Shown: piece by piece, positions 1 to 64,000 of the stretch
Numbering within the stretch: position 1 is the stretch's first letter
Layout: the number at the start of each line of letters is the position of its first letter
Assembly: GCA_021790195.1 (NCBI GenBank)
Contig: JAJYIF010000005.1
Location: 1-64,000, forward strand
Length of the DNA: 64,000 bases
Direction: 5' to 3'
Source: Nitrospirota bacterium
GTDB taxonomy: Bacteria > Nitrospirota > Thermodesulfovibrionia > Thermodesulfovibrionales > UBA9159
Notes under the pieces: model-generated
What the model was told of the DNA's origin: nothing
The model's database searches: none
Seen by the model: only the letters and a program-made list of their open reading frames with translations
Made by a program: the position numbers and the translations under genes

Positions 1-4
1 ACCC

Positions 5-1009
5 TTGAAATCAAGTTTGCTAACCTTCTTCATGGCAAGTCCTCCTCTCGATTTGTTGAATCTGTCCCGATACAACATACTCGATCGGGGGACTTGTCTT
101 CTACCTTTTAATCATAGGGTCTGGATGTTATTATGCGCGGCGTCGGGTCTTAATGCGCTGTTTTTTGCCATAAGCGCATACCGGAGAAGGCTCTTCGAGT
201 CCGGGCCGCTCCTTGCCAGCGTGGTGTGGCTATGCCTCGCCGGTGGCTATAGTCTTATATCGAGAACAACAGGGCAATTGCCCCGGATGACTATTTTCGG
301 CCATTACCCTTCCGACTTCGTACTGCTTATCTGGATGATAGTAGTGAAATACGGCTTGATCGCAAGGTATGTGCGGATAAAGAACGGCATGCAGGAGTTG
401 TCCGGAAGACTCCTCTCCGCACAGGAGGAGGAGAGAAAACGCCTTTCCCGCGACCTCCACGACAGCATGGGCCAGAACCTCGCAGCGGTGAAGTTCAATC
501 TCCAGAGGATAAACAAGGAGATGAAGAACGAGCGGATTGACGGCGTCATAGATGAGATTTCAGGGAGCATAAAGGAGCTTCGGGACATAACCTCGGGGCT
601 CATGCCGGTCTCTTTGCAGGCAATCGGGCTGAAGAAGACACTGGAGGCCTATGCCGGGAAACTTTCGGCCAAGACCGGGATGGGAATATATGTTGACGCC
701 GACGAAGTCCCGCGCCTTGCGGAGGAAACGGAGCTGAACCTGTTCCGTTTTTTTCAGGAGGCGGTCAGCAATGCAGCGAAGCATTCCGGCGCAAGCAAAG
801 TCAACGTGTCGCTCCGTCACAAACCACCACGTATTGTATTGGAGATCCGGGACAATGGTTGCGGTTTCGATTACCGGCAGTCCCAGTCAGTCAGATCGGG
901 GATGGGACTTTCGATCATGGCAGAGAGGATGAAGATGCTGGGAGGAAACATGGAAGTGGCGAGCCTGAGGGATTCGGGGACGACGGTCCGGGCCGAGGCG
1001 CCGGTGTGA
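5..1009 (+). CDS. Membrane-bound sensor histidine kinase, NarX/DesK-type (HisKA_3)
   Basis: Membrane sensor kinase that would autophosphorylate on His and pass phosphate to a response regulator, most likely the one 43 bases downstream. About three hydrophobic segments (residues ~40-57, 68-86 and 104-122) are followed by a HisKA_3 dimerisation motif, RLSRDLHDSMG, with the phospho-acceptor His near residue 152. A HATPase domain follows, with an N-box (EAVSNAAKHSG), a G1 box (DNGCGF) and a G2 region (GMGLSIMAERM). The reading frame is open to the left edge and the first codon used is TTG, so the true start, and perhaps further sensor sequence, may lie upstream. The signal sensed cannot be read from the sequence. 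Confidence 0.85.
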   Translation: MKSSLLTFFMASPPLDLLNLSRYNILDRGTCLLPFNHRVWMLLCAASGLNALFFAISAYRRRLFESGPLLASVVWLCLAGGYSLISRTTGQLPRMTIFGHYPSDFVLLIWMIVVKYGLIARYVRIKNGMQELSGRLLSAQEEERKRLSRDLHDSMGQNLAAVKFNLQRINKEMKNERIDGVIDEISGSIKELRDITSGLMPVSLQAIGLKKTLEAYAGKLSAKTGMGIYVDADEVPRLAEETELNLFRFFQEAVSNAAKHSGASKVNVSLRHKPPRIVLEIRDNGCGFDYRQSQSVRSGMGLSIMAERMKMLGGNMEVASLRDSGTTVRAEAPV

Positions 1010-1052
1010 CGAACGTTCAAAGAGTTTCGTAGCGCATTAGAGGTGAAGAAGC

Positions 1053-1715
1053 ATGACAAAGATTATGGTAGTTGACGATCACACTATAATACGACAGGGG
1101 ATAGCGGGCCTTCTAAACTCTGTCGAGGGTTTCGAGGTGGTGGCAGAGGCCGGCACCGGTTCGGCTGCAGTGCGATTTGCTGTTGATCTGAGGCCGGACA
1201 TTATCATCATGGACATGTCTCTTCCAGACATGGACGGGATTGAAACTGCAAGACAGATCATAGCAAAAGGCGTTGAAAGCGGCATAATCTTTCTCACCAT
1301 GCACAACGACTCGGGTCTTTGCGAGACGGCCATGCGGGCCGGGGGACGAGGCTATCTTCTGAAAGACAATGCAATGGACGATCTCCTTTACGCCATCAAG
1401 GCGGTTTTGCGGGGGGAACTCTTTACAAGTGTCCCATTAACCAACTCCTCCATCCTCCCCTTAGCAAAGAGGGCCGACGGGACATCAAGAATAGGAGGGA
1501 AGGGAACCACACCACTGTGCACGTCACTCACCAAGAGGGAGACGGAGATCGTAGCACTTATTGCAGAGGGAATGAGCAGCAAGGAAATTGCGGACAAGCT
1601 GTTCATCAGCATAAAAACTGTTGAGACTCACAGGGGGCATATAATGGAAAAACTCGGCGTAAGAAGTGTTGCTGATATTACAAAGTACGCAATAAGATCC
1701 GGATTGGTCAGGTAA
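1053..1715 (+). CDS. Response regulator, NarL/FixJ family (REC + LuxR-type HTH)
   Basis: Two-component transcription factor of 220 residues. The N-terminal receiver has the acidic pair VVDDH at residues 6-10, the phospho-acceptor Asp54 in IIMDMSLPDMDG, and the conserved Lys in LLKDN. A C-terminal LuxR-type helix-turn-helix starts at LTKRETEIVALIAEG and contains the recognition-helix signature SIKTVETHRGHI. It lies just downstream of, and is very probably phosphorylated by, the HisKA_3 kinase. The linker (residues ~130-155) is Ser/Thr/Gly-rich. The targets are unknown; the exported-protein genes downstream are plausible candidates by position only. Confidence 0.9.
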   Translation: MTKIMVVDDHTIIRQGIAGLLNSVEGFEVVAEAGTGSAAVRFAVDLRPDIIIMDMSLPDMDGIETARQIIAKGVESGIIFLTMHNDSGLCETAMRAGGRGYLLKDNAMDDLLYAIKAVLRGELFTSVPLTNSSILPLAKRADGTSRIGGKGTTPLCTSLTKRETEIVALIAEGMSSKEIADKLFISIKTVETHRGHIMEKLGVRSVADITKYAIRSGLVR

Positions 1716-1727
1716 TCTCCAAATATA

Positions 1728-1762
1728 CAGGGAAACCCTGACAAAAATAGGGGGTTCCCCTG
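1728..1762. repeat. Imperfect inverted repeat between regulator genes
   Basis: The gap between the NarL-type regulator and the receiver-only gene contains CAGGGAAACCC followed ten-odd bases later by GGGGTTCCCCTG, which can fold into an imperfect stem of about 11 bp. No T-run follows on the plus strand, so it is a weak terminator at best. It could also be an operator or an mRNA-processing hairpin. Only the base complementarity is seen directly. Confidence 0.35.
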
Positions 1763-1833
1763 ATAGGAATTCCGACTCTTATGCTGTATGCTTTTTTTAG
1801 GCGCCGCGCAACAATTATGCGTACTCTTGGTCT

Positions 1834-2244
1834 ATGGAAAACGGAATAACCAGTGTAACCATGCCTGCGGCCTCCAGGGAACGGCTGAAAGTGCTCGTAG
1901 TGGACGACCACCGCTACTTCAGAGAGAGCCTTGTCTCTTTCCTTCGTGAGTTTCCCGGCGTGAGTATCGCAGGGACTGCGGGCAACGGCAAAGAGGCCGT
2001 GGAAATGGCCGAAAGACTGCATCCATCTTTGGTTATTATGGACATACAAATGCCGGAGATGGACGGCCTTGAGGCTTGTGAAGAGATCAGGAAGGCCTTG
2101 CCGGGTATCAGAATCGTTCTCTACACAATGCACTCTCCTGAGACATATGGCGATGCAGCTTTGAAGCGGGCCGACAGGTTCGTGTCCAAAGACCGGCTTT
2201 TTGAAGAGCTGCCGGGAATCGTTGAAGCGGAAGTGGATAGATGA
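1834..2244 (+). CDS. Receiver-only response regulator (no output domain)
   Basis: A 136-residue single receiver domain. VVDDHRYFRESL carries the acidic pocket, Asp70 in VIMDIQMPEMDG is the predicted phospho-acceptor, and YTMHSP and VSKDRLFEEL supply the Thr/Ser and Lys switch positions. The protein ends about 15 residues after the receiver, so there is no DNA-binding or enzymatic output. Such proteins act by protein-protein contact or as phosphate sinks. It resembles the receivers of NarL-type regulators, so it may be a NarL-family regulator that lost its HTH. Its stop lies 16 bases before the start of the peptidase lipoprotein gene, which suggests co-transcription. Confidence 0.8.
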   Translation: MENGITSVTMPAASRERLKVLVVDDHRYFRESLVSFLREFPGVSIAGTAGNGKEAVEMAERLHPSLVIMDIQMPEMDGLEACEEIRKALPGIRIVLYTMHSPETYGDAALKRADRFVSKDRLFEELPGIVEAEVDR

Positions 2245-2260
2245 AAAGAGAGCGACACTC

Positions 2261-4543
2261 ATGAAGAACTTACGTCATGCCTTACGCTTATTCCATATAG
2301 CATTTGTTTCCCTCATTGCGCTCACCTGTCTTTCTGCCTGCGGAGATTCCGGCGCATCGCAGAAACCGACTGAACGTGTGACAGCGCGGATGCTTGTACA
2401 ACCGAACGCGCTGATGGGACCGGGACCTTCGGGGTTCTGCTGGAGTCCCAAGGGGGCTGTATTGGCTTACGTCGGGCCGAACAATGGGAAGGACGTGTTA
2501 TGGACTTACAACGCGACAAGCGGCGTAAGGCGGGTACTGTTCGATCCCGGCGACAACCCTGACCAGATAACGCTCTCATCCGCGCAGTGGTCGCCCCAAG
2601 GGGATTTGATCCTGCTATCCGGCGCAAGCGCGCTCTGGCTGCTCGATGTCAAGACAGGGGGAATTAGGTCTCTGGCCTCCGGAAGCGCCAAGACCGGCCT
2701 CATGTTTTCGCCGGACGGAACGCGTATTTCATTTGTGCAGGATAACGATCTCTATACGGTCCGCATAAGCGACGGACAGCTTGCGCGCCTAACAACGGAC
2801 GGAGGCGACACTGTCTTTAACGGAGCACTGGATTGGGTGTACAATGAGGAGTTGGCGACGCGCTCGGCCCAGCCTGCCTACGCCTGGTCGCCTGACGGCA
2901 AGTGGCTGATCTACCTGCGCCTGGATGAATCCGCTGTCCAGAATCATCCCGTCACGAACTATAGCACTACTCCTCCGACAGTCACCTATACGCGCTATCC
3001 GGTGGCGGGCAGCCCCAATCCGAAGGCCTCGGTAAACCTGATCGACATGACTACCGGCAATCTCAGCTCAATTCCCTTGTCAGGGGATGTTGAATACGTT
3101 ATGCCTTTCATCAGCTGGACTCCTGATTCGAAAGAAGCGCTCTTTGTCACGGAGAACCGCGCCCATTCCATTCTGAGGCTCATGGGGTGGAATCCCGTCA
3201 CAGGGGCCGGAAGGACCATCATCACCGAAACTGATCCTTATTGGATCAACGAGAATTCGTATGCCTCGCCGATATTTCTGGGTAACGGCGACCAGTTCCT
3301 CTGGCTCTCCGAGCGCGACGGCTACATGCACCTTTACCTTTACTCGATAGATGGAACCTTGCTGAAGCAGGTTACAAAAGGCGAATGGATGATCGACTCG
3401 CCGGCCTGGAACCTCCTCGTGCCGGGACATCCGGTATACACAGACCCTGCCGGCAAATATGCATATTTCTCCTGCACGAAGAACAGCCCGCTGGAGCGGC
3501 AGATCTACCGTGTGGAAATCGCCGGCGGCAACCTGGAGCAGGTGTCCCAGCAGGCGGGGTTCCATTTTGGCGCATTGTCCGGGGACGGCCAGTATCTGGT
3601 TGATCAGTTCTCCGATGTCTCGACTCCGCCGGTGACATGGATTGTCAAAGGCGACGGGACCAGGGTGGGCGTGCTGGGACAATGCTCAGGTCCCGCAATT
3701 GCGCTGCCTCAGGTCAAGCGCGAATTCCTGACTATCAAGGCCCATGACGGGACGGACCTTTATGCGCAGATCGTCAAACCGGAGAATTTCGACCCCTCGC
3801 GAAAATATCCGGTGATAATTCACTGGTATGGCGGCCCCACTCTGCAGTTGGTGTCGAACCGATATGGGGCCACAAACATCTTTAATCATATCGAGCGGGA
3901 TGTCCTCTACACACAGGAAGGCTTCATTGTGTGGAGGCTTGATAACCGCGGCAGCTTCGGTCGCGGTCATGCCTTCGAAACGCCTATTTACAAGGAATTC
4001 GGCAGGGATGCGCTCGACGATCAGATGGCCGGAGTTGAGTATTTGCGGACACTCCCTTATGTTGATGCGACACGGATCGGAACTGACGGCAAATCTTTCG
4101 GGGGATTCCTGACACTGTATGCGCTTATCCATGCACCCGAGGTCTTCAAGTTCGGCGTGGACGGGTCCGGCCCGACCGACTGGTCCACTTACGACACTAT
4201 TTACACGGAGCGCTACATGCAAACGCCGTCCCAGAACCCTGAGGGTTATGCCGCCACTAACCTGATCGCAGTGGCCGATCAGCTTAAGTCGCCTCCGCTG
4301 ATAATACACGGTCTGGCGGATACTAACGTCCACCTGGAGAATTCGATCAATTTCATACAGGCGCTTGAGCAGTACGACAAGCCGTATTACTTCATCCCGC
4401 TGCCGAACGAAGATCATCACTACGAGGGGGACGGCTTGGCCACTGCTCTGCAAGCGAGTGTGGACTATTTCGTGCAGCATATGGGGAGGGGCGACAATGA
4501 GGACCTTAACGGGAAGGGAGTCTCTAATGAACATCTTCTTTAG
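2261..4543 (+). CDS. Dipeptidyl-peptidase IV-type serine peptidase (S9B), lipoprotein
   Basis: Predicted exported S9-family peptidase, 760 residues. The chosen ATG gives a lipoprotein signal peptide with lipobox LSAC (Cys27); a longer reading 60 bases upstream would bury this signal. The first ~480 residues form the DPPIV_N beta-propeller and include DWVYNEEL, equivalent to the double-Glu motif that binds the substrate N-terminus in DPP-IV. The alpha/beta-hydrolase domain carries the nucleophile Ser612 in GKSFGG, Asp687 in GLADTNV and His719 in NEDHH. The complete triad plus double Glu supports true X-Pro or similar dipeptidase activity in the periplasm or at the cell surface. It starts 16 bases after the receiver gene. 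Confidence 0.9.
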   Translation: MKNLRHALRLFHIAFVSLIALTCLSACGDSGASQKPTERVTARMLVQPNALMGPGPSGFCWSPKGAVLAYVGPNNGKDVLWTYNATSGVRRVLFDPGDNPDQITLSSAQWSPQGDLILLSGASALWLLDVKTGGIRSLASGSAKTGLMFSPDGTRISFVQDNDLYTVRISDGQLARLTTDGGDTVFNGALDWVYNEELATRSAQPAYAWSPDGKWLIYLRLDESAVQNHPVTNYSTTPPTVTYTRYPVAGSPNPKASVNLIDMTTGNLSSIPLSGDVEYVMPFISWTPDSKEALFVTENRAHSILRLMGWNPVTGAGRTIITETDPYWINENSYASPIFLGNGDQFLWLSERDGYMHLYLYSIDGTLLKQVTKGEWMIDSPAWNLLVPGHPVYTDPAGKYAYFSCTKNSPLERQIYRVEIAGGNLEQVSQQAGFHFGALSGDGQYLVDQFSDVSTPPVTWIVKGDGTRVGVLGQCSGPAIALPQVKREFLTIKAHDGTDLYAQIVKPENFDPSRKYPVIIHWYGGPTLQLVSNRYGATNIFNHIERDVLYTQEGFIVWRLDNRGSFGRGHAFETPIYKEFGRDALDDQMAGVEYLRTLPYVDATRIGTDGKSFGGFLTLYALIHAPEVFKFGVDGSGPTDWSTYDTIYTERYMQTPSQNPEGYAATNLIAVADQLKSPPLIIHGLADTNVHLENSINFIQALEQYDKPYYFIPLPNEDHHYEGDGLATALQASVDYFVQHMGRGDNEDLNGKGVSNEHLL

Positions 4544-4607
4544 AAATATTCTCTGCTTCCTATTCGGGGTGCCTTTCCTGCAGCGGAAGCGAGATCAATG
4601 GGACAAA

Positions 4608-6281
4608 ATGAATGAATTGTTGCTTCTATTAATTAGCGCGATTCTTCTCCCGGTCTGTGGCTGCTCTGACTCTTCTTCCACCCAGCCGTTGACATTGAAG
4701 ACAAGCATACAAACGTCGGCCTCCGCGGAAAACCCTGCCTCAGTTGAACCTGTCAATTCGATCATTCTCGAATTCAGCGAAGCCTTAGACGTAAAGACGA
4801 TTGAAGATAAGATAAGTCTGCAGATTGTTCAGGCTGGCGGAGTGCTCGCTTCTCCTGAGCCGTCTGTGGAGATTGTGTCCGACAGCCAAAAGACGAACCA
4901 GCTAATCATCAGAACAATAGACGGCTCATATTTACCGTCGGGAGAGGAGTATAAGCTTGTAGTTGGCAAGGGTATTCAATCCTTGAGCGGCAATACGCTG
5001 GCGCAGGATTTTATCGGATATTTTGCAGCCGACTACGACCTGAGTCATGCCCGGAACAATATACCTGAACTTAACAGTGACAGGACGATGATAATTGTCA
5101 TAAGCGATATACATATGGGGGATCAAAGGAGCATAGACGGAGGTTACGGATGGTTCAATAAGAACAGGGTCAAACTCGAAAGTTTCCTGAATCTTGTCAG
5201 GCAAATGCCGAATGTGAAGGAGCTCGTCATAGCCGGGGATCTGTTCGACGAATGGGTCGCGCCCATGGATTCCGATACATTCAATGGAGCGACTCAGTCC
5301 CAATTTGTCGATATGATCGCTGCGGCAAACAAGCCTGTGGTGGATGCTATAAACAATATCATTGGAGACGGCGCCATCACGGTCACTTACATCCCCGGCA
5401 ACCATGATATGCTTGTGGAATCGGCGGATATCCAGAGGGTCTTCCCAGGGATTTCGGAGGCCCGGGAAAGTGCGAAGGGCTTAGGGGCGTATACTCCCCT
5501 GGATCATTCAGAAATAATCATCGAGCATGGACACAGATACGATTTCTTTAATGCGCCCGACCCGATCTCAAACAGGTCGATTACAAAAATTGCCTCGATT
5601 ACGCCGCCGGGCTTCTTTGTGTCCAAGATTGCGACCACCTCCGATCAGGAAACGGGTAAGTCGATCTTTTACAGAGACCAGATATCCGCAACCGTGGGAG
5701 ATAATTATGAATACTACTTGTCATACTGGGCGGCCTGGCAGCTCATCATGTCACAGAAGCCCGTGAAGGAAAGCTGGACGGACAAGATAATAAAGACGGC
5801 CATGGACGGCTATACGGAGGTTTATGCCATAGACGATTTGATCCCGCAGCATTCGTCCGGCAACGGTCCGCTCGACGTCAACCTGTACAAGGGTATAGTG
5901 GACACCTGGTATGACAGACAGGCGGCAAACAACGTGTCCGTGCCGATTTTGCCGGAGACAGCCATAGCAGCCGGCGCGTTGACCCCGGTCATGGACGCCC
6001 AGTCTTCAGTCCAATATTTCATGAACAGATCCTCAAATAAAAGAATCGTGGTATTCGGGCACACGCACCACGCGGACCTCCTGAGTTCTCTGAATTATAA
6101 GCTCCAGGGGGCGATATATGCCAACTCAGGAACATGGATCGATAATGGGAACCCTTCGTGCACTTTTGTGGCGATAATTCCCGGGGCGGACGATTCGGCG
6201 GTCGCCGACACGGTAGCAGTATATCAGTATCTTACTGACGGCAGCATGAACAAGATAAAGAGCGCTGTGATAACAAGATAA
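4608..6281 (+). CDS. Lipoprotein with Big_5/Ig-like domain and calcineurin-type metallophosphoesterase domain
   Basis: Exported metal-dependent phosphoesterase, about 557 residues. MNELLLL starts a short signal peptide ending in a Cys pair (VCGC, acylated Cys probably 19). Residues ~40-140 look like a Big_5-type Ig-like domain (ILEFSEALD pattern). From ~160 the metallophosphoesterase motifs appear in order: SDIHMGD, AGDLFDE, PGNHD, EHGHRYD and FGHTHHAD, so both metal sites look complete. The pattern is LpxH/YkuE-like, but the substrate cannot be assigned. An alternative ATG at 4527 has a better Shine-Dalgarno (GGGAAGGGAG) and would overlap the peptidase gene, but its N-terminus is a poorer lipoprotein signal. 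Confidence 0.82.
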   Translation: MNELLLLLISAILLPVCGCSDSSSTQPLTLKTSIQTSASAENPASVEPVNSIILEFSEALDVKTIEDKISLQIVQAGGVLASPEPSVEIVSDSQKTNQLIIRTIDGSYLPSGEEYKLVVGKGIQSLSGNTLAQDFIGYFAADYDLSHARNNIPELNSDRTMIIVISDIHMGDQRSIDGGYGWFNKNRVKLESFLNLVRQMPNVKELVIAGDLFDEWVAPMDSDTFNGATQSQFVDMIAAANKPVVDAINNIIGDGAITVTYIPGNHDMLVESADIQRVFPGISEARESAKGLGAYTPLDHSEIIIEHGHRYDFFNAPDPISNRSITKIASITPPGFFVSKIATTSDQETGKSIFYRDQISATVGDNYEYYLSYWAAWQLIMSQKPVKESWTDKIIKTAMDGYTEVYAIDDLIPQHSSGNGPLDVNLYKGIVDTWYDRQAANNVSVPILPETAIAAGALTPVMDAQSSVQYFMNRSSNKRIVVFGHTHHADLLSSLNYKLQGAIYANSGTWIDNGNPSCTFVAIIPGADDSAVADTVAVYQYLTDGSMNKIKSAVITR

Positions 6282-6345
6282 AGGAGCTGCGGCGCCTATG
6301 CGCGCCGAGGACAGAAAACAGATGGAGCGAAAAGGAGGGAATGTT

Positions 6346-7185
6346 ATGTTTACGTTTACGTCGGTATGGAGCAAGCTTTGCGTGATTTGTCTTCTTGTGT
6401 CATTCGCGGTCTCAGTCGTAAGCTGTGGTGACAGCTCGTCACTGTCACCGCAAGAACAGGCTAAGGTGGCCCTGGATGCCGCATACAGGTTCCTTATCGA
6501 AGGTTCTCATGCGGACGCACTGAAGCAGGTTGAACGGTCGATTGAATTAAATCCTACGGAGGAGGCACTTCTGCTGAAACCGCAGATTGAATACCTTATG
6601 GGAAACAAGGTCGATGCATACAACAGCCTGGATGATTTCGCAAAGCAGTATCCCCTTAGCGGAAAGGATGACTTTATCAGGGCCATCCTCCTATCTCTCG
6701 ATAAAGGCGATCCGAGAGAGATACGCGACAGCCTGATAACCGCGCTTAACGATAATTTTGTGGATATGGGAGATGTGTTTTGGTGGGAACTTATTGAAAA
6801 TGAGCCGTCCCTTGCATATTTCAGGACCCAGCCGGAATACGCGGACCTCCTAAGGTACAAGACCGTAACGGCAGACGTCATAACGAGTTGTAAACAGAAT
6901 AAGACAGGTTTTGAGAAGCACTGGTGGGGCCCACAAATTTACATCGGCGAGAACCATATGAATGTTTTTGGCGATACGGCCGATATAGTGGAACTGCTTG
7001 CCGAGTTTTCAGCGCTCATTTCTCCGCCGGCAGCTGCTCTAATTGGCGTGGCGCTTATGGCAAGGAGACTCGAGATTTTAGGAAAAGACAAGGGCTGTGG
7101 GGTAGTTCTAAGCTGGACCTGGGCGCAATTTGTTCCCGGAGTATGGGCTTCAATCATTGCCTTTTGGGTGTCCTCGCAGAATTGA
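6346..7185 (+). CDS. Lipoprotein with TPR-like helices and an unassigned C-terminal domain
   Basis: Predicted lipoprotein of 279 residues. The ATG is preceded by AAAGGAGGG at good spacing and gives a signal peptide with lipobox VVSC (Cys27). Residues ~36-100 resemble tetratricopeptide-type helix pairs (DAAYRFLIEGSHADAL, then VERSIELNP). A middle segment is Trp-rich (DVFWWELIENEP). The last ~80 residues contain HWWGPQIYIGE, a long Ala/Gly/Leu hydrophobic stretch, GCGVVLSWTWAQF and a hydrophobic tail. Small secreted proteins with a WWG-x-x-IYL start and a GNGV-like end exist in other bacteria, but I cannot name the family. It sits between two metallophosphoesterase lipoproteins. Function unknown. 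Confidence 0.7.
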   Translation: MFTFTSVWSKLCVICLLVSFAVSVVSCGDSSSLSPQEQAKVALDAAYRFLIEGSHADALKQVERSIELNPTEEALLLKPQIEYLMGNKVDAYNSLDDFAKQYPLSGKDDFIRAILLSLDKGDPREIRDSLITALNDNFVDMGDVFWWELIENEPSLAYFRTQPEYADLLRYKTVTADVITSCKQNKTGFEKHWWGPQIYIGENHMNVFGDTADIVELLAEFSALISPPAAALIGVALMARRLEILGKDKGCGVVLSWTWAQFVPGVWASIIAFWVSSQN

Positions 7186-7294
7186 AAGCTCACTGAATGG
7201 ACAATGATAAGCCTGCGCTAAGGATTTCTCTTCTGTCAGAATAGCAAGGAGCCCTGAGCTTTTGATTATGACTAAACTTATTTTGGAGGTTACC

Positions 7295-8482
7295 ATGGCT
7301 GTGAACGACAAGACTTTCGAGAGAGTCAGACATTACACGTTAATTCTGATCGCTGTGCTTTGCGCGTCTATCGCCTTGTCATGCTCAGGCGATAATGGAG
7401 GATCAGGAATCGACGGACGGAACAGTGAGACCCTTCGATTCGTCTTTCTGGCCGACAGCCGGAGCGATTCTTACGGTCCCGATCCCGTTTCACCTGAAAA
7501 TTTCATCAACAAAGATGTCTTAGGACTCATCGTCGACAAGATTCTTGAGCTGCAGCCACAGCCAAGCTTTGTAGTTTTTGGCGGCGATATGGCTTACCGG
7601 GGCCGTTATCAACACGATAACACCTCTTTTTATACCTTTCACGCCTGGAAAGACGTGATGAAGAAACTAACGGACGCCGGTATCCCTGTCTATACAGCTA
7701 TCGGCAATCACGAGCTCTATGACACTCACGGCGGCACATATTTCCTCGCCAATCAGACCGAATTCCAGGCGGAATTTACGGACAATCCAAACAACGGGCC
7801 GGCCGGCTACGAACGGCTGACCTATTCCTTCACCTCTCCCAAAGGCAACTCTTTCTTTGCTGTTCTGGACCCTTATTATATTACCGAAGATACTCCGCAA
7901 TTCCTGGACGGTGGGATCGATGAGACCCAGATGACCTGGCTCGCCGATCAATTGGCCCGGACGAAGGCCACTCACAAGTTCCTCTTTATCCATACACCTT
8001 ATTATTATGTGAGCGGTCCTTCTGCCACCCCCGACTTGAATTACAGTTTTACGATGCTCTGGAAGATGCTGGATGACAACAAGTTTGACTTATATGCCTG
8101 CGGCCATAGCCATCTGTATTCCCGGAAGACCATCGACAGCAATGTTGCCCCCTATCCCCAGCCGTATCCGCTGCTGCCACCCTGGCAGAATAACGTCGTG
8201 CAGCTTCTTAACGGAACCTGCGGCGCCCCGCTGGAAAATGATGACCCCAAAGTCGACAGAATCGCATGGCATATTTTTGATGTACACAATGCGCCCGACA
8301 CGTATTATTTCAGCGTGGTTGATGTCAATGGAGCCAATACGACTGTAAACAGTTATGGTTATAACAGCGACACAAAGGCCTTCAGCACTATTGATACATT
8401 CAGCATTCAGAAGAATCCCTCTCCCCAGATAGTGTCGCAGAGAAGAAAAAAAGACAAGCTAACTATGCTTGTTGGGAGATGA
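7295..8482 (+). CDS. Calcineurin-type metallophosphoesterase lipoprotein
   Basis: Exported phosphoesterase of 395 residues. The ATG at 7295 follows TTTGGAGGT; an in-frame ATG 33 bases upstream lacks an equivalent site. The signal peptide ends in lipobox ALSC (Cys30). Metallophosphoesterase motifs are LADSRSD (an Asp-x-Arg variant of the first DxH motif), FGGDMAYRG, AIGNHELYD, FIHTPYYY and CGHSHLY, similar to purple-acid-phosphatase-like secreted enzymes. Replacement of the usual DxH by DSR is common in one subgroup and may affect one metal ligand. It is the second phosphoesterase in this exported-protein run and has a different architecture from the first (no Ig-like domain). Confidence 0.85.
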   Translation: MAVNDKTFERVRHYTLILIAVLCASIALSCSGDNGGSGIDGRNSETLRFVFLADSRSDSYGPDPVSPENFINKDVLGLIVDKILELQPQPSFVVFGGDMAYRGRYQHDNTSFYTFHAWKDVMKKLTDAGIPVYTAIGNHELYDTHGGTYFLANQTEFQAEFTDNPNNGPAGYERLTYSFTSPKGNSFFAVLDPYYITEDTPQFLDGGIDETQMTWLADQLARTKATHKFLFIHTPYYYVSGPSATPDLNYSFTMLWKMLDDNKFDLYACGHSHLYSRKTIDSNVAPYPQPYPLLPPWQNNVVQLLNGTCGAPLENDDPKVDRIAWHIFDVHNAPDTYYFSVVDVNGANTTVNSYGYNSDTKAFSTIDTFSIQKNPSPQIVSQRRKKDKLTMLVGR

Positions 8483-8510
8483 ACATAATTGTTAAAAAGG
8501 ACTCTTAACT

Positions 8511-9707
8511 TTGACTGAGCCGGCTGCCGACCATCGCGCTTATCGCCTCAGCTCTATCGACATGGTGCGCGGACTTGCAATCGTGGTCATGGCGCTCGAT
8601 CACGTGAGGGACTTTTTCCTGCGGGGCGCAGCGCTGGATCCGATAAGCCATGCCGGGATCGATGCGGGGCTGTTCGCTACTCGCTGGATCACGCATTTCT
8701 GCGCACCGGTGTTTGTGCTGCTTGCCGGAACGAGCGCAGGACTCATGACGGCGAGGAAGAGCCGGACCGAGCTGGCAAGGCTCCTCTTTACGCGGGGCGT
8801 CTGGCTGATCTTCATCGAGTGCTCGGTGGTTTCGACCTCGTTTACGTTTTCGCCCGGCGGCATTGCGCAGATCGGCGGCCACGTGCTCATCGTCATGCAG
8901 GTTATCTGGGCGATCGGAGTCAGCATGGTAGTGCTCTCTTTCGCTCAATTGCTTGGTCGCCGCGCCTGCCTGACGTTGGGCATTGTTATTGTCGCCGGTC
9001 ATAATCTGCTTGACGCCGTCTGGCCGTCCGGCGGCCTCTTTGAGGAGCAATGGCCCCTATGGGTCGCCCTGCACTCACAGATGGCTTACAGGGCAGGCCC
9101 TTTTCTCTTTATCTTCGTCTACCCGCTGCTGCCGTGGGTCGGCGTTATAATGCTCGGTTTCGGTGTAGCCGGAGTGTTCGAGCTTCCGCAGGACCGGCGA
9201 AACACAATTCTGCTCCGGACTGGTATTGCCCTCACACTGGGGTTTCTTTTGCTCCGTGCCTTTGACAGCTACGGCGACCCGTACGTGTGGCACCGGCAGC
9301 GGGTTGCGACGGCAACCGTCATGGACTTCCTGCATACGACGAAATATCCCCCGAGTCTCGCTTTTCTTCTGATGACCCTCGGCCCTGCGTCGGTTATCTG
9401 CGCTTTTGCGGACCATATGAACGGCTTTTTCAAGGAAACGCTGGTCATGTACGGACGCGTGCCTTTTGCTTTTTATGTGCCGCACTTCTTTTTGATCCAT
9501 GCGCTGAGCGTGGCGCTGGGCATGGCTCAGGGCTTTGGTGCAGGACAACTGATGACCATGTTCTTCTACTATCCGAAAGGTTACGGAGTGGGCCTTCCAG
9601 GCGTATATATTGTCTGGATGCTGGTTGTTGTAACCTTGTATCCGTTCTGTCGATGGGTAGCCGCGGTGAAGGCGCGCCGCAGGGACTGGTGGCTAAGTTA
9701 TTTGTAA
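8511..9707 (+). CDS. DUF1624 / HGSNAT-like multi-pass membrane protein
   Basis: Integral membrane protein of 398 residues with about ten hydrophobic segments. The N-terminus SIDMVRGLAIVVMALDHVRD is the signature of the DUF1624/heparan-alpha-glucosaminide N-acetyltransferase-like family, proteins thought to move acyl groups across the membrane to sugars. The start codon is TTG, supported by AAAAGGA about ten bases upstream; there is no better start, because the signature begins at residue 15. The HFCAPVFVLLAG segment and the H-x(3)-F-x(2)-H pattern near PHFFLIHAL supply candidate catalytic or heme-like His residues. It lies 28 bases after the phosphoesterase gene. The acceptor is unknown. Confidence 0.8.
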   Translation: MTEPAADHRAYRLSSIDMVRGLAIVVMALDHVRDFFLRGAALDPISHAGIDAGLFATRWITHFCAPVFVLLAGTSAGLMTARKSRTELARLLFTRGVWLIFIECSVVSTSFTFSPGGIAQIGGHVLIVMQVIWAIGVSMVVLSFAQLLGRRACLTLGIVIVAGHNLLDAVWPSGGLFEEQWPLWVALHSQMAYRAGPFLFIFVYPLLPWVGVIMLGFGVAGVFELPQDRRNTILLRTGIALTLGFLLLRAFDSYGDPYVWHRQRVATATVMDFLHTTKYPPSLAFLLMTLGPASVICAFADHMNGFFKETLVMYGRVPFAFYVPHFFLIHALSVALGMAQGFGAGQLMTMFFYYPKGYGVGLPGVYIVWMLVVVTLYPFCRWVAAVKARRRDWWLSYL

Positions 9708-9757
9708 TAAGGATAGGACAGCGCACCTTCAAAGGCAATGCCGGAGAAAGGAGAAGT

Positions 9758-10723
9758 ATGAAGCGTTTGATTTTATGCATGTTTGTTTTGCTCTACCTCT
9801 TTGCAGGGTATGCCTCAGCCAATGATAAACGGATAGGCCCCGATGCTGTCTGGAATCCGGATAGTTCTTTCAGACAGCGAGTATTGGAGCGTTGTTCAGC
9901 CGGGAAAGCTCCTGACTTTGGCGCATGTTTCGTTGACGTAATGAAAGAGTCGGGGGCCCCGTCAGAGGCCATCGCCTTCACCAAGCGTATTGGAAATGTC
10001 GGATATATGACCGCCTTCCAAACAAGCGGCAGGATAGATATCGCCCATATATTCTATCCCTTCAGGGCAAATGAGAACTACGGATGCTACCTTATAAACG
10101 GAGACCCTCCGGTCATCGATATTGATGATAATAACATTCTAAAGAAGATCAACCTCACAAAGAACAAGGCGTACGAAGAGATGCTCCGCAATTTTCCGAA
10201 AGTGAATCTCTGGCCGGGCGACAGATATGCCGCCGATTGCATAAAAGGCGAAGATCTTCCTGAAAATGGGAAGAGGTTTATTGCCTCCTATCGTTTCCTA
10301 GACGGCTGTCATGCTTGTGAGTCTCTCGGTACGGCTCGGATTGCCTTCGACTTTGACAGCCTCGGTGCTTTCGTCGGAGCTAGGTTGCTTGAGGTTGAAT
10401 GGGCCCTGCAAGAGTTCAGCGATCCTGGCCTGGAGATTACAGCGTCTCCCGGTCAGCATTTTATTATCATCCTGGATTCAAACCGGACGACAGGATATCA
10501 GTGGGTGACCAGCAGCCCGAATGATAATGCAATTATCAAGTTGGTTGGTAAAGAATACAGGGAATTGCAGCCCGGCCGCATCGGAGCAGGCGGCAATGAA
10601 GTGTGGATATTTGAAGCCGTCGGCAGCGGCAAGACAGAAATCGTTCTTAATTACGTTAGGCCCTGGGAGAAAAATGTGCCCCCTGCCAAGACAAGGACGT
10701 TCAAGGTGAATATTAAGAGATAG
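9758..10723 (+). CDS. Exported protein with C-terminal chagasin (I42) protease-inhibitor domain
   Basis: Predicted secreted protein, 321 residues, with an N-terminal signal peptide (cleavage near YASA). Residues ~25-215 are an unrecognised domain with several Cys (for example GCHAC). The last ~100 residues show the chagasin/inhibitor I42 pattern: NRTTGYQW (residues 242-249), GAGGNEVWIFEA and YVRPWE, the three loops that block papain-type cysteine proteases. The ATG is preceded by AAAGGAGAAG. Position next to a peptidase and phosphoesterases suggests control or protection of exported proteolysis, but the DPP-IV-type enzyme here is a serine peptidase and would not be the target of a classical chagasin. 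The N-terminal domain may define another role. Confidence 0.75.
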   Translation: MKRLILCMFVLLYLFAGYASANDKRIGPDAVWNPDSSFRQRVLERCSAGKAPDFGACFVDVMKESGAPSEAIAFTKRIGNVGYMTAFQTSGRIDIAHIFYPFRANENYGCYLINGDPPVIDIDDNNILKKINLTKNKAYEEMLRNFPKVNLWPGDRYAADCIKGEDLPENGKRFIASYRFLDGCHACESLGTARIAFDFDSLGAFVGARLLEVEWALQEFSDPGLEITASPGQHFIIILDSNRTTGYQWVTSSPNDNAIIKLVGKEYRELQPGRIGAGGNEVWIFEAVGSGKTEIVLNYVRPWEKNVPPAKTRTFKVNIKR

Positions 10724-10946
10724 AGCCGTCATCTAACGGAATGCTCCACTGCAGGCCTATGGCGCTGCATGGACGTGCGAATATTACGGTGTGATAGGCG
10801 ACGGGCCACTGCCTGTGGCGGGAACTCAACGGGCACAGTTAGAGGAAGAAAACTCGGACGTGTAGGGACTCCTTTTTTCGCCGTCTTTCCGGTCGAAAGG
10901 TCATCGAAATATAGAGGGTTCAAAATTGCGTGATGCTGGATGAAAT
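10724..10946. other. Non-coding gap after the exported-protein cluster
   Basis: I see no supportable gene, RNA or strong terminator here. A 64-codon open frame on the minus strand has no Shine-Dalgarno site and no recognisable composition. The gap separates the plus-strand exported-protein run from a damaged toxin-antitoxin locus. Confidence 0.5.
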
Positions 10947-11282
10947 ATGCGCAGCCGTTTTCTCTCTCCTGTGCGGATTACTTTCGGCATTTATAAGTGT
11001 ATCAATTCCTGCACAGTGAAGCTTTGTCGGTGTACCCACAATAAAAGACTATATCCCGGCTATCATTGTCTCCCCCGCCCTTACCTTATCTCCCAACTTG
11101 ACTCTTATTCTTGCATTTTTCGGAAGACAGAGGCGGCTGCTCATCTTCTTGCACTCGAGAAAGTCGGCCTTGTGCGCATCGGCAGGGGCACAATTAAAGC
11201 CGGTTTTTGGAATTTGCCGAGGCCAAAGGACAAAAAGAGACTTGCGCTTAGGGCTTTGATTGAGGAGCGCGGGGAGAGATGA
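10947..11282 (+). pseudogene. VapB/Phd-type antitoxin remnant (5'-damaged)
   Basis: Only the last ~50 codons (from about 11130) look like an antitoxin: KVGLVRIGRG, then FWNLPRPKD and RALIEERGE match the C-terminal toxin-binding tail of Phd/YefM-like VapB partners, which wraps the PIN toxin. The preceding ~60 codons are Cys-rich and show no resemblance to the expected N-terminal DNA-binding fold (MxTxxxxEAKxxLSxL pattern), so the 5' part was probably replaced or frameshifted. The stop overlaps the toxin start in ATGA, as in intact operons. It could still be a functional, unusually short antitoxin if translation starts internally. Confidence 0.6.
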
Positions 11283-11716
11283 TCTTTTGGGATGCCTCGG
11301 CCATTATTCCTCTCTGCATTGACGAACCTGACACTAAGCTTCTCAAAGACATTTTAAGAACCGCCAGCTCTATGGTTGTCTGGTGGAGCAGTATTAACGA
11401 GTGCCACTCAGCCTTTGCCAGGCTTCGCCGTGACAGGGTGCTGAAGCATTCTGAAGAAGATCAAGTGCGGCGGCTTCTATCAATTCTGGCCGATGCATGG
11501 ACAAAAATTGACCCAAGCGAGGACATCAGAAATCAGGCATCACGTCTTCTGTTGCTCCATCCGCTGCGTGCGGCGGACTCGCTTCAACTTGCCGCAGCGC
11601 TTGCCTGGGTAGGCAAAACTCCAAGGGGGAACGGTTTTGTGTGCTTGGACGGCAGGTTAAGAGATGCGGCCAGAAAAGAGGGGTTTACACTAATGCCTTC
11701 CGGGTCAGGAGAATAG
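11279..11716 (+). CDS. vapC: PIN-domain toxin (VapC-like ribonuclease)
   Basis: A 145-residue PIN-domain protein, a predicted Mg-dependent endoribonuclease toxin of a type II system. The four acidic active-site positions are visible: Asp5 (IFWDASA), Glu41 (SINECHS), Asp100 (LRAADSLQL) and Asp124 (FVCLDGRL). The length is normal for VapC. It overlaps the antitoxin remnant by four bases (ATGA). Because the antitoxin looks damaged while the toxin active site is intact, either the toxin is silent or weak, or the tail fragment is enough to neutralise it. Confidence 0.85.
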   Translation: MIFWDASAIIPLCIDEPDTKLLKDILRTASSMVVWWSSINECHSAFARLRRDRVLKHSEEDQVRRLLSILADAWTKIDPSEDIRNQASRLLLLHPLRAADSLQLAAALAWVGKTPRGNGFVCLDGRLRDAARKEGFTLMPSGSGE

Positions 11717-11725
11717 AAAAAGCAA

Positions 11726-12349
11726 CTATACCTCGCCGATAATAGACTCTCCGGCCTTTACTACATCATCCAGACTTACTCTGATCCTTGTCTCCTTCGG
11801 GAGATAAAGGTCAAGCCGTGAGCTGAATTTGATGACGCCGTAGCGCTCGCCCTTCTTAAGAATATCTCCGGGCTTTACCCTGCATACGGCCCTCCTAGCA
11901 AGGAAGCCGGCGACCTGGCGGACAAGGACCTTGCCGTATTTTGTGTCGAGGAGCATCGCTATGTTTTCGTTTTGGAGAGATGCCTCGTGTTTGAAAGCAG
12001 AAAAGAACTTTCCTGGGGTATGGACAACCGATTCCACCGTGCCCGCGCAAGGCGCCCTGTTGACATGGACATTAAGAGGCGACATGAAGATACTCACTTC
12101 TACGGCATCGCCTTTCAGGAACTTATCCTCACGAACATTTTGAATCAGGATAATCTTGCCGTCCGCCGGAGACACAAAGATATTCTCACCGGCCGGCGCA
12201 TGTCTTTCCGGGTCCCTGAAGAAGTAGACCATGAAAAGCGTCAGTATGAAGGGGACAATGGCCGCCCATGGCGCGAACAAAGCCGCGACAACGGTCAGGA
12301 CGGCAAATCCGAGGATAAAAGGATAACCTTCAGGGGCGAGCTTTATCAT
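11726..12349 (-). CDS. psd: Phosphatidylserine decarboxylase proenzyme, short (archaeal-type) form
   Basis: Makes phosphatidylethanolamine from phosphatidylserine at the membrane; a pyruvoyl enzyme formed by self-cleavage. It has 207 residues, typical of the short class. Two hydrophobic helices occupy residues ~10-44. The core contains FVSPADGKI, FMSPLNVHVNRAP and HEASLQNEN, and the C-terminal self-cleavage region reads IKFSSRLDLYLP. In most relatives I know of this site is FGS, with cleavage between Gly and Ser; here residue 176 is Ser (FSS, pyruvoyl precursor Ser177). It is the last gene of the minus-strand lysC-cimA-ilvC-psd group; no phosphatidylserine synthase follows. Confidence 0.88.
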   Translation of the reverse strand: MIKLAPEGYPFILGFAVLTVVAALFAPWAAIVPFILTLFMVYFFRDPERHAPAGENIFVSPADGKIILIQNVREDKFLKGDAVEVSIFMSPLNVHVNRAPCAGTVESVVHTPGKFFSAFKHEASLQNENIAMLLDTKYGKVLVRQVAGFLARRAVCRVKPGDILKKGERYGVIKFSSRLDLYLPKETRIRVSLDDVVKAGESIIGEV

Positions 12350-12357
12350 AGTAAATA

Positions 12358-12437
12358 CAGGCTAAGGCTAAGGTCAAGAGAGAAAGGAGATATCCCGCCT
12401 TCATCGTTTCCTGAGTCTCAACCTCAGCCTCAACCTC
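12358..12437. repeat. Short hexamer-like microrepeats between psd and ilvC
   Basis: The psd-ilvC gap contains GGCTAAGGCTAAGG and, 50 bases later, a related run built from CCTCAGCCTCAACCTC units (GAGGTT/GAGGCT on the other strand). Such six-base degenerate repeats look like slippage products rather than a regulatory signal. Similar runs occur inside the large activase gene near the right edge. Confidence 0.5.
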
Positions 12438-12444
12438 TTATTTC

Positions 12445-15062
<2,618 letters not shown>

Positions 15063-15236
15063 ATCTCTAAATATGAAATCATTGCGCGTCGCGGCCGGTG
15101 AGGAAAAATTTACTCAGGGTCAGGGTTAACCAGCCGTGAATGAACTATGCCAGTCGCCGTCCGTGCCACTGCTGCAACCGGAAGAACGGCTACTCTAAAT
15201 CTTTCTGAAGGGGCTGCCACTCGCATTTTCGTTATG

Positions 15237-16511
15237 TTAGTATAACAATTTTCTCTTACCGGCAGACCTTGCTTTCCCCGGCTTCGAGGAACCTGCCTTC
15301 TCCAGCTCAAAGGCATCATGCAGGACCCTGACCGCGAGTTCGGTGTACTTCGAGTCGATGATACACGACACCTTTATCTCTGAAGTGCTTATCATCGCAA
15401 TATTTATCCTGTGCGCGGCGAGCGTATCGAACATCTTTGCCGCAACGCCGGAGTGGGTCCTCATCCCCACGCCTACGATAGAAATCTTGGCTATGTCCTC
15501 CCTCAGCGCCACACCCCTTGCCCCGAGCTCCTTTGCGATCTCCTCCGTCAGTTTCAAAGCCTTTCTCGCGTCCGTCTTTGGAATGGTGAACGAGATGTCC
15601 GTGGCCTTCCCGTCACTGCTTACGTTCTGGACGATCATATCCACAACGATATTCGCATCGGCCACGCCCTTGAAGAGTTTTGCCGCGATGCCGGGTCTGT
15701 CCGGCACAGCCATAACAGTCAGTTTGGCCTGGTTCTTGTCATACGCAACTCCAGAAACTACAACTTTTTCCATCTCCGCATCCTCCTTGGTGACCAGCGT
15801 GCCGGGATGATCGTTGAAACTCGACCTTACAACTACAGGCACCTCATATTTCATCGCAAATTCGACGGACCTCGTCTGGAGCACCTTGGCGCCCAGGCTC
15901 GCAAGCTCAAGCATCTCCTCGTAGGAGATCTTCTCCAGTTTCCTGGCCTCGGGGACTATATTGGGATCGGTGGTGTAGACTCCGTCCACGTCGGTGTATA
16001 TTTCGCAAAGATCGGCGTTAAGCGCCGAGGCTATCGCAACCGCAGAAAGATCGGACCCTCCGCGCCCGAGCGTCGTGACCGCGTCCTCGCCTTCCGTTAT
16101 GCCCTGAAATCCCGCGACCACTACGATAAATCCTTCTTCGATTACCTTCCTGGCCCGTTCTCCGGTGATCCTCTCGATCCTCGCTTTCGTGTGGACGGTA
16201 TCCGTAATTATTCCCATCTGCCGGCCCGTGAACGCCATGGCTTTATGGCCGAGCGACTCTATGGCTATGGCCGTAAGAGCGCTCGTCACGCGCTCGCCGG
16301 AAGAAAGAAGAAGGTCCATCTCCCTCTCGCTCGGGCTGGAAGACAACTGATGGGCAAGGCCGATGAGCTTATCGGTTTCGCCGGCCATAGCTGAAACTAC
16401 TACTACGACTTCATTTCCCTCGCGGGCGGTCCTTACCACGCGATCCGCGACAGCCTTTATGCGCTCCACATTGGCAACGGACGTCCCGCCGTATTTCTGA
16501 ACGATAAGCAC
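15237..16511 (-). CDS. lysC: Aspartate kinase
   Basis: First step of the aspartate family pathway (Lys, Thr, Met). 424 residues. [15 protein letters not shown] is the nucleotide/substrate-binding start, followed by VSAMAGETD and [13 protein letters not shown]. Two C-terminal ACT repeats ([17 protein letters not shown] and [18 protein letters not shown]) give feedback control. The start is GTG, set by AGGAGG nine bases upstream and by alignment of the second residue with the family. It diverges from aroF, and the shared 160-base gap contains promoters for both. The C-terminus is extended by a basic tail ([16 protein letters not shown]). Confidence 0.96.
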
Positions 16512-16538
16512 GACTTCGAACCTCCTGATTTAGTGTGT

Positions 16539-16568
16539 AATATAACATGTCCAAGCAGGCCACATCAA
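16539..16568 (-). promoter_or_regulatory. Candidate sigma70-type promoter of lysC
   Basis: On the minus strand TTGATG, an 18-base spacer and TATATT lie about 30-55 bases upstream of the lysC GTG. The matches are 5 of 6 for the -35 (TTGACA) and 5 of 6 for the -10. No lysine-riboswitch-sized leader fits: the predicted start would leave only about 20 bases before the ribosome-binding site. Confidence 0.5.
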
Positions 16569-16672
16569 ATAATATCAGGGCTTTTTGTGTTAAACTAAGA
16601 ACAAAATTTTTTGCTTGCGGAAACCGGCGCAAGGTTGATATACATAAAGAGTGCTTAAAGGGGGAGATCCTG

Positions 16673-17689
16673 ATGATTATCGTCTTGAAGAAAGGATGCA
16701 AGCGTAATAGAGTGGAGTCGGTCATAAAGAAGGTGGAGGGCCTCGGATTTCAGGCACATGCGATAGTCGGGGTTGAAAGGACTGTTATCGGCGCAGTGGG
16801 AGATGACAGGGACAAGCACCTTCTCTATGCCCTTGAAGCGATACCGTGCGTCGAAAAATTAGTCCCCATCCTTCAGCCGTACAAGCTGGCGAGCAAGGAG
16901 ATGAAAAAAGAACCCACGGTCGTCAAGGTCGGTGGCGCCGCCTTCGGCGCGGGCCACTTCGGGGTGATAGCGGGGCCTTGCTCTGTCGAGACCGAAAAGC
17001 AGATCGTCGAGACCGCCATTCGAGTAAAGAAAGCGGGCGCGAGGATGCTGAGGGGCGGCGCCTTCAAACCGAGGACTTCGCCTTACGCGTTTCAGGGACT
17101 CGAGGAAGAAGGCCTTAAACTCCTTGCAGTCGCAAAAAAGGAATCAGGACTGCCCTTCGTTACTGAGGTCGTCAATCCCGAGGACGTGGAGCTCGTGGGC
17201 GAATACGCCGATGTCCTCCAGATAGGGGCGAGAAATGTCCAGAATTTTCCTCTCCTGCGAAGGGTCGGCAAATTCGGAAAGCCGATACTCCTGAAGAGGG
17301 GCATGTCTACGACCATTCAGGAGTTCCTTATGTCCGCCGAGTACGTGCTGTCGGAAGGATGCAGGGACGTGATTCTCTGCGAGAGAGGGATCCGCACCTT
17401 TGAGACTTCAACTCGCAACACATTGGACATCTCTGCTGTCCCTGTAATTCACGAGCGGTCCCATCTGCCGATAATTGTAGACCCCTCTCACGCCACGGGG
17501 TCCCGGAATTACGTGCCGCCTCTATGCTTTGCAGCCATGGCCTGCGGCGCAGACGGGATAATAGTCGAGGTCCATCCGGATCCTCAGAAGGCCCTTTGCG
17601 ACGGCCCCCAGTCTCTCACGATCGAAGACTTTGCGAGTCTCATGCAGGGCCTGAAGAAGCTCTCAAAGTTCAACAACAAGAAATTGTAG
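16673..17689 (+). CDS. aroF: 3-deoxy-7-phosphoheptulonate synthase, type I-beta with N-terminal regulatory domain
   Basis: First shikimate-pathway step: phosphoenolpyruvate plus erythrose 4-phosphate to DAHP. 338 residues. A ferredoxin-like/ACT-like N-terminal domain (MIIVLKKG to about residue 70) precedes the barrel. Barrel motifs include GVIAGPCSVE, RGGAFKPRTSPYAFQG, LQIGARNVQN, KRGMSTTIQEF and DPSHATGSRNYV. The ATG chosen starts the regulatory domain and has AAAGGGGGAG upstream; the frame extends 42 codons farther but without a site or homology. The N-terminal domain is the usual seat of aromatic amino-acid feedback in Thermotoga-like enzymes. Confidence 0.95.
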   Translation: MIIVLKKGCKRNRVESVIKKVEGLGFQAHAIVGVERTVIGAVGDDRDKHLLYALEAIPCVEKLVPILQPYKLASKEMKKEPTVVKVGGAAFGAGHFGVIAGPCSVETEKQIVETAIRVKKAGARMLRGGAFKPRTSPYAFQGLEEEGLKLLAVAKKESGLPFVTEVVNPEDVELVGEYADVLQIGARNVQNFPLLRRVGKFGKPILLKRGMSTTIQEFLMSAEYVLSEGCRDVILCERGIRTFETSTRNTLDISAVPVIHERSHLPIIVDPSHATGSRNYVPPLCFAAMACGADGIIVEVHPDPQKALCDGPQSLTIEDFASLMQGLKKLSKFNNKKL

Positions 17690-17724
17690 ATCCGCAAAAC
17701 TTTCATATTTCGACAACTTCCGCC

Positions 17725-18429
17725 TTAAACTCCGAGGTAGGCCGTCCTGACATGCTCATTGCTGAGCAAGGCCTCGCCTGTTCCCTGCATGACCAGTCTC
17801 CCTGTTTCGAGAACATATGCCCTGTCCGCAGCCGCAAGAGACTGCTTCACGTTTTGCTCTACGATCAGGACAGTCGTTCCATCCTCCCGTATCTTTTTTA
17901 TGATGTCGAATATCTCGCGCACAAGGATCGGCGCAAGGCCGAGTGAAGGCTCATCGAACATGAGCAGCTTAGGCAGAGACATCAGTCCCCTTCCGATCGC
18001 CGCCATCTGCTGCTCTCCTCCGCTCAGGGTCCCGGCAATCTGCCTCCTGCGCTCCTTGAGCCTAGGGAAGAGCCCAAATACCGCCTCTTTTGTCCTTTGC
18101 CTCTGTCTCTTCGCCTCACCCTTAAGGGAGCCCATGTCCAGGTTCTCGTCCACCGTCATCTCCACAAAGAGCCTCCTCGCCTCCGGGCAGAGGGAAAGAC
18201 CCATCCCGATGAGCTTGTAAGCCTCAGCCTTATGAACAGGGGTCCCTTCAAAAAGTATTTCTCCCTTCCTCGCTCTCAGCAGGCCGGAGATCGTCTTCAG
18301 GGTCGTGGACTTTCCCGCCCCGTTGGCCCCTATAAGCGCCACAACTTCACCCTTTCTCACTTCTAAGGAAAGGTCCCTTATCACCTGCGTGTCGCCGTAG
18401 GAGACGTCGATCCCTCTTATCTCAAGCAC
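17725..18429 (-). CDS. livF: Branched-chain amino acid ABC transporter, ATP-binding protein LivF
   Basis: One of two ATPases driving uptake by the liv system in this cluster. 234 residues. Walker A GANGAGKSTT, ABC signature LSGGEQQ, Walker B LLMFDEPSLGL, and the LivF-typical ending (VLETGRLVMQGTGEALL, VRTAYLGV) are all present. It overlaps livG by eight bases, so the two are translationally coupled. It is the last gene of the five-gene minus-strand transporter operon. The substrate could be branched-chain amino acids, but liv-type systems in anaerobes also import urea, short amides or aromatic compounds. Confidence 0.95.
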   Translation of the reverse strand: MLEIRGIDVSYGDTQVIRDLSLEVRKGEVVALIGANGAGKSTTLKTISGLLRARKGEILFEGTPVHKAEAYKLIGMGLSLCPEARRLFVEMTVDENLDMGSLKGEAKRQRQRTKEAVFGLFPRLKERRRQIAGTLSGGEQQMAAIGRGLMSLPKLLMFDEPSLGLAPILVREIFDIIKKIREDGTTVLIVEQNVKQSLAAADRAYVLETGRLVMQGTGEALLSNEHVRTAYLGV

Positions 18430-19150
18430 TTCTCTCTTCTCCCAGGTATGCCTCTACCACGAGAGGGTCCTTCGCTATCTCGCCCGGCGTCCCCTCGGCG
18501 ATCTTTTCGCCGTAATTGAGGACGACAATTCGGTCGGAAATGGACATTACGACCCTCATATGGTGCTCGATAATCATCACTGTTATTCCTCTCGCTTTTA
18601 TATTTCTTATTATCTCGATCGATTCGTCGAGCTCATGCGGATTAAGCCCCGCAAAGGACTCGTCGAGGAGGAGAAACTCAGGCTGCGTGGCGAGTGCCCG
18701 CGATATCTCAAGCTTCTTCCGCTTTCCCAGAGGCAGGCCCTTCGATATCACGTCCCTGTCATCCGCGAGCCCTGTGAAGGCTATCGCATCCGTTGCGATC
18801 CCTTCCGCCTCCGCTCGGCCCTTCGCCCTCAGGAAAGCCGACGACAGGACATTGTCAAAGACGCTCATCCTCTGCAGGGGTTTCACCACCTGAAAGGTCC
18901 TGGCGATGCCGAGACGGCAGACCTGATGGGGCTTGAGCCCGGATATCCTTCTCTCCTTAAATAAGACTTCCCCCTTCGTGGGCTTATAGAAACCGTTCAC
19001 AATGTTAAAAACAGTGGTCTTCCCGGCGCCGTTGGGACCGATGAGGCCTAATATCTCTCCCTTTCCTGCGGTGAAGGACACGTCGTTTACGGCTGCAAGC
19101 CCTCCAAAGAGCATCGATATCCTTTTCACTTCGAGCAGGTCCGCCATCAC
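18422..19150 (-). CDS. livG: Branched-chain amino acid ABC transporter, ATP-binding protein LivG
   Basis: Second ATPase of the transporter, 242 residues. Walker A GPNGAGKTTVFN, the LivG-type segment GIARTFQVVKPL, a signature region GKRKKLEISRALAT (LGKRKKLE in place of LSGGQ, normal for LivG) and Walker B LLLDESFAGLNP are visible. The usual DEP is DES here, which retains the metal and catalytic acids. It starts in an ATGA overlap with the end of livM and overlaps livF at its own 3' end. Confidence 0.95.
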   Translation of the reverse strand: MMADLLEVKRISMLFGGLAAVNDVSFTAGKGEILGLIGPNGAGKTTVFNIVNGFYKPTKGEVLFKERRISGLKPHQVCRLGIARTFQVVKPLQRMSVFDNVLSSAFLRAKGRAEAEGIATDAIAFTGLADDRDVISKGLPLGKRKKLEISRALATQPEFLLLDESFAGLNPHELDESIEIIRNIKARGITVMIIEHHMRVVMSISDRIVVLNYGEKIAEGTPGEIAKDPLVVEAYLGEERSA

Positions 19151-20082
19151 GCCTTCTGCAATTTAAGAAGCCTCTTCAGCTTTGGGAAATCGCCCACGAT
19201 GCCGTTCGGCAGAAAGATGATTATTATGATCAGCAAAATACCGAAGAAGGTATAATGCGCCGTGCCGAGGCCGGGTATGGAGCGTATCCACTCCGCCAAC
19301 AAGACCATGATCACGGCGCCCACGACGGGTCCCCAGTAAGTGGCGACGCCCCCCACCATGACGATCATTATTGTGATGATCGAAATGTCGTGAAGTGCAA
19401 AAACGACATTGGGGTCGATATACCCCATGTAATTCATATAGAACGCGCCTGCCGCGCCCGTCAGGCAGCCGCTTATGCAGAGCGCAAGCGTCTTGTAAAG
19501 CGTCGTGTTGATTCCCATGGATTCCGCAGCGTCCTGGTCTTCTCTAATTGCCACGAAATAATATCCGAGTTTCGACTCGGCCAGTTTCTTCACCAGGACG
19601 AAGGTCACGGTTGCGACGAGCAGGATGATGTAGTAATACCAAGTCTTCTCCACCCAGGTCCTTTCCTGTATCATTATGCCCAGGGTCCCGCCGGTAAAGT
19701 CCACAAGGTTCTCAGCGGTGACCCTCATCACCTCGCCGCTGGCAAGAGTGGCAAGGGCGAAAAAAGGTCCCCTGAGTCTGAGCACGATGTATCCAAGGAA
19801 GAATGAGAACAGCGCGACCACCGGGATGCTGAGCGGTACTCCCCACCACGGGGAGATCGCCATCTTAGTGTAAAGGATGCCTGCAGTATATGCGCCGACG
19901 CCGAAGTATGCTGCGTGTCCGAAGGACACCTGTCCGCAATATCCGCCCAGGAGGTTCCATGCCATGCCGACCACGGACCACATGACGACAAGAATGACCA
20001 AATGCATCGCGTAGCTGCTCAGCCCGGTCAGCGGCAAGGCCGCCAGGATCGCTAGAATGACAAAAGGCACATATCTCCTCAA
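19147..20082 (-). CDS. livM: Branched-chain amino acid ABC transporter, permease LivM
   Basis: Transmembrane permease of 311 residues with eight or more hydrophobic helices. The family motif GGYCGQVSFGHAAYFGVGAY and the EAA-like loop around VAIREDQDAAESMGINTT contact the ATPases. It overlaps livH by four bases at its start and livG by four at its end. The length is in the LivM range (about 300-420), without the long N-terminal extension of the E. coli protein. Confidence 0.95.
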   Translation of the reverse strand: MRRYVPFVILAILAALPLTGLSSYAMHLVILVVMWSVVGMAWNLLGGYCGQVSFGHAAYFGVGAYTAGILYTKMAISPWWGVPLSIPVVALFSFFLGYIVLRLRGPFFALATLASGEVMRVTAENLVDFTGGTLGIMIQERTWVEKTWYYYIILLVATVTFVLVKKLAESKLGYYFVAIREDQDAAESMGINTTLYKTLALCISGCLTGAAGAFYMNYMGYIDPNVVFALHDISIITIMIVMVGGVATYWGPVVGAVIMVLLAEWIRSIPGLGTAHYTFFGILLIIIIIFLPNGIVGDFPKLKRLLKLQKA

Positions 20083-21008
20083 GCGCCGAACCTCTTTTTC
20101 CTGAGCAGGGAAGCTACGCCTCCTGGTAGGAACACAAGGCAGGCGATGAACATCACGAACCTCCCGACAGGCGCCCAGCCCATCCCGATGTAAGTGGCGG
20201 TCAGGGACTCAAAGACCCCCAGGACCAGACCGCCGATGATGGCGCCCATGGCGGAGCCCAGCCTTCCGAGTATTGTGATAACAAAGGCGATCAACGTGAA
20301 CTGTCCTCCCAGGGCCGGGAACAAATAATAAATGGGGAGCAGGAGACACCCTGCCGCGCCCACAAGCCCGGAGCCGAGTCCAAAGGTGATAACCCGCATA
20401 AGCTTAATGTTGACTCCCATCAGGAGGGCCGCCTCCGGATCCTGGGCCGTGGCCCTTATGGATTTCCCCGTGTCCGTCTTGCTCAGGAAAAACCAGAGGG
20501 CAATTGTTATGATGACCGCGAAGACAAAGGAGACCGACCACGGCACCGAAAGCGAAAGTTCAATCGGCGACGACTTCCAGTAGTCGCTCAGGTAAAGGGC
20601 ATCGGTCGCATAGCCTACCGGGGTAGACCTATAATCGGATGTGAAAAACATTGTCGCGAGGTTGGAAAGGACCATACCTATCCCTACAGTCAGTATGACC
20701 TGGTTCTCCGGCAGGATGGATTCTACCCTGAGGACCGGATTGATGAGGAATTTCTGTATCATTACGCCGAGGAAAAACATTACCGGCGCAGCTATGAAGA
20801 CAGAGAGGTAGGGATCGACGTGAAAGAGCACGAACATCCAGTAGGCGATATACATGGCTACCATCATGAGTTCGCCGTGCGCAAGGTTGATGATCTTCAT
20901 CACGCCCATGATAAGGGTCATGCCGAGCCCGATAAGGGCGTACAGACCGCCGAGAAGAATGCCCGATATCAGTGTCTGAAGAAGAACCTCGATTTGCGCG
21001 GATGTCAT
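20079..21008 (-). CDS. livH: Branched-chain amino acid ABC transporter, permease LivH
   Basis: Partner permease, 309 residues, about eight transmembrane helices. GGLYALIGLGMTLIMGVMKIINLAHGEL is the LivH signature region, and RATAQDPEAALLMGVN is the ATPase-contact loop. It follows the binding-protein gene by 15 bases and overlaps livM by four, which fixes the operon order livJ-livH-livM-livG-livF on the minus strand. Confidence 0.95.
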   Translation of the reverse strand: MTSAQIEVLLQTLISGILLGGLYALIGLGMTLIMGVMKIINLAHGELMMVAMYIAYWMFVLFHVDPYLSVFIAAPVMFFLGVMIQKFLINPVLRVESILPENQVILTVGIGMVLSNLATMFFTSDYRSTPVGYATDALYLSDYWKSSPIELSLSVPWSVSFVFAVIITIALWFFLSKTDTGKSIRATAQDPEAALLMGVNIKLMRVITFGLGSGLVGAAGCLLLPIYYLFPALGGQFTLIAFVITILGRLGSAMGAIIGGLVLGVFESLTATYIGMGWAPVGRFVMFIACLVFLPGGVASLLRKKRFGA

Positions 21009-21023
21009 GGCTCCCGTATTCTT

Positions 21024-22214
21024 CTATCTCCTCTGTCTCCAGGTCGGAATGGGATAGATGTATCTCTTGCTCGCATGGTTCAGGGGCCAGATCGTCTCGA
21101 ACCTTCCGCTCTGGACCTGAATGGCAAGCGTGTCCATAAAGTTCTGGTTCCGGTACCCTTCCCTGTTTTCGAACCTGATGGGACCGAACGCGGTCATAAG
21201 ATTGGTCGCCTTGAGCGAATCGCGGATAGCGTCCGGAGTCCAGCTCTTCGCCCTTTCAAGGGCGTTCTTGACGACAAATATAGCGGAGTACGCCGACGCC
21301 CCGTGATAGGACGGATAAGCGCCGTATCTGGCCTTGTATTTCTCTGCATATTCCCCGGCCCCGGGGTACTTCAACTGTTCTGTCCAGAGAGTGGCGCTGA
21401 CGACATACTCAGCCGCGTCCTTTGCATTTTCTATGAATTCAGGGATCGCAAATCCCGCAGCGCCTCCGGCAAAGAGCTTGGCATCGACACGCAATTCCTT
21501 GATCTGTTTCATGAGCAAAGACGCGTCCATAACGTATGAGACCATATATACCACATCAGGCCGCGCCGCCTTGACCTTGGACAGAAGCGGTCTGAAGTCC
21601 ACGGAGCCGGCCTCATATTTTTCCTTCATCACCACCCTCACGCCGAGTTTAGCGGCATCCTTTGCCATGGCTTCCGCTCCCGAGGTGCCGAAGGCCGAGC
21701 TTTCGTACAGTATCGCTATGGTCCTGGGCTTTACGACGTCCCTGAAGAACGAAACCAGGGCATCCGCATAGTGGTCGTTCACCTGGTTCTGACGGAACAC
21801 GTACTTATAGTTCTGTTGTGTGATCTCGTCGTCCGCGCTCGCCACAATGAGATACGGCGTCTTCCTCTCTTCAGCGACTGCGGCAACCGCCTTTGCGCAG
21901 GCGGAGGTATACTCTCCGACGATAATAGGCTGCTTTTTCACATCGATGAGTCTTTCGACGATCGCCCTCGCTGTCTCGGGCTTGGCGCCGGAATCCTCAA
22001 AAGCCAATATCAATTTCTTCTTCTTGATGCCGCCCCTGGCATTCACCTCTTCAGCAGCCATTTCATAGGACCGCTTCATCATCTCGCCAAATTTGGCCTG
22101 TTTCCCTGTCAGGGGCAGCGGGATCACAAGCTCAAAGGTGTTGGCTGCGAGAACAGGTGCCGCAAAGATGCTCAGCACAAATATAAAGACAACAGCGAAA
22201 GACAAACGTTTCAT
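21024..22214 (-). CDS. livJ: ABC transporter substrate-binding protein, LivJ/LivK family
   Basis: Periplasmic receptor for the liv-type transporter, 396 residues, with a cleavable signal peptide (cut near PVLAAN). The mature part begins FELVIPLPLTGKQAKFG and shows the two-lobe leucine-binding-protein pattern (VGEYTSACAKAVAAVAEE; QNQVNDHYADALVSFF; EKYEAGSVDFRPLLSKVK; YHGASAYSAIFVVKNALERA). The start is supported by GAGGAGGG. Binding-pocket residues cannot be assigned a ligand by eye; branched-chain amino acids are the default, but aromatic acids or amides are possible. It is the first gene of the operon. Confidence 0.92.
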   Translation of the reverse strand: MKRLSFAVVFIFVLSIFAAPVLAANTFELVIPLPLTGKQAKFGEMMKRSYEMAAEEVNARGGIKKKKLILAFEDSGAKPETARAIVERLIDVKKQPIIVGEYTSACAKAVAAVAEERKTPYLIVASADDEITQQNYKYVFRQNQVNDHYADALVSFFRDVVKPRTIAILYESSAFGTSGAEAMAKDAAKLGVRVVMKEKYEAGSVDFRPLLSKVKAARPDVVYMVSYVMDASLLMKQIKELRVDAKLFAGGAAGFAIPEFIENAKDAAEYVVSATLWTEQLKYPGAGEYAEKYKARYGAYPSYHGASAYSAIFVVKNALERAKSWTPDAIRDSLKATNLMTAFGPIRFENREGYRNQNFMDTLAIQVQSGRFETIWPLNHASKRYIYPIPTWRQRR

Positions 22215-22319
22215 ACTTCCCTCCTCGAATCGGATTTCTTTATAAATAGCTGCAGCGCCACAGAGAATAGCGCTATAAAGTTTTCTTAATTCCTATCCTT
22301 CCCCTCTGTGTTTATGCGC

Positions 22320-23084
22320 TTAATCATTTCTCTCTCTTTTCCATTTTATAAATGCTGCCCTCATGAATTCCCTGTTCAACTTGGCGATAAACTTGACACT
22401 GATCCCTTTCGGACAGACCGCCTCGCACTCGTAATGATTGCTGCAGTTCCCGAAGCCCTGCCCTGCCATGGCCTCGGTCATTGCACAGACACGAACTGCC
22501 GCTTCGATCCGTCCCTGGGGGAGTGTGGCAAGATGAGACACCTTCGCCGCGGTGAAGAGCATGGCGGAACCGTTAGGACATGCGGCGATACATGCCCCGC
22601 ACCCGATGCACTCTGCCGCGTCCATCGCGGTTTCAGCGTCTTCCTTGGATATGAGAACGGCATTCCCGTCCGGAACGCCGCCGGTATGCACAGAGATATA
22701 GCCTCCGGAATACATAATGCGCTCCATCGCGCTCCGGTCCACTATGAGGTCCTTTATAACCGGGAAGGCCCGCGCGCGCCAGGGCTCTATGTATATTGCG
22801 TCTCCATCCTTGAAATGTCTCATATGGAGCTGACAGACGGTCGTCTTTTCCTTGCGTCCGTGCGGGACCCCGTTAACGACCAGCGAACACATGCCGCAGA
22901 TCCCCTCGCGACAATCATGGTCAAACGCGACAGGTTCCTTCCCGTTCTTGACCAGACCTTCGTTTACGACATCGAGCATTTCAAGAAAAGACATGTCGCG
23001 GCTTACATCTCTTGCATCATGCCGCTCCATCTTTCCGGTCTCATCGGGGCCTTTTTGCCGCCAGATATATAAAGTAAGGTTCAT
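22320..23084 (-). CDS. sdhB: Succinate dehydrogenase/fumarate reductase iron-sulfur subunit
   Basis: Electron-transfer subunit between the flavoprotein and the membrane anchor. 254 residues from MNLTLYIWR; an upstream in-frame start would read into the palindromic repeat, and the chosen ATG has GAGGG six bases upstream. The [2Fe-2S] ligands are in CREGICGMC plus the later Cys of the VCQLH segment. [4Fe-4S] and [3Fe-4S] ligands are in [12 protein letters not shown] and [14 protein letters not shown]. The Cys-Ile-Gly-Cys-Gly-Ala-Cys pattern and organisation match the SdhB of the sdhCAB (b558) class. About 100 bases separate it from sdhA because of an inserted palindromic element. Confidence 0.94.
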
Positions 23085-23099
23085 CTGAAGCCCTCTTTC

Positions 23100-23182
23100 A
23101 CCACAGAGCCACGGAGGCACAGAGGACAAAGAAATCTTCCTTCTCAGTTATTCCTCTCAGTGTCTCGGTGCCTCTTTGGTTC
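23100..23182. repeat. Imperfect palindromic intergenic element between sdhA and sdhB
   Basis: Left arm ACCACAGAGCCACGGAGGCA continues into CAGAGG; the right arm reads CCTCTCAGTGTCTCGGTGCC then TCTTTGGTT. They are imperfectly complementary over about 27 bases (mismatches at roughly every fourth to fifth position), with a short A/T-rich centre. This CAC-GAG-type palindrome is a common free-standing intergenic element in environmental genomes. It lies inside a cistron pair that should be co-transcribed, so it will be present in sdhCAB mRNA as a hairpin. Confidence 0.7.
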
Positions 23183-23185
23183 ATA

Positions 23186-25099
23186 CTACTTATAACTCCT
23201 CGTTGCCAGCCGGACCGTCTCGAACACAAGCGGCTCCTTATGGAGTTCAGGCTCTCCACCCTCACCTTTGAATTCCCATGCCGCAACGTAGCAAAACTTC
23301 TCGTCGTCGCGCCTCGCTTCGCCGTCAGGCGTCTGGAACTCCTCGCGGAAATGGGCACCGCAGGATTCATTCCGGTGCAAAGCGTCATAAGCTATAAGTT
23401 CTCCAAATTCGAGAAAATCCGCCACACGGCCGGCCTTCTCAAGCTCCTGGTTCAGTTCTGCCCCGCTGCCCGGCACCCTCACGTTCTCCCAGAACTCAGC
23501 GCGAAGCTCGGGAATAAGTTTCAGCGCCTTCCTGAGACTCTCGGCGCTCCGGGACATGCCCACATATTCCCACATTATCTTACCCAGTTCCCGGTGCAGC
23601 TCATTGACCGTCTTCGAGCCTTTTAATGAAATCAGCTTCCTGGTGCGGCCGTCGACATCTTCTCTTGACTTACCGAATTCTGCATGATCTGCCTTGACCT
23701 TCCCGGGCGTTGTCGCCGCGAGATAATCGGCTATCGTATAAGGGATTATGAAATAGCCGTCGGCAAGTCCCTGCATGAGAGCGCTCGCGCCGAGACGGTT
23801 GGCCCCGTGGTCAGAGAAGTTGGCCTCGCCGAGCACGAAAAGTCCGGGGATGTTGCTCTGTAGATTGTAATCAACCCAAAGACCGCCCATGGCATAATGA
23901 GGAGCGGGATAAATGCGCATCGGCTGTTTGTACGCGTCTTCGGCGGTTATCTTTTCGTACATTTCGAAGAGGTTGCCGTAGCGCTCGCGGACCTTCTCCT
24001 CGCCGAGCCTGCTTATCGCGTCTGCAAAATCGAGGTAAACGCCCCTCCCCCCTGGTCCGACCCCGAGTCCCTCGTCGCAGACCTCCTTCGTTGCGCGCGA
24101 GGCAACGTCTCTTGCAGAAAGATTTCCGTAGCTCGGGTATTTGCGCTCCAGGAAATAATCCCGTTCAGCCTCCGGCACCTCTTTCGGCGGTCTCTTGTCG
24201 CCCTTCTTCCCGGGGACCCAGACCCTGCCGTCGTTTCTCAGAGATTCAGACATGAGAGTGAGCTTGGACTGGTGCTCCCCTGTAACCGGGATGCACGTGG
24301 GATGAATCTGGTTAAAACAGGGATTGGCAAAGAAAGCGCCTTTCTTGAAGGCCCGGTATGTCGCCGTCACATTGGAGCCCATCGCGTTTGTCGAAAGGCA
24401 ATAGACATTCGAATAACCGCCGGAACAGAGACAGACCGCGTCCCCCGCATAAGATGCGATTTCTCCGGTAATGAGATTTCTCGTCGTGATGCCCTTGGCC
24501 TCGCCGTCCACTACTACGAGATCGAGCATCTCGGTGCGCGGATGCACTCTCACAGAGCCTGCCTTTATCTGACGGCAGAGGGCCGAATAGGCCCCGAGCA
24601 GCAACTGCTGTCCGGTCTGGCCCCGGGCGTAGAAGGTGCGCGATACCAGCGCCCCGCCGAAGGAGCGGTTTTCGAGATAACCTGCGTAGTCGCGCGCAAA
24701 AGGCACTCCCTGAGCAACGCATTGGTCGATGATATTGCTGCTCACCGCCGCAAGTCTGTAAACATTTGCCTCCCTCGACCTGAAATCTCCTCCTTTTACG
24801 GTGTCATAGAAGAGGCGGTAGACGCTGTCGCCGTCATTTGGATAATTCTTGGCCGCGTTGATCCCACCTTGGGCTGAAATACTGTGGCCCCGGCGAGGAC
24901 TGTCCTGGTAACAAAACACTTCGACTTTATAACCCAGTTCGGCCAGGGTTGCGGAGGCGGAGGTCCCGGCGAGACCCGCTCCCACCACTATGACAGTAAA
25001 TTTGCGTTTGTTCGCAGGTCCGACCAGCCTCATCTCGTGCAGACGCTTCTCCCACTTCTCGGAGAGTGGACCGGATGGGCATTTCCCGTCGAGTATCAC
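23186..25099 (-). CDS. sdhA: Succinate dehydrogenase/fumarate reductase flavoprotein subunit
   Basis: Catalytic FAD subunit, 637 residues. The dinucleotide-binding start [19 protein letters not shown] is followed by [18 protein letters not shown], where His of RGHS is the expected site of covalent FAD. The active-site segments [20 protein letters not shown] and [16 protein letters not shown] carry catalytic His and Arg. The capping sequence [34 protein letters not shown] is intact. The longer N-terminus and sequence style match the Bacteroidetes/delta-proteobacterial b558 class. It follows sdhC by five bases. The direction in vivo (succinate oxidation or fumarate reduction) cannot be told from sequence. 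Confidence 0.96.
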
Positions 25100-25104
25100 T
25101 AACT

Positions 25105-25779
25105 CTACCCCTTCAGTATCCCTGCGAGGATAACCACGGGTATGGATATGAATCCGGCCGAAATAATGACCGCCACAAGAGTGCCGTACTTTTGAAAAAA
25201 GGGCAGCGTCTTTTCATTATTCAGACCCAGTGTCTGGATAAAACTCTGTATGCCGTGAGAAAGATGAAAGGCAAGCGCTATCATTGAGCCGATATAGACA
25301 AGAGCGACAGCGGATCTTCTGAAAGTCCGGACTACCATGTGGAACACGTCGGGTCGTCCGAACACATCGAAGTTCCTGTCGGCCGAAATCGCAGGATCGG
25401 TGACCTGAAATGTGAACTGAAGGAGATGATAGATTATAAAAACCCCAAGAAGCACTCCCGTCCAGATCATGCTTCTCCCGGCAAAGGTCGAGTTGAGGCT
25501 TTTCCTTATAGCATATGAGTCGGGTTTGGCTTTGTAGTTTTCGGCGGTAAGCTGAATGCCGAAAAAAACATGAAGGAAGACCGCTGCGATCATAATAGGC
25601 CTGTAAGTCCAGATCAGGAGCGCAAGATCGTGCAGCTTCTCCGCGTAGGAATTGAGGCTGTCGGAGCCTGCGAAGATCGTGGTGTTGCCGAGCAGGTGAG
25701 CGATGACAAAGAGCAGCATCACCAGGCCGCTTACAGCCATGACGACCTTCCTTCCAACCATGCTTTTCAGAAATCGCAT
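25105..25779 (-). CDS. sdhC: Succinate dehydrogenase cytochrome b558 subunit
   Basis: Single-polypeptide di-heme membrane anchor, 224 residues with five hydrophobic helices, matching the b558 (TIGR02046-like) family used by menaquinone-linked enzymes. Heme-ligand candidates are His28 (VIAHLLGN), His47 (KLHDLALL), His65 ([11 protein letters not shown]), His119 (IIYHLLQF) and His168 ([11 protein letters not shown]). It is the first gene of sdhCAB, preceded by AAGGTG at good spacing. The 240-base gap upstream shows no other gene. Confidence 0.93.
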
Positions 25780-26020
25780 ATATGCACCTTATAGCTGCAT
25801 GAACTCACGTATCGACGCTGGTTGATGTGCGGAAGAGTCTTCAGCAACGATACCTTGAGTACCCGAAGCACACGACTTGTCTGCTGGCAAACTTCACGTA
25901 TTGTTAAATACCCTTTCACTGCCGATCTCAAATAAATCATCGTTTTCTGAAGACTCTGGAGTACGTCTGCCCGCGTCACATGCGCTGCCGGGTATCCGCC
26001 TTCTTACCGCCCCGCAATTC

Positions 26021-27427
26021 TTATCTTCTCGCCAATCCCGTCTTTCTTGCCGCCTCGGCCACGGCATGGGCGACGTTAGAAACGACCTTGCGGTCAAACC
26101 CGCTCGGTATGATATAATCCTCGTGCAGTTCATCATCCTTCACCATATGCGCAATCGCCTTGGCAGCGGCGAATTTTATCTCTTCGTTGACACCCCTGGC
26201 CCTTACGTCGAGAAGCCCCCTGAATATGCCGGGGAAACCGAGCATGTTATTTATCTGATTCGGATAATCGGACCGCCCGGTGGCAAGCACCTTCGCCAGC
26301 GGAAGGGCCTCTTCAGGGTCTATCTCAGGATCCGGATTGGCAAGCGTGAAAAGAACGGGGTTCCTGTCCATCTTCCGTATGTCCTGGGCGGTTATGGCCC
26401 TTGGCCCCGCCAGCCCGAGAAAAACATTCGCGCCCTTCATGGCAGCGGAAACCGGACCCTTCACCCTTCGGGGGTTTGTCCTTTCCGCAATTGCGGCCTT
26501 GTAGGCGTTCATGTCCGCCTTCCTTCCCGGATAGAGCGCGCCTGCCCTGTCGCACACGACGATGTCCCTGACCCCGTATGAAGAGAGCATCTTTGCATTG
26601 GCGATGCCGGCAGCGCCCGCCCCCAGGATAACCACCCTGAAATTCCTTATGTCTTTTTTCAGCAGTCGTGCGACATTTATCAGTCCCGCGAGAACGACGA
26701 CCGCAGTGCCATGCTGATCGTCATGGAAGACGGGGATGTCAAGTTCCTTCCTCAGCCGCATCTCCACTTCAAAACACCTCGGTGCAGAGATGTCTTCAAG
26801 GTTTATGCCTCCGAAGGGAGTAGAGATATGCTTGACGGTCTCGATGATCTCTTCGGTGTCTTTCGTGTTCAGGGCTATGGGAAACGCGTCTATGTCGGCG
26901 AACTCCTTGAAGATCATCGCCTTGCCCTCCATCACAGGCATGGCGGCCTCCGGACCAATGTCTCCCAGGCCCAGCACTGCCGTGCCGTCAGTCACCACGG
27001 CGACCGCATTGCCCTTGATGGTGTATCTGTAAGCATGGTCCTTATGCTCCTGAATGTCCCGGCAAACCCGCGCGACACCGGGGGTATAGACCTTCGAGAG
27101 GTCTTCCCTGTCCCGCACATGCACCTTATTGTGTATCTCTATCTTGCCGCCCTCGTGCGCGGAGAAGGTGCGGTCCATTACCCTGAGGACTTTGATCCCT
27201 TCGATCTTCCTGATACAATTCACGATCCGCTGCTCGTGTTTTTCGTCGCGGGCGTTGACGGTAATGTCCCTGACGATCTTCCCCTTTTCAACCCGGACTA
27301 TATCGATAGCGCCCAGGTCTCCCCCGGCATGGCTGACAGCGCTCGCCATGCGCGAAAACATGCCGACTCTGTTCTCGATCTCTGCGCGGATCGTCACACT
27401 ATAGCTCGGACTCGGGATACGGGCCAT
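26021..27427 (-). CDS. Malic enzyme (malate dehydrogenase, oxaloacetate-decarboxylating) with N-terminal ACT domain
   Basis: Converts malate to pyruvate and CO2 with NAD(P)H production. 468 residues: an ACT-type domain (SYSVTIRAEIENRVGMFSRM to about residue 75), then the malic domain (KVYTPGVARVCRDI; TDGTAVLGLGDIGPEAAMPVMEGKA) and the NAD-binding domain (VVILGAGAAGIANAKML). Catalytic Tyr and Lys sit in VYTPGV and MEGKA. PVFHDDQHGTA holds the metal ligands. The ACT domain suggests amino-acid or small-ligand control. It is monocistronic as far as can be seen and lies near sdhCAB, consistent with C4-dicarboxylate metabolism. Confidence 0.95.
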   Translation of the reverse strand: MARIPSPSYSVTIRAEIENRVGMFSRMASAVSHAGGDLGAIDIVRVEKGKIVRDITVNARDEKHEQRIVNCIRKIEGIKVLRVMDRTFSAHEGGKIEIHNKVHVRDREDLSKVYTPGVARVCRDIQEHKDHAYRYTIKGNAVAVVTDGTAVLGLGDIGPEAAMPVMEGKAMIFKEFADIDAFPIALNTKDTEEIIETVKHISTPFGGINLEDISAPRCFEVEMRLRKELDIPVFHDDQHGTAVVVLAGLINVARLLKKDIRNFRVVILGAGAAGIANAKMLSSYGVRDIVVCDRAGALYPGRKADMNAYKAAIAERTNPRRVKGPVSAAMKGANVFLGLAGPRAITAQDIRKMDRNPVLFTLANPDPEIDPEEALPLAKVLATGRSDYPNQINNMLGFPGIFRGLLDVRARGVNEEIKFAAAKAIAHMVKDDELHEDYIIPSGFDRKVVSNVAHAVAEAARKTGLARR

Positions 27428-27614
27428 ATCAAACCTCCGGATAGACTGAGACCTAACTATGAGAATATCAAATTAGGCCCTCGAATTCAATTTAGGAATT
27501 TCGGCAGGAGTGAAAAGGCGGGAAAGCGGGTACTCTAACAGCTTGCCGATTTATAGGGGAATCCTAGCGGTGACTGACGCTCGAAAAGGGGGGCGCTGCA
27601 AACAAAAAAAAGCA

Positions 27615-28115
27615 TTATGCCCAGGGCGTCCCCCCGTCAACGATGCTGTGCTCCTCCCACATAAACCAGCTTCCTGAGTCTTTCAGGAAGAAATAGGTAT
27701 TCGAAAAAGCCGCATAGTGCTGCTCTTCCTCTTTCACAAGTCTCTCAAAAAGGGCCTTTTCCTTTGCGGACGCCGCCTCTGAGGCGGCCTTCTTATAAAA
27801 CGCAATGCCTTCCTTCTCCATGTCAGATGCTATCTTGAAGGCATTCAGTTCGTCCTGTGTTGCTGCCACCCTCTCCATCATTTCATCCCTCAGCTCTTCA
27901 AACACCGTCTTTATGTTCTTCATCGGACTTGCCTCCTTGATATGGAGGTCGAGGCCCTTCACTATGTCCGAAAGCATATCGAGGTGACGCTTTTCATCTC
28001 CGGCTATGGAGAGGAACATCTTCTTTCCCACCTTGTTCTTCACTTTTTCGGAGGCCTCGGTGTAAAAATTTATGGCGTCCGTTTCCATCTTTATCGCTAT
28101 CTCGACTGAATTCAT
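27615..28115 (-). CDS. Ferritin-like/rubrerythrin-type di-iron protein
   Basis: A 166-residue four-helix di-iron protein. The Glu/His pattern is clear: IKMETDAINFYTEA, AGDEKRHLDMLSDI, DMEKEGIAFYKKAA and LVKEEEQHYAAFSNTY give two ExxH-type metal-binding pairs. There is no rubredoxin domain in the same chain; instead a separate rubredoxin gene lies just upstream and could donate electrons. Such proteins reduce peroxide or store iron in anaerobes. AGGAGG precedes the ATG and lies next to the rubredoxin stop codon, so the two genes are co-transcribed. Confidence 0.88.
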   Translation of the reverse strand: MNSVEIAIKMETDAINFYTEASEKVKNKVGKKMFLSIAGDEKRHLDMLSDIVKGLDLHIKEASPMKNIKTVFEELRDEMMERVAATQDELNAFKIASDMEKEGIAFYKKAASEAASAKEKALFERLVKEEEQHYAAFSNTYFFLKDSGSWFMWEEHSIVDGGTPWA

Positions 28116-28127
28116 AAATACCTCCTG

Positions 28128-28286
28128 TCAGACCTTCTCGAACATGTCTTTTGTGGCCCCGCACACCGGACATACCCAGGAATCGGGCAGCTGCTCGAAG
28201 GGTGTCCCCGGCGCTACCCCGCCGTCAGGATCTCCCAGCTCCGGCTCATAGATGTAACCGCAGATCGTACATTTCCATTTTTCCAT
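28128..28286 (-). CDS. Rubredoxin
   Basis: A 52-residue one-electron carrier. The reading starts [16 protein letters not shown] and ends [16 protein letters not shown]: two C-x2-C knuckles (CTIC and CPVC) ligate one iron. [18 protein letters not shown] is the typical central loop. GGAGG lies nine bases before the ATG. It is the first gene of a two-gene operon with the ferritin-like protein, matching the rubredoxin-to-rubrerythrin electron route to peroxide. Confidence 0.95.
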
Positions 28287-28406
28287 CGGATAAACCTCCG
28301 TCCTTATCAGGGATTATGCTATTTCAATGACCGCTCCGGCCCATCTCACGCTGGGCCGCCGCGCCTTTGCGCGAAAATTGATTCCTGGCAGTCATATATT
28401 TCTAAC

Positions 28407-28433
28407 ATTATAGGAATCTCCTGCCGCTGTCAA
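28407..28433 (-). promoter_or_regulatory. Candidate promoter of the rubredoxin operon
   Basis: On the minus strand a perfect TTGACA and a perfect TATAAT are separated by 15 bases, upstream of the rubredoxin gene. The spacing is shorter than the usual 17, which may make it activator-dependent. The predicted leader is about 110 bases and contains a small GGCCCA/TGGGCC hairpin. The hexamers are seen directly; activity is inferred. Confidence 0.55.
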
Positions 28434-28565
28434 CAAAGATTGAAAAAGAGATGACCAAAACCCAGTAATCGGTCTTTGCCTGACTAATGAAATCCCTTAG
28501 TTGCCGCGAAAAGAATTATCCCCACCCAGAAGATTCTAGCAGTATGATCGACTCTCACGACTGAG

Positions 28566-28913
28566 CTAACCGGTGCGGAATCTTCTCCCGCGTCCGCTTG
28601 AGTGTTTTCTTAGCCTGCCTGCCTTTATAGTCTCATTGATCAGCCTCAATTCAAGTCGATAACCAAGGGCGTGAGCATATTTTTGCAATGTGGCCAATGA
28701 CGGTGAGTGCTTTCCTTTTCCGGATTCCAGACGCGCCACTGCAGATTGCGTTGTACCAATACGTTTGGCAACCTCTGCCTGAGTGATACCGGCCAAAGTG
28801 CGTGCTTTCAAGAATTCGTCAAAAAGCGCAAACTCTTCATCGAGTCGATCATATTCGGCCCTCACTTCCGTGCGAGCAAGAGCACGCGACTTAAGTTCCT
28901 TGTGTGTGAGCAT
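28566..28913 (-). CDS. higA: HigA-type antitoxin, XRE-family HTH
   Basis: A 115-residue Cro/C1-type DNA-binding protein. The HTH spans ~43-95: ITQAEVAKRIGTTQSAVARLESG, then SLATLQKYAHALGYRLELRL. An N-terminal helix (EYDRLDEEFALFDEFLKART) precedes it, the order seen in HigA partners of Gp49/DUF891 toxins. The start is set by AAGGAGGT, and the gene overlaps the toxin by 23 bases, toxin first, as in higBA operons. The C-terminus is basic (KHSSGRGRRFRTG). It probably neutralises the toxin and represses the shared promoter. Confidence 0.88.
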   Translation of the reverse strand: MLTHKELKSRALARTEVRAEYDRLDEEFALFDEFLKARTLAGITQAEVAKRIGTTQSAVARLESGKGKHSPSLATLQKYAHALGYRLELRLINETIKAGRLRKHSSGRGRRFRTG

Positions 28914-29232
28914 TTCTTACCTCCTTCATACGCCTCCGAACTGGTTCGAGTTCTCGGGGCGGCGTCTTGTCTGTCTTCTTAATAAACTGGTGAAGTATCA
29001 TGATCTTTCTGCCAACCGTCGCGCAGTAGAAGACACGAGCAATTCCTTCGCCTGCCTTTAGTCTCAGCTCAAACAGGCCATCACCCATTGCGCGCGTGTG
29101 AGGCATGCCTAAATCTGGACCAAATACCTCCATCCTGTCTGTATATCGCAAATAACGTGCAAGGAAGCCGGCAGGCATGCTGAGGATCTCCTGTTGTAGA
29201 GATCCACTGTAATAGTTGATTTTCCAGTTCAC
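28891..29232 (-). CDS. higB: HigB-type toxin, Gp49/DUF891 (RelE superfamily)
   Basis: Predicted ribosome-dependent mRNA interferase, 113 residues. The family pattern is visible: SLQQEILSMP, LARYLRYTDRMEVFG, MPHTRAMGDGLFELRLKAGEGIARVFYC, and the conserved C-terminal HQFIKKTDKTPPRELEPVRRR. The start is GTG without a clear Shine-Dalgarno. It is the first gene of the toxin-antitoxin operon and sits at the edge of the accessory island with the restriction-modification genes. Confidence 0.88.
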   Translation of the reverse strand: MNWKINYYSGSLQQEILSMPAGFLARYLRYTDRMEVFGPDLGMPHTRAMGDGLFELRLKAGEGIARVFYCATVGRKIMILHQFIKKTDKTPPRELEPVRRRMKEVRNAHTQGT

Positions 29233-29240
29233 GATATTAG

Positions 29241-29258
29241 TATAGCGTATTTGCTATA
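29241..29258 (-). promoter_or_regulatory. Palindromic operator candidate for HigA
   Basis: TATAGC, six bases, GCTATA: a perfect 6+6 inverted repeat starting nine bases upstream of the toxin GTG. It overlaps a -10-like TATACT on the same strand. Position and symmetry fit autorepression by the HTH antitoxin, the usual control of higBA operons. Confidence 0.6.
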
Positions 29259-29889
29259 TTAAAGAAAGTGTGGAACAACTTCTTGAGGAAATAACGGGGG
29301 GACACTTCTTGTCAAGAAATATGGGAAGTGGAGCCTGTCTAAAAAACTACCGCTTCCCACAGGACGCGTCATTCCCGCGAAGGCGGGAATCCAGTCTTTT
29401 CAATATGTTCTGGATCCCCCGGTCAAGCCGGAGGATGACAAATTAGGAGTTTTTGGACAGACTCAATGTCCCTATGTTTTATCATGTTTTAGACAGGCTC
29501 CGTGTCCCACGTTTCTATTCCTATGCTGGCCCTCAACTAATCTTTTTCGAGAGAATATTCGGTGCCGATACACTTGCATTCACCGTTGTCAACAAATCCC
29601 TTAACTGCTCCATATTCATTGTAACCTACTGTCTCCAATTGTTTGCCTGCTGAGGCCCAACGCACGACTGTTGCGGCTTGTCCCGGATATTCGGCTGCTG
29701 AAGCTTTCCCCCGTCTTTGCCACGCGCCCTCCTCGCACCTGATCGCAAAGTCTACGGCAGTCCTTTTTTATCACACGCCCGCGGCCATTGTCAAGGACGA
29801 AAGGCATGGGCCGTGAAGAACATAATTCATGTCAAATAATATAGAACCTTTCCCCTTTATTTCAGCCATTCTTTATATTGATCTAATTC
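29259..29889. other. Long non-coding stretch between HigBA and the restriction-modification genes
   Basis: About 630 bases without a supportable gene. It contains a 73-base palindromic intergenic element (29366-29438). Outside that, partly mirrored sequences (GGAGCCTGTCTAAAAAACT upstream; AGTTTTTGGACAGACTC and AGACAGGCTCCGTGTCCC downstream) suggest the remains of a larger inverted-repeat element. The rest, up to the restriction gene promoter, shows nothing I recognise. Confidence 0.55.
29366..29438. repeat. CGTCATTCC-type palindromic element, copy 1
   Basis: Layout: CGTCATTCCCGC, a hairpin with GCGGGAATCCAG, a short T-rich middle, then TCTGGATCCC, a second hairpin (CCCCGGTCAAGCCGGAGG) and ATGAC. 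The ends CGTCAT/ATGAC and the CCA/TGG inner blocks are mirror-related, so the whole unit is a palindrome containing two smaller ones. It has the same layout as the element at 33956-34038. Confidence 0.75.
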
Positions 29890-29919
29890 TTGCAGTAAAC
29901 TGCGGGAAAAGCATACAAT
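29890..29919 (+). promoter_or_regulatory. Candidate promoter of the restriction endonuclease gene
   Basis: TTGCAG, an 18-base spacer and TACAAT, with the -10 ending seven bases before the ATG of the endonuclease. Transcription would begin at or next to the ATG, so the mRNA may be leaderless. No Shine-Dalgarno is visible before that ATG, which is consistent. Confidence 0.45.
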
Positions 29920-29925
29920 AGCCCG

Positions 29926-30663
29926 ATGGAGAAGATATTGAAGAACCTTCCGGAAAGAGTTTCAAAAGCGGTGGCTCATTACTGGGTAACCCGTTCAAAT
30001 CAGGCCAAGAAACAGGAAAGCTCCGGTAGAGCAGACCAGGGGTTGAGGAGCGCTGTGACAGGCGGCGCACAGATGGACGGGTTCATATCTCTTATAACCG
30101 ATATCATTATTGAAGCCGGAATTGACGAGCGGCATATCTTCCACAACAAATATGTTGAATTGCCCGGCTTTTTCAGACCGACCAAGGAATGGGACCTCTT
30201 GGTGGTAAGAGATGGTCAATTGCTCGTCGCACTCGAAGCAAAGTCCCAGGTTGGACCTTCATTCGGAAACAATTTCAATAACCGTACAGAAGAGGCCATG
30301 GGCAGCGCTTTAGACCTTTGGACTGCATATAGAGAAGGCGCATTCAACAAGACGGTGAAACCATGGCTCGGCTATCTTTTTCTTCTTGAAGATTGCGGGG
30401 AATCTCAAAAACCGGTCAAAGTCAAAGAACCCCATTTCACGGTATTTCAGGAATTCAGGAATGCCTCATATGCAAAGCGTTACGAACTGTTCTGCAGAAA
30501 GTTAGTTAGAGAGAGACATTACAACTTCGCTGCATTCCTTCTTTCAGACCGGGCCAATGGCCTTAACGGCACTTACAAAGAGCCCTCCGAAGACCTTACC
30601 TTCGATCTTTATGCCCGATCGCTGATCGCACAAATTAATGCCTTTGGAAAAAGGCGACAATGA
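29926..30663 (+). CDS. Type II restriction endonuclease, XhoI/PaeR7I family
   Basis: A 245-residue endonuclease. The segments HYWVTR, DQGLRSAVTGGAQMDGF, LPGFFRPTKEWDLLVV, LEAKSQVGPSFGNNFNNRTE and DLWTAYREGAF match, as far as I recall, the conserved blocks of PaeR7I and XhoI, which cut CTCGAG. The nuclease core is WD (Asp90) followed by ExK (Glu104-Ala-Lys106), a PD-(D/E)xK variant. It overlaps the methyltransferase by four bases (ATGA). No good ribosome site precedes the ATG; the promoter suggests leaderless translation. The predicted specificity CTCGAG is an inference from family. By eye the gene is richer in A/T than its neighbours, consistent with transfer. Confidence 0.88.
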   Translation: MEKILKNLPERVSKAVAHYWVTRSNQAKKQESSGRADQGLRSAVTGGAQMDGFISLITDIIIEAGIDERHIFHNKYVELPGFFRPTKEWDLLVVRDGQLLVALEAKSQVGPSFGNNFNNRTEEAMGSALDLWTAYREGAFNKTVKPWLGYLFLLEDCGESQKPVKVKEPHFTVFQEFRNASYAKRYELFCRKLVRERHYNFAAFLLSDRANGLNGTYKEPSEDLTFDLYARSLIAQINAFGKRRQ

Positions 30664-31616
30664 ACACAGGGACTCTTGCAGGTAACCGGATTACGACTCA
30701 TCGCTTGATACAAGGCGATACCCGCTGCCTGTCATTCGTCGAAGACGAATCTGTTCATCTTGCGGTCACTTCTCCACCTTACTGGAACCTAAAAAGATAT
30801 AATGAAAACCCGGCCCAGCTTGGTCACATCTCGGATTATGAATCATTCCTTTTTGAATTGAACAAGGTATGGAAGGAGGTCTATCGCATCCTTGTTCCGG
30901 GCGGCAGGCTGGTCTGCGTAGTAGGCGACGTGTGTTTATCGAGGAGGGAACACGGGCGACATCTTGTAATGCCACTCCATGCGGACATAGCCGTTCTATG
31001 CCGTAAAATCGGTTTCGATAATCTCAACCCTATTATCTGGCATAAGATTTCCAATGCTACATTTGAGGCAAATAACGGGACGAAGTTCCTGGGGAAGCCT
31101 TATGAACCTAATGCAATAGTCAAAAACGATATAGAGTTTATCCTGATGCAGCGAAAACCAGGGGGATATCGACGACCGACCGAAGAACAAAGAAGATTGA
31201 GTATGATTAACAAAGACGATTTCTCTGATTGGTTCAGGCAGTTCTGGACTATTACCGGAGCTTCAACGAAACATCATCCCGCGCCTTTTCCTTATGAACT
31301 TGCTTATCGGCTGGTCAGAATGTTCTCTTTCTGGGACGACACAGTCCTTGACCCGTTTTGTGGAACCGGGACGACAATGCTTGCAGCCATGAAATGCGGA
31401 CGGAACAGTATCGGCATCGAGATAGATAAAGAATATTGCGGCATGGCCCTTAATCGCCTTAAGACGGAGGGCCGGGATTTCTTGAGGGAAGCAAAAATCG
31501 AATTTGAAAGAGCAAGTGACAATGGGAGAAGGCTTGTTGTAGCTGAAGAGATTACAGTGTATAAAGCCAAAAAGAAAGTGAAGACATCAAGACGAAAGGC
31601 CCGACAACTCCGATAA
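30660..31616 (+). CDS. DNA methyltransferase, beta-class with SPPY motif (partner of the XhoI-like endonuclease)
   Basis: S-adenosylmethionine-dependent DNA amino-methyltransferase, 318 residues. The catalytic motif IV is TSPPYWNLKRY (SPPY at residues 38-41), and the SAM-binding motif I is near the end (DPFCGTGTTMLAA, 231-243), so the order is IV-target domain-I, the beta class. SPPY is usual for N4-cytosine but also occurs in some N6-adenine enzymes. It begins in an ATGA overlap with the endonuclease gene and should protect the same site. Known PaeR7I/XhoI methylases are, to my knowledge, larger NPPY-type adenine enzymes, so this pairing is unusual. A basic C-terminal tail follows residue 300. 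Confidence 0.88.
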   Translation: MNTGTLAGNRITTHRLIQGDTRCLSFVEDESVHLAVTSPPYWNLKRYNENPAQLGHISDYESFLFELNKVWKEVYRILVPGGRLVCVVGDVCLSRREHGRHLVMPLHADIAVLCRKIGFDNLNPIIWHKISNATFEANNGTKFLGKPYEPNAIVKNDIEFILMQRKPGGYRRPTEEQRRLSMINKDDFSDWFRQFWTITGASTKHHPAPFPYELAYRLVRMFSFWDDTVLDPFCGTGTTMLAAMKCGRNSIGIEIDKEYCGMALNRLKTEGRDFLREAKIEFERASDNGRRLVVAEEITVYKAKKKVKTSRRKARQLR

Positions 31617-31743
31617 CGTAAACTATTTTCCGCAGCAAGCCACGGGGTTAGCACCTGCCTATCGAGCAGGCGGGCTCAGCATCCTATCCATAGACGCCCT
31701 CACCCTCCAGCGCTTCTTCAAGGAGAATCTCCAAAATGATATA

Positions 31744-32529
31744 ATGCAGTGGATGGTCATACTCGTTACCAACGACGACGGGGTTCATTCCGCCGGTCTG
31801 ATAGCCCTCTTCAAGGCGCTGAAGGAGATCGGGGATGCATATATCGTTGCTCCCGACAGGGAAAGGAGCGCGGTGGGCCACGCCCTGACCCTTCACAGGC
31901 CGCTCAAGGTTGAAGAGCTGAGGGAGCACGTATACGCCGTAAACGGGACGCCGACAGATGCCGTTGTCCTTGGAGTGCATAAGGTCCTCCCCCGGAAACC
32001 CGACATCGTAGTCTCCGGCATAAACCGGGGAGGAAACCTCGGAGACGATATCACATATTCCGGCACTGTCTCGGCCGCGATAGAGGGGACGATCCTGAAC
32101 ATCCCGTCTTTCGCCGTGTCCGTGCCCGGTGACAGGAACTTTCATTTCGAGACCGCGGCCCTTTTTGCAGTCGCAGTGGTGAAGTTCATCACCGAAAATC
32201 CGCTGCCCTACGATACCTTCCTCAATGTCAACGTCCCCAACCTTGCCGCCGGCCTCGTGAAAGGGATAAGACTCACGCGGCAGGGGAAGAGGACATACGA
32301 CGGAGCTATACAGGAGGTCTTATCGCCGAGGGGCGAGAGGCATTACTGGATCGGCGGCGGGACCCCATACTGGGAGCGCGCAGAGGATACGGACATCAGC
32401 GCCGTGGAGGAAGGATATGTCTCCGTGACGCCGATACACCTCGACCTCACCGATTATTCCGCCCTCGACTTGATGAGACCGCGGATCGAGTCCTTTGGTG
32501 AGACAGTAAAACCGACAAGACAGGATTGA
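31744..32529 (+). CDS. surE: 5'/3'-nucleotidase SurE
   Basis: Metal-dependent nucleoside monophosphatase (also acting on short polyphosphate), survival protein. 261 residues. ILVTNDDGVHSAGL contains the metal-binding Asp pair; VAPDRERSAVGHALTLHRPL, VNGTPTDAV, VVSGINRGGNLGDDITYSGTVSAAIEG and LNVNVPNL are family blocks. The start is uncertain: ATG at 31744 or the third codon later at 31753; neither has a well-placed site (AGGAGA lies 17 bases before the first). It lies five bases before the downstream flavoprotein gene. Confidence 0.95.
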   Translation: MQWMVILVTNDDGVHSAGLIALFKALKEIGDAYIVAPDRERSAVGHALTLHRPLKVEELREHVYAVNGTPTDAVVLGVHKVLPRKPDIVVSGINRGGNLGDDITYSGTVSAAIEGTILNIPSFAVSVPGDRNFHFETAALFAVAVVKFITENPLPYDTFLNVNVPNLAAGLVKGIRLTRQGKRTYDGAIQEVLSPRGERHYWIGGGTPYWERAEDTDISAVEEGYVSVTPIHLDLTDYSALDLMRPRIESFGETVKPTRQD

Positions 32530-32533
32530 CGCT

Positions 32534-33922
32534 ATGCAACGGTACGATGTGGCCATTGTGGGAGCAGGTCCGGCCGGGATATTCGCGGCCCTGGAGATGC
32601 TTGAGAAGAACGGCGGACTCAAGATCCTCCTGATAGAAAAAGGCAAAGACATAGACAAGAGACAGTGCCCCATGGAGATAAGGGACATCTCCTGCAACAA
32701 GTGCCCTGAATGTTATCTCCTGAGCGGCTGGGGCGGCGCCGGGGCTTTCAGCGACGGGAAGTTGAACCTCTCGCCTGAGGTGGGCGGTTTCCTTTCGCGC
32801 TATATCGACATGGAGACGCTGCAGTCTCTCATCGATCACGTAGACGGGATATACCTGAAATTCGGGGCCCCCGAGGAGATATACGGCACGGACTCCGGGA
32901 CTATCAAAGACCTCCAGAGGCTCGCCTCAAAGAATGACCTCACCCTGGTCCCTTCCAAGATAAGGCACATCGGGACCGACCTTTGCAGGGGCCTTCTCAA
33001 GAAGATGAGAGAGGCATTGAACCATAAGGTGGAGATACTCTTCGATTCGGAGGCCGAGAAGATCCTTGTGGAGGGCGACAAGGTGAAGGGCATTCGACTG
33101 AAGGACGGCGGAGAGATACTGTCCGATTTCGTGATCCTGGCGCCGGGAAGAGAGGGCTCGCGGTGGCTTGAGGGAGAGGTGAAGGCGCTCAAGCTGACCA
33201 TCCTCCAGAACCCTGTGGATATAGGGGTGCGGGTGGAGATACCCGCCCCGGTGTTCGAGCACCTCACCAAGGCGATCTACGAGCCGAAGCTCATTTACTA
33301 CTCGCGCAAATTCGACGACAGGGTCAGGACCTTCTGCGTGAACCCCTACGGCGAGGTCGTGAAGGAATATCTCAAGGGGATATGGACGGTAAACGGCCAC
33401 AGCTATGCTCGAAGGAGAACGAACAACACAAATTTCGCATTGCTGGTGAGCACTGTCTTCACCGAGCCCTTCAATGAGCCTATCTCCTACGGCGGCTATA
33501 TAGCGCAGCTTGCGAACTTCCTCGGCCAGGGCGTCATCGTCCAGAGGCTTGGAGACCTCTATTCCGGCAGGCGTTCAACCCGTGAACGCATAGCCAAGGG
33601 GATCGTGCAGCCCACGCTCAAAGACGCCACGCCTGGAGACCTCAGCTTTGTCATCCCCTATCGCTATCTCTGCGACATCATGGAGATGATCGAGGCCCTC
33701 GACAGGATAGCGCCCGGCGTGAATTCGAGACATACCCTTCTATACGGCGTCGAGGTGAAGTTCTACTCCATGCAGCTCAAGCTCACCAACAACCTCGAGA
33801 CCGAGGTAAAGAACCTCTTTGCCACAGGCGACGGCGCCGGCGTAAGCAGGGGACTCGTGCAAGCGTCGGTATCAGGCGTAATCGCGGCAAGAGAGATACT
33901 GAGGCGCCTGCAGGGCCGCTAA
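32534..33922 (+). CDS. FAD-dependent dehydrogenase, COG2509-type
   Basis: Uncharacterised flavoprotein, 462 residues. It starts VAIVGAGPAGIFAALEM (dinucleotide-binding GxGxxG), followed by LLIEKGKDIDKRQCP, CNKCPECYLLSGWGGAGAFSDGKLNL, a hallmark of the COG2509 group, and a C-terminal NLFATGDGAGVSRGLVQASVSG FAD-binding end. The Cys cluster CPxxxxxxxCNKCPEC could bind a metal or Fe-S centre. The substrate is unknown; such proteins are widespread in anaerobes. It follows surE by four bases, so the pair is probably co-transcribed. Confidence 0.88.
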   Translation: MQRYDVAIVGAGPAGIFAALEMLEKNGGLKILLIEKGKDIDKRQCPMEIRDISCNKCPECYLLSGWGGAGAFSDGKLNLSPEVGGFLSRYIDMETLQSLIDHVDGIYLKFGAPEEIYGTDSGTIKDLQRLASKNDLTLVPSKIRHIGTDLCRGLLKKMREALNHKVEILFDSEAEKILVEGDKVKGIRLKDGGEILSDFVILAPGREGSRWLEGEVKALKLTILQNPVDIGVRVEIPAPVFEHLTKAIYEPKLIYYSRKFDDRVRTFCVNPYGEVVKEYLKGIWTVNGHSYARRRTNNTNFALLVSTVFTEPFNEPISYGGYIAQLANFLGQGVIVQRLGDLYSGRRSTRERIAKGIVQPTLKDATPGDLSFVIPYRYLCDIMEMIEALDRIAPGVNSRHTLLYGVEVKFYSMQLKLTNNLETEVKNLFATGDGAGVSRGLVQASVSGVIAAREILRRLQGR

Positions 33923-33955
33923 GAAGGGCTCATAATAGTCTGCACATCCTTCGTT

Positions 33956-34038
33956 CGTCATTCCGGCAGTGTGTTGAGCCGGAATCCATTCGTCTTCTTT
34001 TGAAAGACACTGGATGCCGGACCAAGTCCGGCATGACG
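33956..34038. repeat. CGTCATTCC-type palindromic element, copy 2
   Basis: CGTCATTCCGGC, a hairpin closed by GCCGGAATCCA, a T/A-rich centre, then TGGATGCCGGACCAAGTCCG (inner hairpin TGCCGGAC/GTCCGGCA) and GCATGACG. It has the same plan as copy 1 (29366-29438), with different stem bases that keep the pairing, so compensatory changes support a folded structure. It lies between two converging genes and may act as a bidirectional transcription end. Confidence 0.75.
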
Positions 34039-34112
34039 GACAAATAAGACAGTCCGCGCATCAACCCCGCATGTACTGATGAATCTGTGCAACTATAAAA
34101 TAACCTCAAGTG

Positions 34113-35579
34113 TCAGAACATAATCTGTATTGCCGTCGTAAGGAACCAATCGGTCTTCAGCTGCAGGCCGTTCAGGCGCTGATATAGAGGCAGTCCCGCC
34201 TCGACCCCTAAACTGACAGGGCCTTTCATCAGACTCAGACCAATCGCCCCGTCGAGCCGCTGGCCGCCGTAGTTGTTCGGATCGGCGTCCGGAGTGGGCG
34301 CACCCATCATGGGATCGAGGAGCTTTTGTATCTCCGGGTCCTGTCCGTCGATCCGGCCCGTTGTGCTGTATGCCAGGCGGACCCATGATGTGACCGGGCC
34401 CAATGCGCGCTGGAGCCAGCCGTTCACCTTGAAACTGTCGCCCAGACTGTAGTGGCTGTCGTTCTTGCCGATGTGATATGTGTACATGGCCTGCGCACCC
34501 CAATTCCACTTCGCGTCGTCGCTGAGAGCGTTGTATGTCACCGCTGGTTTGAGGTCGAACGTGCCCGAGCCGAGCTGCATGTCGTACGGCTCCCGGAACC
34601 TCATGCCCATCGTCTCGAACTCCTTGTCGATAGCGCCGGTCGGCAGGCTGAGACCGAGGCTGCCGACAAAATATTTGCTGATCTGATAAAGGCCCCTCAG
34701 CTCGGTGTCTCCGAAGCCGCTCGTGCGCATGGGGGCCTCCGGTCTATTACGCATACCCATGTTCATCAGCATGTCCATCTCATTGTTAAGGTAAGTCGCC
34801 ATCGCCATAACGGTAAATCTGTCGGTTATGCCGTACATCACCATCATCATGTGCATGTCCATGGTCATCTTCGTGGGCGCCATCATATAGCCGTACTTCG
34901 TGCCTTTCATCGGGATCACCTTGTCGACCGAGACATCGGATGTCCCGTCGCGGAGACCGTTCATGTTCATGTGCATGAACTTATAAGTCACCATCCACAT
35001 GCCCGCAGGATGGGTATGGTATATATCGTCGCCGAAGGCGGGATTGAACAGCATTTGCGCGCCCGGTTCTTCATGGCAGGCGTGCCCATGATGCTCGCCG
35101 GCAGCCCCTCCCATTTCCTCGTTTGCAGACTTCATCGCCTCGTCAAAGGTGGCGACCTTGCCGCCGTTTTCACTCACAAAATTCCGGGCGTCCGCCTCCT
35201 TTGCAAAGGCCCATTTCGCAGGAGAGTTCATGCCTCCTGGCCTGTCTCCGCCGATCACCCACGTTGCAGTCCTGGCGTCTATAAGCTCTTTTGTCACGTA
35301 ATCGGCTGCCATTATCGACTTGACCTGCTTGTCCTTGTTCTTTTTCAGCTCGAGGGCCGCGCAGTGGATGCTGCAGACCTCCACGATCGAGCCGTCGCTA
35401 AAGGAGATGCGCATACGGCTTTGTGCAAATGCCTTCATGTCCATCCCGCACTGCATGCAGCGCCCCGCGGCCTGCGTATCGGCCGCAGCTGCCGCCGACG
35501 GAGTAATACATACTAGTAATTGAAAGAGAACAAACAGTGCTGCAAGGAATGATGCAACGAACGTCTTCAGCGGTCTCAT
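34113..35579 (-). CDS. NosL-like copper domain fused to an outer-membrane beta-barrel-type domain
   Basis: Exported two-domain protein, 488 residues from an ATG preceded by AAGGAGGA, with a signal peptide (cut near PSAAAAA). Residues ~41-165 match NosL: CMQCGMDMKAF, CSIHCAALELKK, DYVTKELIDARTATWVIGGD, then SPAKWAFAKEADARNFVSENGG. NosL proteins bind Cu(I) with Cys/Met. A linker HHGHACHEE and a Met/His-rich segment (KMTMDMHMMMVMYG) follow. The last ~300 residues look like alternating beta-strands of a transporter/phenol-MetA-type barrel ending in Phe (AIQIMF), the C-terminal signature for outer-membrane insertion. No nosZ is present. A role in outer-membrane copper handling is inferred. Confidence 0.78.
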   Translation of the reverse strand: MRPLKTFVASFLAALFVLFQLLVCITPSAAAAADTQAAGRCMQCGMDMKAFAQSRMRISFSDGSIVEVCSIHCAALELKKNKDKQVKSIMAADYVTKELIDARTATWVIGGDRPGGMNSPAKWAFAKEADARNFVSENGGKVATFDEAMKSANEEMGGAAGEHHGHACHEEPGAQMLFNPAFGDDIYHTHPAGMWMVTYKFMHMNMNGLRDGTSDVSVDKVIPMKGTKYGYMMAPTKMTMDMHMMMVMYGITDRFTVMAMATYLNNEMDMLMNMGMRNRPEAPMRTSGFGDTELRGLYQISKYFVGSLGLSLPTGAIDKEFETMGMRFREPYDMQLGSGTFDLKPAVTYNALSDDAKWNWGAQAMYTYHIGKNDSHYSLGDSFKVNGWLQRALGPVTSWVRLAYSTTGRIDGQDPEIQKLLDPMMGAPTPDADPNNYGGQRLDGAIGLSLMKGPVSLGVEAGLPLYQRLNGLQLKTDWFLTTAIQIMF

Positions 35580-35706
35580 ATTAAACGATCCTCCTTTTCG
35601 TATCATGCGGTCTTTTATTTTTTCGCGGTGCTCTATTTTAATCGGCCCGTTATTCCGGCCTCGGTCGTCATATTCGGCAGAAGCATGAGCTACGATTTCA
35701 CCTGGA

Positions 35707-35735
35707 GGAAGGACGGGGAACCGCCCCGCCCTTCC
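35707..35735. terminator. Strong hairpin between the cytochrome and NosL-barrel genes
   Basis: GGAAGGACGGGG, loop AACCG, CCCCGCCCTTCC: a 12-bp stem with one mismatch. No U-run follows on the minus strand, so it is a pause, attenuation or mRNA-processing hairpin rather than a classical terminator. It may set different levels of the two genes. Confidence 0.45.
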
Positions 35736-35770
35736 TTGTGTCCTATGCAATTTAAGCCTCGAAGGGCCTA

Positions 35771-36571
35771 TCAATGTCCGCCCTTGAGGAGATTGAGACC
35801 CGTGCCGAACTTTCCGCTGGTCTTCGGTACTTTGTCACCGTGACAATCGGTGCAGTTGTTCTGGCTCGGAATCTCATTGACCATCACAGGTGCTTTTGTT
35901 TTGGGCTCGAACTTTCCGTCTGCCCATTGGTTCAGATATTCAAGGGTTCTCATGCACATATCTGCCGCAACTCTGCCGCACCGGTCCATCTGCTGAGGAC
36001 TCAGAAAGCCTACACCCTCTTTCTTCATCCACTTGCCGACAGAGAGGTGACAGACAGGGGAGTCGCTGATACTTGTTGTCCTGAGCTGGGCCCTGGGGTG
36101 ATCGGGAACAAAGATCGGCAGCGCCGACGTTGCATAGAAATTGCAGACCTCATTATCAATGGCCTCACCGACCTTGGGACCAGCGCACAGCGTAGCGAGG
36201 ACGCCCGCCCCTATGAGCGTGCCGCAGGTACCGCCCCATCCGGCTGTTCCGCCGTGGGCAAAAGTTGTAAGCTCGACAGGAAAAGACTTATAGGGCTCCC
36301 CTACCTTCCTTCTGAGGATCTGGACGCCCCCGATAAGGGTCGCATAGCTGCAGAAGCCCTTGAACCATGCGTCGTGGGCGATATTGCCTGCTTCCTTGAT
36401 CTCGGCGGCTGTAAATTTCTTGTATGGCCACGGAAGTTCGGACGACGGCTTCTTAGCAGCCCCGGCGCTGGACAGCATCTTTATGCCGGGGGCGGCAACA
36501 ATCGCAACCCCGGTTGCCAATGCACCGGCTTTAAATATAAGCTCTCTCCTCGATATCACTTTTTGTTCCAC
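35771..36571 (-). CDS. Tat-exported split-Soret cytochrome c-like protein (C_GCAxxG_C_C family)
   Basis: Predicted periplasmic redox protein, 266 residues. The N-terminus SRRELIFKAG is a textbook twin-arginine motif, so the protein is folded with its cofactors before export. Conserved Cys are at 74 (GFCSYA), 116 (GGTCGTLIGAG), 129, 143, 174 (PVCH), 198 and 206, a C_GCAxxG_C_C arrangement that could bind an Fe-S centre. A c-type heme motif CTDCH is at 240-244. Together this matches the split-Soret cytochrome c family of sulfate reducers. Heme attachment normally occurs after Sec export, so the Tat signal plus CxxCH is noteworthy. The start is GTG with AAGGAGG upstream. Confidence 0.78.
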   Translation of the reverse strand: MEQKVISRRELIFKAGALATGVAIVAAPGIKMLSSAGAAKKPSSELPWPYKKFTAAEIKEAGNIAHDAWFKGFCSYATLIGGVQILRRKVGEPYKSFPVELTTFAHGGTAGWGGTCGTLIGAGVLATLCAGPKVGEAIDNEVCNFYATSALPIFVPDHPRAQLRTTSISDSPVCHLSVGKWMKKEGVGFLSPQQMDRCGRVAADMCMRTLEYLNQWADGKFEPKTKAPVMVNEIPSQNNCTDCHGDKVPKTSGKFGTGLNLLKGGH

Positions 36572-36675
36572 TATTTCCTCCTTACAATTCCTGTTTTAAG
36601 GAAACACCGGGTCGGATGTTTACCGCCGTCCCGATGGGCTTTCTTCTGTTTATCCTCACACATAGAGTTAAAAAG

Positions 36676-36721
36676 GACTCCACTTCAGAAAAAAGTCTGG
36701 GACAATTTCCGAAGTGGAGTC
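36676..36721. repeat. 11-bp perfect inverted repeat
   Basis: GACTCCACTTC and GAAGTGGAGTC are perfectly complementary, 24 bases apart, in the gap upstream of the cytochrome gene. The block GGGACAATTTCCGAAGTGGAG resembles GGGACACTTC...GAAGTGGAGCC near 29300, which suggests related remnants of a mobile palindromic element. No T-run follows. Confidence 0.5.
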
Positions 36722-36815
36722 AGTGCGAAAGGGAGGAACGTCCGTTAAGGACCGTCCCGTGCAGGCATAAGCCTGCGGAGAAAAAAAGAGACTCACAACT
36801 CCGGAACTGCTGCGA

Positions 36816-37094
36816 TTATTCGGGGGGCTGCTCTTGCTGAAAGACTATCAGCGGGTATCCGGCAAAGCCGCCGGACGTTCTCATTAGAAAGGAACTCACT
36901 AAAGAAACCGGCCTGCACAAGCATTCGCAGATGAACGGCGTGTCACTGTTCGATTGGAGACCCGCGCCTGAGCTATGACAAACATCCAGAGTAACAAAGG
37001 CGGGTGTGGCGCTTCCTGAAGCAGGAGGGACATAAACGAGAGGCACGATCGAAAAACAAAGAGCAAGAATGACGATTACGGAAAGAAGTTTCAT
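36816..37094 (-). CDS. Small exported Cys-containing protein, unknown function
   Basis: A 92-residue protein with a clear signal peptide (MKLLSVIVILALCFSIVPLV) and a mature part with LDVCH and, after ~15 residues, ICECLC. The four Cys plus His could bind metal or form disulfides. I have no firm family; short secreted proteins with a VCH...CxCxC layout occur next to metal-handling genes in related bacteria. The ATG has no Shine-Dalgarno, and a promoter ends right at it, so a leaderless mRNA is possible. A TTG start 18 bases upstream would put the promoter inside the gene. It is the first gene of the minus-strand cytochrome/NosL group. Confidence 0.55.
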   Translation of the reverse strand: MKLLSVIVILALCFSIVPLVYVPPASGSATPAFVTLDVCHSSGAGLQSNSDTPFICECLCRPVSLVSSFLMRTSGGFAGYPLIVFQQEQPPE

Positions 37095-37101
37095 AAAGTT
37101 T

Positions 37102-37131
37102 ACAATATTCAAAGAGGCTCGCGGCTGTCAA
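37102..37131 (-). promoter_or_regulatory. Candidate promoter for the small exported protein
   Basis: On the minus strand a perfect TTGACA, an 18-base spacer and TATTGT, with an A/T-rich block (AATTATAATTTTAAG) directly upstream that could act as an UP element. The predicted start is at or within a base or two of the ATG at 37094. Confidence 0.45.
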
Positions 37132-37269
37132 CTTAAAATTATAATTTTAGATTATCTCACCGGTCCTCATTGCCCGCGGACGATTGTTCGGCCGGTCCGC
37201 GGTGATAGAATTTCGGAAGAAATACTGCTAAACTCTTGGGGAGGGAAAAGGAAAGGACCATTTGGAGAA

Positions 37270-37914
37270 ATGACTTTTCAGACGCTGAGAGACATAATGG
37301 TGGATTTTCAGCTGGTCCCGCGAGGGCTCCATGACAAGCGGGTCCTTGATGCCATGAAGAAGATCCCGAGGCAGCTCTTTGTTGACGAGTCTCTTTGGGA
37401 CAGGGCATATGACGACATGGCGCTACCTGTCGGCGAAGGTCAGACCATTTCGCAGCCGTACATGGTTGCGGTCATGACGGAGCTGCTTGCCCTTTCCGGA
37501 AACGAAAAGGTGCTCGAGATAGGCACTGGTTCGGGCTATCAGGCGGCTGTATTAGCTGAGCTTTCGCGGGAGGTATATTCTATTGAGAGGATCGGGGCCT
37601 TGTCTGAAAAGGCCGGAGAGACCCTCAGAAACCTGGGGTACATCAACATCCACCTCAGGGTAGGAGACGGCACTCTCGGCTGGCCTGAAGCAGCTCCCTT
37701 CGACAGGATACTCATCACCGCAGGCGCACCCGATATGCCCGAACCCCTCATCGGACAGCTCTCCGACGGAGGGATCATAATTGCACCGGTCGGCGACAGG
37801 TTCTCGCAGCAGCTCATAAGAATCACAAAGGAGGAAGGACACCTGAAGAGCGAATACCATACACCGTGCATGTTCGTCCCCCTTATCGGGGAATACGGAT
37901 GGAAGGAAGAGTAA
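37270..37914 (+). CDS. pcm: Protein-L-isoaspartate O-methyltransferase
   Basis: Repairs damaged aspartyl residues by methylating isoaspartate with S-adenosylmethionine. 214 residues from the ATG preceded by TTTGGAGAA; the open frame extends 67 codons upstream but that part has no homology and overlaps the promoter of the divergent gene. Motifs: RQLFVDES, YDDMALPVGEGQTISQPYMV, SAM site EIGTGSGYQAAVLAEL, GDGTLGWPEAAPFDRILITA, and the C-terminal FVPLIGEYGW. It converges with the nickel-transport genes. Confidence 0.94.
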   Translation: MTFQTLRDIMVDFQLVPRGLHDKRVLDAMKKIPRQLFVDESLWDRAYDDMALPVGEGQTISQPYMVAVMTELLALSGNEKVLEIGTGSGYQAAVLAELSREVYSIERIGALSEKAGETLRNLGYINIHLRVGDGTLGWPEAAPFDRILITAGAPDMPEPLIGQLSDGGIIIAPVGDRFSQQLIRITKEEGHLKSEYHTPCMFVPLIGEYGWKEE

Positions 37915-37921
37915 TGGCCCG

Positions 37922-38257
37922 CTACTTCTTTTTGAGTATCTTCCCGAGCACGTATGACACGGCCGCCACCATCGCAACGCCGACGATTCCGGAAACAATA
38001 TAGGCAACATAGGACTTCCCGCCCTTGTCCCATCCCGTGAAGGCATAATCCTTGATGGGCGCGGTCCACAGCTCCGAAATACGTTTCAAGCCTGCCGGCA
38101 CATATCCCGCGATGTCTTTCAGCTCGTCCGCACCCCATTCTCCCCAGGCGCCGCCCGACTTGAAGAGTCTCGGCAGTAACAGCCCAAGAGGCGCCAGGAC
38201 TATCAGGACTGCGATCCATATCCAGAGCTTTCTGTAATTTATGCCCTCCTTCGTCAC
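37922..38257 (-). CDS. PDGLE-domain protein, CbiN-like component of a Ni/Co ECF transporter
   Basis: A 111-residue membrane protein with two hydrophobic segments, one near each end. The central sequence APLGLLLPRLFKSGGAWGEW, then ELKDIAGYVPAGLKR and WTAPIKDYAF, is the PDGLE-type pattern of proteins that replace CbiN/NikN beside CbiM. It overlaps the cbiM gene by four bases (ATGA). It is needed together with CbiM for metal uptake. No ATPase (CbiO) or CbiQ gene follows; the next gene is the convergent pcm. Confidence 0.85.
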   Translation of the reverse strand: MTKEGINYRKLWIWIAVLIVLAPLGLLLPRLFKSGGAWGEWGADELKDIAGYVPAGLKRISELWTAPIKDYAFTGWDKGGKSYVAYIVSGIVGVAMVAAVSYVLGKILKKK

Positions 38258-38940
38258 GATCGGCCCTCCAGCAGGTCTGGATGGGATCTTCGCAGATAGA
38301 GCAGCACAAACACGGTGACCAATGCTTCAACAACTCCGAAAAGGAAGACATGCTCGAGCATTATCGCGGGGATAGTAAGTTTGAGAGGAAAGGGACAATA
38401 GAGCGGTCTTCCGTCCTGTCCTACATAGAGCAAAGGCTGAACGCCGAGTTCGAGCGCAGTGAGAAACGCGGCAAAGTTTATGCCCGCATATGAACCAACC
38501 GCTCCCCCTATGAGGAACCTCTTGCCCTTGCTCGCGGCAGCCCCGCGCCGCCCCGCGATCAGCCTGAAGACGGCATATCCGACAAGTACCTCCGCAAACG
38601 CCATGTTGAAGCAGTTTGCGCCGAGCGCCGTAATTCCTCCGTCGCCAAAAACAAGGGCCTGAATAGCGAGCGCGATGGACACGGCGATCACGGCGGCCCA
38701 CGGACCGATAAGGATGGCGACCAGGGTGGCGCCCGTCGCGTGTCCCGTAGTCCCGCCCGGGATCGGCACATTGAACATCATTACGACGAAACTGAAGGCC
38801 GCGGAGAGGGCAAGGAGAGGGACCTGCACGGCCTGCAACGTCTTCCTCATCTGCCTTGAGGCGTAGAGCCACACCGGCGCCATGGCCGCCCAAAGTCCGC
38901 CATATGTTACCGGTCCCAAATACCCATCAGGTATGTGCAT
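38254..38940 (-). CDS. cbiM: Energy-coupling factor Ni/Co transporter S component CbiM
   Basis: Substrate-specific membrane subunit, 228 residues, about seven helices. MHIPDGYLGP is the conserved N-terminus whose amino group and His2 bind the metal. VPIPGGTTGHATGATL and GDGGITALGANCFNMAFAEV hold the other conserved His/Asn residues. It lies four bases after nikR and overlaps the PDGLE gene. Linkage to nikR argues that nickel is the main substrate (NikM role), but cobalt cannot be excluded by sequence. Confidence 0.93.
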   Translation of the reverse strand: MHIPDGYLGPVTYGGLWAAMAPVWLYASRQMRKTLQAVQVPLLALSAAFSFVVMMFNVPIPGGTTGHATGATLVAILIGPWAAVIAVSIALAIQALVFGDGGITALGANCFNMAFAEVLVGYAVFRLIAGRRGAAASKGKRFLIGGAVGSYAGINFAAFLTALELGVQPLLYVGQDGRPLYCPFPLKLTIPAIMLEHVFLFGVVEALVTVFVLLYLRRSHPDLLEGRS

Positions 38941-38944
38941 CTAA

Positions 38945-39361
38945 TTACTTGAGCCGTTTCCCGGTCGTTGTGACCGACAGTTTTCCGTGTTTTACGCCTT
39001 TCGTGCCTATCAGCCTGTCCGCGATAGCCTTTATGTCCCCTGACTTGCCTTTCACTACGATGACCTCAAGACAGTTATGCTCGTCGAGATGAATGTGCAT
39101 CGAAGAGATTATCGCCTTGTGATAACGATGCTGTAAGTCCGTGAGGGTATCCGTCAGCTCCCTGGTTTCGTGGGAGTACACTATGGTAATAGAGCCCACA
39201 GTTTCGGACGCTGCGGACTCCCACTCCTCCATTACAAGACTGTCCCTGATGAGGTCCCTGATGGCCTCGCTCCTGTTTGAATAGCCTTTCTTGCCTATGA
39301 GGCCGTCGAACCTGTCGAGCAGGACTTTATCAAGCGATACACCGAACCTTATAACCGCCAT
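38945..39361 (-). CDS. nikR: Nickel-responsive regulator NikR
   Basis: Ribbon-helix-helix repressor, 138 residues. The N-terminal DNA-binding part is RFGVSLDKVLLDRFD, then SNRSEAIRDLIRD; the C-terminal ACT-like part has the high-affinity nickel ligands His78, His89, His91 and Cys97, equivalent to the E. coli set shifted by two. It is the first gene of nikR-cbiM-PDGLE, so it presumably represses its own operon when nickel is sufficient. A candidate operator and a strong promoter lie immediately upstream. Confidence 0.95.
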   Translation of the reverse strand: MAVIRFGVSLDKVLLDRFDGLIGKKGYSNRSEAIRDLIRDSLVMEEWESAASETVGSITIVYSHETRELTDTLTDLQHRYHKAIISSMHIHLDEHNCLEVIVVKGKSGDIKAIADRLIGTKGVKHGKLSVTTTGKRLK

Positions 39362-39362
39362 G

Positions 39363-39389
39363 GTGTTACCTTTCTTTAATTAGTGTTAC
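39363..39389 (-). promoter_or_regulatory. Candidate NikR operator: two GTGTTAC half-sites as a direct repeat
   Basis: GTGTTAC occurs twice, 13 bases apart, directly upstream of the nikR ATG (read as GTAACAC on the coding strand). The half-site and the 13-base spacing equal the NikR motif I recall for delta-proteobacteria (GTGTTAC-N13/14-GTAACAC), except that the second half is in direct rather than inverted orientation. One half overlaps the -10 box, the other the ribosome-binding region. Confidence 0.6.
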
Positions 39390-39416
39390 TATACCACCCG
39401 GCGTTTCCTTTGTCAA
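39388..39416 (-). promoter_or_regulatory. Promoter of the nikR-cbiM-PDGLE operon
   Basis: On the minus strand TTGACA, an exact 17-base spacer and TATAGT. This is the best sigma70-type promoter seen in the window. The -10 box shares two bases with the upstream GTGTTAC half-site, placing it under direct steric control by a repressor bound there. Confidence 0.7.
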
Positions 39417-39547
39417 TGCCGGGCGAGCGCAGAGCGGCTTGCCGGGACAATCGGCCGTTCATCTTCCTGTAATCTTGCACGTTCTATAATGAAGCCCATA
39501 GAGTGAATATTGCGGCACAGATCATTGCACGAAAGGAGGTGAGAGAC

Positions 39548-39904
39548 ATGAAAGAGATGACAACGGTCCTCGCAGGCGTTGTCCTGACAGCCCTCATCGC
39601 TGTAGGCGGTGTGTCGGCCCAGCAGGCCAAGAACGCTGACGCCATCAGGGTCAAGAGTGGTGACGCGGCAGGTTCTGCTGAGAAGGCAAGGATCTCGCGC
39701 GATTCGGCTGTAAATGCAGCTCTGAACGCTGTCCCGGGAAAGGCGCTGGAGACGGAACTCGAAAGCGAAAACGGTCGTCTTGTCTATAGCGTCGAGATAG
39801 CACAGGCCGGCCGTCATACAGCGGAAGTGAAGGTTGACGCAGTAAACGGCAAGGTTCTGAAAATCAGCGCCGACCGCGGAGATAAAGAAGAAGGCGAAAA
39901 GTAA
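39548..39904 (+). CDS. Exported PepSY-domain protein
   Basis: A 118-residue small exported protein with a signal peptide (cut near GGVSAQ) and one PepSY-type domain in the second half: ARISRDSAVNAALNAVPGK, ETELESENGRLVYSVEI and VKVDAVNGKVLKI. AAGGAGGTGAG precedes the ATG. PepSY proteins next to OmpR/kinase pairs often act as periplasmic modulators or sensors of stress or metals. It lies 72 bases before the regulator gene, with a hairpin between. Confidence 0.85.
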   Translation: MKEMTTVLAGVVLTALIAVGGVSAQQAKNADAIRVKSGDAAGSAEKARISRDSAVNAALNAVPGKALETELESENGRLVYSVEIAQAGRHTAEVKVDAVNGKVLKISADRGDKEEGEK

Positions 39905-39918
39905 TTATGTAACACGAT

Positions 39919-39941
39919 GGGGCGGAAGAAGTTTCCGCCCC
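39919..39941 (+). terminator. Hairpin between PepSY and regulator genes
   Basis: GGGGCGGAA, loop GAAGT, TTCCGCCCC: a perfect 9-bp G/C-rich stem. It is followed by TCCACTT rather than a T-run, so termination would be partial. It could allow high expression of the small PepSY protein over the downstream regulatory genes. Confidence 0.5.
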
Positions 39942-39976
39942 TCCACTTAAAAAGAGAAACCAAGTAAAATAAGTCT

Positions 39977-40645
39977 ATGCGCATATTGATTGTGGAAGAT
40001 GAAAGATCGCTTGCCGACATTGTAAAGAAAGGCCTCGAAGAAGAGGGATATATTATAGATATTGCATACAATGGTGAAGAAGGACTTTATATGGCGGAAA
40101 ATGAACCGTCCGACATTATAATCCTGGATATAATGCTGCCGGTTGTCGATGGAATGACCATCCTCAAAAGGATTCGCAAGACAGGGATTCAGACTCCCGT
40201 TCTTATGCTCACAGCCAAAGACACGGTCATAGATAAGGTATCGGGGCTGGACAGCGGTGCCGATGACTATCTGACGAAGCCGTTCTTCTTTGATGAACTC
40301 CTGGCCCGCATAAGGGCGCTGACCAGGAGGAATTCCGGGGTCAAATCCTCTACTATTGAGATAGGCGATCTTGTCATTGACATGGCCGCTCGTGAAGTCA
40401 GAAGAGGCGGAAAGGACATCCTGCTTTCGCCAAGAGAATATGCGCTGCTTGAGTATATGGCCATAAACAAGAATAAGGCGTTGAGCAGGACATTCCTCAC
40501 AGACCACCTCTACGATCAGGACTTTAACCTCGACAGCAATGTCATAGATGTCTTCATCAATCGCATCAGGAACAAGATAGATAGAAGGTTCGATAAGAAA
40601 CTAATCCATACCTTACGCGGCTCAGGATATATGCTCAAGGGATAA
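39977..40645 (+). CDS. Response regulator, OmpR/PhoB family
   Basis: DNA-binding response regulator, 222 residues. Receiver: LIVEDERSLADIVKKG (acidic pair), phospho-acceptor Asp51 in IIILDIMLPVVDG, LTAKD and KPFFFDELLARIRAL. Winged helix: ILLSPREYALLEYM, SRTFLTDHLYD, SNVIDVFINRIRNKID and LIHTLRGSGYML. It precedes the kinase by two bases. The pair resembles heavy-metal and stress systems of the CusRS/CzcRS type, which fits the RND efflux genes downstream. Confidence 0.93.
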   Translation: MRILIVEDERSLADIVKKGLEEEGYIIDIAYNGEEGLYMAENEPSDIIILDIMLPVVDGMTILKRIRKTGIQTPVLMLTAKDTVIDKVSGLDSGADDYLTKPFFFDELLARIRALTRRNSGVKSSTIEIGDLVIDMAAREVRRGGKDILLSPREYALLEYMAINKNKALSRTFLTDHLYDQDFNLDSNVIDVFINRIRNKIDRRFDKKLIHTLRGSGYMLKG

Positions 40646-40647
40646 AT

Positions 40648-42084
40648 ATGCTTTCGTCCATAAAAGCAAGAGTCATTGCATTCTACATGACCGTCCTGTT
40701 CCTCACCTTATCTGCACTAGGGGTTTTTCTATATTTCAGCCTCCATAAGATCGTCTATAACTCCATCGACGAGGGCCTTCGGTCGAGGGCAAGGGCATTG
40801 GCGACCCTGGTGACTGAGAACGACGAGGAAACGGAGCTTGGCCTTTCCGACGATCTCATGCGGGATTACACCTCTCCAAGATCCAATAGTCTTTTTCAGA
40901 TACGCCGCATTGACGGGAGCACCCTTGGGAAATCATCCGCTTTGAGAGACTTGGATCTGCCCTTTCAGGATGGAAGAGGCCGGACAAGTTTTGAGACCAT
41001 TCTTTTGAAGGGCGAGCCCACGAGGCTCATCAATTTCTACGTCCGTGAGGATACAAGCCGAGGGAACGGAGAAAGAAAGCCTGCCCCAAAGAGCAAAGGG
41101 CACGGCCTCGTTGTGCAATGTGCCGAGAATATAGAGGAGAGGATAGATCTCCTTCAGCGCTATGGAGTCATACTTTTCCTTTCAATTGTTGTTATCATGA
41201 TCGTCTCTGCGTCCGGCAGCTTCTTAATCGCAAGAAAGGCGCTTGCGCCCATAGAGGAGATAACAGAGACCGTTGACCGGATTTCAGAATCCAATCTTTC
41301 CGAAAGGGTTACCGGAAGAAACATCCCATTGGAATTGAAAGGACTTGCAGCCTCTTTTAATCGCACCTTTGACAGACTTGAAAGCTCGTTTCAGCGCCAG
41401 AGACAGTTTGCGGCAGATGCCTCTCATGAGCTCAGAACGCCGTTGTCGGTCATCTTGAGCCACGGAGAAATCGCCCTGAGAAGAGAAAGGAGCGCAGAGG
41501 ATTACAAGAATGCTCTCGCTGCCGTTGTGAAGGCCGCAGGGATGATGTCGGAAATAGTTCAGAAACTCTTTGCCCTGGCGCGCCTGGACACTGATAAGTT
41601 TGAGCTTAGAATGGAACATATAAAGATTGGAGACGTCGTCCGTGAATCGGTAAAAATGCTGAAACCCCTTGCTGAGCAGCGGGACATCACTATCAATATA
41701 CCGTCAGCCGAAACTGTTGCTGTTCGCGGAGACCATGGGGCCTTATTGGAACTCTTTACCAACCTCATAGACAACGCCATAAAATATAATAACCCCCGGG
41801 GGAAAATAGATATCTTCGTCAGAATGGAGCCGGTCTTTGTTGTGACCGAGATACGAGATACAGGGCTCGGCATACCGGAGAGTGATCTCGATAAAGTCTT
41901 TGACCGTTTTTACAGGGTCAACAAAGCCCGTTCTAAGGAGATCGGCGGAATAGGATTGGGCCTGAGTATTTGTAGCGAGATAGTGAGGCTGCATGGAGGC
42001 AGGATAGAGATAAAGAGCAAGAAAGGGATGGGGACTACGGTCACTGTTTATCTGAAAGGAGATAAAGATGTCGCGCAGAGTTAA
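40648..42084 (+). CDS. Sensor histidine kinase with HAMP domain
   Basis: Membrane kinase, 478 residues. Two transmembrane helices (about 9-32 and 172-196) flank a ~140-residue periplasmic sensor that resembles no domain I can name. HAMP follows (LAPIEEITETVDRISESNLSERV), then the H box FAADASHELRTPLSVI, N box LFTNLIDNAIKYNNP, and G boxes IRDTGLGIPESD and IGLGLSICSEIV. The type is that of heavy-metal sensor kinases. Its last 17 bases overlap the phosphatase gene, so translation is coupled. Confidence 0.93.
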   Translation: MLSSIKARVIAFYMTVLFLTLSALGVFLYFSLHKIVYNSIDEGLRSRARALATLVTENDEETELGLSDDLMRDYTSPRSNSLFQIRRIDGSTLGKSSALRDLDLPFQDGRGRTSFETILLKGEPTRLINFYVREDTSRGNGERKPAPKSKGHGLVVQCAENIEERIDLLQRYGVILFLSIVVIMIVSASGSFLIARKALAPIEEITETVDRISESNLSERVTGRNIPLELKGLAASFNRTFDRLESSFQRQRQFAADASHELRTPLSVILSHGEIALRRERSAEDYKNALAAVVKAAGMMSEIVQKLFALARLDTDKFELRMEHIKIGDVVRESVKMLKPLAEQRDITINIPSAETVAVRGDHGALLELFTNLIDNAIKYNNPRGKIDIFVRMEPVFVVTEIRDTGLGIPESDLDKVFDRFYRVNKARSKEIGGIGLGLSICSEIVRLHGGRIEIKSKKGMGTTVTVYLKGDKDVAQS

Positions 42085-42646
42085 GTTTATCGCCGCGTTC
42101 CTTCTGTCGTTGCTTATCTTGGTTGCCGGCTATTACTTGTACATGGAGGAGCAGGGCAACTTCCATGCGATTACACTTCGAGAGGCATACAGGTCTGCCC
42201 AGCTTGACAGGGACGAACTCACATATTACCTTAAGAAGTATCGGATCAGAAGTATCTTGAATTTACGGGGGAGTCATCCTGAAGCGTCATGGTATCGAGA
42301 CGAGATGGAGATCAGTGCGGAGAACAATGTCGTGCATTTCGACATCCCTTTGTCGGCATCCAGTGCCCCGAAAAGTGAATACATAAGGGAAATGGTCAGC
42401 ATATTCAGAACCGCACCTCGTCCTATTTTGATGCACTGCCAGGGCGGTGCCGACAGATCCGGTCTGGCTGCTGCAATATGGGAGGTAATCGTGGACGGAA
42501 GGTCAAAGAAAGATGCGGCAGGACAGTTGTCTTTGCGCTATGGTCACTTGCCCATAGGACCAACAACTGTGTTGGACAAATTTTTCGAGAGGTGGGACCC
42601 GACATCTCAATATGCAAATCCAACCAACGAGAGACGACCCAAATGA
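42068..42646 (+). CDS. Membrane-anchored dual-specificity/tyrosine phosphatase-like protein
   Basis: A 192-residue protein with an N-terminal transmembrane anchor (residues ~8-24) and a cysteine-phosphatase domain. The P-loop is HCQGGADRSG (nucleophile Cys124, Arg130). Upstream parts (YRSAQLDRDELTYYLKKY, ILNLRGSHPE, HFDIPLSAS) match bacterial DSP/tyrosine phosphatases of the type found beside kinases. Topology suggests the catalytic part lies in the periplasm or, if inverted, the cytoplasm. Its start is inside the end of the kinase gene, an uncommon pairing. The substrate is unknown; phosphoinositide-like or phosphoprotein targets are both possible. Confidence 0.85.
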   Translation: MSRRVKFIAAFLLSLLILVAGYYLYMEEQGNFHAITLREAYRSAQLDRDELTYYLKKYRIRSILNLRGSHPEASWYRDEMEISAENNVVHFDIPLSASSAPKSEYIREMVSIFRTAPRPILMHCQGGADRSGLAAAIWEVIVDGRSKKDAAGQLSLRYGHLPIGPTTVLDKFFERWDPTSQYANPTNERRPK

Positions 42647-42712
42647 GGTCTGGTGCGGTGGAACTATCTCTTCCGATGAGATGGCAAATGCACCGCGTAT
42701 GAGGAAACAGCA

Positions 42713-44149
42713 GTGGCTGTATCATTTTTGTTTATGAAGATTCGCATAAATTTACCCATTGATATGAGCGGCGTCTTGGGAATCCTCATGCCCCTGCTGG
42801 TCCTTCAGGGCTGCGCCGTGTATCAAGCAAAACCTCTCGATGAACATGCGGTTTCGCAGGCCCTAGCATCCCCTGATCTTGGGTCTGTTCGCGTAAAGGC
42901 TGAAGAGATAAAACACCCGATCTTGAAACCGCGCCTTATAGATTTCAGCAAGGGCATATCCGCCCAGGACGCGGCGATCATAGCGGTCATCGCAAACCCT
43001 GCGATCCGTGCCGAGAGGGACCGCCGCGGCATAGCCGAGGCCCAGCTCTTGCAAGCGGGCGTCCTGCCAAATCCTACTTTCAGTTACAACCTCGCTGTCC
43101 CGACAGGCGGCAATACAGGGGGTACCGTAAATGCATACGGTCTGGGGCTGGACTGGAGCATCATTAAACCCCTCCTCACAAGAGGCGCAGAGACAGATGC
43201 GGCCCGCGCTCAGGCGGCCTCGGTGGACCTCGATGTGGCATGGCATGAGTGGCAGGCGGCCCAGGCTGCGAAACAGCATGTATATGGAGTATTGTATCTG
43301 GAGAAGCAGTTGGCCGTCGCGCAGCGGGACGAGGTGAGGCTCAAGGAGAATCTGGAGGCAATAAAGAAGGCAGTCCATATGGGCGATATGACGATTATAG
43401 AGCTCGATGCCGCAAATGCCGCACTCAGCAGGATCCACAGCATTGTCCTCGATATTGAAAAGAAGTTGAAACAGGAAAGGCTCGCTCTGAACCTGGCACT
43501 CGGCTTTCCGCCGGACAGCATAATCCCTCTTTCAAAGGACATGCAACTGCCGTCTTTTGAGAATATCCCGTCACTGGAAGAGATCATGAAGGGACTGGAG
43601 GTCAGGAGGCTCGACCTCCTCGCCCTGAAGCTGGGTTATCAGAGCCGGGAGGAGAGCCTCAGGGCCGCCGTCCGCGCCCAGTTCCCTGAAATAAACATCG
43701 GGCTCTCACATGCACGGGACACTTCCAATGTCGCCACGACGGGGTTTTCCGTATCGATAAGCCTTCCCTTCTTCGACCGGAACCAGGGCCGGATCGCGAT
43801 AGAGACGGCAAGCAGACAGAAACTCTATGACGAATATCTGGACCGCGTTTATAGAGCAAGAGCGGACGCCGCCCGCATCCTGGCGGACATTGGCTCCGTG
43901 GAAGAACAGGAGGATTCGGCGGAAAAGGCAGTTGAGTCTCTTGAGAAGCTTGTAGAGATATCATACAGCGGTTTTCTGGAGGGCAATGTCGACATACTAA
44001 GTTATTATAACGAGCTGGACAGGCTCTTCTCAGCCCGGCTTGAGGTCCTGAAGATCGAGCACGACCTCTCCGGTCTGTACGTGGCCCTGGAAATAACTTC
44101 CGGCGAATTCCTGGCACGCGCCGGCAATAAGAAGGAGGCGCCGAGGTAA
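42713..44149 (+). CDS. TolC-family outer-membrane efflux lipoprotein
   Basis: Outer-membrane channel of a tripartite pump, 478 residues. The N-terminus leads to lipobox LQGC, indicating lipid anchoring as in OprM-type proteins. Two OEP repeats are visible, with long coiled-coil helices (AEAQLLQAGVLPNPTFSYN; QLAVAQRDEVRLKENLEAIK; LEVRRLDLLALKLGYQSREE; PFFDRNQGRIAIETASRQ). The start is taken as GTG with GAGGA upstream; the ATG at 42734 is an alternative that keeps the lipobox. It overlaps the adaptor gene by one base (TAATG). Confidence 0.9.
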   Translation: MAVSFLFMKIRINLPIDMSGVLGILMPLLVLQGCAVYQAKPLDEHAVSQALASPDLGSVRVKAEEIKHPILKPRLIDFSKGISAQDAAIIAVIANPAIRAERDRRGIAEAQLLQAGVLPNPTFSYNLAVPTGGNTGGTVNAYGLGLDWSIIKPLLTRGAETDAARAQAASVDLDVAWHEWQAAQAAKQHVYGVLYLEKQLAVAQRDEVRLKENLEAIKKAVHMGDMTIIELDAANAALSRIHSIVLDIEKKLKQERLALNLALGFPPDSIIPLSKDMQLPSFENIPSLEEIMKGLEVRRLDLLALKLGYQSREESLRAAVRAQFPEINIGLSHARDTSNVATTGFSVSISLPFFDRNQGRIAIETASRQKLYDEYLDRVYRARADAARILADIGSVEEQEDSAEKAVESLEKLVEISYSGFLEGNVDILSYYNELDRLFSARLEVLKIEHDLSGLYVALEITSGEFLARAGNKKEAPR

Positions 44150-45231
44150 TGAGACAGTCCGTAAGGAGCATCCTCATAGCAGTAATAGTCCTTTGTCTGG
44201 TCATCGGAAGTTACTTGTTCTACCGCGAAAGAAGGGCTGTGAAGGCTGGACCGGGTGAAGAGGAGTCCCGTCAGGTTGCGAGCGTCAGCGTCGTACCAAT
44301 CATGCTGGCTAAACTCTCAACAGATATTACGGCGTATGGAGATGTTGTTCCGGCCCCGGGCGCTATCCAGGTTGTTTCCGTGCCCTATGAAAGCAGGGTG
44401 AGCAGCATAATGGTGAGCGAAAAACAGAAGATCTCCAAAGGCGACGCCCTTCTTGAGATCGGGGCCAGTCCGAATTCGCTGCTCGAGCTTGAGCAGGCGC
44501 AAAACGCGCGCGATATAGCCGGACAAAAGCTCGGCCACGTAAAGGAGTTGTTCGCCCTGAAGCTGGCAACCAACGCGCAGATACTTGAGGCCGAGGAGGC
44601 ATACCAGCAAGCGTCCGCGCGGCTTGAAAGTCTGAAGAAGCGCGGAATTGACGGCAATCGGACAATACGCTCGGATGTTACAGGACTTATCGGCAAGGTC
44701 CATATTCAGGAGGGCGCGATCGTACCGGCCGGCAACCCTCTCGTAGAGATCATCGCACGGGACCGCCTCGAAGTGCGCCTAGGAATGGAGCCCGAAGACG
44801 TAGGCCGGCTCGCTTCGGGCCAACCGGTAGAGCTCAGTTACGTGAATATGTCGTATCAGCAGGGGACTGCGGGCACGATAAGGAAGATATCCCGCGCGGT
44901 GAATCCCGCCACGCGCCTGGTAGACGTATTCGTTACACTCCCTCTTTCCACACAATACCTGCTCGGACAATACATAAAGGGCAGTATAAGGATGGCCTCC
45001 TCCTCCGGCCTGGTCGTGCCGCGCAGCGCGGTGCTGCCTGAGGGAGAAAACCAGGTCCTCTTCACCGTCCAGGGGGGACGCGCGGTCAAACACATTGTGA
45101 GGGTGCTCCTTGAGAATGATAAAGAGGTCTATATCTCCGCAACAGGCTTGAAGCCAGGCGATCAGGCCGTCGTCCTCGGCAATTATGAGCTGGAGGACGG
45201 AATGGCTGTCAGGGTAGTGAAGGCCGGATGA
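44149..45231 (+). CDS. RND efflux periplasmic adaptor (HlyD/MFP family)
   Basis: Membrane-fusion protein, 360 residues. A single N-terminal anchor (ILIAVIVLCLVIGSYLFY) leads into a lipoyl-like domain (SVPYESRVSSIMVSEKQKISKGDALLEI), a coiled-coil hairpin (ELEQAQNARDIAGQKL; LEAEEAYQQASARLESL), the second lipoyl half (SDVTGLIGKVHIQEGAIVPA) and a beta-barrel. It links the RND pump to the TolC-type channel. It overlaps the neighbour genes at both ends (TAATG and ATGA). No His-rich metal-binding tail is present, so the substrate class is open. Confidence 0.92.
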   Translation: MRQSVRSILIAVIVLCLVIGSYLFYRERRAVKAGPGEEESRQVASVSVVPIMLAKLSTDITAYGDVVPAPGAIQVVSVPYESRVSSIMVSEKQKISKGDALLEIGASPNSLLELEQAQNARDIAGQKLGHVKELFALKLATNAQILEAEEAYQQASARLESLKKRGIDGNRTIRSDVTGLIGKVHIQEGAIVPAGNPLVEIIARDRLEVRLGMEPEDVGRLASGQPVELSYVNMSYQQGTAGTIRKISRAVNPATRLVDVFVTLPLSTQYLLGQYIKGSIRMASSSGLVVPRSAVLPEGENQVLFTVQGGRAVKHIVRVLLENDKEVYISATGLKPGDQAVVLGNYELEDGMAVRVVKAG

Positions 45232-48200
45232 CCTTCTCGGGTTGGATCCAGTATCATCGCCGCTCGATCCTGTTTCTCCTTGCAGCGCTCATGCTGGGCG
45301 GGCTCGCAAGCAGCGTTGATCTCCCCGTTGCCCTGTTCCCGAACGTCAGCTTCCCCCGGGTTGTAGCGGAGCTCGATTCCGGAGACCGTCCCGCCGACCA
45401 GATGGCCATCGAGGTGACCTGGCCGGTTGAAGAGGCAGTAAGAGCGGTGCCCGGGGTTGTCGGCGTCCGCTCGACGACAAGCCGGGGAAGCGCCGATGTC
45501 TCGATAAACTTCGGCTGGGGAACGGACATGGTGGCGGCAATGCTCCAGGTAGAATCGGCCATAAGCCAGGTAATGCCGTCCCTGCCCGCAGCCACGACTT
45601 TCAGGGTGAAGCGGATGGACCCGACGGTCGACCCCGTGCTGGCCTACAGTCTTACCTCCGACACGAGAAGCCTCACGGACCTTCGCGACTTTGCGTTCTA
45701 TCAGCTCCGGCCCATTCTATCCACCGTGGACGGCGTGGCCAGGGTCCAGGTCCAGGGCGGCAATCTGGAGGAATACCGCGTAACCGTAGATCCGGCAAAG
45801 CTCGCCTCTTACGGTCTCTCGCTCTCGGAGGTGGCCGATGCCCTCTCTGCGGCCAACGTCATTACCGCCATAGGACATCTTGAAGACCACTTCAAGCTTT
45901 ACCTTGTCATGTCCGACACCAGATTCAGCGGTCTTGATCAGATCAATAATACGGTGCTTCGCTCCGGGAAAGACGGTCCAGTGCTGCTGCAGGATGTAGC
46001 TTTCGTCAACCGCGGCAGGGCGCCGCAATGGACCCGTGTCACCGCAGACGGCCATGACGCCGTACTCCTTAATGTGTACCAGCAGCCTGGAGGAAACACG
46101 GTCCGGATAGCCAGGGAGCTGAAGGCGAAACTCGCCGGGTTCAAAAGCAGTATACCCGCCGGGGTCAGGATCGCCAACTGGTATGATCAGAGCCTGCTTA
46201 TAATTTCCTCCGCAAACAATGTCCGGGACGCCATATTGATAGGAGTCGCCCTGGCGGCCCTGATACTTTTCATCTTTCTCCGCAATGTGAAGATCACGCT
46301 CATTGCCGTGGTCACGGTGCCGGGGGTGCTCGCCGCCACCGTGCTGCTTCTTTACGTATTGCGCCAAAGTTTCAACATCATGACGCTCGGAGGCATGGCC
46401 GCAGCCGTCGGACTTATCATTGACGACACCATTGTTATGCAGGAGCATATCATAAGACGCCTGCGCGGCAACCCGGGCGACCATCATGAGAAGATAATGC
46501 TGGCCGCAGGCGAGTTCACGAGGCCGCTTATGGGCTCATCAGCTTCAACGATCATCATCTTTGCGCCGCTCGCCTTTCTTTCCGGCGTGACCGGAGCCTT
46601 TTTCAAGGCCTTGTCTCTGACCATGGCGGCGGGCCTTTTGATCTCCTATTTTGTGGCGTGGCTTGCCGTCCCCCTGCTCGCCGACCACCTCCTGGGGCAA
46701 AAAGACGCGGACCGGAAAGAAGGCGGTTTCGCCACTAAGAAGGCGCATAAAGGATACGGGAAGATAATGGATCGCCTGTTGAGCCGTCCGGTGCTGGTGC
46801 TGCTGCCGCTTGTCCCGCTTGTTATCGCCGGGTGGATAAGCTACAGGCATCTAGGTTCAGGCTTTATGCCGAAGATGGACGAAGGAGGTTTCATACTGGA
46901 TTACTGGGCGGAGCCCGGGACTTCCCTGACCGAGACCGACCGCCTTCTCAGGCAGGTGGAGGACATCCTTCGTAAGACCCCCGAGGTGGACACTTACTCC
47001 AGACGCACGGGTCTTCAGCTCGGGGGCGGCGTGACCGAGGCGTATCAGGGAGATTTCTTCGTGCGGCTCAAACCCTTCCCTCGAAAAACGATTGAAGAAG
47101 TGATGGATAATGTGCGGCGCCGGGTGGAAAGCTCCGTACCCGGATTGCATATAGAAATGGCGCAGCTGATGGAGGACCTGATCGGAGACCTGACCGCAGT
47201 TCCCCAGCCGATCGAGATAAAGATATACTCCGATGACGGTGATCTCCTCGGGAAGTTAGGTCCAAGGGTCGCAGGTCTTATAAGCAATATTCCGGGCGTA
47301 GTGGACGTGGACAACGGGATCGTCCTTGCAGGCGATGCCCTCGATATAAAAGTCGACAGGGTGAAGGCGGCACTCGAAGGCGTGGACCCTGAATCGGTCA
47401 CAAAAGACCTCGATGCGCTACTGAGCGGCCTTGTGACCACCCAGGTCCAGAAGGGGCCCAAGATGGTCGGCGTGAGGGTATGGATACCAAGGGAGTACAG
47501 GGCGACTGATAGAGATGTGGCGCAGCTCAGGCTCCGGGCGCCTGACGGCCATCTCTTCCCTCTCGGCAGGATTGCCGTGATAAGTACAGTCACCGGTCAG
47601 CCGGAGATAATGCGCGACGACCTGAAAAGGATGGTGGCCGTCACCGGGCGCATAAGCGGCAGAGACATGGGCTCTGTAATGCGCGATGTGAAGAAGGTCC
47701 TCGGGCGTCCGGGGCTTTTCCCGGAAGGGGCCTATTACAGCCTCGGAGGACTTTACAGGCAGCAGCAGATTGCCTTCGCCGGCCTGATCGCCGTATTTGT
47801 TGCCGCGGTTGCGCTTGTCTTTCTTCTGCTGCTCTTCCTCTACGAGAGTTTCCGCGTGGCCACGGCGATCCTGGCCACTACCCTTCTTTCGTTGGCCGCC
47901 GTATTCATAGGCCTGCTCGTAACAGGCACCGAGCTGAACATCTCCTCCATGATGGGCATGACAATGATCGTGGGCATAGCGACGGAGGTGGCAATATTTT
48001 ATGTCTCGGAATATTACGACCTGCGAGGAGATCTGGACGAAAGAGAGGCGTTCATCCTCGCCGGGAAGAATCGAATGCGGCCCATTGCGATGACAACCTT
48101 TGCCGCCATTCTGGCCTTGATGCCGCTGGCGCTCGGCGGAGGCCAGGGCGCAGCGATGCAGAAGCCGCTTGCAATAGCCATAATCTCGGGGCTGGCGGTC

Positions 48201-48266
48201 CAGCTGCCTCTTGTCTTAATATTTCTCCCGGTGCTGTTTCACATTTTTCATGTGAAAAGGAAATAA
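45228..48266 (+). CDS. RND-family efflux permease
   Basis: Inner-membrane proton-driven pump, 1012 residues with 12 predicted helices in two repeats and large periplasmic loops. FPNVSFPRVVAELDSGDRPAD and ITWPVEEAV-like porter segments are present. Helix 4 reads GLIIDDTIVMQEHI, with the paired Asp of the proton relay. TM10-11 contains GMTMIVGIATEVAIFYVSEY, in which the second-half loop differs from AcrB. The overall length and GDRPADQMAIEVTWPVEEAV resemble CzcA/CusA- and MdtB-like pumps, but specificity is not decided. It is the last gene of the TolC-HlyD-RND unit. Confidence 0.93.
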   Translation: MTFSGWIQYHRRSILFLLAALMLGGLASSVDLPVALFPNVSFPRVVAELDSGDRPADQMAIEVTWPVEEAVRAVPGVVGVRSTTSRGSADVSINFGWGTDMVAAMLQVESAISQVMPSLPAATTFRVKRMDPTVDPVLAYSLTSDTRSLTDLRDFAFYQLRPILSTVDGVARVQVQGGNLEEYRVTVDPAKLASYGLSLSEVADALSAANVITAIGHLEDHFKLYLVMSDTRFSGLDQINNTVLRSGKDGPVLLQDVAFVNRGRAPQWTRVTADGHDAVLLNVYQQPGGNTVRIARELKAKLAGFKSSIPAGVRIANWYDQSLLIISSANNVRDAILIGVALAALILFIFLRNVKITLIAVVTVPGVLAATVLLLYVLRQSFNIMTLGGMAAAVGLIIDDTIVMQEHIIRRLRGNPGDHHEKIMLAAGEFTRPLMGSSASTIIIFAPLAFLSGVTGAFFKALSLTMAAGLLISYFVAWLAVPLLADHLLGQKDADRKEGGFATKKAHKGYGKIMDRLLSRPVLVLLPLVPLVIAGWISYRHLGSGFMPKMDEGGFILDYWAEPGTSLTETDRLLRQVEDILRKTPEVDTYSRRTGLQLGGGVTEAYQGDFFVRLKPFPRKTIEEVMDNVRRRVESSVPGLHIEMAQLMEDLIGDLTAVPQPIEIKIYSDDGDLLGKLGPRVAGLISNIPGVVDVDNGIVLAGDALDIKVDRVKAALEGVDPESVTKDLDALLSGLVTTQVQKGPKMVGVRVWIPREYRATDRDVAQLRLRAPDGHLFPLGRIAVISTVTGQPEIMRDDLKRMVAVTGRISGRDMGSVMRDVKKVLGRPGLFPEGAYYSLGGLYRQQQIAFAGLIAVFVAAVALVFLLLLFLYESFRVATAILATTLLSLAAVFIGLLVTGTELNISSMMGMTMIVGIATEVAIFYVSEYYDLRGDLDEREAFILAGKNRMRPIAMTTFAAILALMPLALGGGQGAAMQKPLAIAIISGLAVQLPLVLIFLPVLFHIFHVKRK

Positions 48267-48331
48267 CAGCCGATTGATCCCTGGTCTTGTCTCCCTTGCA
48301 AAATAAGATAAAGAAATGTAATTTATTAGCT

Positions 48332-49537
48332 ATGGACAAAGACAATGTTTCACCGATATTCGTAACCCCGAAGGGCTTTTTCTTTTCTGCCGCCGAAGCG
48401 GCGATCAAGAAGCCGGGAAGGAAGGACCTCGCCCTGATCTATTCTGAGAAGGAGTGCGTTATGGCGGGCGTCTTCACTACGAACAAGATCAAGGCCGCTC
48501 CCGTCAGGCTCGATATGGAAAGAGTGAAGACCGGAAAGGGACGGGCGATTATAGCAAACAGCGGCAATGCCAATGCCTGTACCGGCGTGCAGGGGATGAA
48601 CGATGCGATAGAAATAACGGATATGGTTGCGCGCTGGCTGAAGGTGGGCAGCGAAGAAGTGTATGTATGCTCTACGGGCGTAATCGGGACCCCGCTTCCA
48701 ATGGGGAGGATTCGTCTGAAGGTCCCCCGGCTTGTCGCCGACCTGGGAAAAGCTACTGTTTATGACGCTGCTTCAGCAATAATGACGACCGACACCTTTG
48801 CAAAGATGGCTACGAGGAGGATTCGCGCCGGGAACAGGACAGCCGCCATCACAGGGATGTGCAAAGGGGCGGGGATGATCCGTCCCAATATGGCTACCAT
48901 GCTTTGCTTTATAATGACCGATATCAGGATAGGCCGTTCCGCGCTCCGCGCGGCGCTGAAGAGCGCCGTAAACAAATCGCTCAACCGCATTACAGTTGAC
49001 GGAGATATGTCGACCAACGACACAGTCCTTGCAATGGCGAACGGCGCCCTCGGAAACAGTGAGATCAGAAAAGATTCCCCGGAGTTCAAGACTTTCGAAG
49101 CGGCCCTTTCGGGTGTGGCTTATGACCTGAGCAGGATGATAGTAAAGGACGGCGAAGGCGCTACCAAACTCGTGGAGATAGAGGTCAGAAATGCAAGGAG
49201 CGGCAGAGATGCTGACAAGGCCGCATTTGCAGTGGCGAATTCTCTGCTTGTGAAAACCGCTATTTACGGCAATGACGCCAACTGGGGCAGGATAGTGGCC
49301 GCGCTTGGATATTCCGGCGCAGCGCTGAAGGAAGAGGATATCGACATACTCTTCGGCAAAGTGAGGATAGTAAAAAGAGGGTCGTCCACGGGAAGAGACA
49401 GGGGAGCGACCGAAGTCCTGAAGGAAAAGGAAATAAAGATCACGATAGACCTCCGCGCCGGTGTCCATTCGGCAAGAGTGCTTACCTGCGACCTGACGGA
49501 AGGTTATATCAGGATCAACGCAGAATACAGGACATGA
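48332..49537 (+). CDS. argJ: Bifunctional ornithine acetyltransferase / N-acetylglutamate synthase
   Basis: Cyclic arginine-pathway enzyme: transfers acetyl from N-acetylornithine to glutamate. 401 residues from MDKDN; a longer in-frame start lacks homology. The self-cleavage site is in [15 protein letters not shown], with the nucleophile Thr following Ala and splitting alpha and beta chains. Other blocks: [43 protein letters not shown] and [17 protein letters not shown]. Whether it makes N-acetylglutamate from acetyl-CoA (bifunctional) cannot be seen. It overlaps acs by four bases (ATGA), an unusual pairing that links acetyl supply and acetyl use. Confidence 0.95.
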
Positions 49538-51528
49538 GCGGGCCCTCGTCGTCACAGCCGCAAAAGACCATCGACGTCCTGCTGAAGGAAAAAAGAAGTT
49601 TCCCGCCGCCGGCGGATTTTCAGTCGGGCGCCCGCATCAGCAGCATGGATGAATACGAGAGGCTTTATCGCCGCTCGATAACAGACCCCGAAGGGTTCTG
49701 GGCGGAGGTCGCCGAGGACAATATTTCCTGGCTCCGCAAATGGGACAAGGTGCTGGAGTACGACTTCTCAGTTCCCTATGTAAAGTGGTTCCGGGGAGGG
49801 ACGCTGAATGCCTCTTTCAACTGCCTTGACCGGCATATTGGGACCGCGATTAAGAACAGAGCGGCCATCATATGGGAGTCGGACAACGGAGACTACGCCA
49901 CCCTCACCTATCTGCAGCTCTATTACGAGGTGAACCGTCTCGCAAACGTCTTAAGAAAGAAGGGCGTAACGAGGGGAGACAGGGTAACGGTCTACCTTCC
50001 TATGGTCCCGGAGCTTGCTATTTCCATGCTTGCCTGTGCGAGGATAGGCGCCATTCACAGCGTTGTTTTCGGGGGCTTCAGCTCGAAGGCCCTGAGAGAC
50101 AGGATCCAGGATTCCGGGGCAAAACTCCTCATTACCGCAGACGAGGGGCTGCGGGGCGGCAAGACCGTACCCCTGAAGGCCAATGCGGATGAGGCCCTGT
50201 CCGAGTGCCCGTCCGTTAAGAGTGTCATCGTAGTGCAGCGGACCGGGAGGAAGGTCGGGATGAAAGAAGGAAGGGACACCTTCTGGAGAGAGGAACTCGG
50301 CGCCGGGGACATAAAGAGCTACTGCGAGCCGGTCTTCGTGGACGCGCTCGAACCGCTCTTCATTCTTTACACCTCCGGCTCCACCGGAAAGCCGAAAGGG
50401 GTGATTCACGCGACCGGCGGATATATGGTCTTCGCGCATACGACCTTCAAGTGGATATTCGATTACCGCGACGAGGACACCTTCTTTTGTACGGCGGACG
50501 TCGGCTGGGTCACCGGCCACAGTTATATCGTATACGGCCCGCTTTCGAACGGTGCAACAAGCCTGATGTTCGAAGGCATACCGACCTATCCGGGGCCGGA
50601 CAGGTTCTGGGAGATAGTCGAAAAGCATAAGGTGAATACCTTTTATACGGCGCCTACCGCGATCAGGGCCTTGATGAGAGAGGGCGAGGAGTGGACAAGG
50701 CATCGCGACCTCTCGTCGCTCAGACTCCTCGGGACCGTGGGCGAGCCGATCAACCCGGAGGCGTGGATGTGGTATCACACTCACGTGGGCAAGGGTAAAA
50801 TCCCTATAGTCGACACCTGGTGGCAGACTGAAACAGGAGGCATATTGATCACCCCTCTTCCTGGGGCCATGACCCTGAAACCGGGGTCGGCCGGCAAACC
50901 TTTTTTCGGCGTCGTCCCAGCGGTGCTTAAAGAAAACGGCGAACGGTCCGGGACGGATGAAGGAGGTTACCTTGTCATCGAAAGGCCCTGGCCAGGAATG
51001 CTCACGGGCATGTACGGAGATGAAAAGGGGACAAGATTCAGGGAGGTCTATTTCACCAGGTTTGAGGGTAAATATCTCACCGGAGACGGTGCGAGCATAG
51101 ACACAGACGGCGATTACTGGCTTATGGGGAGAATCGATGATGTCCTGAATGTCTCGGGCCACAGGCTCGGGACGGCCGAGATAGAATCCGCCCTCGTGAG
51201 TCACGAGGCGGTAGCTGAGGCGGCCGTGGTCGGTTTCCCGCATGAAATCAAGGGCGAGGGTATTTACTGCTACGTCGTCCTGAAGGAAGGCTTTGTACCC
51301 TCAGGGGAGCTCTCAAAGATGCTTGCGTCACATGTAAGGAAAGTCATCAGCGCCATAGCTGTTCCGGACAAGATCCAGTTCTCTTCCGGTCTCCCCAAGA
51401 CGAGGAGCGGCAAGATAATGCGGCGGATACTGAGGAAGATCGCCAGAGGCGATATCGGGGACCTCGGAGACACATCGACCCTTGCGGATGCGTCGGTTGT
51501 AGATGAGCTCGTCAGAGAGAAAATCTAA
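49534..51528 (+). CDS. acs: Acetyl-CoA synthetase (AMP-forming)
   Basis: Activates acetate to acetyl-CoA through acetyl-AMP. 664 residues, the usual length. [17 protein letters not shown] starts the core. The adenylation motif [19 protein letters not shown], the acyl-pocket motif [10 protein letters not shown] (the second Trp restricts the pocket to acetate) and the C-terminal catalytic Lys in [14 protein letters not shown], a known acetylation target in relatives, are all visible. It starts inside the argJ stop codon. A strong terminator/sRNA cassette follows. Confidence 0.95.
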
Positions 51529-51542
51529 TATTCAAAATATCT

Positions 51543-51620
51543 AAACTTACAATTATTAGCCTGTCTGAATTTTTTTCTTGACAAACGCTCTCATTTCTGA
51601 GATTATATAGTTGTAAGTTT
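51543..51620. repeat. 10-bp inverted repeat flanking a promoter-like sequence
   Basis: AAACTTACAA (51543-51552) and TTGTAAGTTT (51611-51620) are perfectly complementary and enclose the TTGACA-GATTAT promoter candidate. They could be paired operator sites. The whole span up to the terminator holds no open reading frame of note. Confidence 0.5.
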
Positions 51621-51686
51621 TAAGCGCCTCGTTACCTCCCCTAAGCTGCTGTTCAGTTCCCACGAACAGCAGCTACTTTTCTTTTT
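51612..51686 (+). ncRNA. Candidate small RNA with its own promoter and terminator
   Basis: A promoter candidate (TTGACA 51578-51583, 17-base spacer, GATTAT 51601-51606) is followed about 40 bases later by a strong terminator, which would give an RNA of roughly 75 nt. The unpaired segment CGCCTCGTTACCTCCCC contains CCTCCCC, complementary to Shine-Dalgarno sequences, as in many mRNA-binding small RNAs. Nothing codes here. The alternative is that this is just the 3' UTR of acs. The -10 is only 4 of 6. Confidence 0.45.
51644..51686 (+). terminator. Rho-independent terminator downstream of acs
   Basis: AGCTGCTGTTC, a nine-base loop (AGTTCCCAC) and GAACAGCAGCT form a perfect 11-bp stem, followed by ACTTTTCTTTTT. 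This is the clearest intrinsic terminator in the window. It ends transcription from argJ-acs and from any small RNA started at the promoter candidate just upstream. Confidence 0.85.
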
Positions 51687-51791
51687 GGCCCGGATTATTC
51701 ATGAACTTCGTTGCATGACTGGCAGGCTTCATGCCCAGGGGAATGCGCCGTTCGGACTTCGTGCCCTAACGCATACAGCGTTGGCGTTTAA

Positions 51792-52916
51792 TCAGAGAGC
51801 AACTAATTCGTAGTCGCTCGTTCCGAGCCCGAGCCTTTCCGCCTCTTCCACCTGGATCATATAGTTCTTCTTGTTGAGGCCGAAGAGTATATCTCCGCCG
51901 GGATCGAGGTTCTCTCCGGCAGCCGCAGACTCCGGAAGAGGCTCCGACCTGCGCAGGATGTCTATGCTCGCCTTTTCTATCGCGACTATATCGTCGGACA
52001 CGAGGATACCCTTGTCCTGAATGACAGGCACGTCGGCCATAGGCATACAGTCGCACTCCGGCTGTATCTCGGTGAGGAAATTGACATAGAGCACCTTCTT
52101 GGACTCAAAGGTGCTCAGGACGGCCCTGGCGGCCTCTGCAAGCGACCTCAGGAACCTCTCGTCATCTCCCGGCAGATTGATCGCCTCCGCCTGGCAAACC
52201 CTGACGCACCTGCCGCACCTCCAGCATGTATTTCCGTCCCACGCGAGCTCGTCCCCCTCATCGAAGACTATTGCATTCAGGGGACAGACCTCTGCGCACT
52301 GATAGCACAACTCGCATTTTTCGCTGTCCCATATGAGGTCGCCAGTACCTATAGTGTGCATCGCGCCCCTGCCGCATTTCCATCCGCAATTGCGATGGGA
52401 TGCGCTCACGCCCCCCATCGCAATATTCTTTATAGCGCCAGCGTATCCCGCATTGATATGTCCTTTGACATGACTGCAGACGACCATCCCGGGCACGTCG
52501 TATATTAGTGAAGCTACGGCGATCTCTCCGAGTATCTCGCCGGCCTTGACCATTATGTTATCGTTGCCGTAAAGGCCGTCGGCTATCACAACAGGCGCGC
52601 CGACTGATAGGTGGTTAATGCCGTTCCTGTTGGCCACCTCAAGATAATCGAGTCCCTTAAGTCTGACCGTGTCCGTCACGAACGGCTGCGCACCTGTCTG
52701 TCTCAGCCCTTCAACGACTTTCCTCAAAAAAACGGGCCTGACTACCCTATGAGCGCCGTCGGATCCGAAGTGCGTCTTCACCGCGACCCACTCCTTCGGG
52801 CTGAAATAATGGGACAAACCGGCAGCCCTTAGAAGCCTCTCGAGTTTCCCCGGCATGCTGTCATCATATCTCCACTTCTCCGGCCTCGCCGGAGCAAAAT
52901 ATACCTTGTTAGACAT
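51792..52916 (-). CDS. DUF362 protein with two [4Fe-4S] ferredoxin motifs
   Basis: Uncharacterised redox protein, 374 residues. A DUF362 domain (VAVKTHFGSDGAHRVVRPVF; TDTVRLKGLDY; GMVVCSHVKGHINAGYAGAI) leads into two ferredoxin clusters: CELCYQCAEVCPLNA and CWRCGRCVRVCQAEA. The last ~130 residues form a second half that includes PECDCMPMADVPVIQDKG. The start is MSNKVYF, nine codons after the longest open start, with AGGAGG upstream. DUF362 proteins are common in anaerobes and probably transfer electrons; the partner is not evident. It points toward the acs terminator and away from the regulator gene. Confidence 0.88.
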   Translation of the reverse strand: MSNKVYFAPARPEKWRYDDSMPGKLERLLRAAGLSHYFSPKEWVAVKTHFGSDGAHRVVRPVFLRKVVEGLRQTGAQPFVTDTVRLKGLDYLEVANRNGINHLSVGAPVVIADGLYGNDNIMVKAGEILGEIAVASLIYDVPGMVVCSHVKGHINAGYAGAIKNIAMGGVSASHRNCGWKCGRGAMHTIGTGDLIWDSEKCELCYQCAEVCPLNAIVFDEGDELAWDGNTCWRCGRCVRVCQAEAINLPGDDERFLRSLAEAARAVLSTFESKKVLYVNFLTEIQPECDCMPMADVPVIQDKGILVSDDIVAIEKASIDILRRSEPLPESAAAGENLDPGGDILFGLNKKNYMIQVEEAERLGLGTSDYELVAL

Positions 52917-52960
52917 TCCTTTTACGGCCTCCTGAGCAGGCAATTACGAGAAAGTCCATC

Positions 52961-53536
52961 CTATCCCGCCCTTCTATGTTTTTCCACAAGATAGCCGACA
53001 AGTTGCTCCACCCTCCTCGCAAGACTGTCCGGGTCGGGATCGCTGCCCTTATTGACATAACTCGCAGGAGCGAGCATGTCCATCTGGGCCCTGAGGGCCT
53101 CATCCGCCTTTACCCCCGAGAAAAAGATAACGGGCGTTGCCTGCATTCCATGCTGGGATTCTATCGCCCTTATAGTCCTCGCCGCTGTTATGCCGTCCAT
53201 TACGGGCATATTCAGATCGATGATTGCCGCGTCTACGGAAGTATTCTCGGTCCTCAGCCTCGAAAAAACAGAGGTGAGTTCGAGCCCATTCTCGACCGCC
53301 ACGACATTTGAGTAAATCTTGCTCGCCTTAAGGGCATCGACAATGATGTCCCTGACATACTTCGAGTCCTCGGCTACGAGGACATGCCCCTCGCTGACCT
53401 TCGAGGGCTCCCACAGCTTCTGCACGTCGAGAGTAAACCCGCAGTAAGCGCAAGTGATCTCCCGTCGCTCGTGCCTCTCGACATAATTGAACGGAACGTT
53501 CTCCCCGCAGCAAAGACAATACTTAGTCTCTCCCAT
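52961..53536 (-). CDS. Zinc-ribbon-receiver protein (response regulator without DNA-binding output)
   Basis: A 191-residue protein: an N-terminal zinc ribbon (CLCCGENVP, then ITCAYCGF, four Cys) followed by a receiver domain: VLVAEDSKYVRDIIVDAL, Asp in AAIIDLNMPVMDG, FFSGVKAD and SYVNKGSDPD. The zinc ribbon replaces the usual output and may bind RNA or protein. The mid-linker KLWEPSKVSEG is short. No kinase is adjacent. It is transcribed away from the beta-CASP nuclease gene, with only about 125 bases between, so the two share a divergent promoter region. Confidence 0.82.
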   Translation of the reverse strand: MGETKYCLCCGENVPFNYVERHERREITCAYCGFTLDVQKLWEPSKVSEGHVLVAEDSKYVRDIIVDALKASKIYSNVVAVENGLELTSVFSRLRTENTSVDAAIIDLNMPVMDGITAARTIRAIESQHGMQATPVIFFSGVKADEALRAQMDMLAPASYVNKGSDPDPDSLARRVEQLVGYLVEKHRRAG

Positions 53537-53660
53537 AATACCCCTGGGAGATTATATATTCCCGCTTCCGCATATTGCAAGGGCGGGCCGGGGGCAGATG
53601 ATCGCTGTCAGCCATTTTCACTCCTTCTCAAATCTGTTATTATTCTTATGGGAATCCACG

Positions 53661-55043
53661 ATGAAGATCCATTTCTTAGGCGGCGTGAGGACCGTAACAG
53701 GCACATGCTTTTTGCTGGAGACAGGGGAAACGAGGCTTCTCGTTGATTGCGGGATGGTGCAGGGGGCCGACGATGACGTCTCAAACCGCGAGCCTTTCGC
53801 GTTCAGACCCTCCGAGATAGAATACCTCTTTCTTACTCATGCGCATATCGACCACAGCGGTCTTGTGCCGAAGCTGGTCAGGGAGGGCTTCAGAGGTAAG
53901 ATAGTCACGACCGCTGCGACCGCCGACCTTGTGGAGCCGATGCTCTACGATTCCGCGCATATACAACAGGCTGATGCTGAACTGTTGACGAAGAAGGCCT
54001 TGCGGGCGGGAAAGGCGCCGGTCCTGCCGCTTTACACGGTTGAGGACGTCACGGCCATACTGCCCCTCTTCAGCAGGGTCCCCTACGGGAAACTCTTCCA
54101 TGCGGGGAAAGGGGTCAAATACAGGTTCCTTGACGCGGGTCATATCCTGGGCTCGGGCAGTCTCGAAATGTGGTTCCAGGACGGGCCGGAGGAGAAGAAG
54201 ATACTTTTCTCGGGTGACATCGGCAAGAAGGGAAGCCCTATCATCAGAGACCCTTCGACCGAAACGGGCGCCGACTATGTGGTCATGGAATCGACCTATG
54301 GGAACAGGCTGCATAAAGAAATGCCGGAGACCGTCGAGGAGCTTACGGAAGCGATAAAGGTCACCTTTAAACGCGGAGGAAACGTCATAATACCGGCCTT
54401 TGCCATCGGCAGGACACAGGACATCCTTTACGTATTGAACCGCCTCGTGAGGGAAAAGAGGTTGTATAATATCCACGTTTATGTCGACAGCCCCCTTGCT
54501 GAAAAGGCCACGATGACCTACCTCGCCCATCCCGAGTGTTTCGATGATGAGGCAAAGATGCTTCTGAAGGCCGGGACATTGGAGGACTCCATAAAGCTCC
54601 ATTTTACACATACGGTGCAGGAGTCCATGGACCTCAACAAGATCAGGTCCAATGCGATCATAATCGCCGGAGGCGGCATGTGCGAAGGAGGAAGGGTGAG
54701 GCATCACCTTAAACACAACCTCTGGAGGCCGGAGTGCAGCGTTATATTCGCTGGGTTCCAGGCCAAAGGAACTTTGGGAAGGAAGATCGTGGACGGCGCA
54801 AGGATAGTACATATCTTCGGCGAAGAGATCGCTGTCAGGGCAAAGATATGGACGCTCGGCGGTTTCTCTGCTCACGCGGACCAGAAGGGTCTCCTTGACT
54901 GGCTTTCTGCCCTGGAAAACAGGCCGGAGATATTTGTGGTCCACGGCGAGGAAGAAACGGCCATCGCCTTTTCAGAGCTGGTCAAGGAGCGCTACGGTTT
55001 CACAACCCATGTCCCGTCAAGAGGCGAAGCATTTGATCTGTAA
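53661..55043 (+). CDS. Beta-CASP metallo-beta-lactamase RNA-processing nuclease
   Basis: Predicted zinc-dependent ribonuclease of the YSH1/CPSF-like group, 460 residues. The metallo-beta-lactamase motifs are FLGGVRTVTG, HAHIDHSG (residues ~56-63) and LDAGHILGSGSLE. The beta-CASP cap contains VMESTYGNRLH, PAFAIGRTQDILYVL and DSPLAEKAT, and the C-terminal metal motifs are GGGMCEGGRVRHHL, FGEEIAVRA, FSAHADQKGLLDW and VHGEEE. The ATG gives the family N-terminus MKIHFLGG. The role is RNA 3'-end or 5'-exonucleolytic processing; substrates are unknown. Confidence 0.92.
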   Translation: MKIHFLGGVRTVTGTCFLLETGETRLLVDCGMVQGADDDVSNREPFAFRPSEIEYLFLTHAHIDHSGLVPKLVREGFRGKIVTTAATADLVEPMLYDSAHIQQADAELLTKKALRAGKAPVLPLYTVEDVTAILPLFSRVPYGKLFHAGKGVKYRFLDAGHILGSGSLEMWFQDGPEEKKILFSGDIGKKGSPIIRDPSTETGADYVVMESTYGNRLHKEMPETVEELTEAIKVTFKRGGNVIIPAFAIGRTQDILYVLNRLVREKRLYNIHVYVDSPLAEKATMTYLAHPECFDDEAKMLLKAGTLEDSIKLHFTHTVQESMDLNKIRSNAIIIAGGGMCEGGRVRHHLKHNLWRPECSVIFAGFQAKGTLGRKIVDGARIVHIFGEEIAVRAKIWTLGGFSAHADQKGLLDWLSALENRPEIFVVHGEEETAIAFSELVKERYGFTTHVPSRGEAFDL

Positions 55044-55446
55044 CATGATATTGATCTCATCGAAAACAAAACCGTGTTCCAATCCCAAATTGACTCCATT
55101 GGCCGGTGACAAGTCCTTCCTGTGATGGACATTGTAGCGGTTTTGTCACACGGCGAGGTTTCTCTTGGAAACAAACGCTGTCGGCATGCGTCAAGCACGA
55201 TACGCGCATTCCACTTGGGCAAAGTTTTCCTCTAAATCGATATTGACAAAAGACCTTTGTTCCTATTTCGCAAAAGACGCAGCCAAGGTCCTAAATAAGG
55301 TTAATTCCTAGCTCAAGAAGTCGCCGGTTTCTTCATCAGATCCGCACTGCAGTCAAGAATGCTTAAAGAATTTTCTGTTTCAAGGTTTTTAAAAATACCG
55401 TGGGTGTAAGGAACTTTATCCCCCTTGTAGCCTTTCCCCGAGTATG
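55044..55446. other. Non-coding stretch before the beta-helix gene
   Basis: About 400 bases without a convincing gene on either strand; the largest open frames are short, lack ribosome-binding sites and have no recognisable sequence. The stretch becomes A/T-richer toward the promoter of the surface-protein gene. I see no riboswitch or terminator that I could defend. Confidence 0.45.
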
Positions 55447-55476
55447 TTGACAAACCTCAGCACTGTATGTTCTAAT
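55447..55476 (+). promoter_or_regulatory. Candidate promoter of the beta-helix surface protein
   Basis: TTGACA, an 18-base spacer and TCTAAT (five of six), 55 bases upstream of the ATG. A/T-rich sequence and a strong ribosome-binding site (AAAAGGAGGGG) follow. Confidence 0.5.
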
Positions 55477-55530
55477 TGCCAAGAATTCATATAAGCGGCA
55501 GAAGATTTCAGTTAGGAAAAGGAGGGGCGC

Positions 55531-57045
55531 ATGATTGAAAATCGGAGCATTCCTGTATCCTTGTCGTTGGCAGCTCTGTTTGTCATGATCGGATTGGTAA
55601 TAATAGAGTGTCCGGCATATGCTGCAGGGGTGGTAAATACATGCGACGAAACCAACCTGACAACCGCGATTGCAGGAGGCGGGGGCGGAGGTTCCGTGAC
55701 GTTTACCTGCAGTGGCACGATTACGCTTACCTCGAGGATCACAATTTCAAAGGACACGACCATTGACGGCACGGGCCAAAATGTTACCATCAGCGGCAAC
55801 AATTCCGTGCCTGTCTTTCTGGTAAATTCCGGGGTTAATGCGACTCTCAACAGTCTGACAATTACAAACGGCAACGCCGGCGGCGACGGCGGCGGAATCA
55901 TGAACTTCGGCACACTGACAGTGACCAACAGCACCATCTCAGGAAACTCTGCTTTTGGCAACATCGGCGGCGGCGGAATCTACAACAGCGGCACACTGAC
56001 ACTGACCAGCAGCACCATCTCAGGAAACTCTGCCAGTATCATCGGCGGCGGCGGCGGAATCGCAAACGATGGCACGCTGACAGTGACCAACAGCACCATC
56101 TCAGGAAACTCTGCCAGCAACGCCGGCATCGGCGGCGGCGGCGGAATCTTTAATAACGGCACGCTGACAGTGACCAACAGCACTATCTCAGGAAACTCTG
56201 CCTTAATCGGCGGCGGAATCTTAAACTCCGGTATTTTAAATTATACAAATACGATCATCGCCAACGCCCCTTCAGATGATTGCGTAAATATTAACGGATC
56301 CATCGGCACCCATACCAATAATCTCGTGCAAGACGGCACTTGTTCCGCCTCCTTAAGCGGTGACCCCAAGCTCTCGACGCTCGGCAGTTACGGGGGGCCT
56401 ACCCATACCATTGCGCTTCTGCCGGGGTCCCCTGCTATAGATGCAGGCAATGATTCAACATGCGCAGCATTTGATCAACGCGGCGTTGCCCGGCCTCAGG
56501 GCCTCCATTGCGACATAGGAGCGTATGAATTAATCCCGCCGGTTACTGTTGCATCGGCCACCGGTAAGGGGGTTATAACACTTACGCCGGTCACCGCAGG
56601 CTGCTGGCTCTCGGATGTTCAGGCAATGGCTACTTCTCAGGCATATATGGCCGATCCTTTAAACTATAACTACCCCTACGGGCTTGTGTACTTCAAGCTG
56701 CACTGCCCGACACCCGGCCAATCTGCTGATGTAACAATCACGTTCCCCGGAGACATTTCAGGCATGGAGTACAGGAAATGCGGCCCTACGCCACCCGACT
56801 TTAATACCGTAAGTTGGTATACCTACAGTAGTGTGACCGTGAACGGCAATGCCGTCACGCTGCATCTTAAAGACGGAGCACTTGGAGACGACACGGCGGC
56901 TGACGGGATTATCGTGGACGAGGGCGGGCCGGGGGATCCTCCGACGACCGCGATACCCACCATGAACGAATGGGGGATGATTGTATTTATGGTTTCCGCA
57001 GGATTATGCGCTGTATATTTTCTGAGGAGAAAGAGAAAAGTTTAG
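55531..57045 (+). CDS. Beta-helix surface protein with choice-of-anchor domains and IPTL-CTERM tail
   Basis: Exported surface protein, 504 residues. Signal peptide ~1-32. Residues ~35-245 form a right-handed beta-helix built of turns such as TLTVTNSTISGNSA with GGGGI linkers; four near-identical repeats (24-29 residues) occupy 127-233. Next comes the choice-of-anchor Q signature (GSPAIDAGNDSTCAAFDQRG, then HCDIGAYE), then a choice-of-anchor U-type domain (GLVYFKLHCPTPGQSADVTI; ADGIIVDEGGPGD). The tail is IPTMNEWGMIVFMV, a hydrophobic helix and RRKRKV: an IPTL-CTERM sorting signal. No sorting peptidase is in the window. Adhesion or extracellular matrix binding is the likely role. Confidence 0.85.
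   Translation: MIENRSIPVSLSLAALFVMIGLVIIECPAYAAGVVNTCDETNLTTAIAGGGGGGSVTFTCSGTITLTSRITISKDTTIDGTGQNVTISGNNSVPVFLVNSGVNATLNSLTITNGNAGGDGGGIMNFGTLTVTNSTISGNSAFGNIGGGGIYNSGTLTLTSSTISGNSASIIGGGGGIANDGTLTVTNSTISGNSASNAGIGGGGGIFNNGTLTVTNSTISGNSALIGGGILNSGILNYTNTIIANAPSDDCVNINGSIGTHTNNLVQDGTCSASLSGDPKLSTLGSYGGPTHTIALLPGSPAIDAGNDSTCAAFDQRGVARPQGLHCDIGAYELIPPVTVASATGKGVITLTPVTAGCWLSDVQAMATSQAYMADPLNYNYPYGLVYFKLHCPTPGQSADVTITFPGDISGMEYRKCGPTPPDFNTVSWYTYSSVTVNGNAVTLHLKDGALGDDTAADGIIVDEGGPGDPPTTAIPTMNEWGMIVFMVSAGLCAVYFLRRKRKV
55909..56229 (+). repeat. Four in-frame tandem repeats with variable GGC runs
   Basis: Each unit begins GGCAC(A/G)CTGACAGTGACC and contains AACAGCACCATCTCAGGAAA followed by a run of GGC triplets (3-5 Gly codons) and AATC. 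Units are about 81, 81, 87 and 72 bases. The DNA identity between units is high, higher than needed for the protein fold, so recent duplication or gene conversion is likely. Confidence 0.85.
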
Positions 57046-57073
57046 AAGTTAAACAAGACAATCTACTTTATTG

Positions 57074-57104
57074 AAGGCGAGGAATATCCCTCGCCTTTTC
57101 TTTT
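57074..57104 (+). terminator. Terminator of the beta-helix gene
   Basis: AAGGCGAGG, a six-base loop and CCTCGCCTT form a 9-bp stem that runs into TTTTCTTTT. It lies 29 bases after the stop codon. Confidence 0.85.
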
Positions 57105-57369
57105 GATAACATCGATCTGCTATGTAATATCCAATCAAGCCTCCCGCCTGTTATAAACGTTATATGGCCTGCTTCAAAATTAAGGATATCTACAAAAGAG
57201 GGGATACTGCTGCTGATCTATCCTTCCCAGCCTGCAGTGAAGGGAGGGTTTTTATCGGAAAGTATTACTGTGTCAAAATAACTACAGTCTCGACTTGTCG
57301 GTGAATTCCTCTTCCCAGACCCGGTTAGTCTTCAGTGAGACTTGACACATGACGACTTTTCACACTTCG
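57105..57369. other. Gap between converging transcription units
   Basis: No gene, RNA or clear repeat is visible between the surface-protein terminator and the end of the minus-strand prenyltransferase gene. Confidence 0.45.
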
Positions 57370-58281
57370 TCATAGGACATAAGATGCAGCGGTAAATAAA
57401 AAAATTGTGATGCTTATATATCCGTTCATGTCGAAGAAGGCCTTGTTCAGTTTCCTCAGGTCCCCCGGTCTCACCAGGGAATGCTCATAGAGAAGAAGCA
57501 GTGCCGTTACGACTACGCCGATGTAGAAAAGCAGCGTCATGCCGAACGAAATCCCGGTAAGCAACAGGAGCACCCAGGTTAACAAATGGCAGGCGCGGGA
57601 GATCCAGAGCGAACCGGCGACGCCGAACCTTGCCGGGATGGAGTAAAGACCGTGGCCCTTGTCGAACTCCAGGTCCTGAAAGGCATACAGGATGTCAAAC
57701 CCCGCGAGCCAGAAGACTACAGAGAAGCCGAGGAAGAGTATCCTGGGGTCGAACACGCCCGTGACTGCTATCCAGGCACCCACAGGAGCTGCCGAGATGG
57801 TAATGCCGAGGACAAAATGCGAGGCCCAGGTAAACCTTTTTGTAAAAGAATAAATGAACAGGAAAAAGATGGCCACTCCTGTGAGCCTAAAACAAAGGGG
57901 GTTCAGCATATATGCGGAGAGAACAAATACCGACATCGCCGCAACAACAAACAACGCGCTCTCCCAAACCTTTATGCGTCCGGCGGGGATCTCACGGCTT
58001 GCCGTCCGCGGGTTGGCCGAGTCTATGCGCCAGTCGATTATCCTGTTAAGGCCCATGGCGGTAGTCCTTGCAGAGACCATTGCAACCACAATCCAGAAAA
58101 GCGTCCTTTTGGCAGGCAGGCCTCCGGCAGCAATGAATGCCGATGTGAGCGCAAAAGGAAGGGCGAAGACCGAGTGAGAGAATTTTATCATGCGCAGGTA
58201 AAGCGCAATCTTTTCGCAGAGCTTCCTTATCGGCATTTGAGCCTTATCGGAACCGTCCCCTATGCCGGATTGTTCGACCAT
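57370..58281 (-). CDS. UbiA-family prenyltransferase (MqnP/UbiA-like)
   Basis: Integral membrane prenyltransferase, 303 residues, about eight to nine helices. Two Asp-rich prenyl-diphosphate motifs are visible: NRIIDWRIDSANPRTASREI (the N-x(3)-D-x(3)-D type) and YAFQDLEFDKGHGLYSIP. The FSHSVFALPFAL start matches 4-hydroxybenzoate/menaquinone-futalosine prenyltransferases (MqnP). Because the cell has a b558-type succinate dehydrogenase, which uses menaquinone, a menaquinone role is likely, but no other mqn gene is in the window. The start is MVEQSG, with TTTGGAGG upstream; MPIRKLC at 58236 is an alternative. Confidence 0.88.
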   Translation of the reverse strand: MVEQSGIGDGSDKAQMPIRKLCEKIALYLRMIKFSHSVFALPFALTSAFIAAGGLPAKRTLFWIVVAMVSARTTAMGLNRIIDWRIDSANPRTASREIPAGRIKVWESALFVVAAMSVFVLSAYMLNPLCFRLTGVAIFFLFIYSFTKRFTWASHFVLGITISAAPVGAWIAVTGVFDPRILFLGFSVVFWLAGFDILYAFQDLEFDKGHGLYSIPARFGVAGSLWISRACHLLTWVLLLLTGISFGMTLLFYIGVVVTALLLLYEHSLVRPGDLRKLNKAFFDMNGYISITIFLFTAASYVL

Positions 58282-58318
58282 TCCGCCTCCAAAGAGCAAC
58301 CTCTGATAAGAGATGCCC

Positions 58319-59101
58319 TCACCTGGCCCCTTCCGCAGCATATCTCAACATGCCGGTCAAGGTGTGGACCAATCCCTCGCAAAGAAAGATAAGTGATTCC
58401 ACGTCGAGAAAGTTTCCCGTCACGGCGTCGAAGACCATTTTGAGCGAAGACGGGAGCTCTTCGTCACCCTTATGATAGACGATCAGCGTCCTCACCCTCG
58501 GCAGGAGATCGAGGGCATATGAACAATCGGAGCCAAATTCCTTGGCTTTGGACGCCCCCAGTCTGAGTAGAAGAGAACCGGTCATGTCGGGATTTTCGTC
58601 CATAATCCGGCGCAGCGGCTCCTCGCAGTCCCTCACGAATGTCGATTTCTTGACGAAGCCTCCTTTAAGATCGGCAAAATCGATCCATTTCCCGGCGAAT
58701 TGCCCCTTCCCCATGCTTCTCACGTAATGGAGAAGAAGTATCGCGATCCATTTATTCCTTGTCTCGGGACTGACCTTCCCGTCCCTTTCTATTAAATAGT
58801 CCTGGCCGATACACCTCACGACAAGTCTGTCCTCTTCCACACGGCAACCCAAATCTGATGCAGCGCCTAAAATATCCATCTTCGAAACCTGCTCCATCAG
58901 GTCCCTGACGAGTTCATCCCGCCAGTCCGAGCTCGTGAGCAGAGACTTGACAGCTGACAGTCTCGCGGGTTCTATGTGCCTGCACTGATCGAGAAGGCCG
59001 GCGTCACCCTGAAGGGCAACGGCAAAAGACATGCAGGTCTTTTGAGGGCATTCCCCGCAGTTCTTCTTCGGCAGAAGCTTGTATATTTCGAGAGGGTTCA
59101 T
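58319..59101 (-). CDS. DUF3786 protein with N-terminal Fe-S motif
   Basis: A 260-residue protein of unknown function. It begins NPLEIYKLLPKKNCGECPQK, then TCMSFA, with a fourth Cys in LLDQCRH: a four-Cys [4Fe-4S]-type motif like that of corrinoid/CODH-linked small subunits. The rest is the DUF3786 domain (YLIERDGKVSPETRNKWIAI; SMGKGQFAGKWIDFADLKGG; DLLPRVRTLIVYHKGDEELP). The ATG is used rather than a TTG 36 bases upstream; neither has a clear ribosome site. It lies between the UbiA-type and DUF6485 genes on the same strand. Confidence 0.82.
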   Translation of the reverse strand: MNPLEIYKLLPKKNCGECPQKTCMSFAVALQGDAGLLDQCRHIEPARLSAVKSLLTSSDWRDELVRDLMEQVSKMDILGAASDLGCRVEEDRLVVRCIGQDYLIERDGKVSPETRNKWIAILLLHYVRSMGKGQFAGKWIDFADLKGGFVKKSTFVRDCEEPLRRIMDENPDMTGSLLLRLGASKAKEFGSDCSYALDLLPRVRTLIVYHKGDEELPSSLKMVFDAVTGNFLDVESLIFLCEGLVHTLTGMLRYAAEGAR

Positions 59102-59140
59102 AATGTCAGATACAGTAGCTGCCGTCCCCCGACCCAATGA

Positions 59141-59338
59141 TCATCTGGAGCTTTGCATTCTGATAAAGTTACCCACTGAACGGTCATATGTGCTCTCATA
59201 TTCCTTCGTAAAAAAACATGCGGGCAGCTCGCCGCTCTTCCTGTGGTAATGAAGACATTCGCAGCAATGATGCTTTCTGGGACACGGCTCGTATGTGCAG
59301 TTGCAATACTTCTTGTTCTTCTCCATGATGCACTCCAT
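59141..59338 (-). CDS. Small Cys-rich protein, DUF6485-like
   Basis: A 65-residue protein. The sequence KKYCNCTYEPCPRKHHCCEC and then HYHRKSGELPACFF has eight Cys in a compact pattern and matches the DUF6485 family of anaerobes as I recall it. It probably binds metal (zinc or Fe-S). The start MECIMEKN is set by GGGAGGAG; the longer open frame upstream lacks homology. It is first in the minus-strand group with DUF3786 and the prenyltransferase. Confidence 0.8.
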   Translation of the reverse strand: MECIMEKNKKYCNCTYEPCPRKHHCCECLHYHRKSGELPACFFTKEYESTYDRSVGNFIRMQSSR

Positions 59339-59603
59339 TAAGGCTCCTCCCTTCTCTTCATAGATCAAACCCTTCATCAGAAACCGGAAAGATTCGTTTC
59401 CCGCCTCCGTCCTGCCGTCGGGAAGGGCAGGTATGTCGGGAAGTGCCAAATCCTTAGTAAAGAAACGCTACACGACCTAAGTCCTTCTAAAGTTTACTAT
59501 ACTGCCGCTCCAAAATAAAACCGCTTCATTTTTTCACGCGGTGTGATAAAATTATTGTGAAAAATGTCCCCCGAAATATCCTGAACAACGGAGAACTTTT
59601 GCC

Positions 59604-62600
59604 ATGATTTTCATAGGTCTCGATGCAGGCTCTGTCAGCGTTAAGCTTGTTGTTCTGGACAGGAGCGGCAAGAAGCTCGAAGGCCATTACACGCGGCATA
59701 GAGGTCATCCGCAAAAGACGGCGCTGGAGCTCCTTGAGATGGCGACAAGAGCGGCCGGCGGACCTTTTCACCTCTCCATTACCGGATCTTCAGGCAGGCT
59801 TATGGCCTCGGCCCTCGGTCTCGGTTTTACTAACGAGGTCGTGGCGCAGAGTTATGCCGCGAGGAAACTCTATCCCGAAATAAAAACAATAATTGAGCTC
59901 GGCGGCGAGGATTCGAAGCTGATAGCGCTCGGCGGGAACGGACTCAAGGATTTCGCGATGAACTCGGTCTGCGCCGCCGGCACCGGCTCGTTCCTCGACC
60001 AGCAGGCTGAAAGACTGAAACTCTCGATCGAGGAGTTCAGCGAACTCGCTCGAAAATCGAAGCCCTCAAGGATCGCGGGCCGGTGCAGCGTTTTTGCGAA
60101 GTCCGACATGATCCACCTCCAGCAGATAGCGACCCCTGTGGAAGACATCGTTGCCGGGCTCTGTTTCGCGGTCGCAAGGAATTTCAAAGGCTCTATCGTC
60201 AGGGGACGGACCATCGAGGAGCCGGTCTCCTTTCATGGGGGAGTAGCCGCCAACAAGGGGATGGTCAGGGCCTTCAGGGAAGTCTTCGGTTTCGACAGGT
60301 TCTTTGTGCCCGAGGACTTTGCCCTGATGGGGGCGCTCGGCGCGGCCTTTAAGGACATGGACGAGGGTGCCGAAAACATCCTTGAGCCGAAGAAGCTGGC
60401 GACGCTTACGCAATCATCCGGTTATTCGGAGTACGGCCATAAGCCGCTTATAGTCGAAGGAGACGAATTTCTTGAGAGACACATCAAAGACAGTATAGAG
60501 TCCAAGGTTCAAGGCTCAAGTGCGGATAAGGACTCAGGGGGACAAGACACAAGGCCCATGACCCGCGCTTTTTTGGGCATCGACATAGGCTCTATAAGCA
60601 CGAACCTCGCGGTCATCGACGAGGACAGCAACCTGCTCGCAAAGAGATACCTGATGACCGCCGGGAGGCCGATTGAGGCCGTCAACCAGGGGCTCAGGGA
60701 AATAGGCGAGGAGATAGGCGACAGGATAGAGATAGCCGGCGTCGGGACAACAGGGTCCGGCAGATATATGATAGCGGATTATGTGGGCGCCGACATAGTG
60801 AAGAACGAAATCACGGCGCAGGCCACGGCTGCGGCGTTCATCGACGGGAACGTAGACACAATCTTCGAAATCGGCGGCCAGGACTCCAAGTACATTTCCC
60901 TGCGGGACGGAGTTATTGTGGATTTCGAGATGAACAAGGCCTGCGCCGCGGGGACAGGCTCCTTTCTCGAAGAGCAGGCCGAAAAACTGAACATCTCGAT
61001 AAAGAAAGACTTCGCCGAATGCGCCTTTTCCTCCGGAAACCCCTGCAGGCTGGGAGAACGCTGCACTGTCTTCATGGAGAACTCGCTCATGGCAAACCTC
61101 CAGAAGGGCGCGGACAAGAACGACCTCCTTGCAGGTCTTGCCTATTCGATAGTGCAGAACTACATCAACAAGGTGGTCGCCGGAAAGCCCATAGGCCGGA
61201 ATATATTCTTCCAGGGCGGAGTAGCTTTCAATAAATCTGTTGTTGCCGCCTTCGAAAAATATCTTGACAGAAAGATAACCGTACCGCCCAATCATGATGT
61301 GACCGGCGCGATAGGAATGGCGCTTATTGCAATGAGACACGTAAAGAATGAAGTAACGGAGTATCGGGGTAATGGGGTGTCGGAGCATGGAAACGCTGCT
61401 TCACACCGTAACGCCGCAACACCGACGCCCCATTACACAAAGTTCAAGGGTTTCGAGTTGTCCAGGCGCTCTTACCAAATCACGTCCTTCGAATGCAAGG
61501 GATGCCCGAACGTGTGCGAGATCAACAGGGTGAAGATAGAGGGAGAAAACGGCAATCTCTTTTACGGAGGCAGGTGTGAGAAATATGACGTTAGGCAAGG
61601 GAAAGGTCCTTCTCCGTTCCCGGACCTGTTCGCTTACCGCGAGGAAGCGCTCTGGAAGGAACACCTCAAGAGACAATCCGCAGTCACCGGTCAGGAGTCA
61701 ATAATCCGGGGAAATGCATCCCATGACCTGGGAGAAAGAATCGCAGAAAACCGACTGTCGACTGCGGACAGCCGACCCAGAATAGGCGTCCCTTATATAT
61801 TCTTCTTCCATGACTACCTCCCCTTCTGGACAACGCTTTTATGGGAAATGGGGTTTGAGGTAGAGGTATCTCCCAAGACTAACAGGGAGATCATAAATAT
61901 CGGGTCTGAGAGCGTCCTTGCCGATACCTGTTTTCCGATAAAGGTCGCTTACGGCCACATAAAATATCTCGTTGACAAGGGCGTCGATACCCTCCTCATT
62001 CCAAGCTTTGTGAATATGAATACGGCCGATGAGGAATTCGAAAGGGGATATGCCTGCCCGCTCACCCAGACAATCCCCTATGCGGCGAGGGTGGCGCATC
62101 CGAAGGCGAGAATCATTGCTCCTGTAGTAAACCTCCGGGAAGGCAAGTCGGGGACCAACAAGCTTGCGGAAGAGATCGCGCGTTCCTTCAGGCCGCTTGG
62201 AATAAGGAAGAGCGTCGTTCTCAAGGCGCTGAAGGAGACGGAAAAGGCCCAGAGAGAATTTGCGACTTCCATCAAAGCCAGGGGGGCCGAGATACTGTCC
62301 TCTATTCGTGAGAAGACCGCTGTAATTATTGGGAGACCGTACAACGCCTTCGAAGCCGGGATGAACCTCAATATACCCAGAAAGCTGTCGGACCTCGGGG
62401 TCTTTGCGGTGCCCATGGATTTTCTTCCTTCCGCCGGACTCAAGATAGACGACAAGTGGCCGAATATGTACTGGAGGTCCGGACAGAGAATACTAAAGTC
62501 GGCTCGTCTCATAAGGGAGCATCCTCACCTCTACGCTATTTTTATCGGTAATTTCTCGTGCGGGCCCGATTCCTTCATCCTCAAATACTTTAAGGAGGAG

Positions 62601-64000
62601 ATGAAGGACAAGCCTTTCCTGCAGATCGAGATAGACGAGCACAGCGCGGATGCCGGCGCCATTACAAGGTGTGAGGCGTTCCTCGACAGCATTGGACAAC
62701 AGCGCGAAAGCCGTGACGAGTTATCCGTAATGAGTAATGAGTCAAAAGATGAGAAAGGGCCCAACGCCACATCATGCATTGCAGACCGCGGACCATATTC
62801 TCCGGGCTCGCCACGCGTCGCGCGTTGCACATCACTCAAGAAGAGGACCGTGTACATACCGAGGATGGCCGAGCAAGCCTTTGCCATCGCCGCCGCCTTT
62901 GAAAGGTGCGGCGTTCCTGCGGAGGTGCTTCCGGAATCGACCAAGGACTCGGTCGATATCGGAAGGAGATATGTTACAGGCAAGGAATGTTATCCCTGCG
63001 CCGTGACCACCGGCGACATGCTGAAGAAGGCCCTTTCGCCGGGTTTCGATCCCGCCAAGTCGGCCTTTTTCATGCCTTCTGGCACGGGGCCGTGCCGCTT
63101 CGGGCAGTACAATGTCTTCCACCGTATGGTCCTCGACGATATCGGGCACGACCAGGTGCCGATCTTTTCACCTAACCAGGACACAAACTTCTACAGGGAA
63201 CTCGGCATTGTCGGAAGGGACCTCTCGGCCTTTGCGTGGAAAGGCATCATCGCTTACGGACTCCTGGTCAAAAGTCTTCATGAGACAAGGCCCTATGAAG
63301 AAGAGAAAGGAAAGGCCGACAGATTGTATCACAAATACCTGAACAGGCTTTACACCTCTCTGAGAGGCGCTGACGGAAGCGTCGAGGCGGTCTTGCGGGA
63401 CATGAGGAGAGATTTTGAGACCGTTCCGAGGCATGGGGGGAAGAAGCCGCTTATCGGGCTTGTAGGAGAGATCTTCGTGCGCAGCCACCGCTTTTCTAAT
63501 GAGGACCTCGTCAAGAAGGTAGAGGCGCTCGGAGGAGAGGTCTGGCTCGCCCCCCTGGAAGAATGGATCTACTACGTTAATGAGATGTCGGTCAGAAAAG
63601 CCTTGATTAATAAGGAGCGGTCTGCTATCATTGAGATTCTTCTGAAGAGATTCTTTCAGAGACGGATAGAGCACAAGTACTGCAGGTATTTCACAGGTTT
63701 TCTGAAGACCTTGAAAGAGCCTGAGACAAAAGAGACCTTGAAAAAGGCGTCTCCCTATCTGCACGATTCGTTCGAAGGAGAGGCGATCCTCAGCATCGGG
63801 AAGAGCATCGATTTCATCGAAAGGGGCGTTTCCGGCATTATCAACGCTATGCCTTTCGGGTGCATGCCCGGCACCGTCGTCACGACATTAATGCACGGTC
63901 TGAGCAGGGATTACGGAATTCCCTGCATAAGCATCCCGTACGACGGCACCGAATCGCCGACAACGGAGATTCAGCTTGAGGCGTTCATGAATCAGGCGGC
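59604..64000 (+). CDS. Giant acyl-CoA dehydratase activase-type protein (two ASKHA domains + DUF2229 + dehydratase-like part), truncated at right edge
   Basis: An open frame of at least 1,465 codons with no stop before the window ends. Domain 1 (residues ~1-265): GLDAGSVSVKLVV, IELGGEDSKL and CAAGTGSFLDQQAERL. Domain 2 (~317-585): GIDIGSISTNLAV, FEIGGQDSKYI and CAAGTGSFLEEQAEKL. Both are BadF/HgdC-like ATPases that bind a bridging [4Fe-4S]. Then comes a DUF2229-type region (CKGCPNVCEI; CFPIKVAYGH; NFSCGPDSF) and a C-terminal part with GKECYPCAVTTGD, GTGPCRFGQ and PFGCMPGTVV. Such fusions energise electrons for 2-hydroxyacyl-CoA dehydratases or similar radical reactions. CGGAGAAC precedes the ATG. 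The linkers are unusually low in family character (see findings). Confidence 0.9.
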   Translation, partial: MIFIGLDAGSVSVKLVVLDRSGKKLEGHYTRHRGHPQKTALELLEMATRAAGGPFHLSITGSSGRLMASALGLGFTNEVVAQSYAARKLYPEIKTIIELGGEDSKLIALGGNGLKDFAMNSVCAAGTGSFLDQQAERLKLSIEEFSELARKSKPSRIAGRCSVFAKSDMIHLQQIATPVEDIVAGLCFAVARNFKGSIVRGRTIEEPVSFHGGVAANKGMVRAFREVFGFDRFFVPEDFALMGALGAAFKDMDEGAENILEPKKLATLTQSSGYSEYGHKPLIVEGDEFLERHIKDSIESKVQGSSADKDSGGQDTRPMTRAFLGIDIGSISTNLAVIDEDSNLLAKRYLMTAGRPIEAVNQGLREIGEEIGDRIEIAGVGTTGSGRYMIADYVGADIVKNEITAQATAAAFIDGNVDTIFEIGGQDSKYISLRDGVIVDFEMNKACAAGTGSFLEEQAEKLNISIKKDFAECAFSSGNPCRLGERCTVFMENSLMANLQKGADKNDLLAGLAYSIVQNYINKVVAGKPIGRNIFFQGGVAFNKSVVAAFEKYLDRKITVPPNHDVTGAIGMALIAMRHVKNEVTEYRGNGVSEHGNAASHRNAATPTPHYTKFKGFELSRRSYQITSFECKGCPNVCEINRVKIEGENGNLFYGGRCEKYDVRQGKGPSPFPDLFAYREEALWKEHLKRQSAVTGQESIIRGNASHDLGERIAENRLSTADSRPRIGVPYIFFFHDYLPFWTTLLWEMGFEVEVSPKTNREIINIGSESVLADTCFPIKVAYGHIKYLVDKGVDTLLIPSFVNMNTADEEFERGYACPLTQTIPYAARVAHPKARIIAPVVNLREGKSGTNKLAEEIARSFRPLGIRKSVVLKALKETEKAQREFATSIKARGAEILSSIREKTAVIIGRPYNAFEAGMNLNIPRKLSDLGVFAVPMDFLPSAGLKIDDKWPNMYWRSGQRILKSARLIREHPHLYAIFIGNFSCGPDSFILKYFKEEMKDKPFLQIEIDEHSADAGAITRCEAFLDSIGQQRESRDELSVMSNESKDEKGPNATSCIADRGPYSPGSPRVARCTSLKKRTVYIPRMAEQAFAIAAAFERCGVPAEVLPESTKDSVDIGRRYVTGKECYPCAVTTGDMLKKALSPGFDPAKSAFFMPSGTGPCRFGQYNVFHRMVLDDIGHDQVPIFSPNQDTNFYRELGIVGRDLSAFAWKGIIAYGLLVKSLHETRPYEEEKGKADRLYHKYLNRLYTSLRGADGSVEAVLRDMRRDFETVPRHGGKKPLIGLVGEIFVRSHRFSNEDLVKKVEALGGEVWLAPLEEWIYYVNEMSVRKALINKERSAIIEILLKRFFQRRIEHKYCRYFTGFLKTLKEPETKETLKKASPYLHDSFEGEAILSIGKSIDFIERGVSGIINAMPFGCMPGTVVTTLMHGLSRDYGIPCISIPYDGTESPTTEIQLEAFMNQA
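61369..61436. repeat. Inverted repeat inside the activase coding sequence
   Basis: GTAATGGGGTGTCGG and CCGACGCCCCATTAC (15 bases, one mismatch) face each other across 38 bases. The whole unit is translated in frame as an interdomain linker between the second ASKHA domain and the Cys-rich DUF2229 region. The amino-acid sequence (GNGVSEHGNAASHRNAATPT) has no family resemblance. Confidence 0.7.

Follow-up and report, generated by a model that had tools for sequence, protein, structure and literature searches.

The window analysed here, a 64,000-nt stretch of a genome from the Nitrospirota, a largely uncultured bacterial group, ends within a giant gene resembling those of acyl-CoA dehydratase activases. 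The frame at 59604-63998 is uninterrupted across repeats in four interdomain linkers, which we call A to D, and the copy of the gene at L001 spans 1494 codons from stop to stop. The protein carries two acyl-CoA dehydratase activase domains and a DUF2229 domain (Pfam). BcrAD_BadFG matches two stretches with 244.7 bits against a curated cut-off of 31.5, and CoA_E_activ matches two stretches with 306.4 bits against a cut-off of 125.4; an HGD-D-like match scores under its curated cut-off. The bounds of linker A in the following list are our own choice.

59604..63998, + strand: giant acyl-CoA dehydratase activase-like gene, continuing beyond the window end
60483..60566, + strand: linker A, between the two activase domains, with a 7-nt array (CAAGGTT) at 60503-60520 seen in alignments and by lag-7 matching (p 0.001)
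60573..61331, + strand: second BcrAD_BadFG activase domain, residues 324-576 (Pfam); 1hux and 4eht are among the solved structures related to the activase domains
61344..61436, + strand: linker B, in which an 8-nt array at 61353-61383 faces a complementary arm at 61422-61436
61665..61778, + strand: linker C, with a left arm at 61677-61692 and a right 7-nt array at 61752-61771
61779..62423, + strand: DUF2229 domain, residues 726-940 (Pfam)
62694..62837, + strand: linker D, with a left array at 62725-62741 and a possible degenerate right arm (hairpin p 0.07 only)

Elsewhere in the window, 81/168-bp tandem repeats lie at 55881-56216, within a 504-aa ORF (55531-57045).

The original prediction, made from the sequence alone, was that repeat-like DNA had entered four stretches between the conserved blocks of this protein without disturbing the frame. 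Such DNA is present in all four linkers, in frame and beyond what codon shuffles produce, as imperfect tandem arrays with units of 7 nt in A, C, and D and of 8 nt in B. Against 1000 codon shuffles, the lag-7 match was 15/21 in A (p 0.001), 14/21 in C (p 0.004), and 15/21 in D (p 0.001), and the lag-8 match of 16/21 in B was reached in none; when the best of lags 4-12 was allowed, the corresponding values were 0.006 for A, 0 for B, 0.041 for C, and 0.004 for D. The three repeat sequences singled out in the prediction each occur once within the window, at 60503-60520, 61752-61771, and 62725-62741. A predicted inverted repeat at 61369-61436 is real, in that 61369-61383 and 61422-61436 form arms that are 93% complementary, but the other linkers are built mainly from period-7 arrays. 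In a hairpin test with 300 codon shuffles, no shuffle reached the value of linker B, and p was 0.013 for C, 0.07 for D, and 0.35 for A; within this genome the inverted repeat is clear in B, weaker in C, marginal in D, and absent in A. At the stricter cut-off applied to homologues below (16/21), only B passes among the window's four linkers. The window's own linker copies are decayed, and clear ones are found in relatives.

The same four segments stand out in AlphaFold2 models, in which pLDDT falls below 50 over at least 7 residues at 305-313, 586-616, 704-725, and 1043-1077, the stretch in linker C being 704-725 in the first model, which ends there, and 712-721 in the second. Shorter stretches below 50 occur at residues 124-126, 272-275, and 665-670. 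On these models, all four linkers are predicted to be disordered.

Homologue matches were found in 57 of the 61 genomes searched, some of them partial or paralogous. In a 30-row alignment, stretches of at least 4 residues filled in <60% of rows fall only in the four linkers. The arrays of relatives are clearer at the DNA level, with 7-nt units such as CAGCAGT, GAGTTAA, GCGTAAT, ATTCAAA, CCAAACT, and CATCACG and the 8-nt units GCGCTTCC and TTCACCCA. Pooled lag-7 identity was 0.339 in linkers versus 0.242 in the rest of the gene, and matches of at least 16/21 occurred in 27/120 linkers versus 5/1103 control pieces at lag 7 and in 8/120 versus 1/1103 at lag 8.

The homologue set was then enlarged by 80 named loci, taken from among the matches listed. 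Sequences long enough for alignment numbered 103 of 110; the seven excluded as short comprised six that reach contig ends according to the locus tables and one that is frameshifted. Removal of six identical duplicates left 97 genes (73 in-group and 24 outgroup), and it preceded the hairpin z, tree, array-pair, linker-versus-rest density, and arm-match counts. At the 16/21 cut-off, 28/73 in-group genes carried a linker array (72/292 linkers) and 45/73 did not, and none was found in the 24 outgroup genes (0/96 linkers), which are mostly from Deltaproteobacteria by title. Across the 97 genes there were 87 arrays per 32,046 linker nt versus 11 per 384,675 nt elsewhere in the gene. Outgroup linkers measure 27–30 nt for B, 36–51 nt for C, and mostly 78–84 nt for D. 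The proposal that repeats lengthen the linkers in frame was to be judged by alignment with homologues, and it agrees with the 24 outgroup genes, which lack arrays in these segments and whose linkers are mostly shorter. Long linkers without an array also exist (219 nt in D of L095, 171 nt in A of L115). Among the aligned homologues, no distant species carried identical linker sequences, the observation that would have counted against the prediction.

Several linkers have further features of their own. Linker A of L118 repeats itself in tandem every 84 nt, with 77% identity at this lag, and heptamer arrays lie inside the copies. In linker B of L089 and linkers A, B, and C of L074, the repeat arms enclose a CCCCCC...GGGGGG palindrome that keeps the frame and is similar to the intrastrand triplex motifs described in the available text of PMC4666352.

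Assembly error or chance low complexity could in principle mimic such a pattern, since most of the relatives are metagenome bins and repeats assemble poorly. However, the pattern also appears in the single-contig genome G017 and in independent assemblies, and lags other than 7 and 8 are nearly empty, although a looser filter gave 17 arrays at lag 9 beside 128 at lag 7 and 31 at lag 8 (the zero counts at lags 5 and 6 in that set follow from the construction of the low-complexity filter and were not used as controls). The sole frameshift among the excluded homologues, in the metagenome bin L110, is a frame change near activase residues 239-275, just upstream of linker A and thus outside it. We regard an artefact as very improbable.

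Repeats at the linkers turn over between relatives. On a tree of the 97 rows (1263 columns, linkers excluded), arrays are present in 18 rows at A, 21 at B, 17 at C, and 16 at D, with minimum numbers of changes of 13, 13, 8, and 7, respectively. The L105 and L106 genes are 96% identical in DNA (a second divergent patch, at gene positions 3360-3660, is unrelated to any linker); A, C, and D are nearly unchanged between them and only B has different units, GCGTTAT/ATCACGC in one gene and ACAAGTT/CTCTGAA in the other. Between L013 and L073 (90% identical), A, C, and D differ and B is unchanged, and between L077 and L113 (89% identical), A, B, and part of D differ and C is nearly unchanged. Among the homologues compared, no pair of one filled and one empty linker was close enough to reveal an insertion footprint.

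The divergent stretch of linker B in L105 and L106, the only pair inspected in this respect, extends past the array into some of the flank, and a preformed linker could therefore have arrived by recombination. On a broader version of this idea, linkers would be exchanged between lineages as recombination patches, with the repeats as passengers. This seems rather unlikely to us as the general explanation: arms from different linkers of one gene match each other better than they match arms from other species (mean 9.5 versus 6.75), and the unit types recur elsewhere in the same genomes.

Copies outside the gene were sought with a 99-position profile built from 27 linker copies, which represents one dialect and picks up copies of the GAGTTAA/GCGTAAT type. 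Its best match outside the activase gene reached an E of 3.6e-16; within the window, it matched nothing outside that gene. The original prediction had suggested a search of intergenic DNA for the repeats, and the same kinds do occur in tRNA spacers of this genome and within further enzymes that it encodes. Five spacers between adjacent tRNA genes of the window's own genome are taken up entirely by element copies:

L211, near 1500: between tRNA-Lys and tRNA-Glu
L218, near 1500: between tRNA-Arg and tRNA-Lys
L068:291-369: between tRNA-Thr and tRNA-Gly
L068:448-548: between tRNA-Gly and tRNA-Tyr
L054:2266-2364: between tRNA-Pro and tRNA-Arg

The profile matches outside the gene and the copy at L211, whose ends match each other (AAGACCGT and ACGGTCTTTG), are what one would expect of a true mobile element family of the MITE or RPE kind, in which a transposase moves copies that have ends resembling TAAAGRCMGT and that leave target duplications. 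Against this, the motif at the termini carries little information, with no position above 0.39 bits and AAAG or TAAA in 19/69 arms, and many elements are made of other units. A first, looser pattern scan for terminal repeats was discarded, and the stricter scan for terminal inverted repeats left only a weak A-rich terminal box. A mobile family of this kind is, in our judgement, unlikely. In Rfam searches of five loci with E up to 0.1, no match covered the tested element copies; tRNAs and cobalamin riboswitches reached gathering scores, and two matches were sub-threshold.

Elements also lie within the ORFs of unrelated conserved proteins. A pattern of the D type, with up to 2 mismatches, occurs at 11 places in the window's own genome, one of them the activase gene, versus 2 for the reversed control. 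The A unit is found exactly in the D-Ala-D-Ala ligase (Ddl) of this genome and, as an exact match, only there; with up to 3 mismatches its pattern has 6 places in the whole genome and the reversed control also has 6. AAAGTTC arrays related to the A unit also lie in a KdsB-like enzyme and in the N-terminal part of an ATP synthase b subunit ORF; given these equal counts, what supports them is their own lag-7 periodicity. The affected Ddl loop holds more than four but fewer than five GGTTCAA units in G000 and, in the family member G001, about four GCGTTAC units at the same place. In KdsB the units vary among relatives; an insertion there was considered and rejected, the loop being about as long as in solved relatives. 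Other genomes have in-frame elements in an aminotransferase, in a TrpE-like protein, where the element separates the two Pfam domains, and in QueC, of which 268 residues align with 209 profile positions. An exact three-unit GMGTRATG pattern was present in 38/176 genomes of the order and in 33/295 sampled across the phylum, some of the latter belonging to the order as well. In a sample of G017, 17/20 lag-7 arrays lie in long ORFs, which by crude gene calls cover 91% of that sample. Two other loci may be mentioned here. At L193:2929-3021, an element overlaps a D-alanyl-D-alanine carboxypeptidase ORF (Peptidase_S11) in its N-terminal part, which looks like a signal peptide; around 3712-3775 of L255 (contig 10 of G008), a GGGATGACAAAG-type repeat recurs in tandem about every 21 nt.

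Array density, measured like polarity on genome stretches, rises with the number of occupied linkers across nine genomes (rho 0.91, p 6e-4), although these genomes are related and were picked with knowledge of their linkers. Flanking DNA contained 14.25 arrays per 100 kb at the 17 named loci with linker arrays versus 0.47 at 27 in-group loci without. Outgroup flanks held 4.0 arrays per 100 kb, yet 0/96 outgroup linkers were occupied; thus, load alone does not predict occupancy.

A full copy consists of two arrays face to face with a short spacer between them. When hairpin strength was compared with 60 codon shuffles, linkers shorter than 30 nt after trimming being excluded, array-bearing linkers had a mean z of 4.1 and 43/72 matched or exceeded all shuffles, versus 0.5 in other in-group linkers (15/183) and 0.5 in the outgroup (6/66). 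Within a gene, an arm matches its own partner better than it matches arms from the other linkers (35 higher and 12 lower, n=49, p 6.5e-4). In a sample of 1.63 Mb from five genomes, 58/130 arrays had a complementary partner scoring at least 9 no more than 120 nt away, where the control rate was 4.5% per side. Those with a strong partner on one side only were merged into 34 elements, 32 of which come from three genomes, and the purine-rich arm came first in 32 of the 34 and second in 2. Read from either strand, this order has the purine-rich arm pointing inward. GC skew gave the same polarity in 26 merged elements and the opposite in 3, with 5 unskewed, and chance inverted repeats, the control, divided 69 to 51; an unmerged count of 37 to 5 includes both arms of some elements, and we prefer the merged counts. 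In a partly overlapping set of loci, the 29 neighbouring array pairs comprised 17 facing inward, 0 outward, 6 in the same direction, and 6 unclear.

This architecture bears on growth in place, whereby replication slippage, often favouring 7-nt units in bacteria, would expand short seeds in weakly constrained loops with no insertion at all. Heptanucleotide repeats outnumber other long simple repeats in most genomes, according to earlier work as cited in PMC4679880, and arrays in a single direction do exist, such as the roughly 30 units in linker B of L082. Slippage alone nevertheless leaves the facing arrays, the better match of arms to their own partners, and the purine-rich-first order unexplained, and we consider it possible but somewhat unlikely as the sole origin.

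Taken together, our results probably reflect a model in which the four linkers serve as landing pads for a genome-wide load of paired 7- and 8-nt repeats that turn over and are filtered for frame. These Nitrospirota, several named relatives of which are titled Thermodesulfovibrionales, carry short elements made of two facing 7- or 8-nt tandem arrays with a short spacer, which would arise or insert at many places in the genome, insertion or template switching making both arms together. Stop-free inserts with a length divisible by three would be tolerated in the four disordered interdomain linkers of the activase, and the same filter on frame and stop codons would leave elements elsewhere in linkers, loops, and termini. 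Units would then be replaced and decay, so that relatives come to hold different repeats at the same sites. The facing arms and their polarity suggest insertion rather than growth in place, although growth in place or recombination may contribute. Selection would act only on the frame and the absence of stops, and the repeat itself would have no function.

A more speculative possibility, which we think improbable, is that the elements form a class defined by format, as scars of end-directed repeat synthesis at healed breaks: 7–8-nt G-rich repeats would be added, telomere-like, to both 3' ends of a broken chromosome, and the two tails would then be joined. Repair insertions of telomere repeats are known in animals, and the polarity seen here is what two end-added G-rich tails would leave. 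Such healing would explain the facing arms, the inward G-rich or purine-rich strand, and the related but non-identical arm units, as well as the many unit dialects per genome and the sudden swaps at break-tolerant loops. If so, past breaks and their healing would be recorded in the tRNA spacers and the activase linkers.

On the landing-pad model, the activase gene amounts to a replicated natural experiment on the recruitment of non-coding repeats into protein, with four sites in one gene filled by different repeats in many species, even though 7- and 8-nt units should break the frame. The rate at which genomic repeats are recruited as disordered linkers becomes testable, as does the origin of bacterial heptameric arrays, for which the papers so far, in their available text, give only proposals. 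For annotators, this is a warning not to read ELRVMSYEL, ITHHASR, and similar strings in conserved proteins as motifs, since they are translated repeats.

Heptamer arrays, in-frame palindromic elements, and repeat-made disorder are each already known, as far as the available text of the relevant papers goes (PMC4679880, PMC4692102, PMC10969869, PMC9879509). In one library of open-access papers, we found no listing of facing heptamer arrays in the linkers of conserved proteins, which does not prove absence; the combination absent from the papers found is that of non-triplet units, paired with polarity, that differ at the same enzyme linkers among close relatives. In cyanobacteria, Xanthomonas, and Beggiatoaceae, heptameric simple repeats with tandem 7-nt units are described between genes and inside some ORFs, with inverted copies noted in both papers (PMC4679880, PMC4692102). 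The arrays reported here likewise have tandem 7-nt units above chance, and 8-nt units too, but whereas those accounts place the repeats mostly in intergenic DNA or at ORF ends, ours include arrays inside conserved enzymes that are paired and polar and differ at the same linker between sister genes. The tandem repeats of Borgs, as presented in the available parts of PMC9879509, also evolve fast, lie in ORFs, and form disordered segments; their ORF units are all divisible by three and nearly all perfect, whereas those here are of 7 or 8 nt, imperfect, two-armed, and in chromosomal enzymes. Enterobacterial RU repeats are similar in being intergenic and MITE-like and also translated within genes, but their units are 103, 127, and 168 bp long, and the abstract of PMC2759123 mentions no tandem-array format.

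A further close parallel is the one drawn in the original prediction, with the palindromic elements of Rickettsia. In the text available to us, RPEs form families of related sequence, about 150 bp long and with a conserved peptide, and they too appear as short in-frame repeats in unrelated metabolic genes that the protein tolerates (PMC10969869). The analogy holds for in-frame repeats in the coding DNA of unrelated conserved proteins (the activase linkers, Ddl, QueC, the TrpE-like protein, and the aminotransferase) but not for a single palindromic family: units vary by linker and species and differ between sister genes, arms match poorly across species, and only the format of facing 7/8-nt arrays is common, even though one repeat dialect does yield a searchable profile. 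The elements of Nitrospirota, recurrent at fixed linkers, work like Rickettsia palindromic elements without being members of that family, as they have no fixed sequence and belong to another clade.
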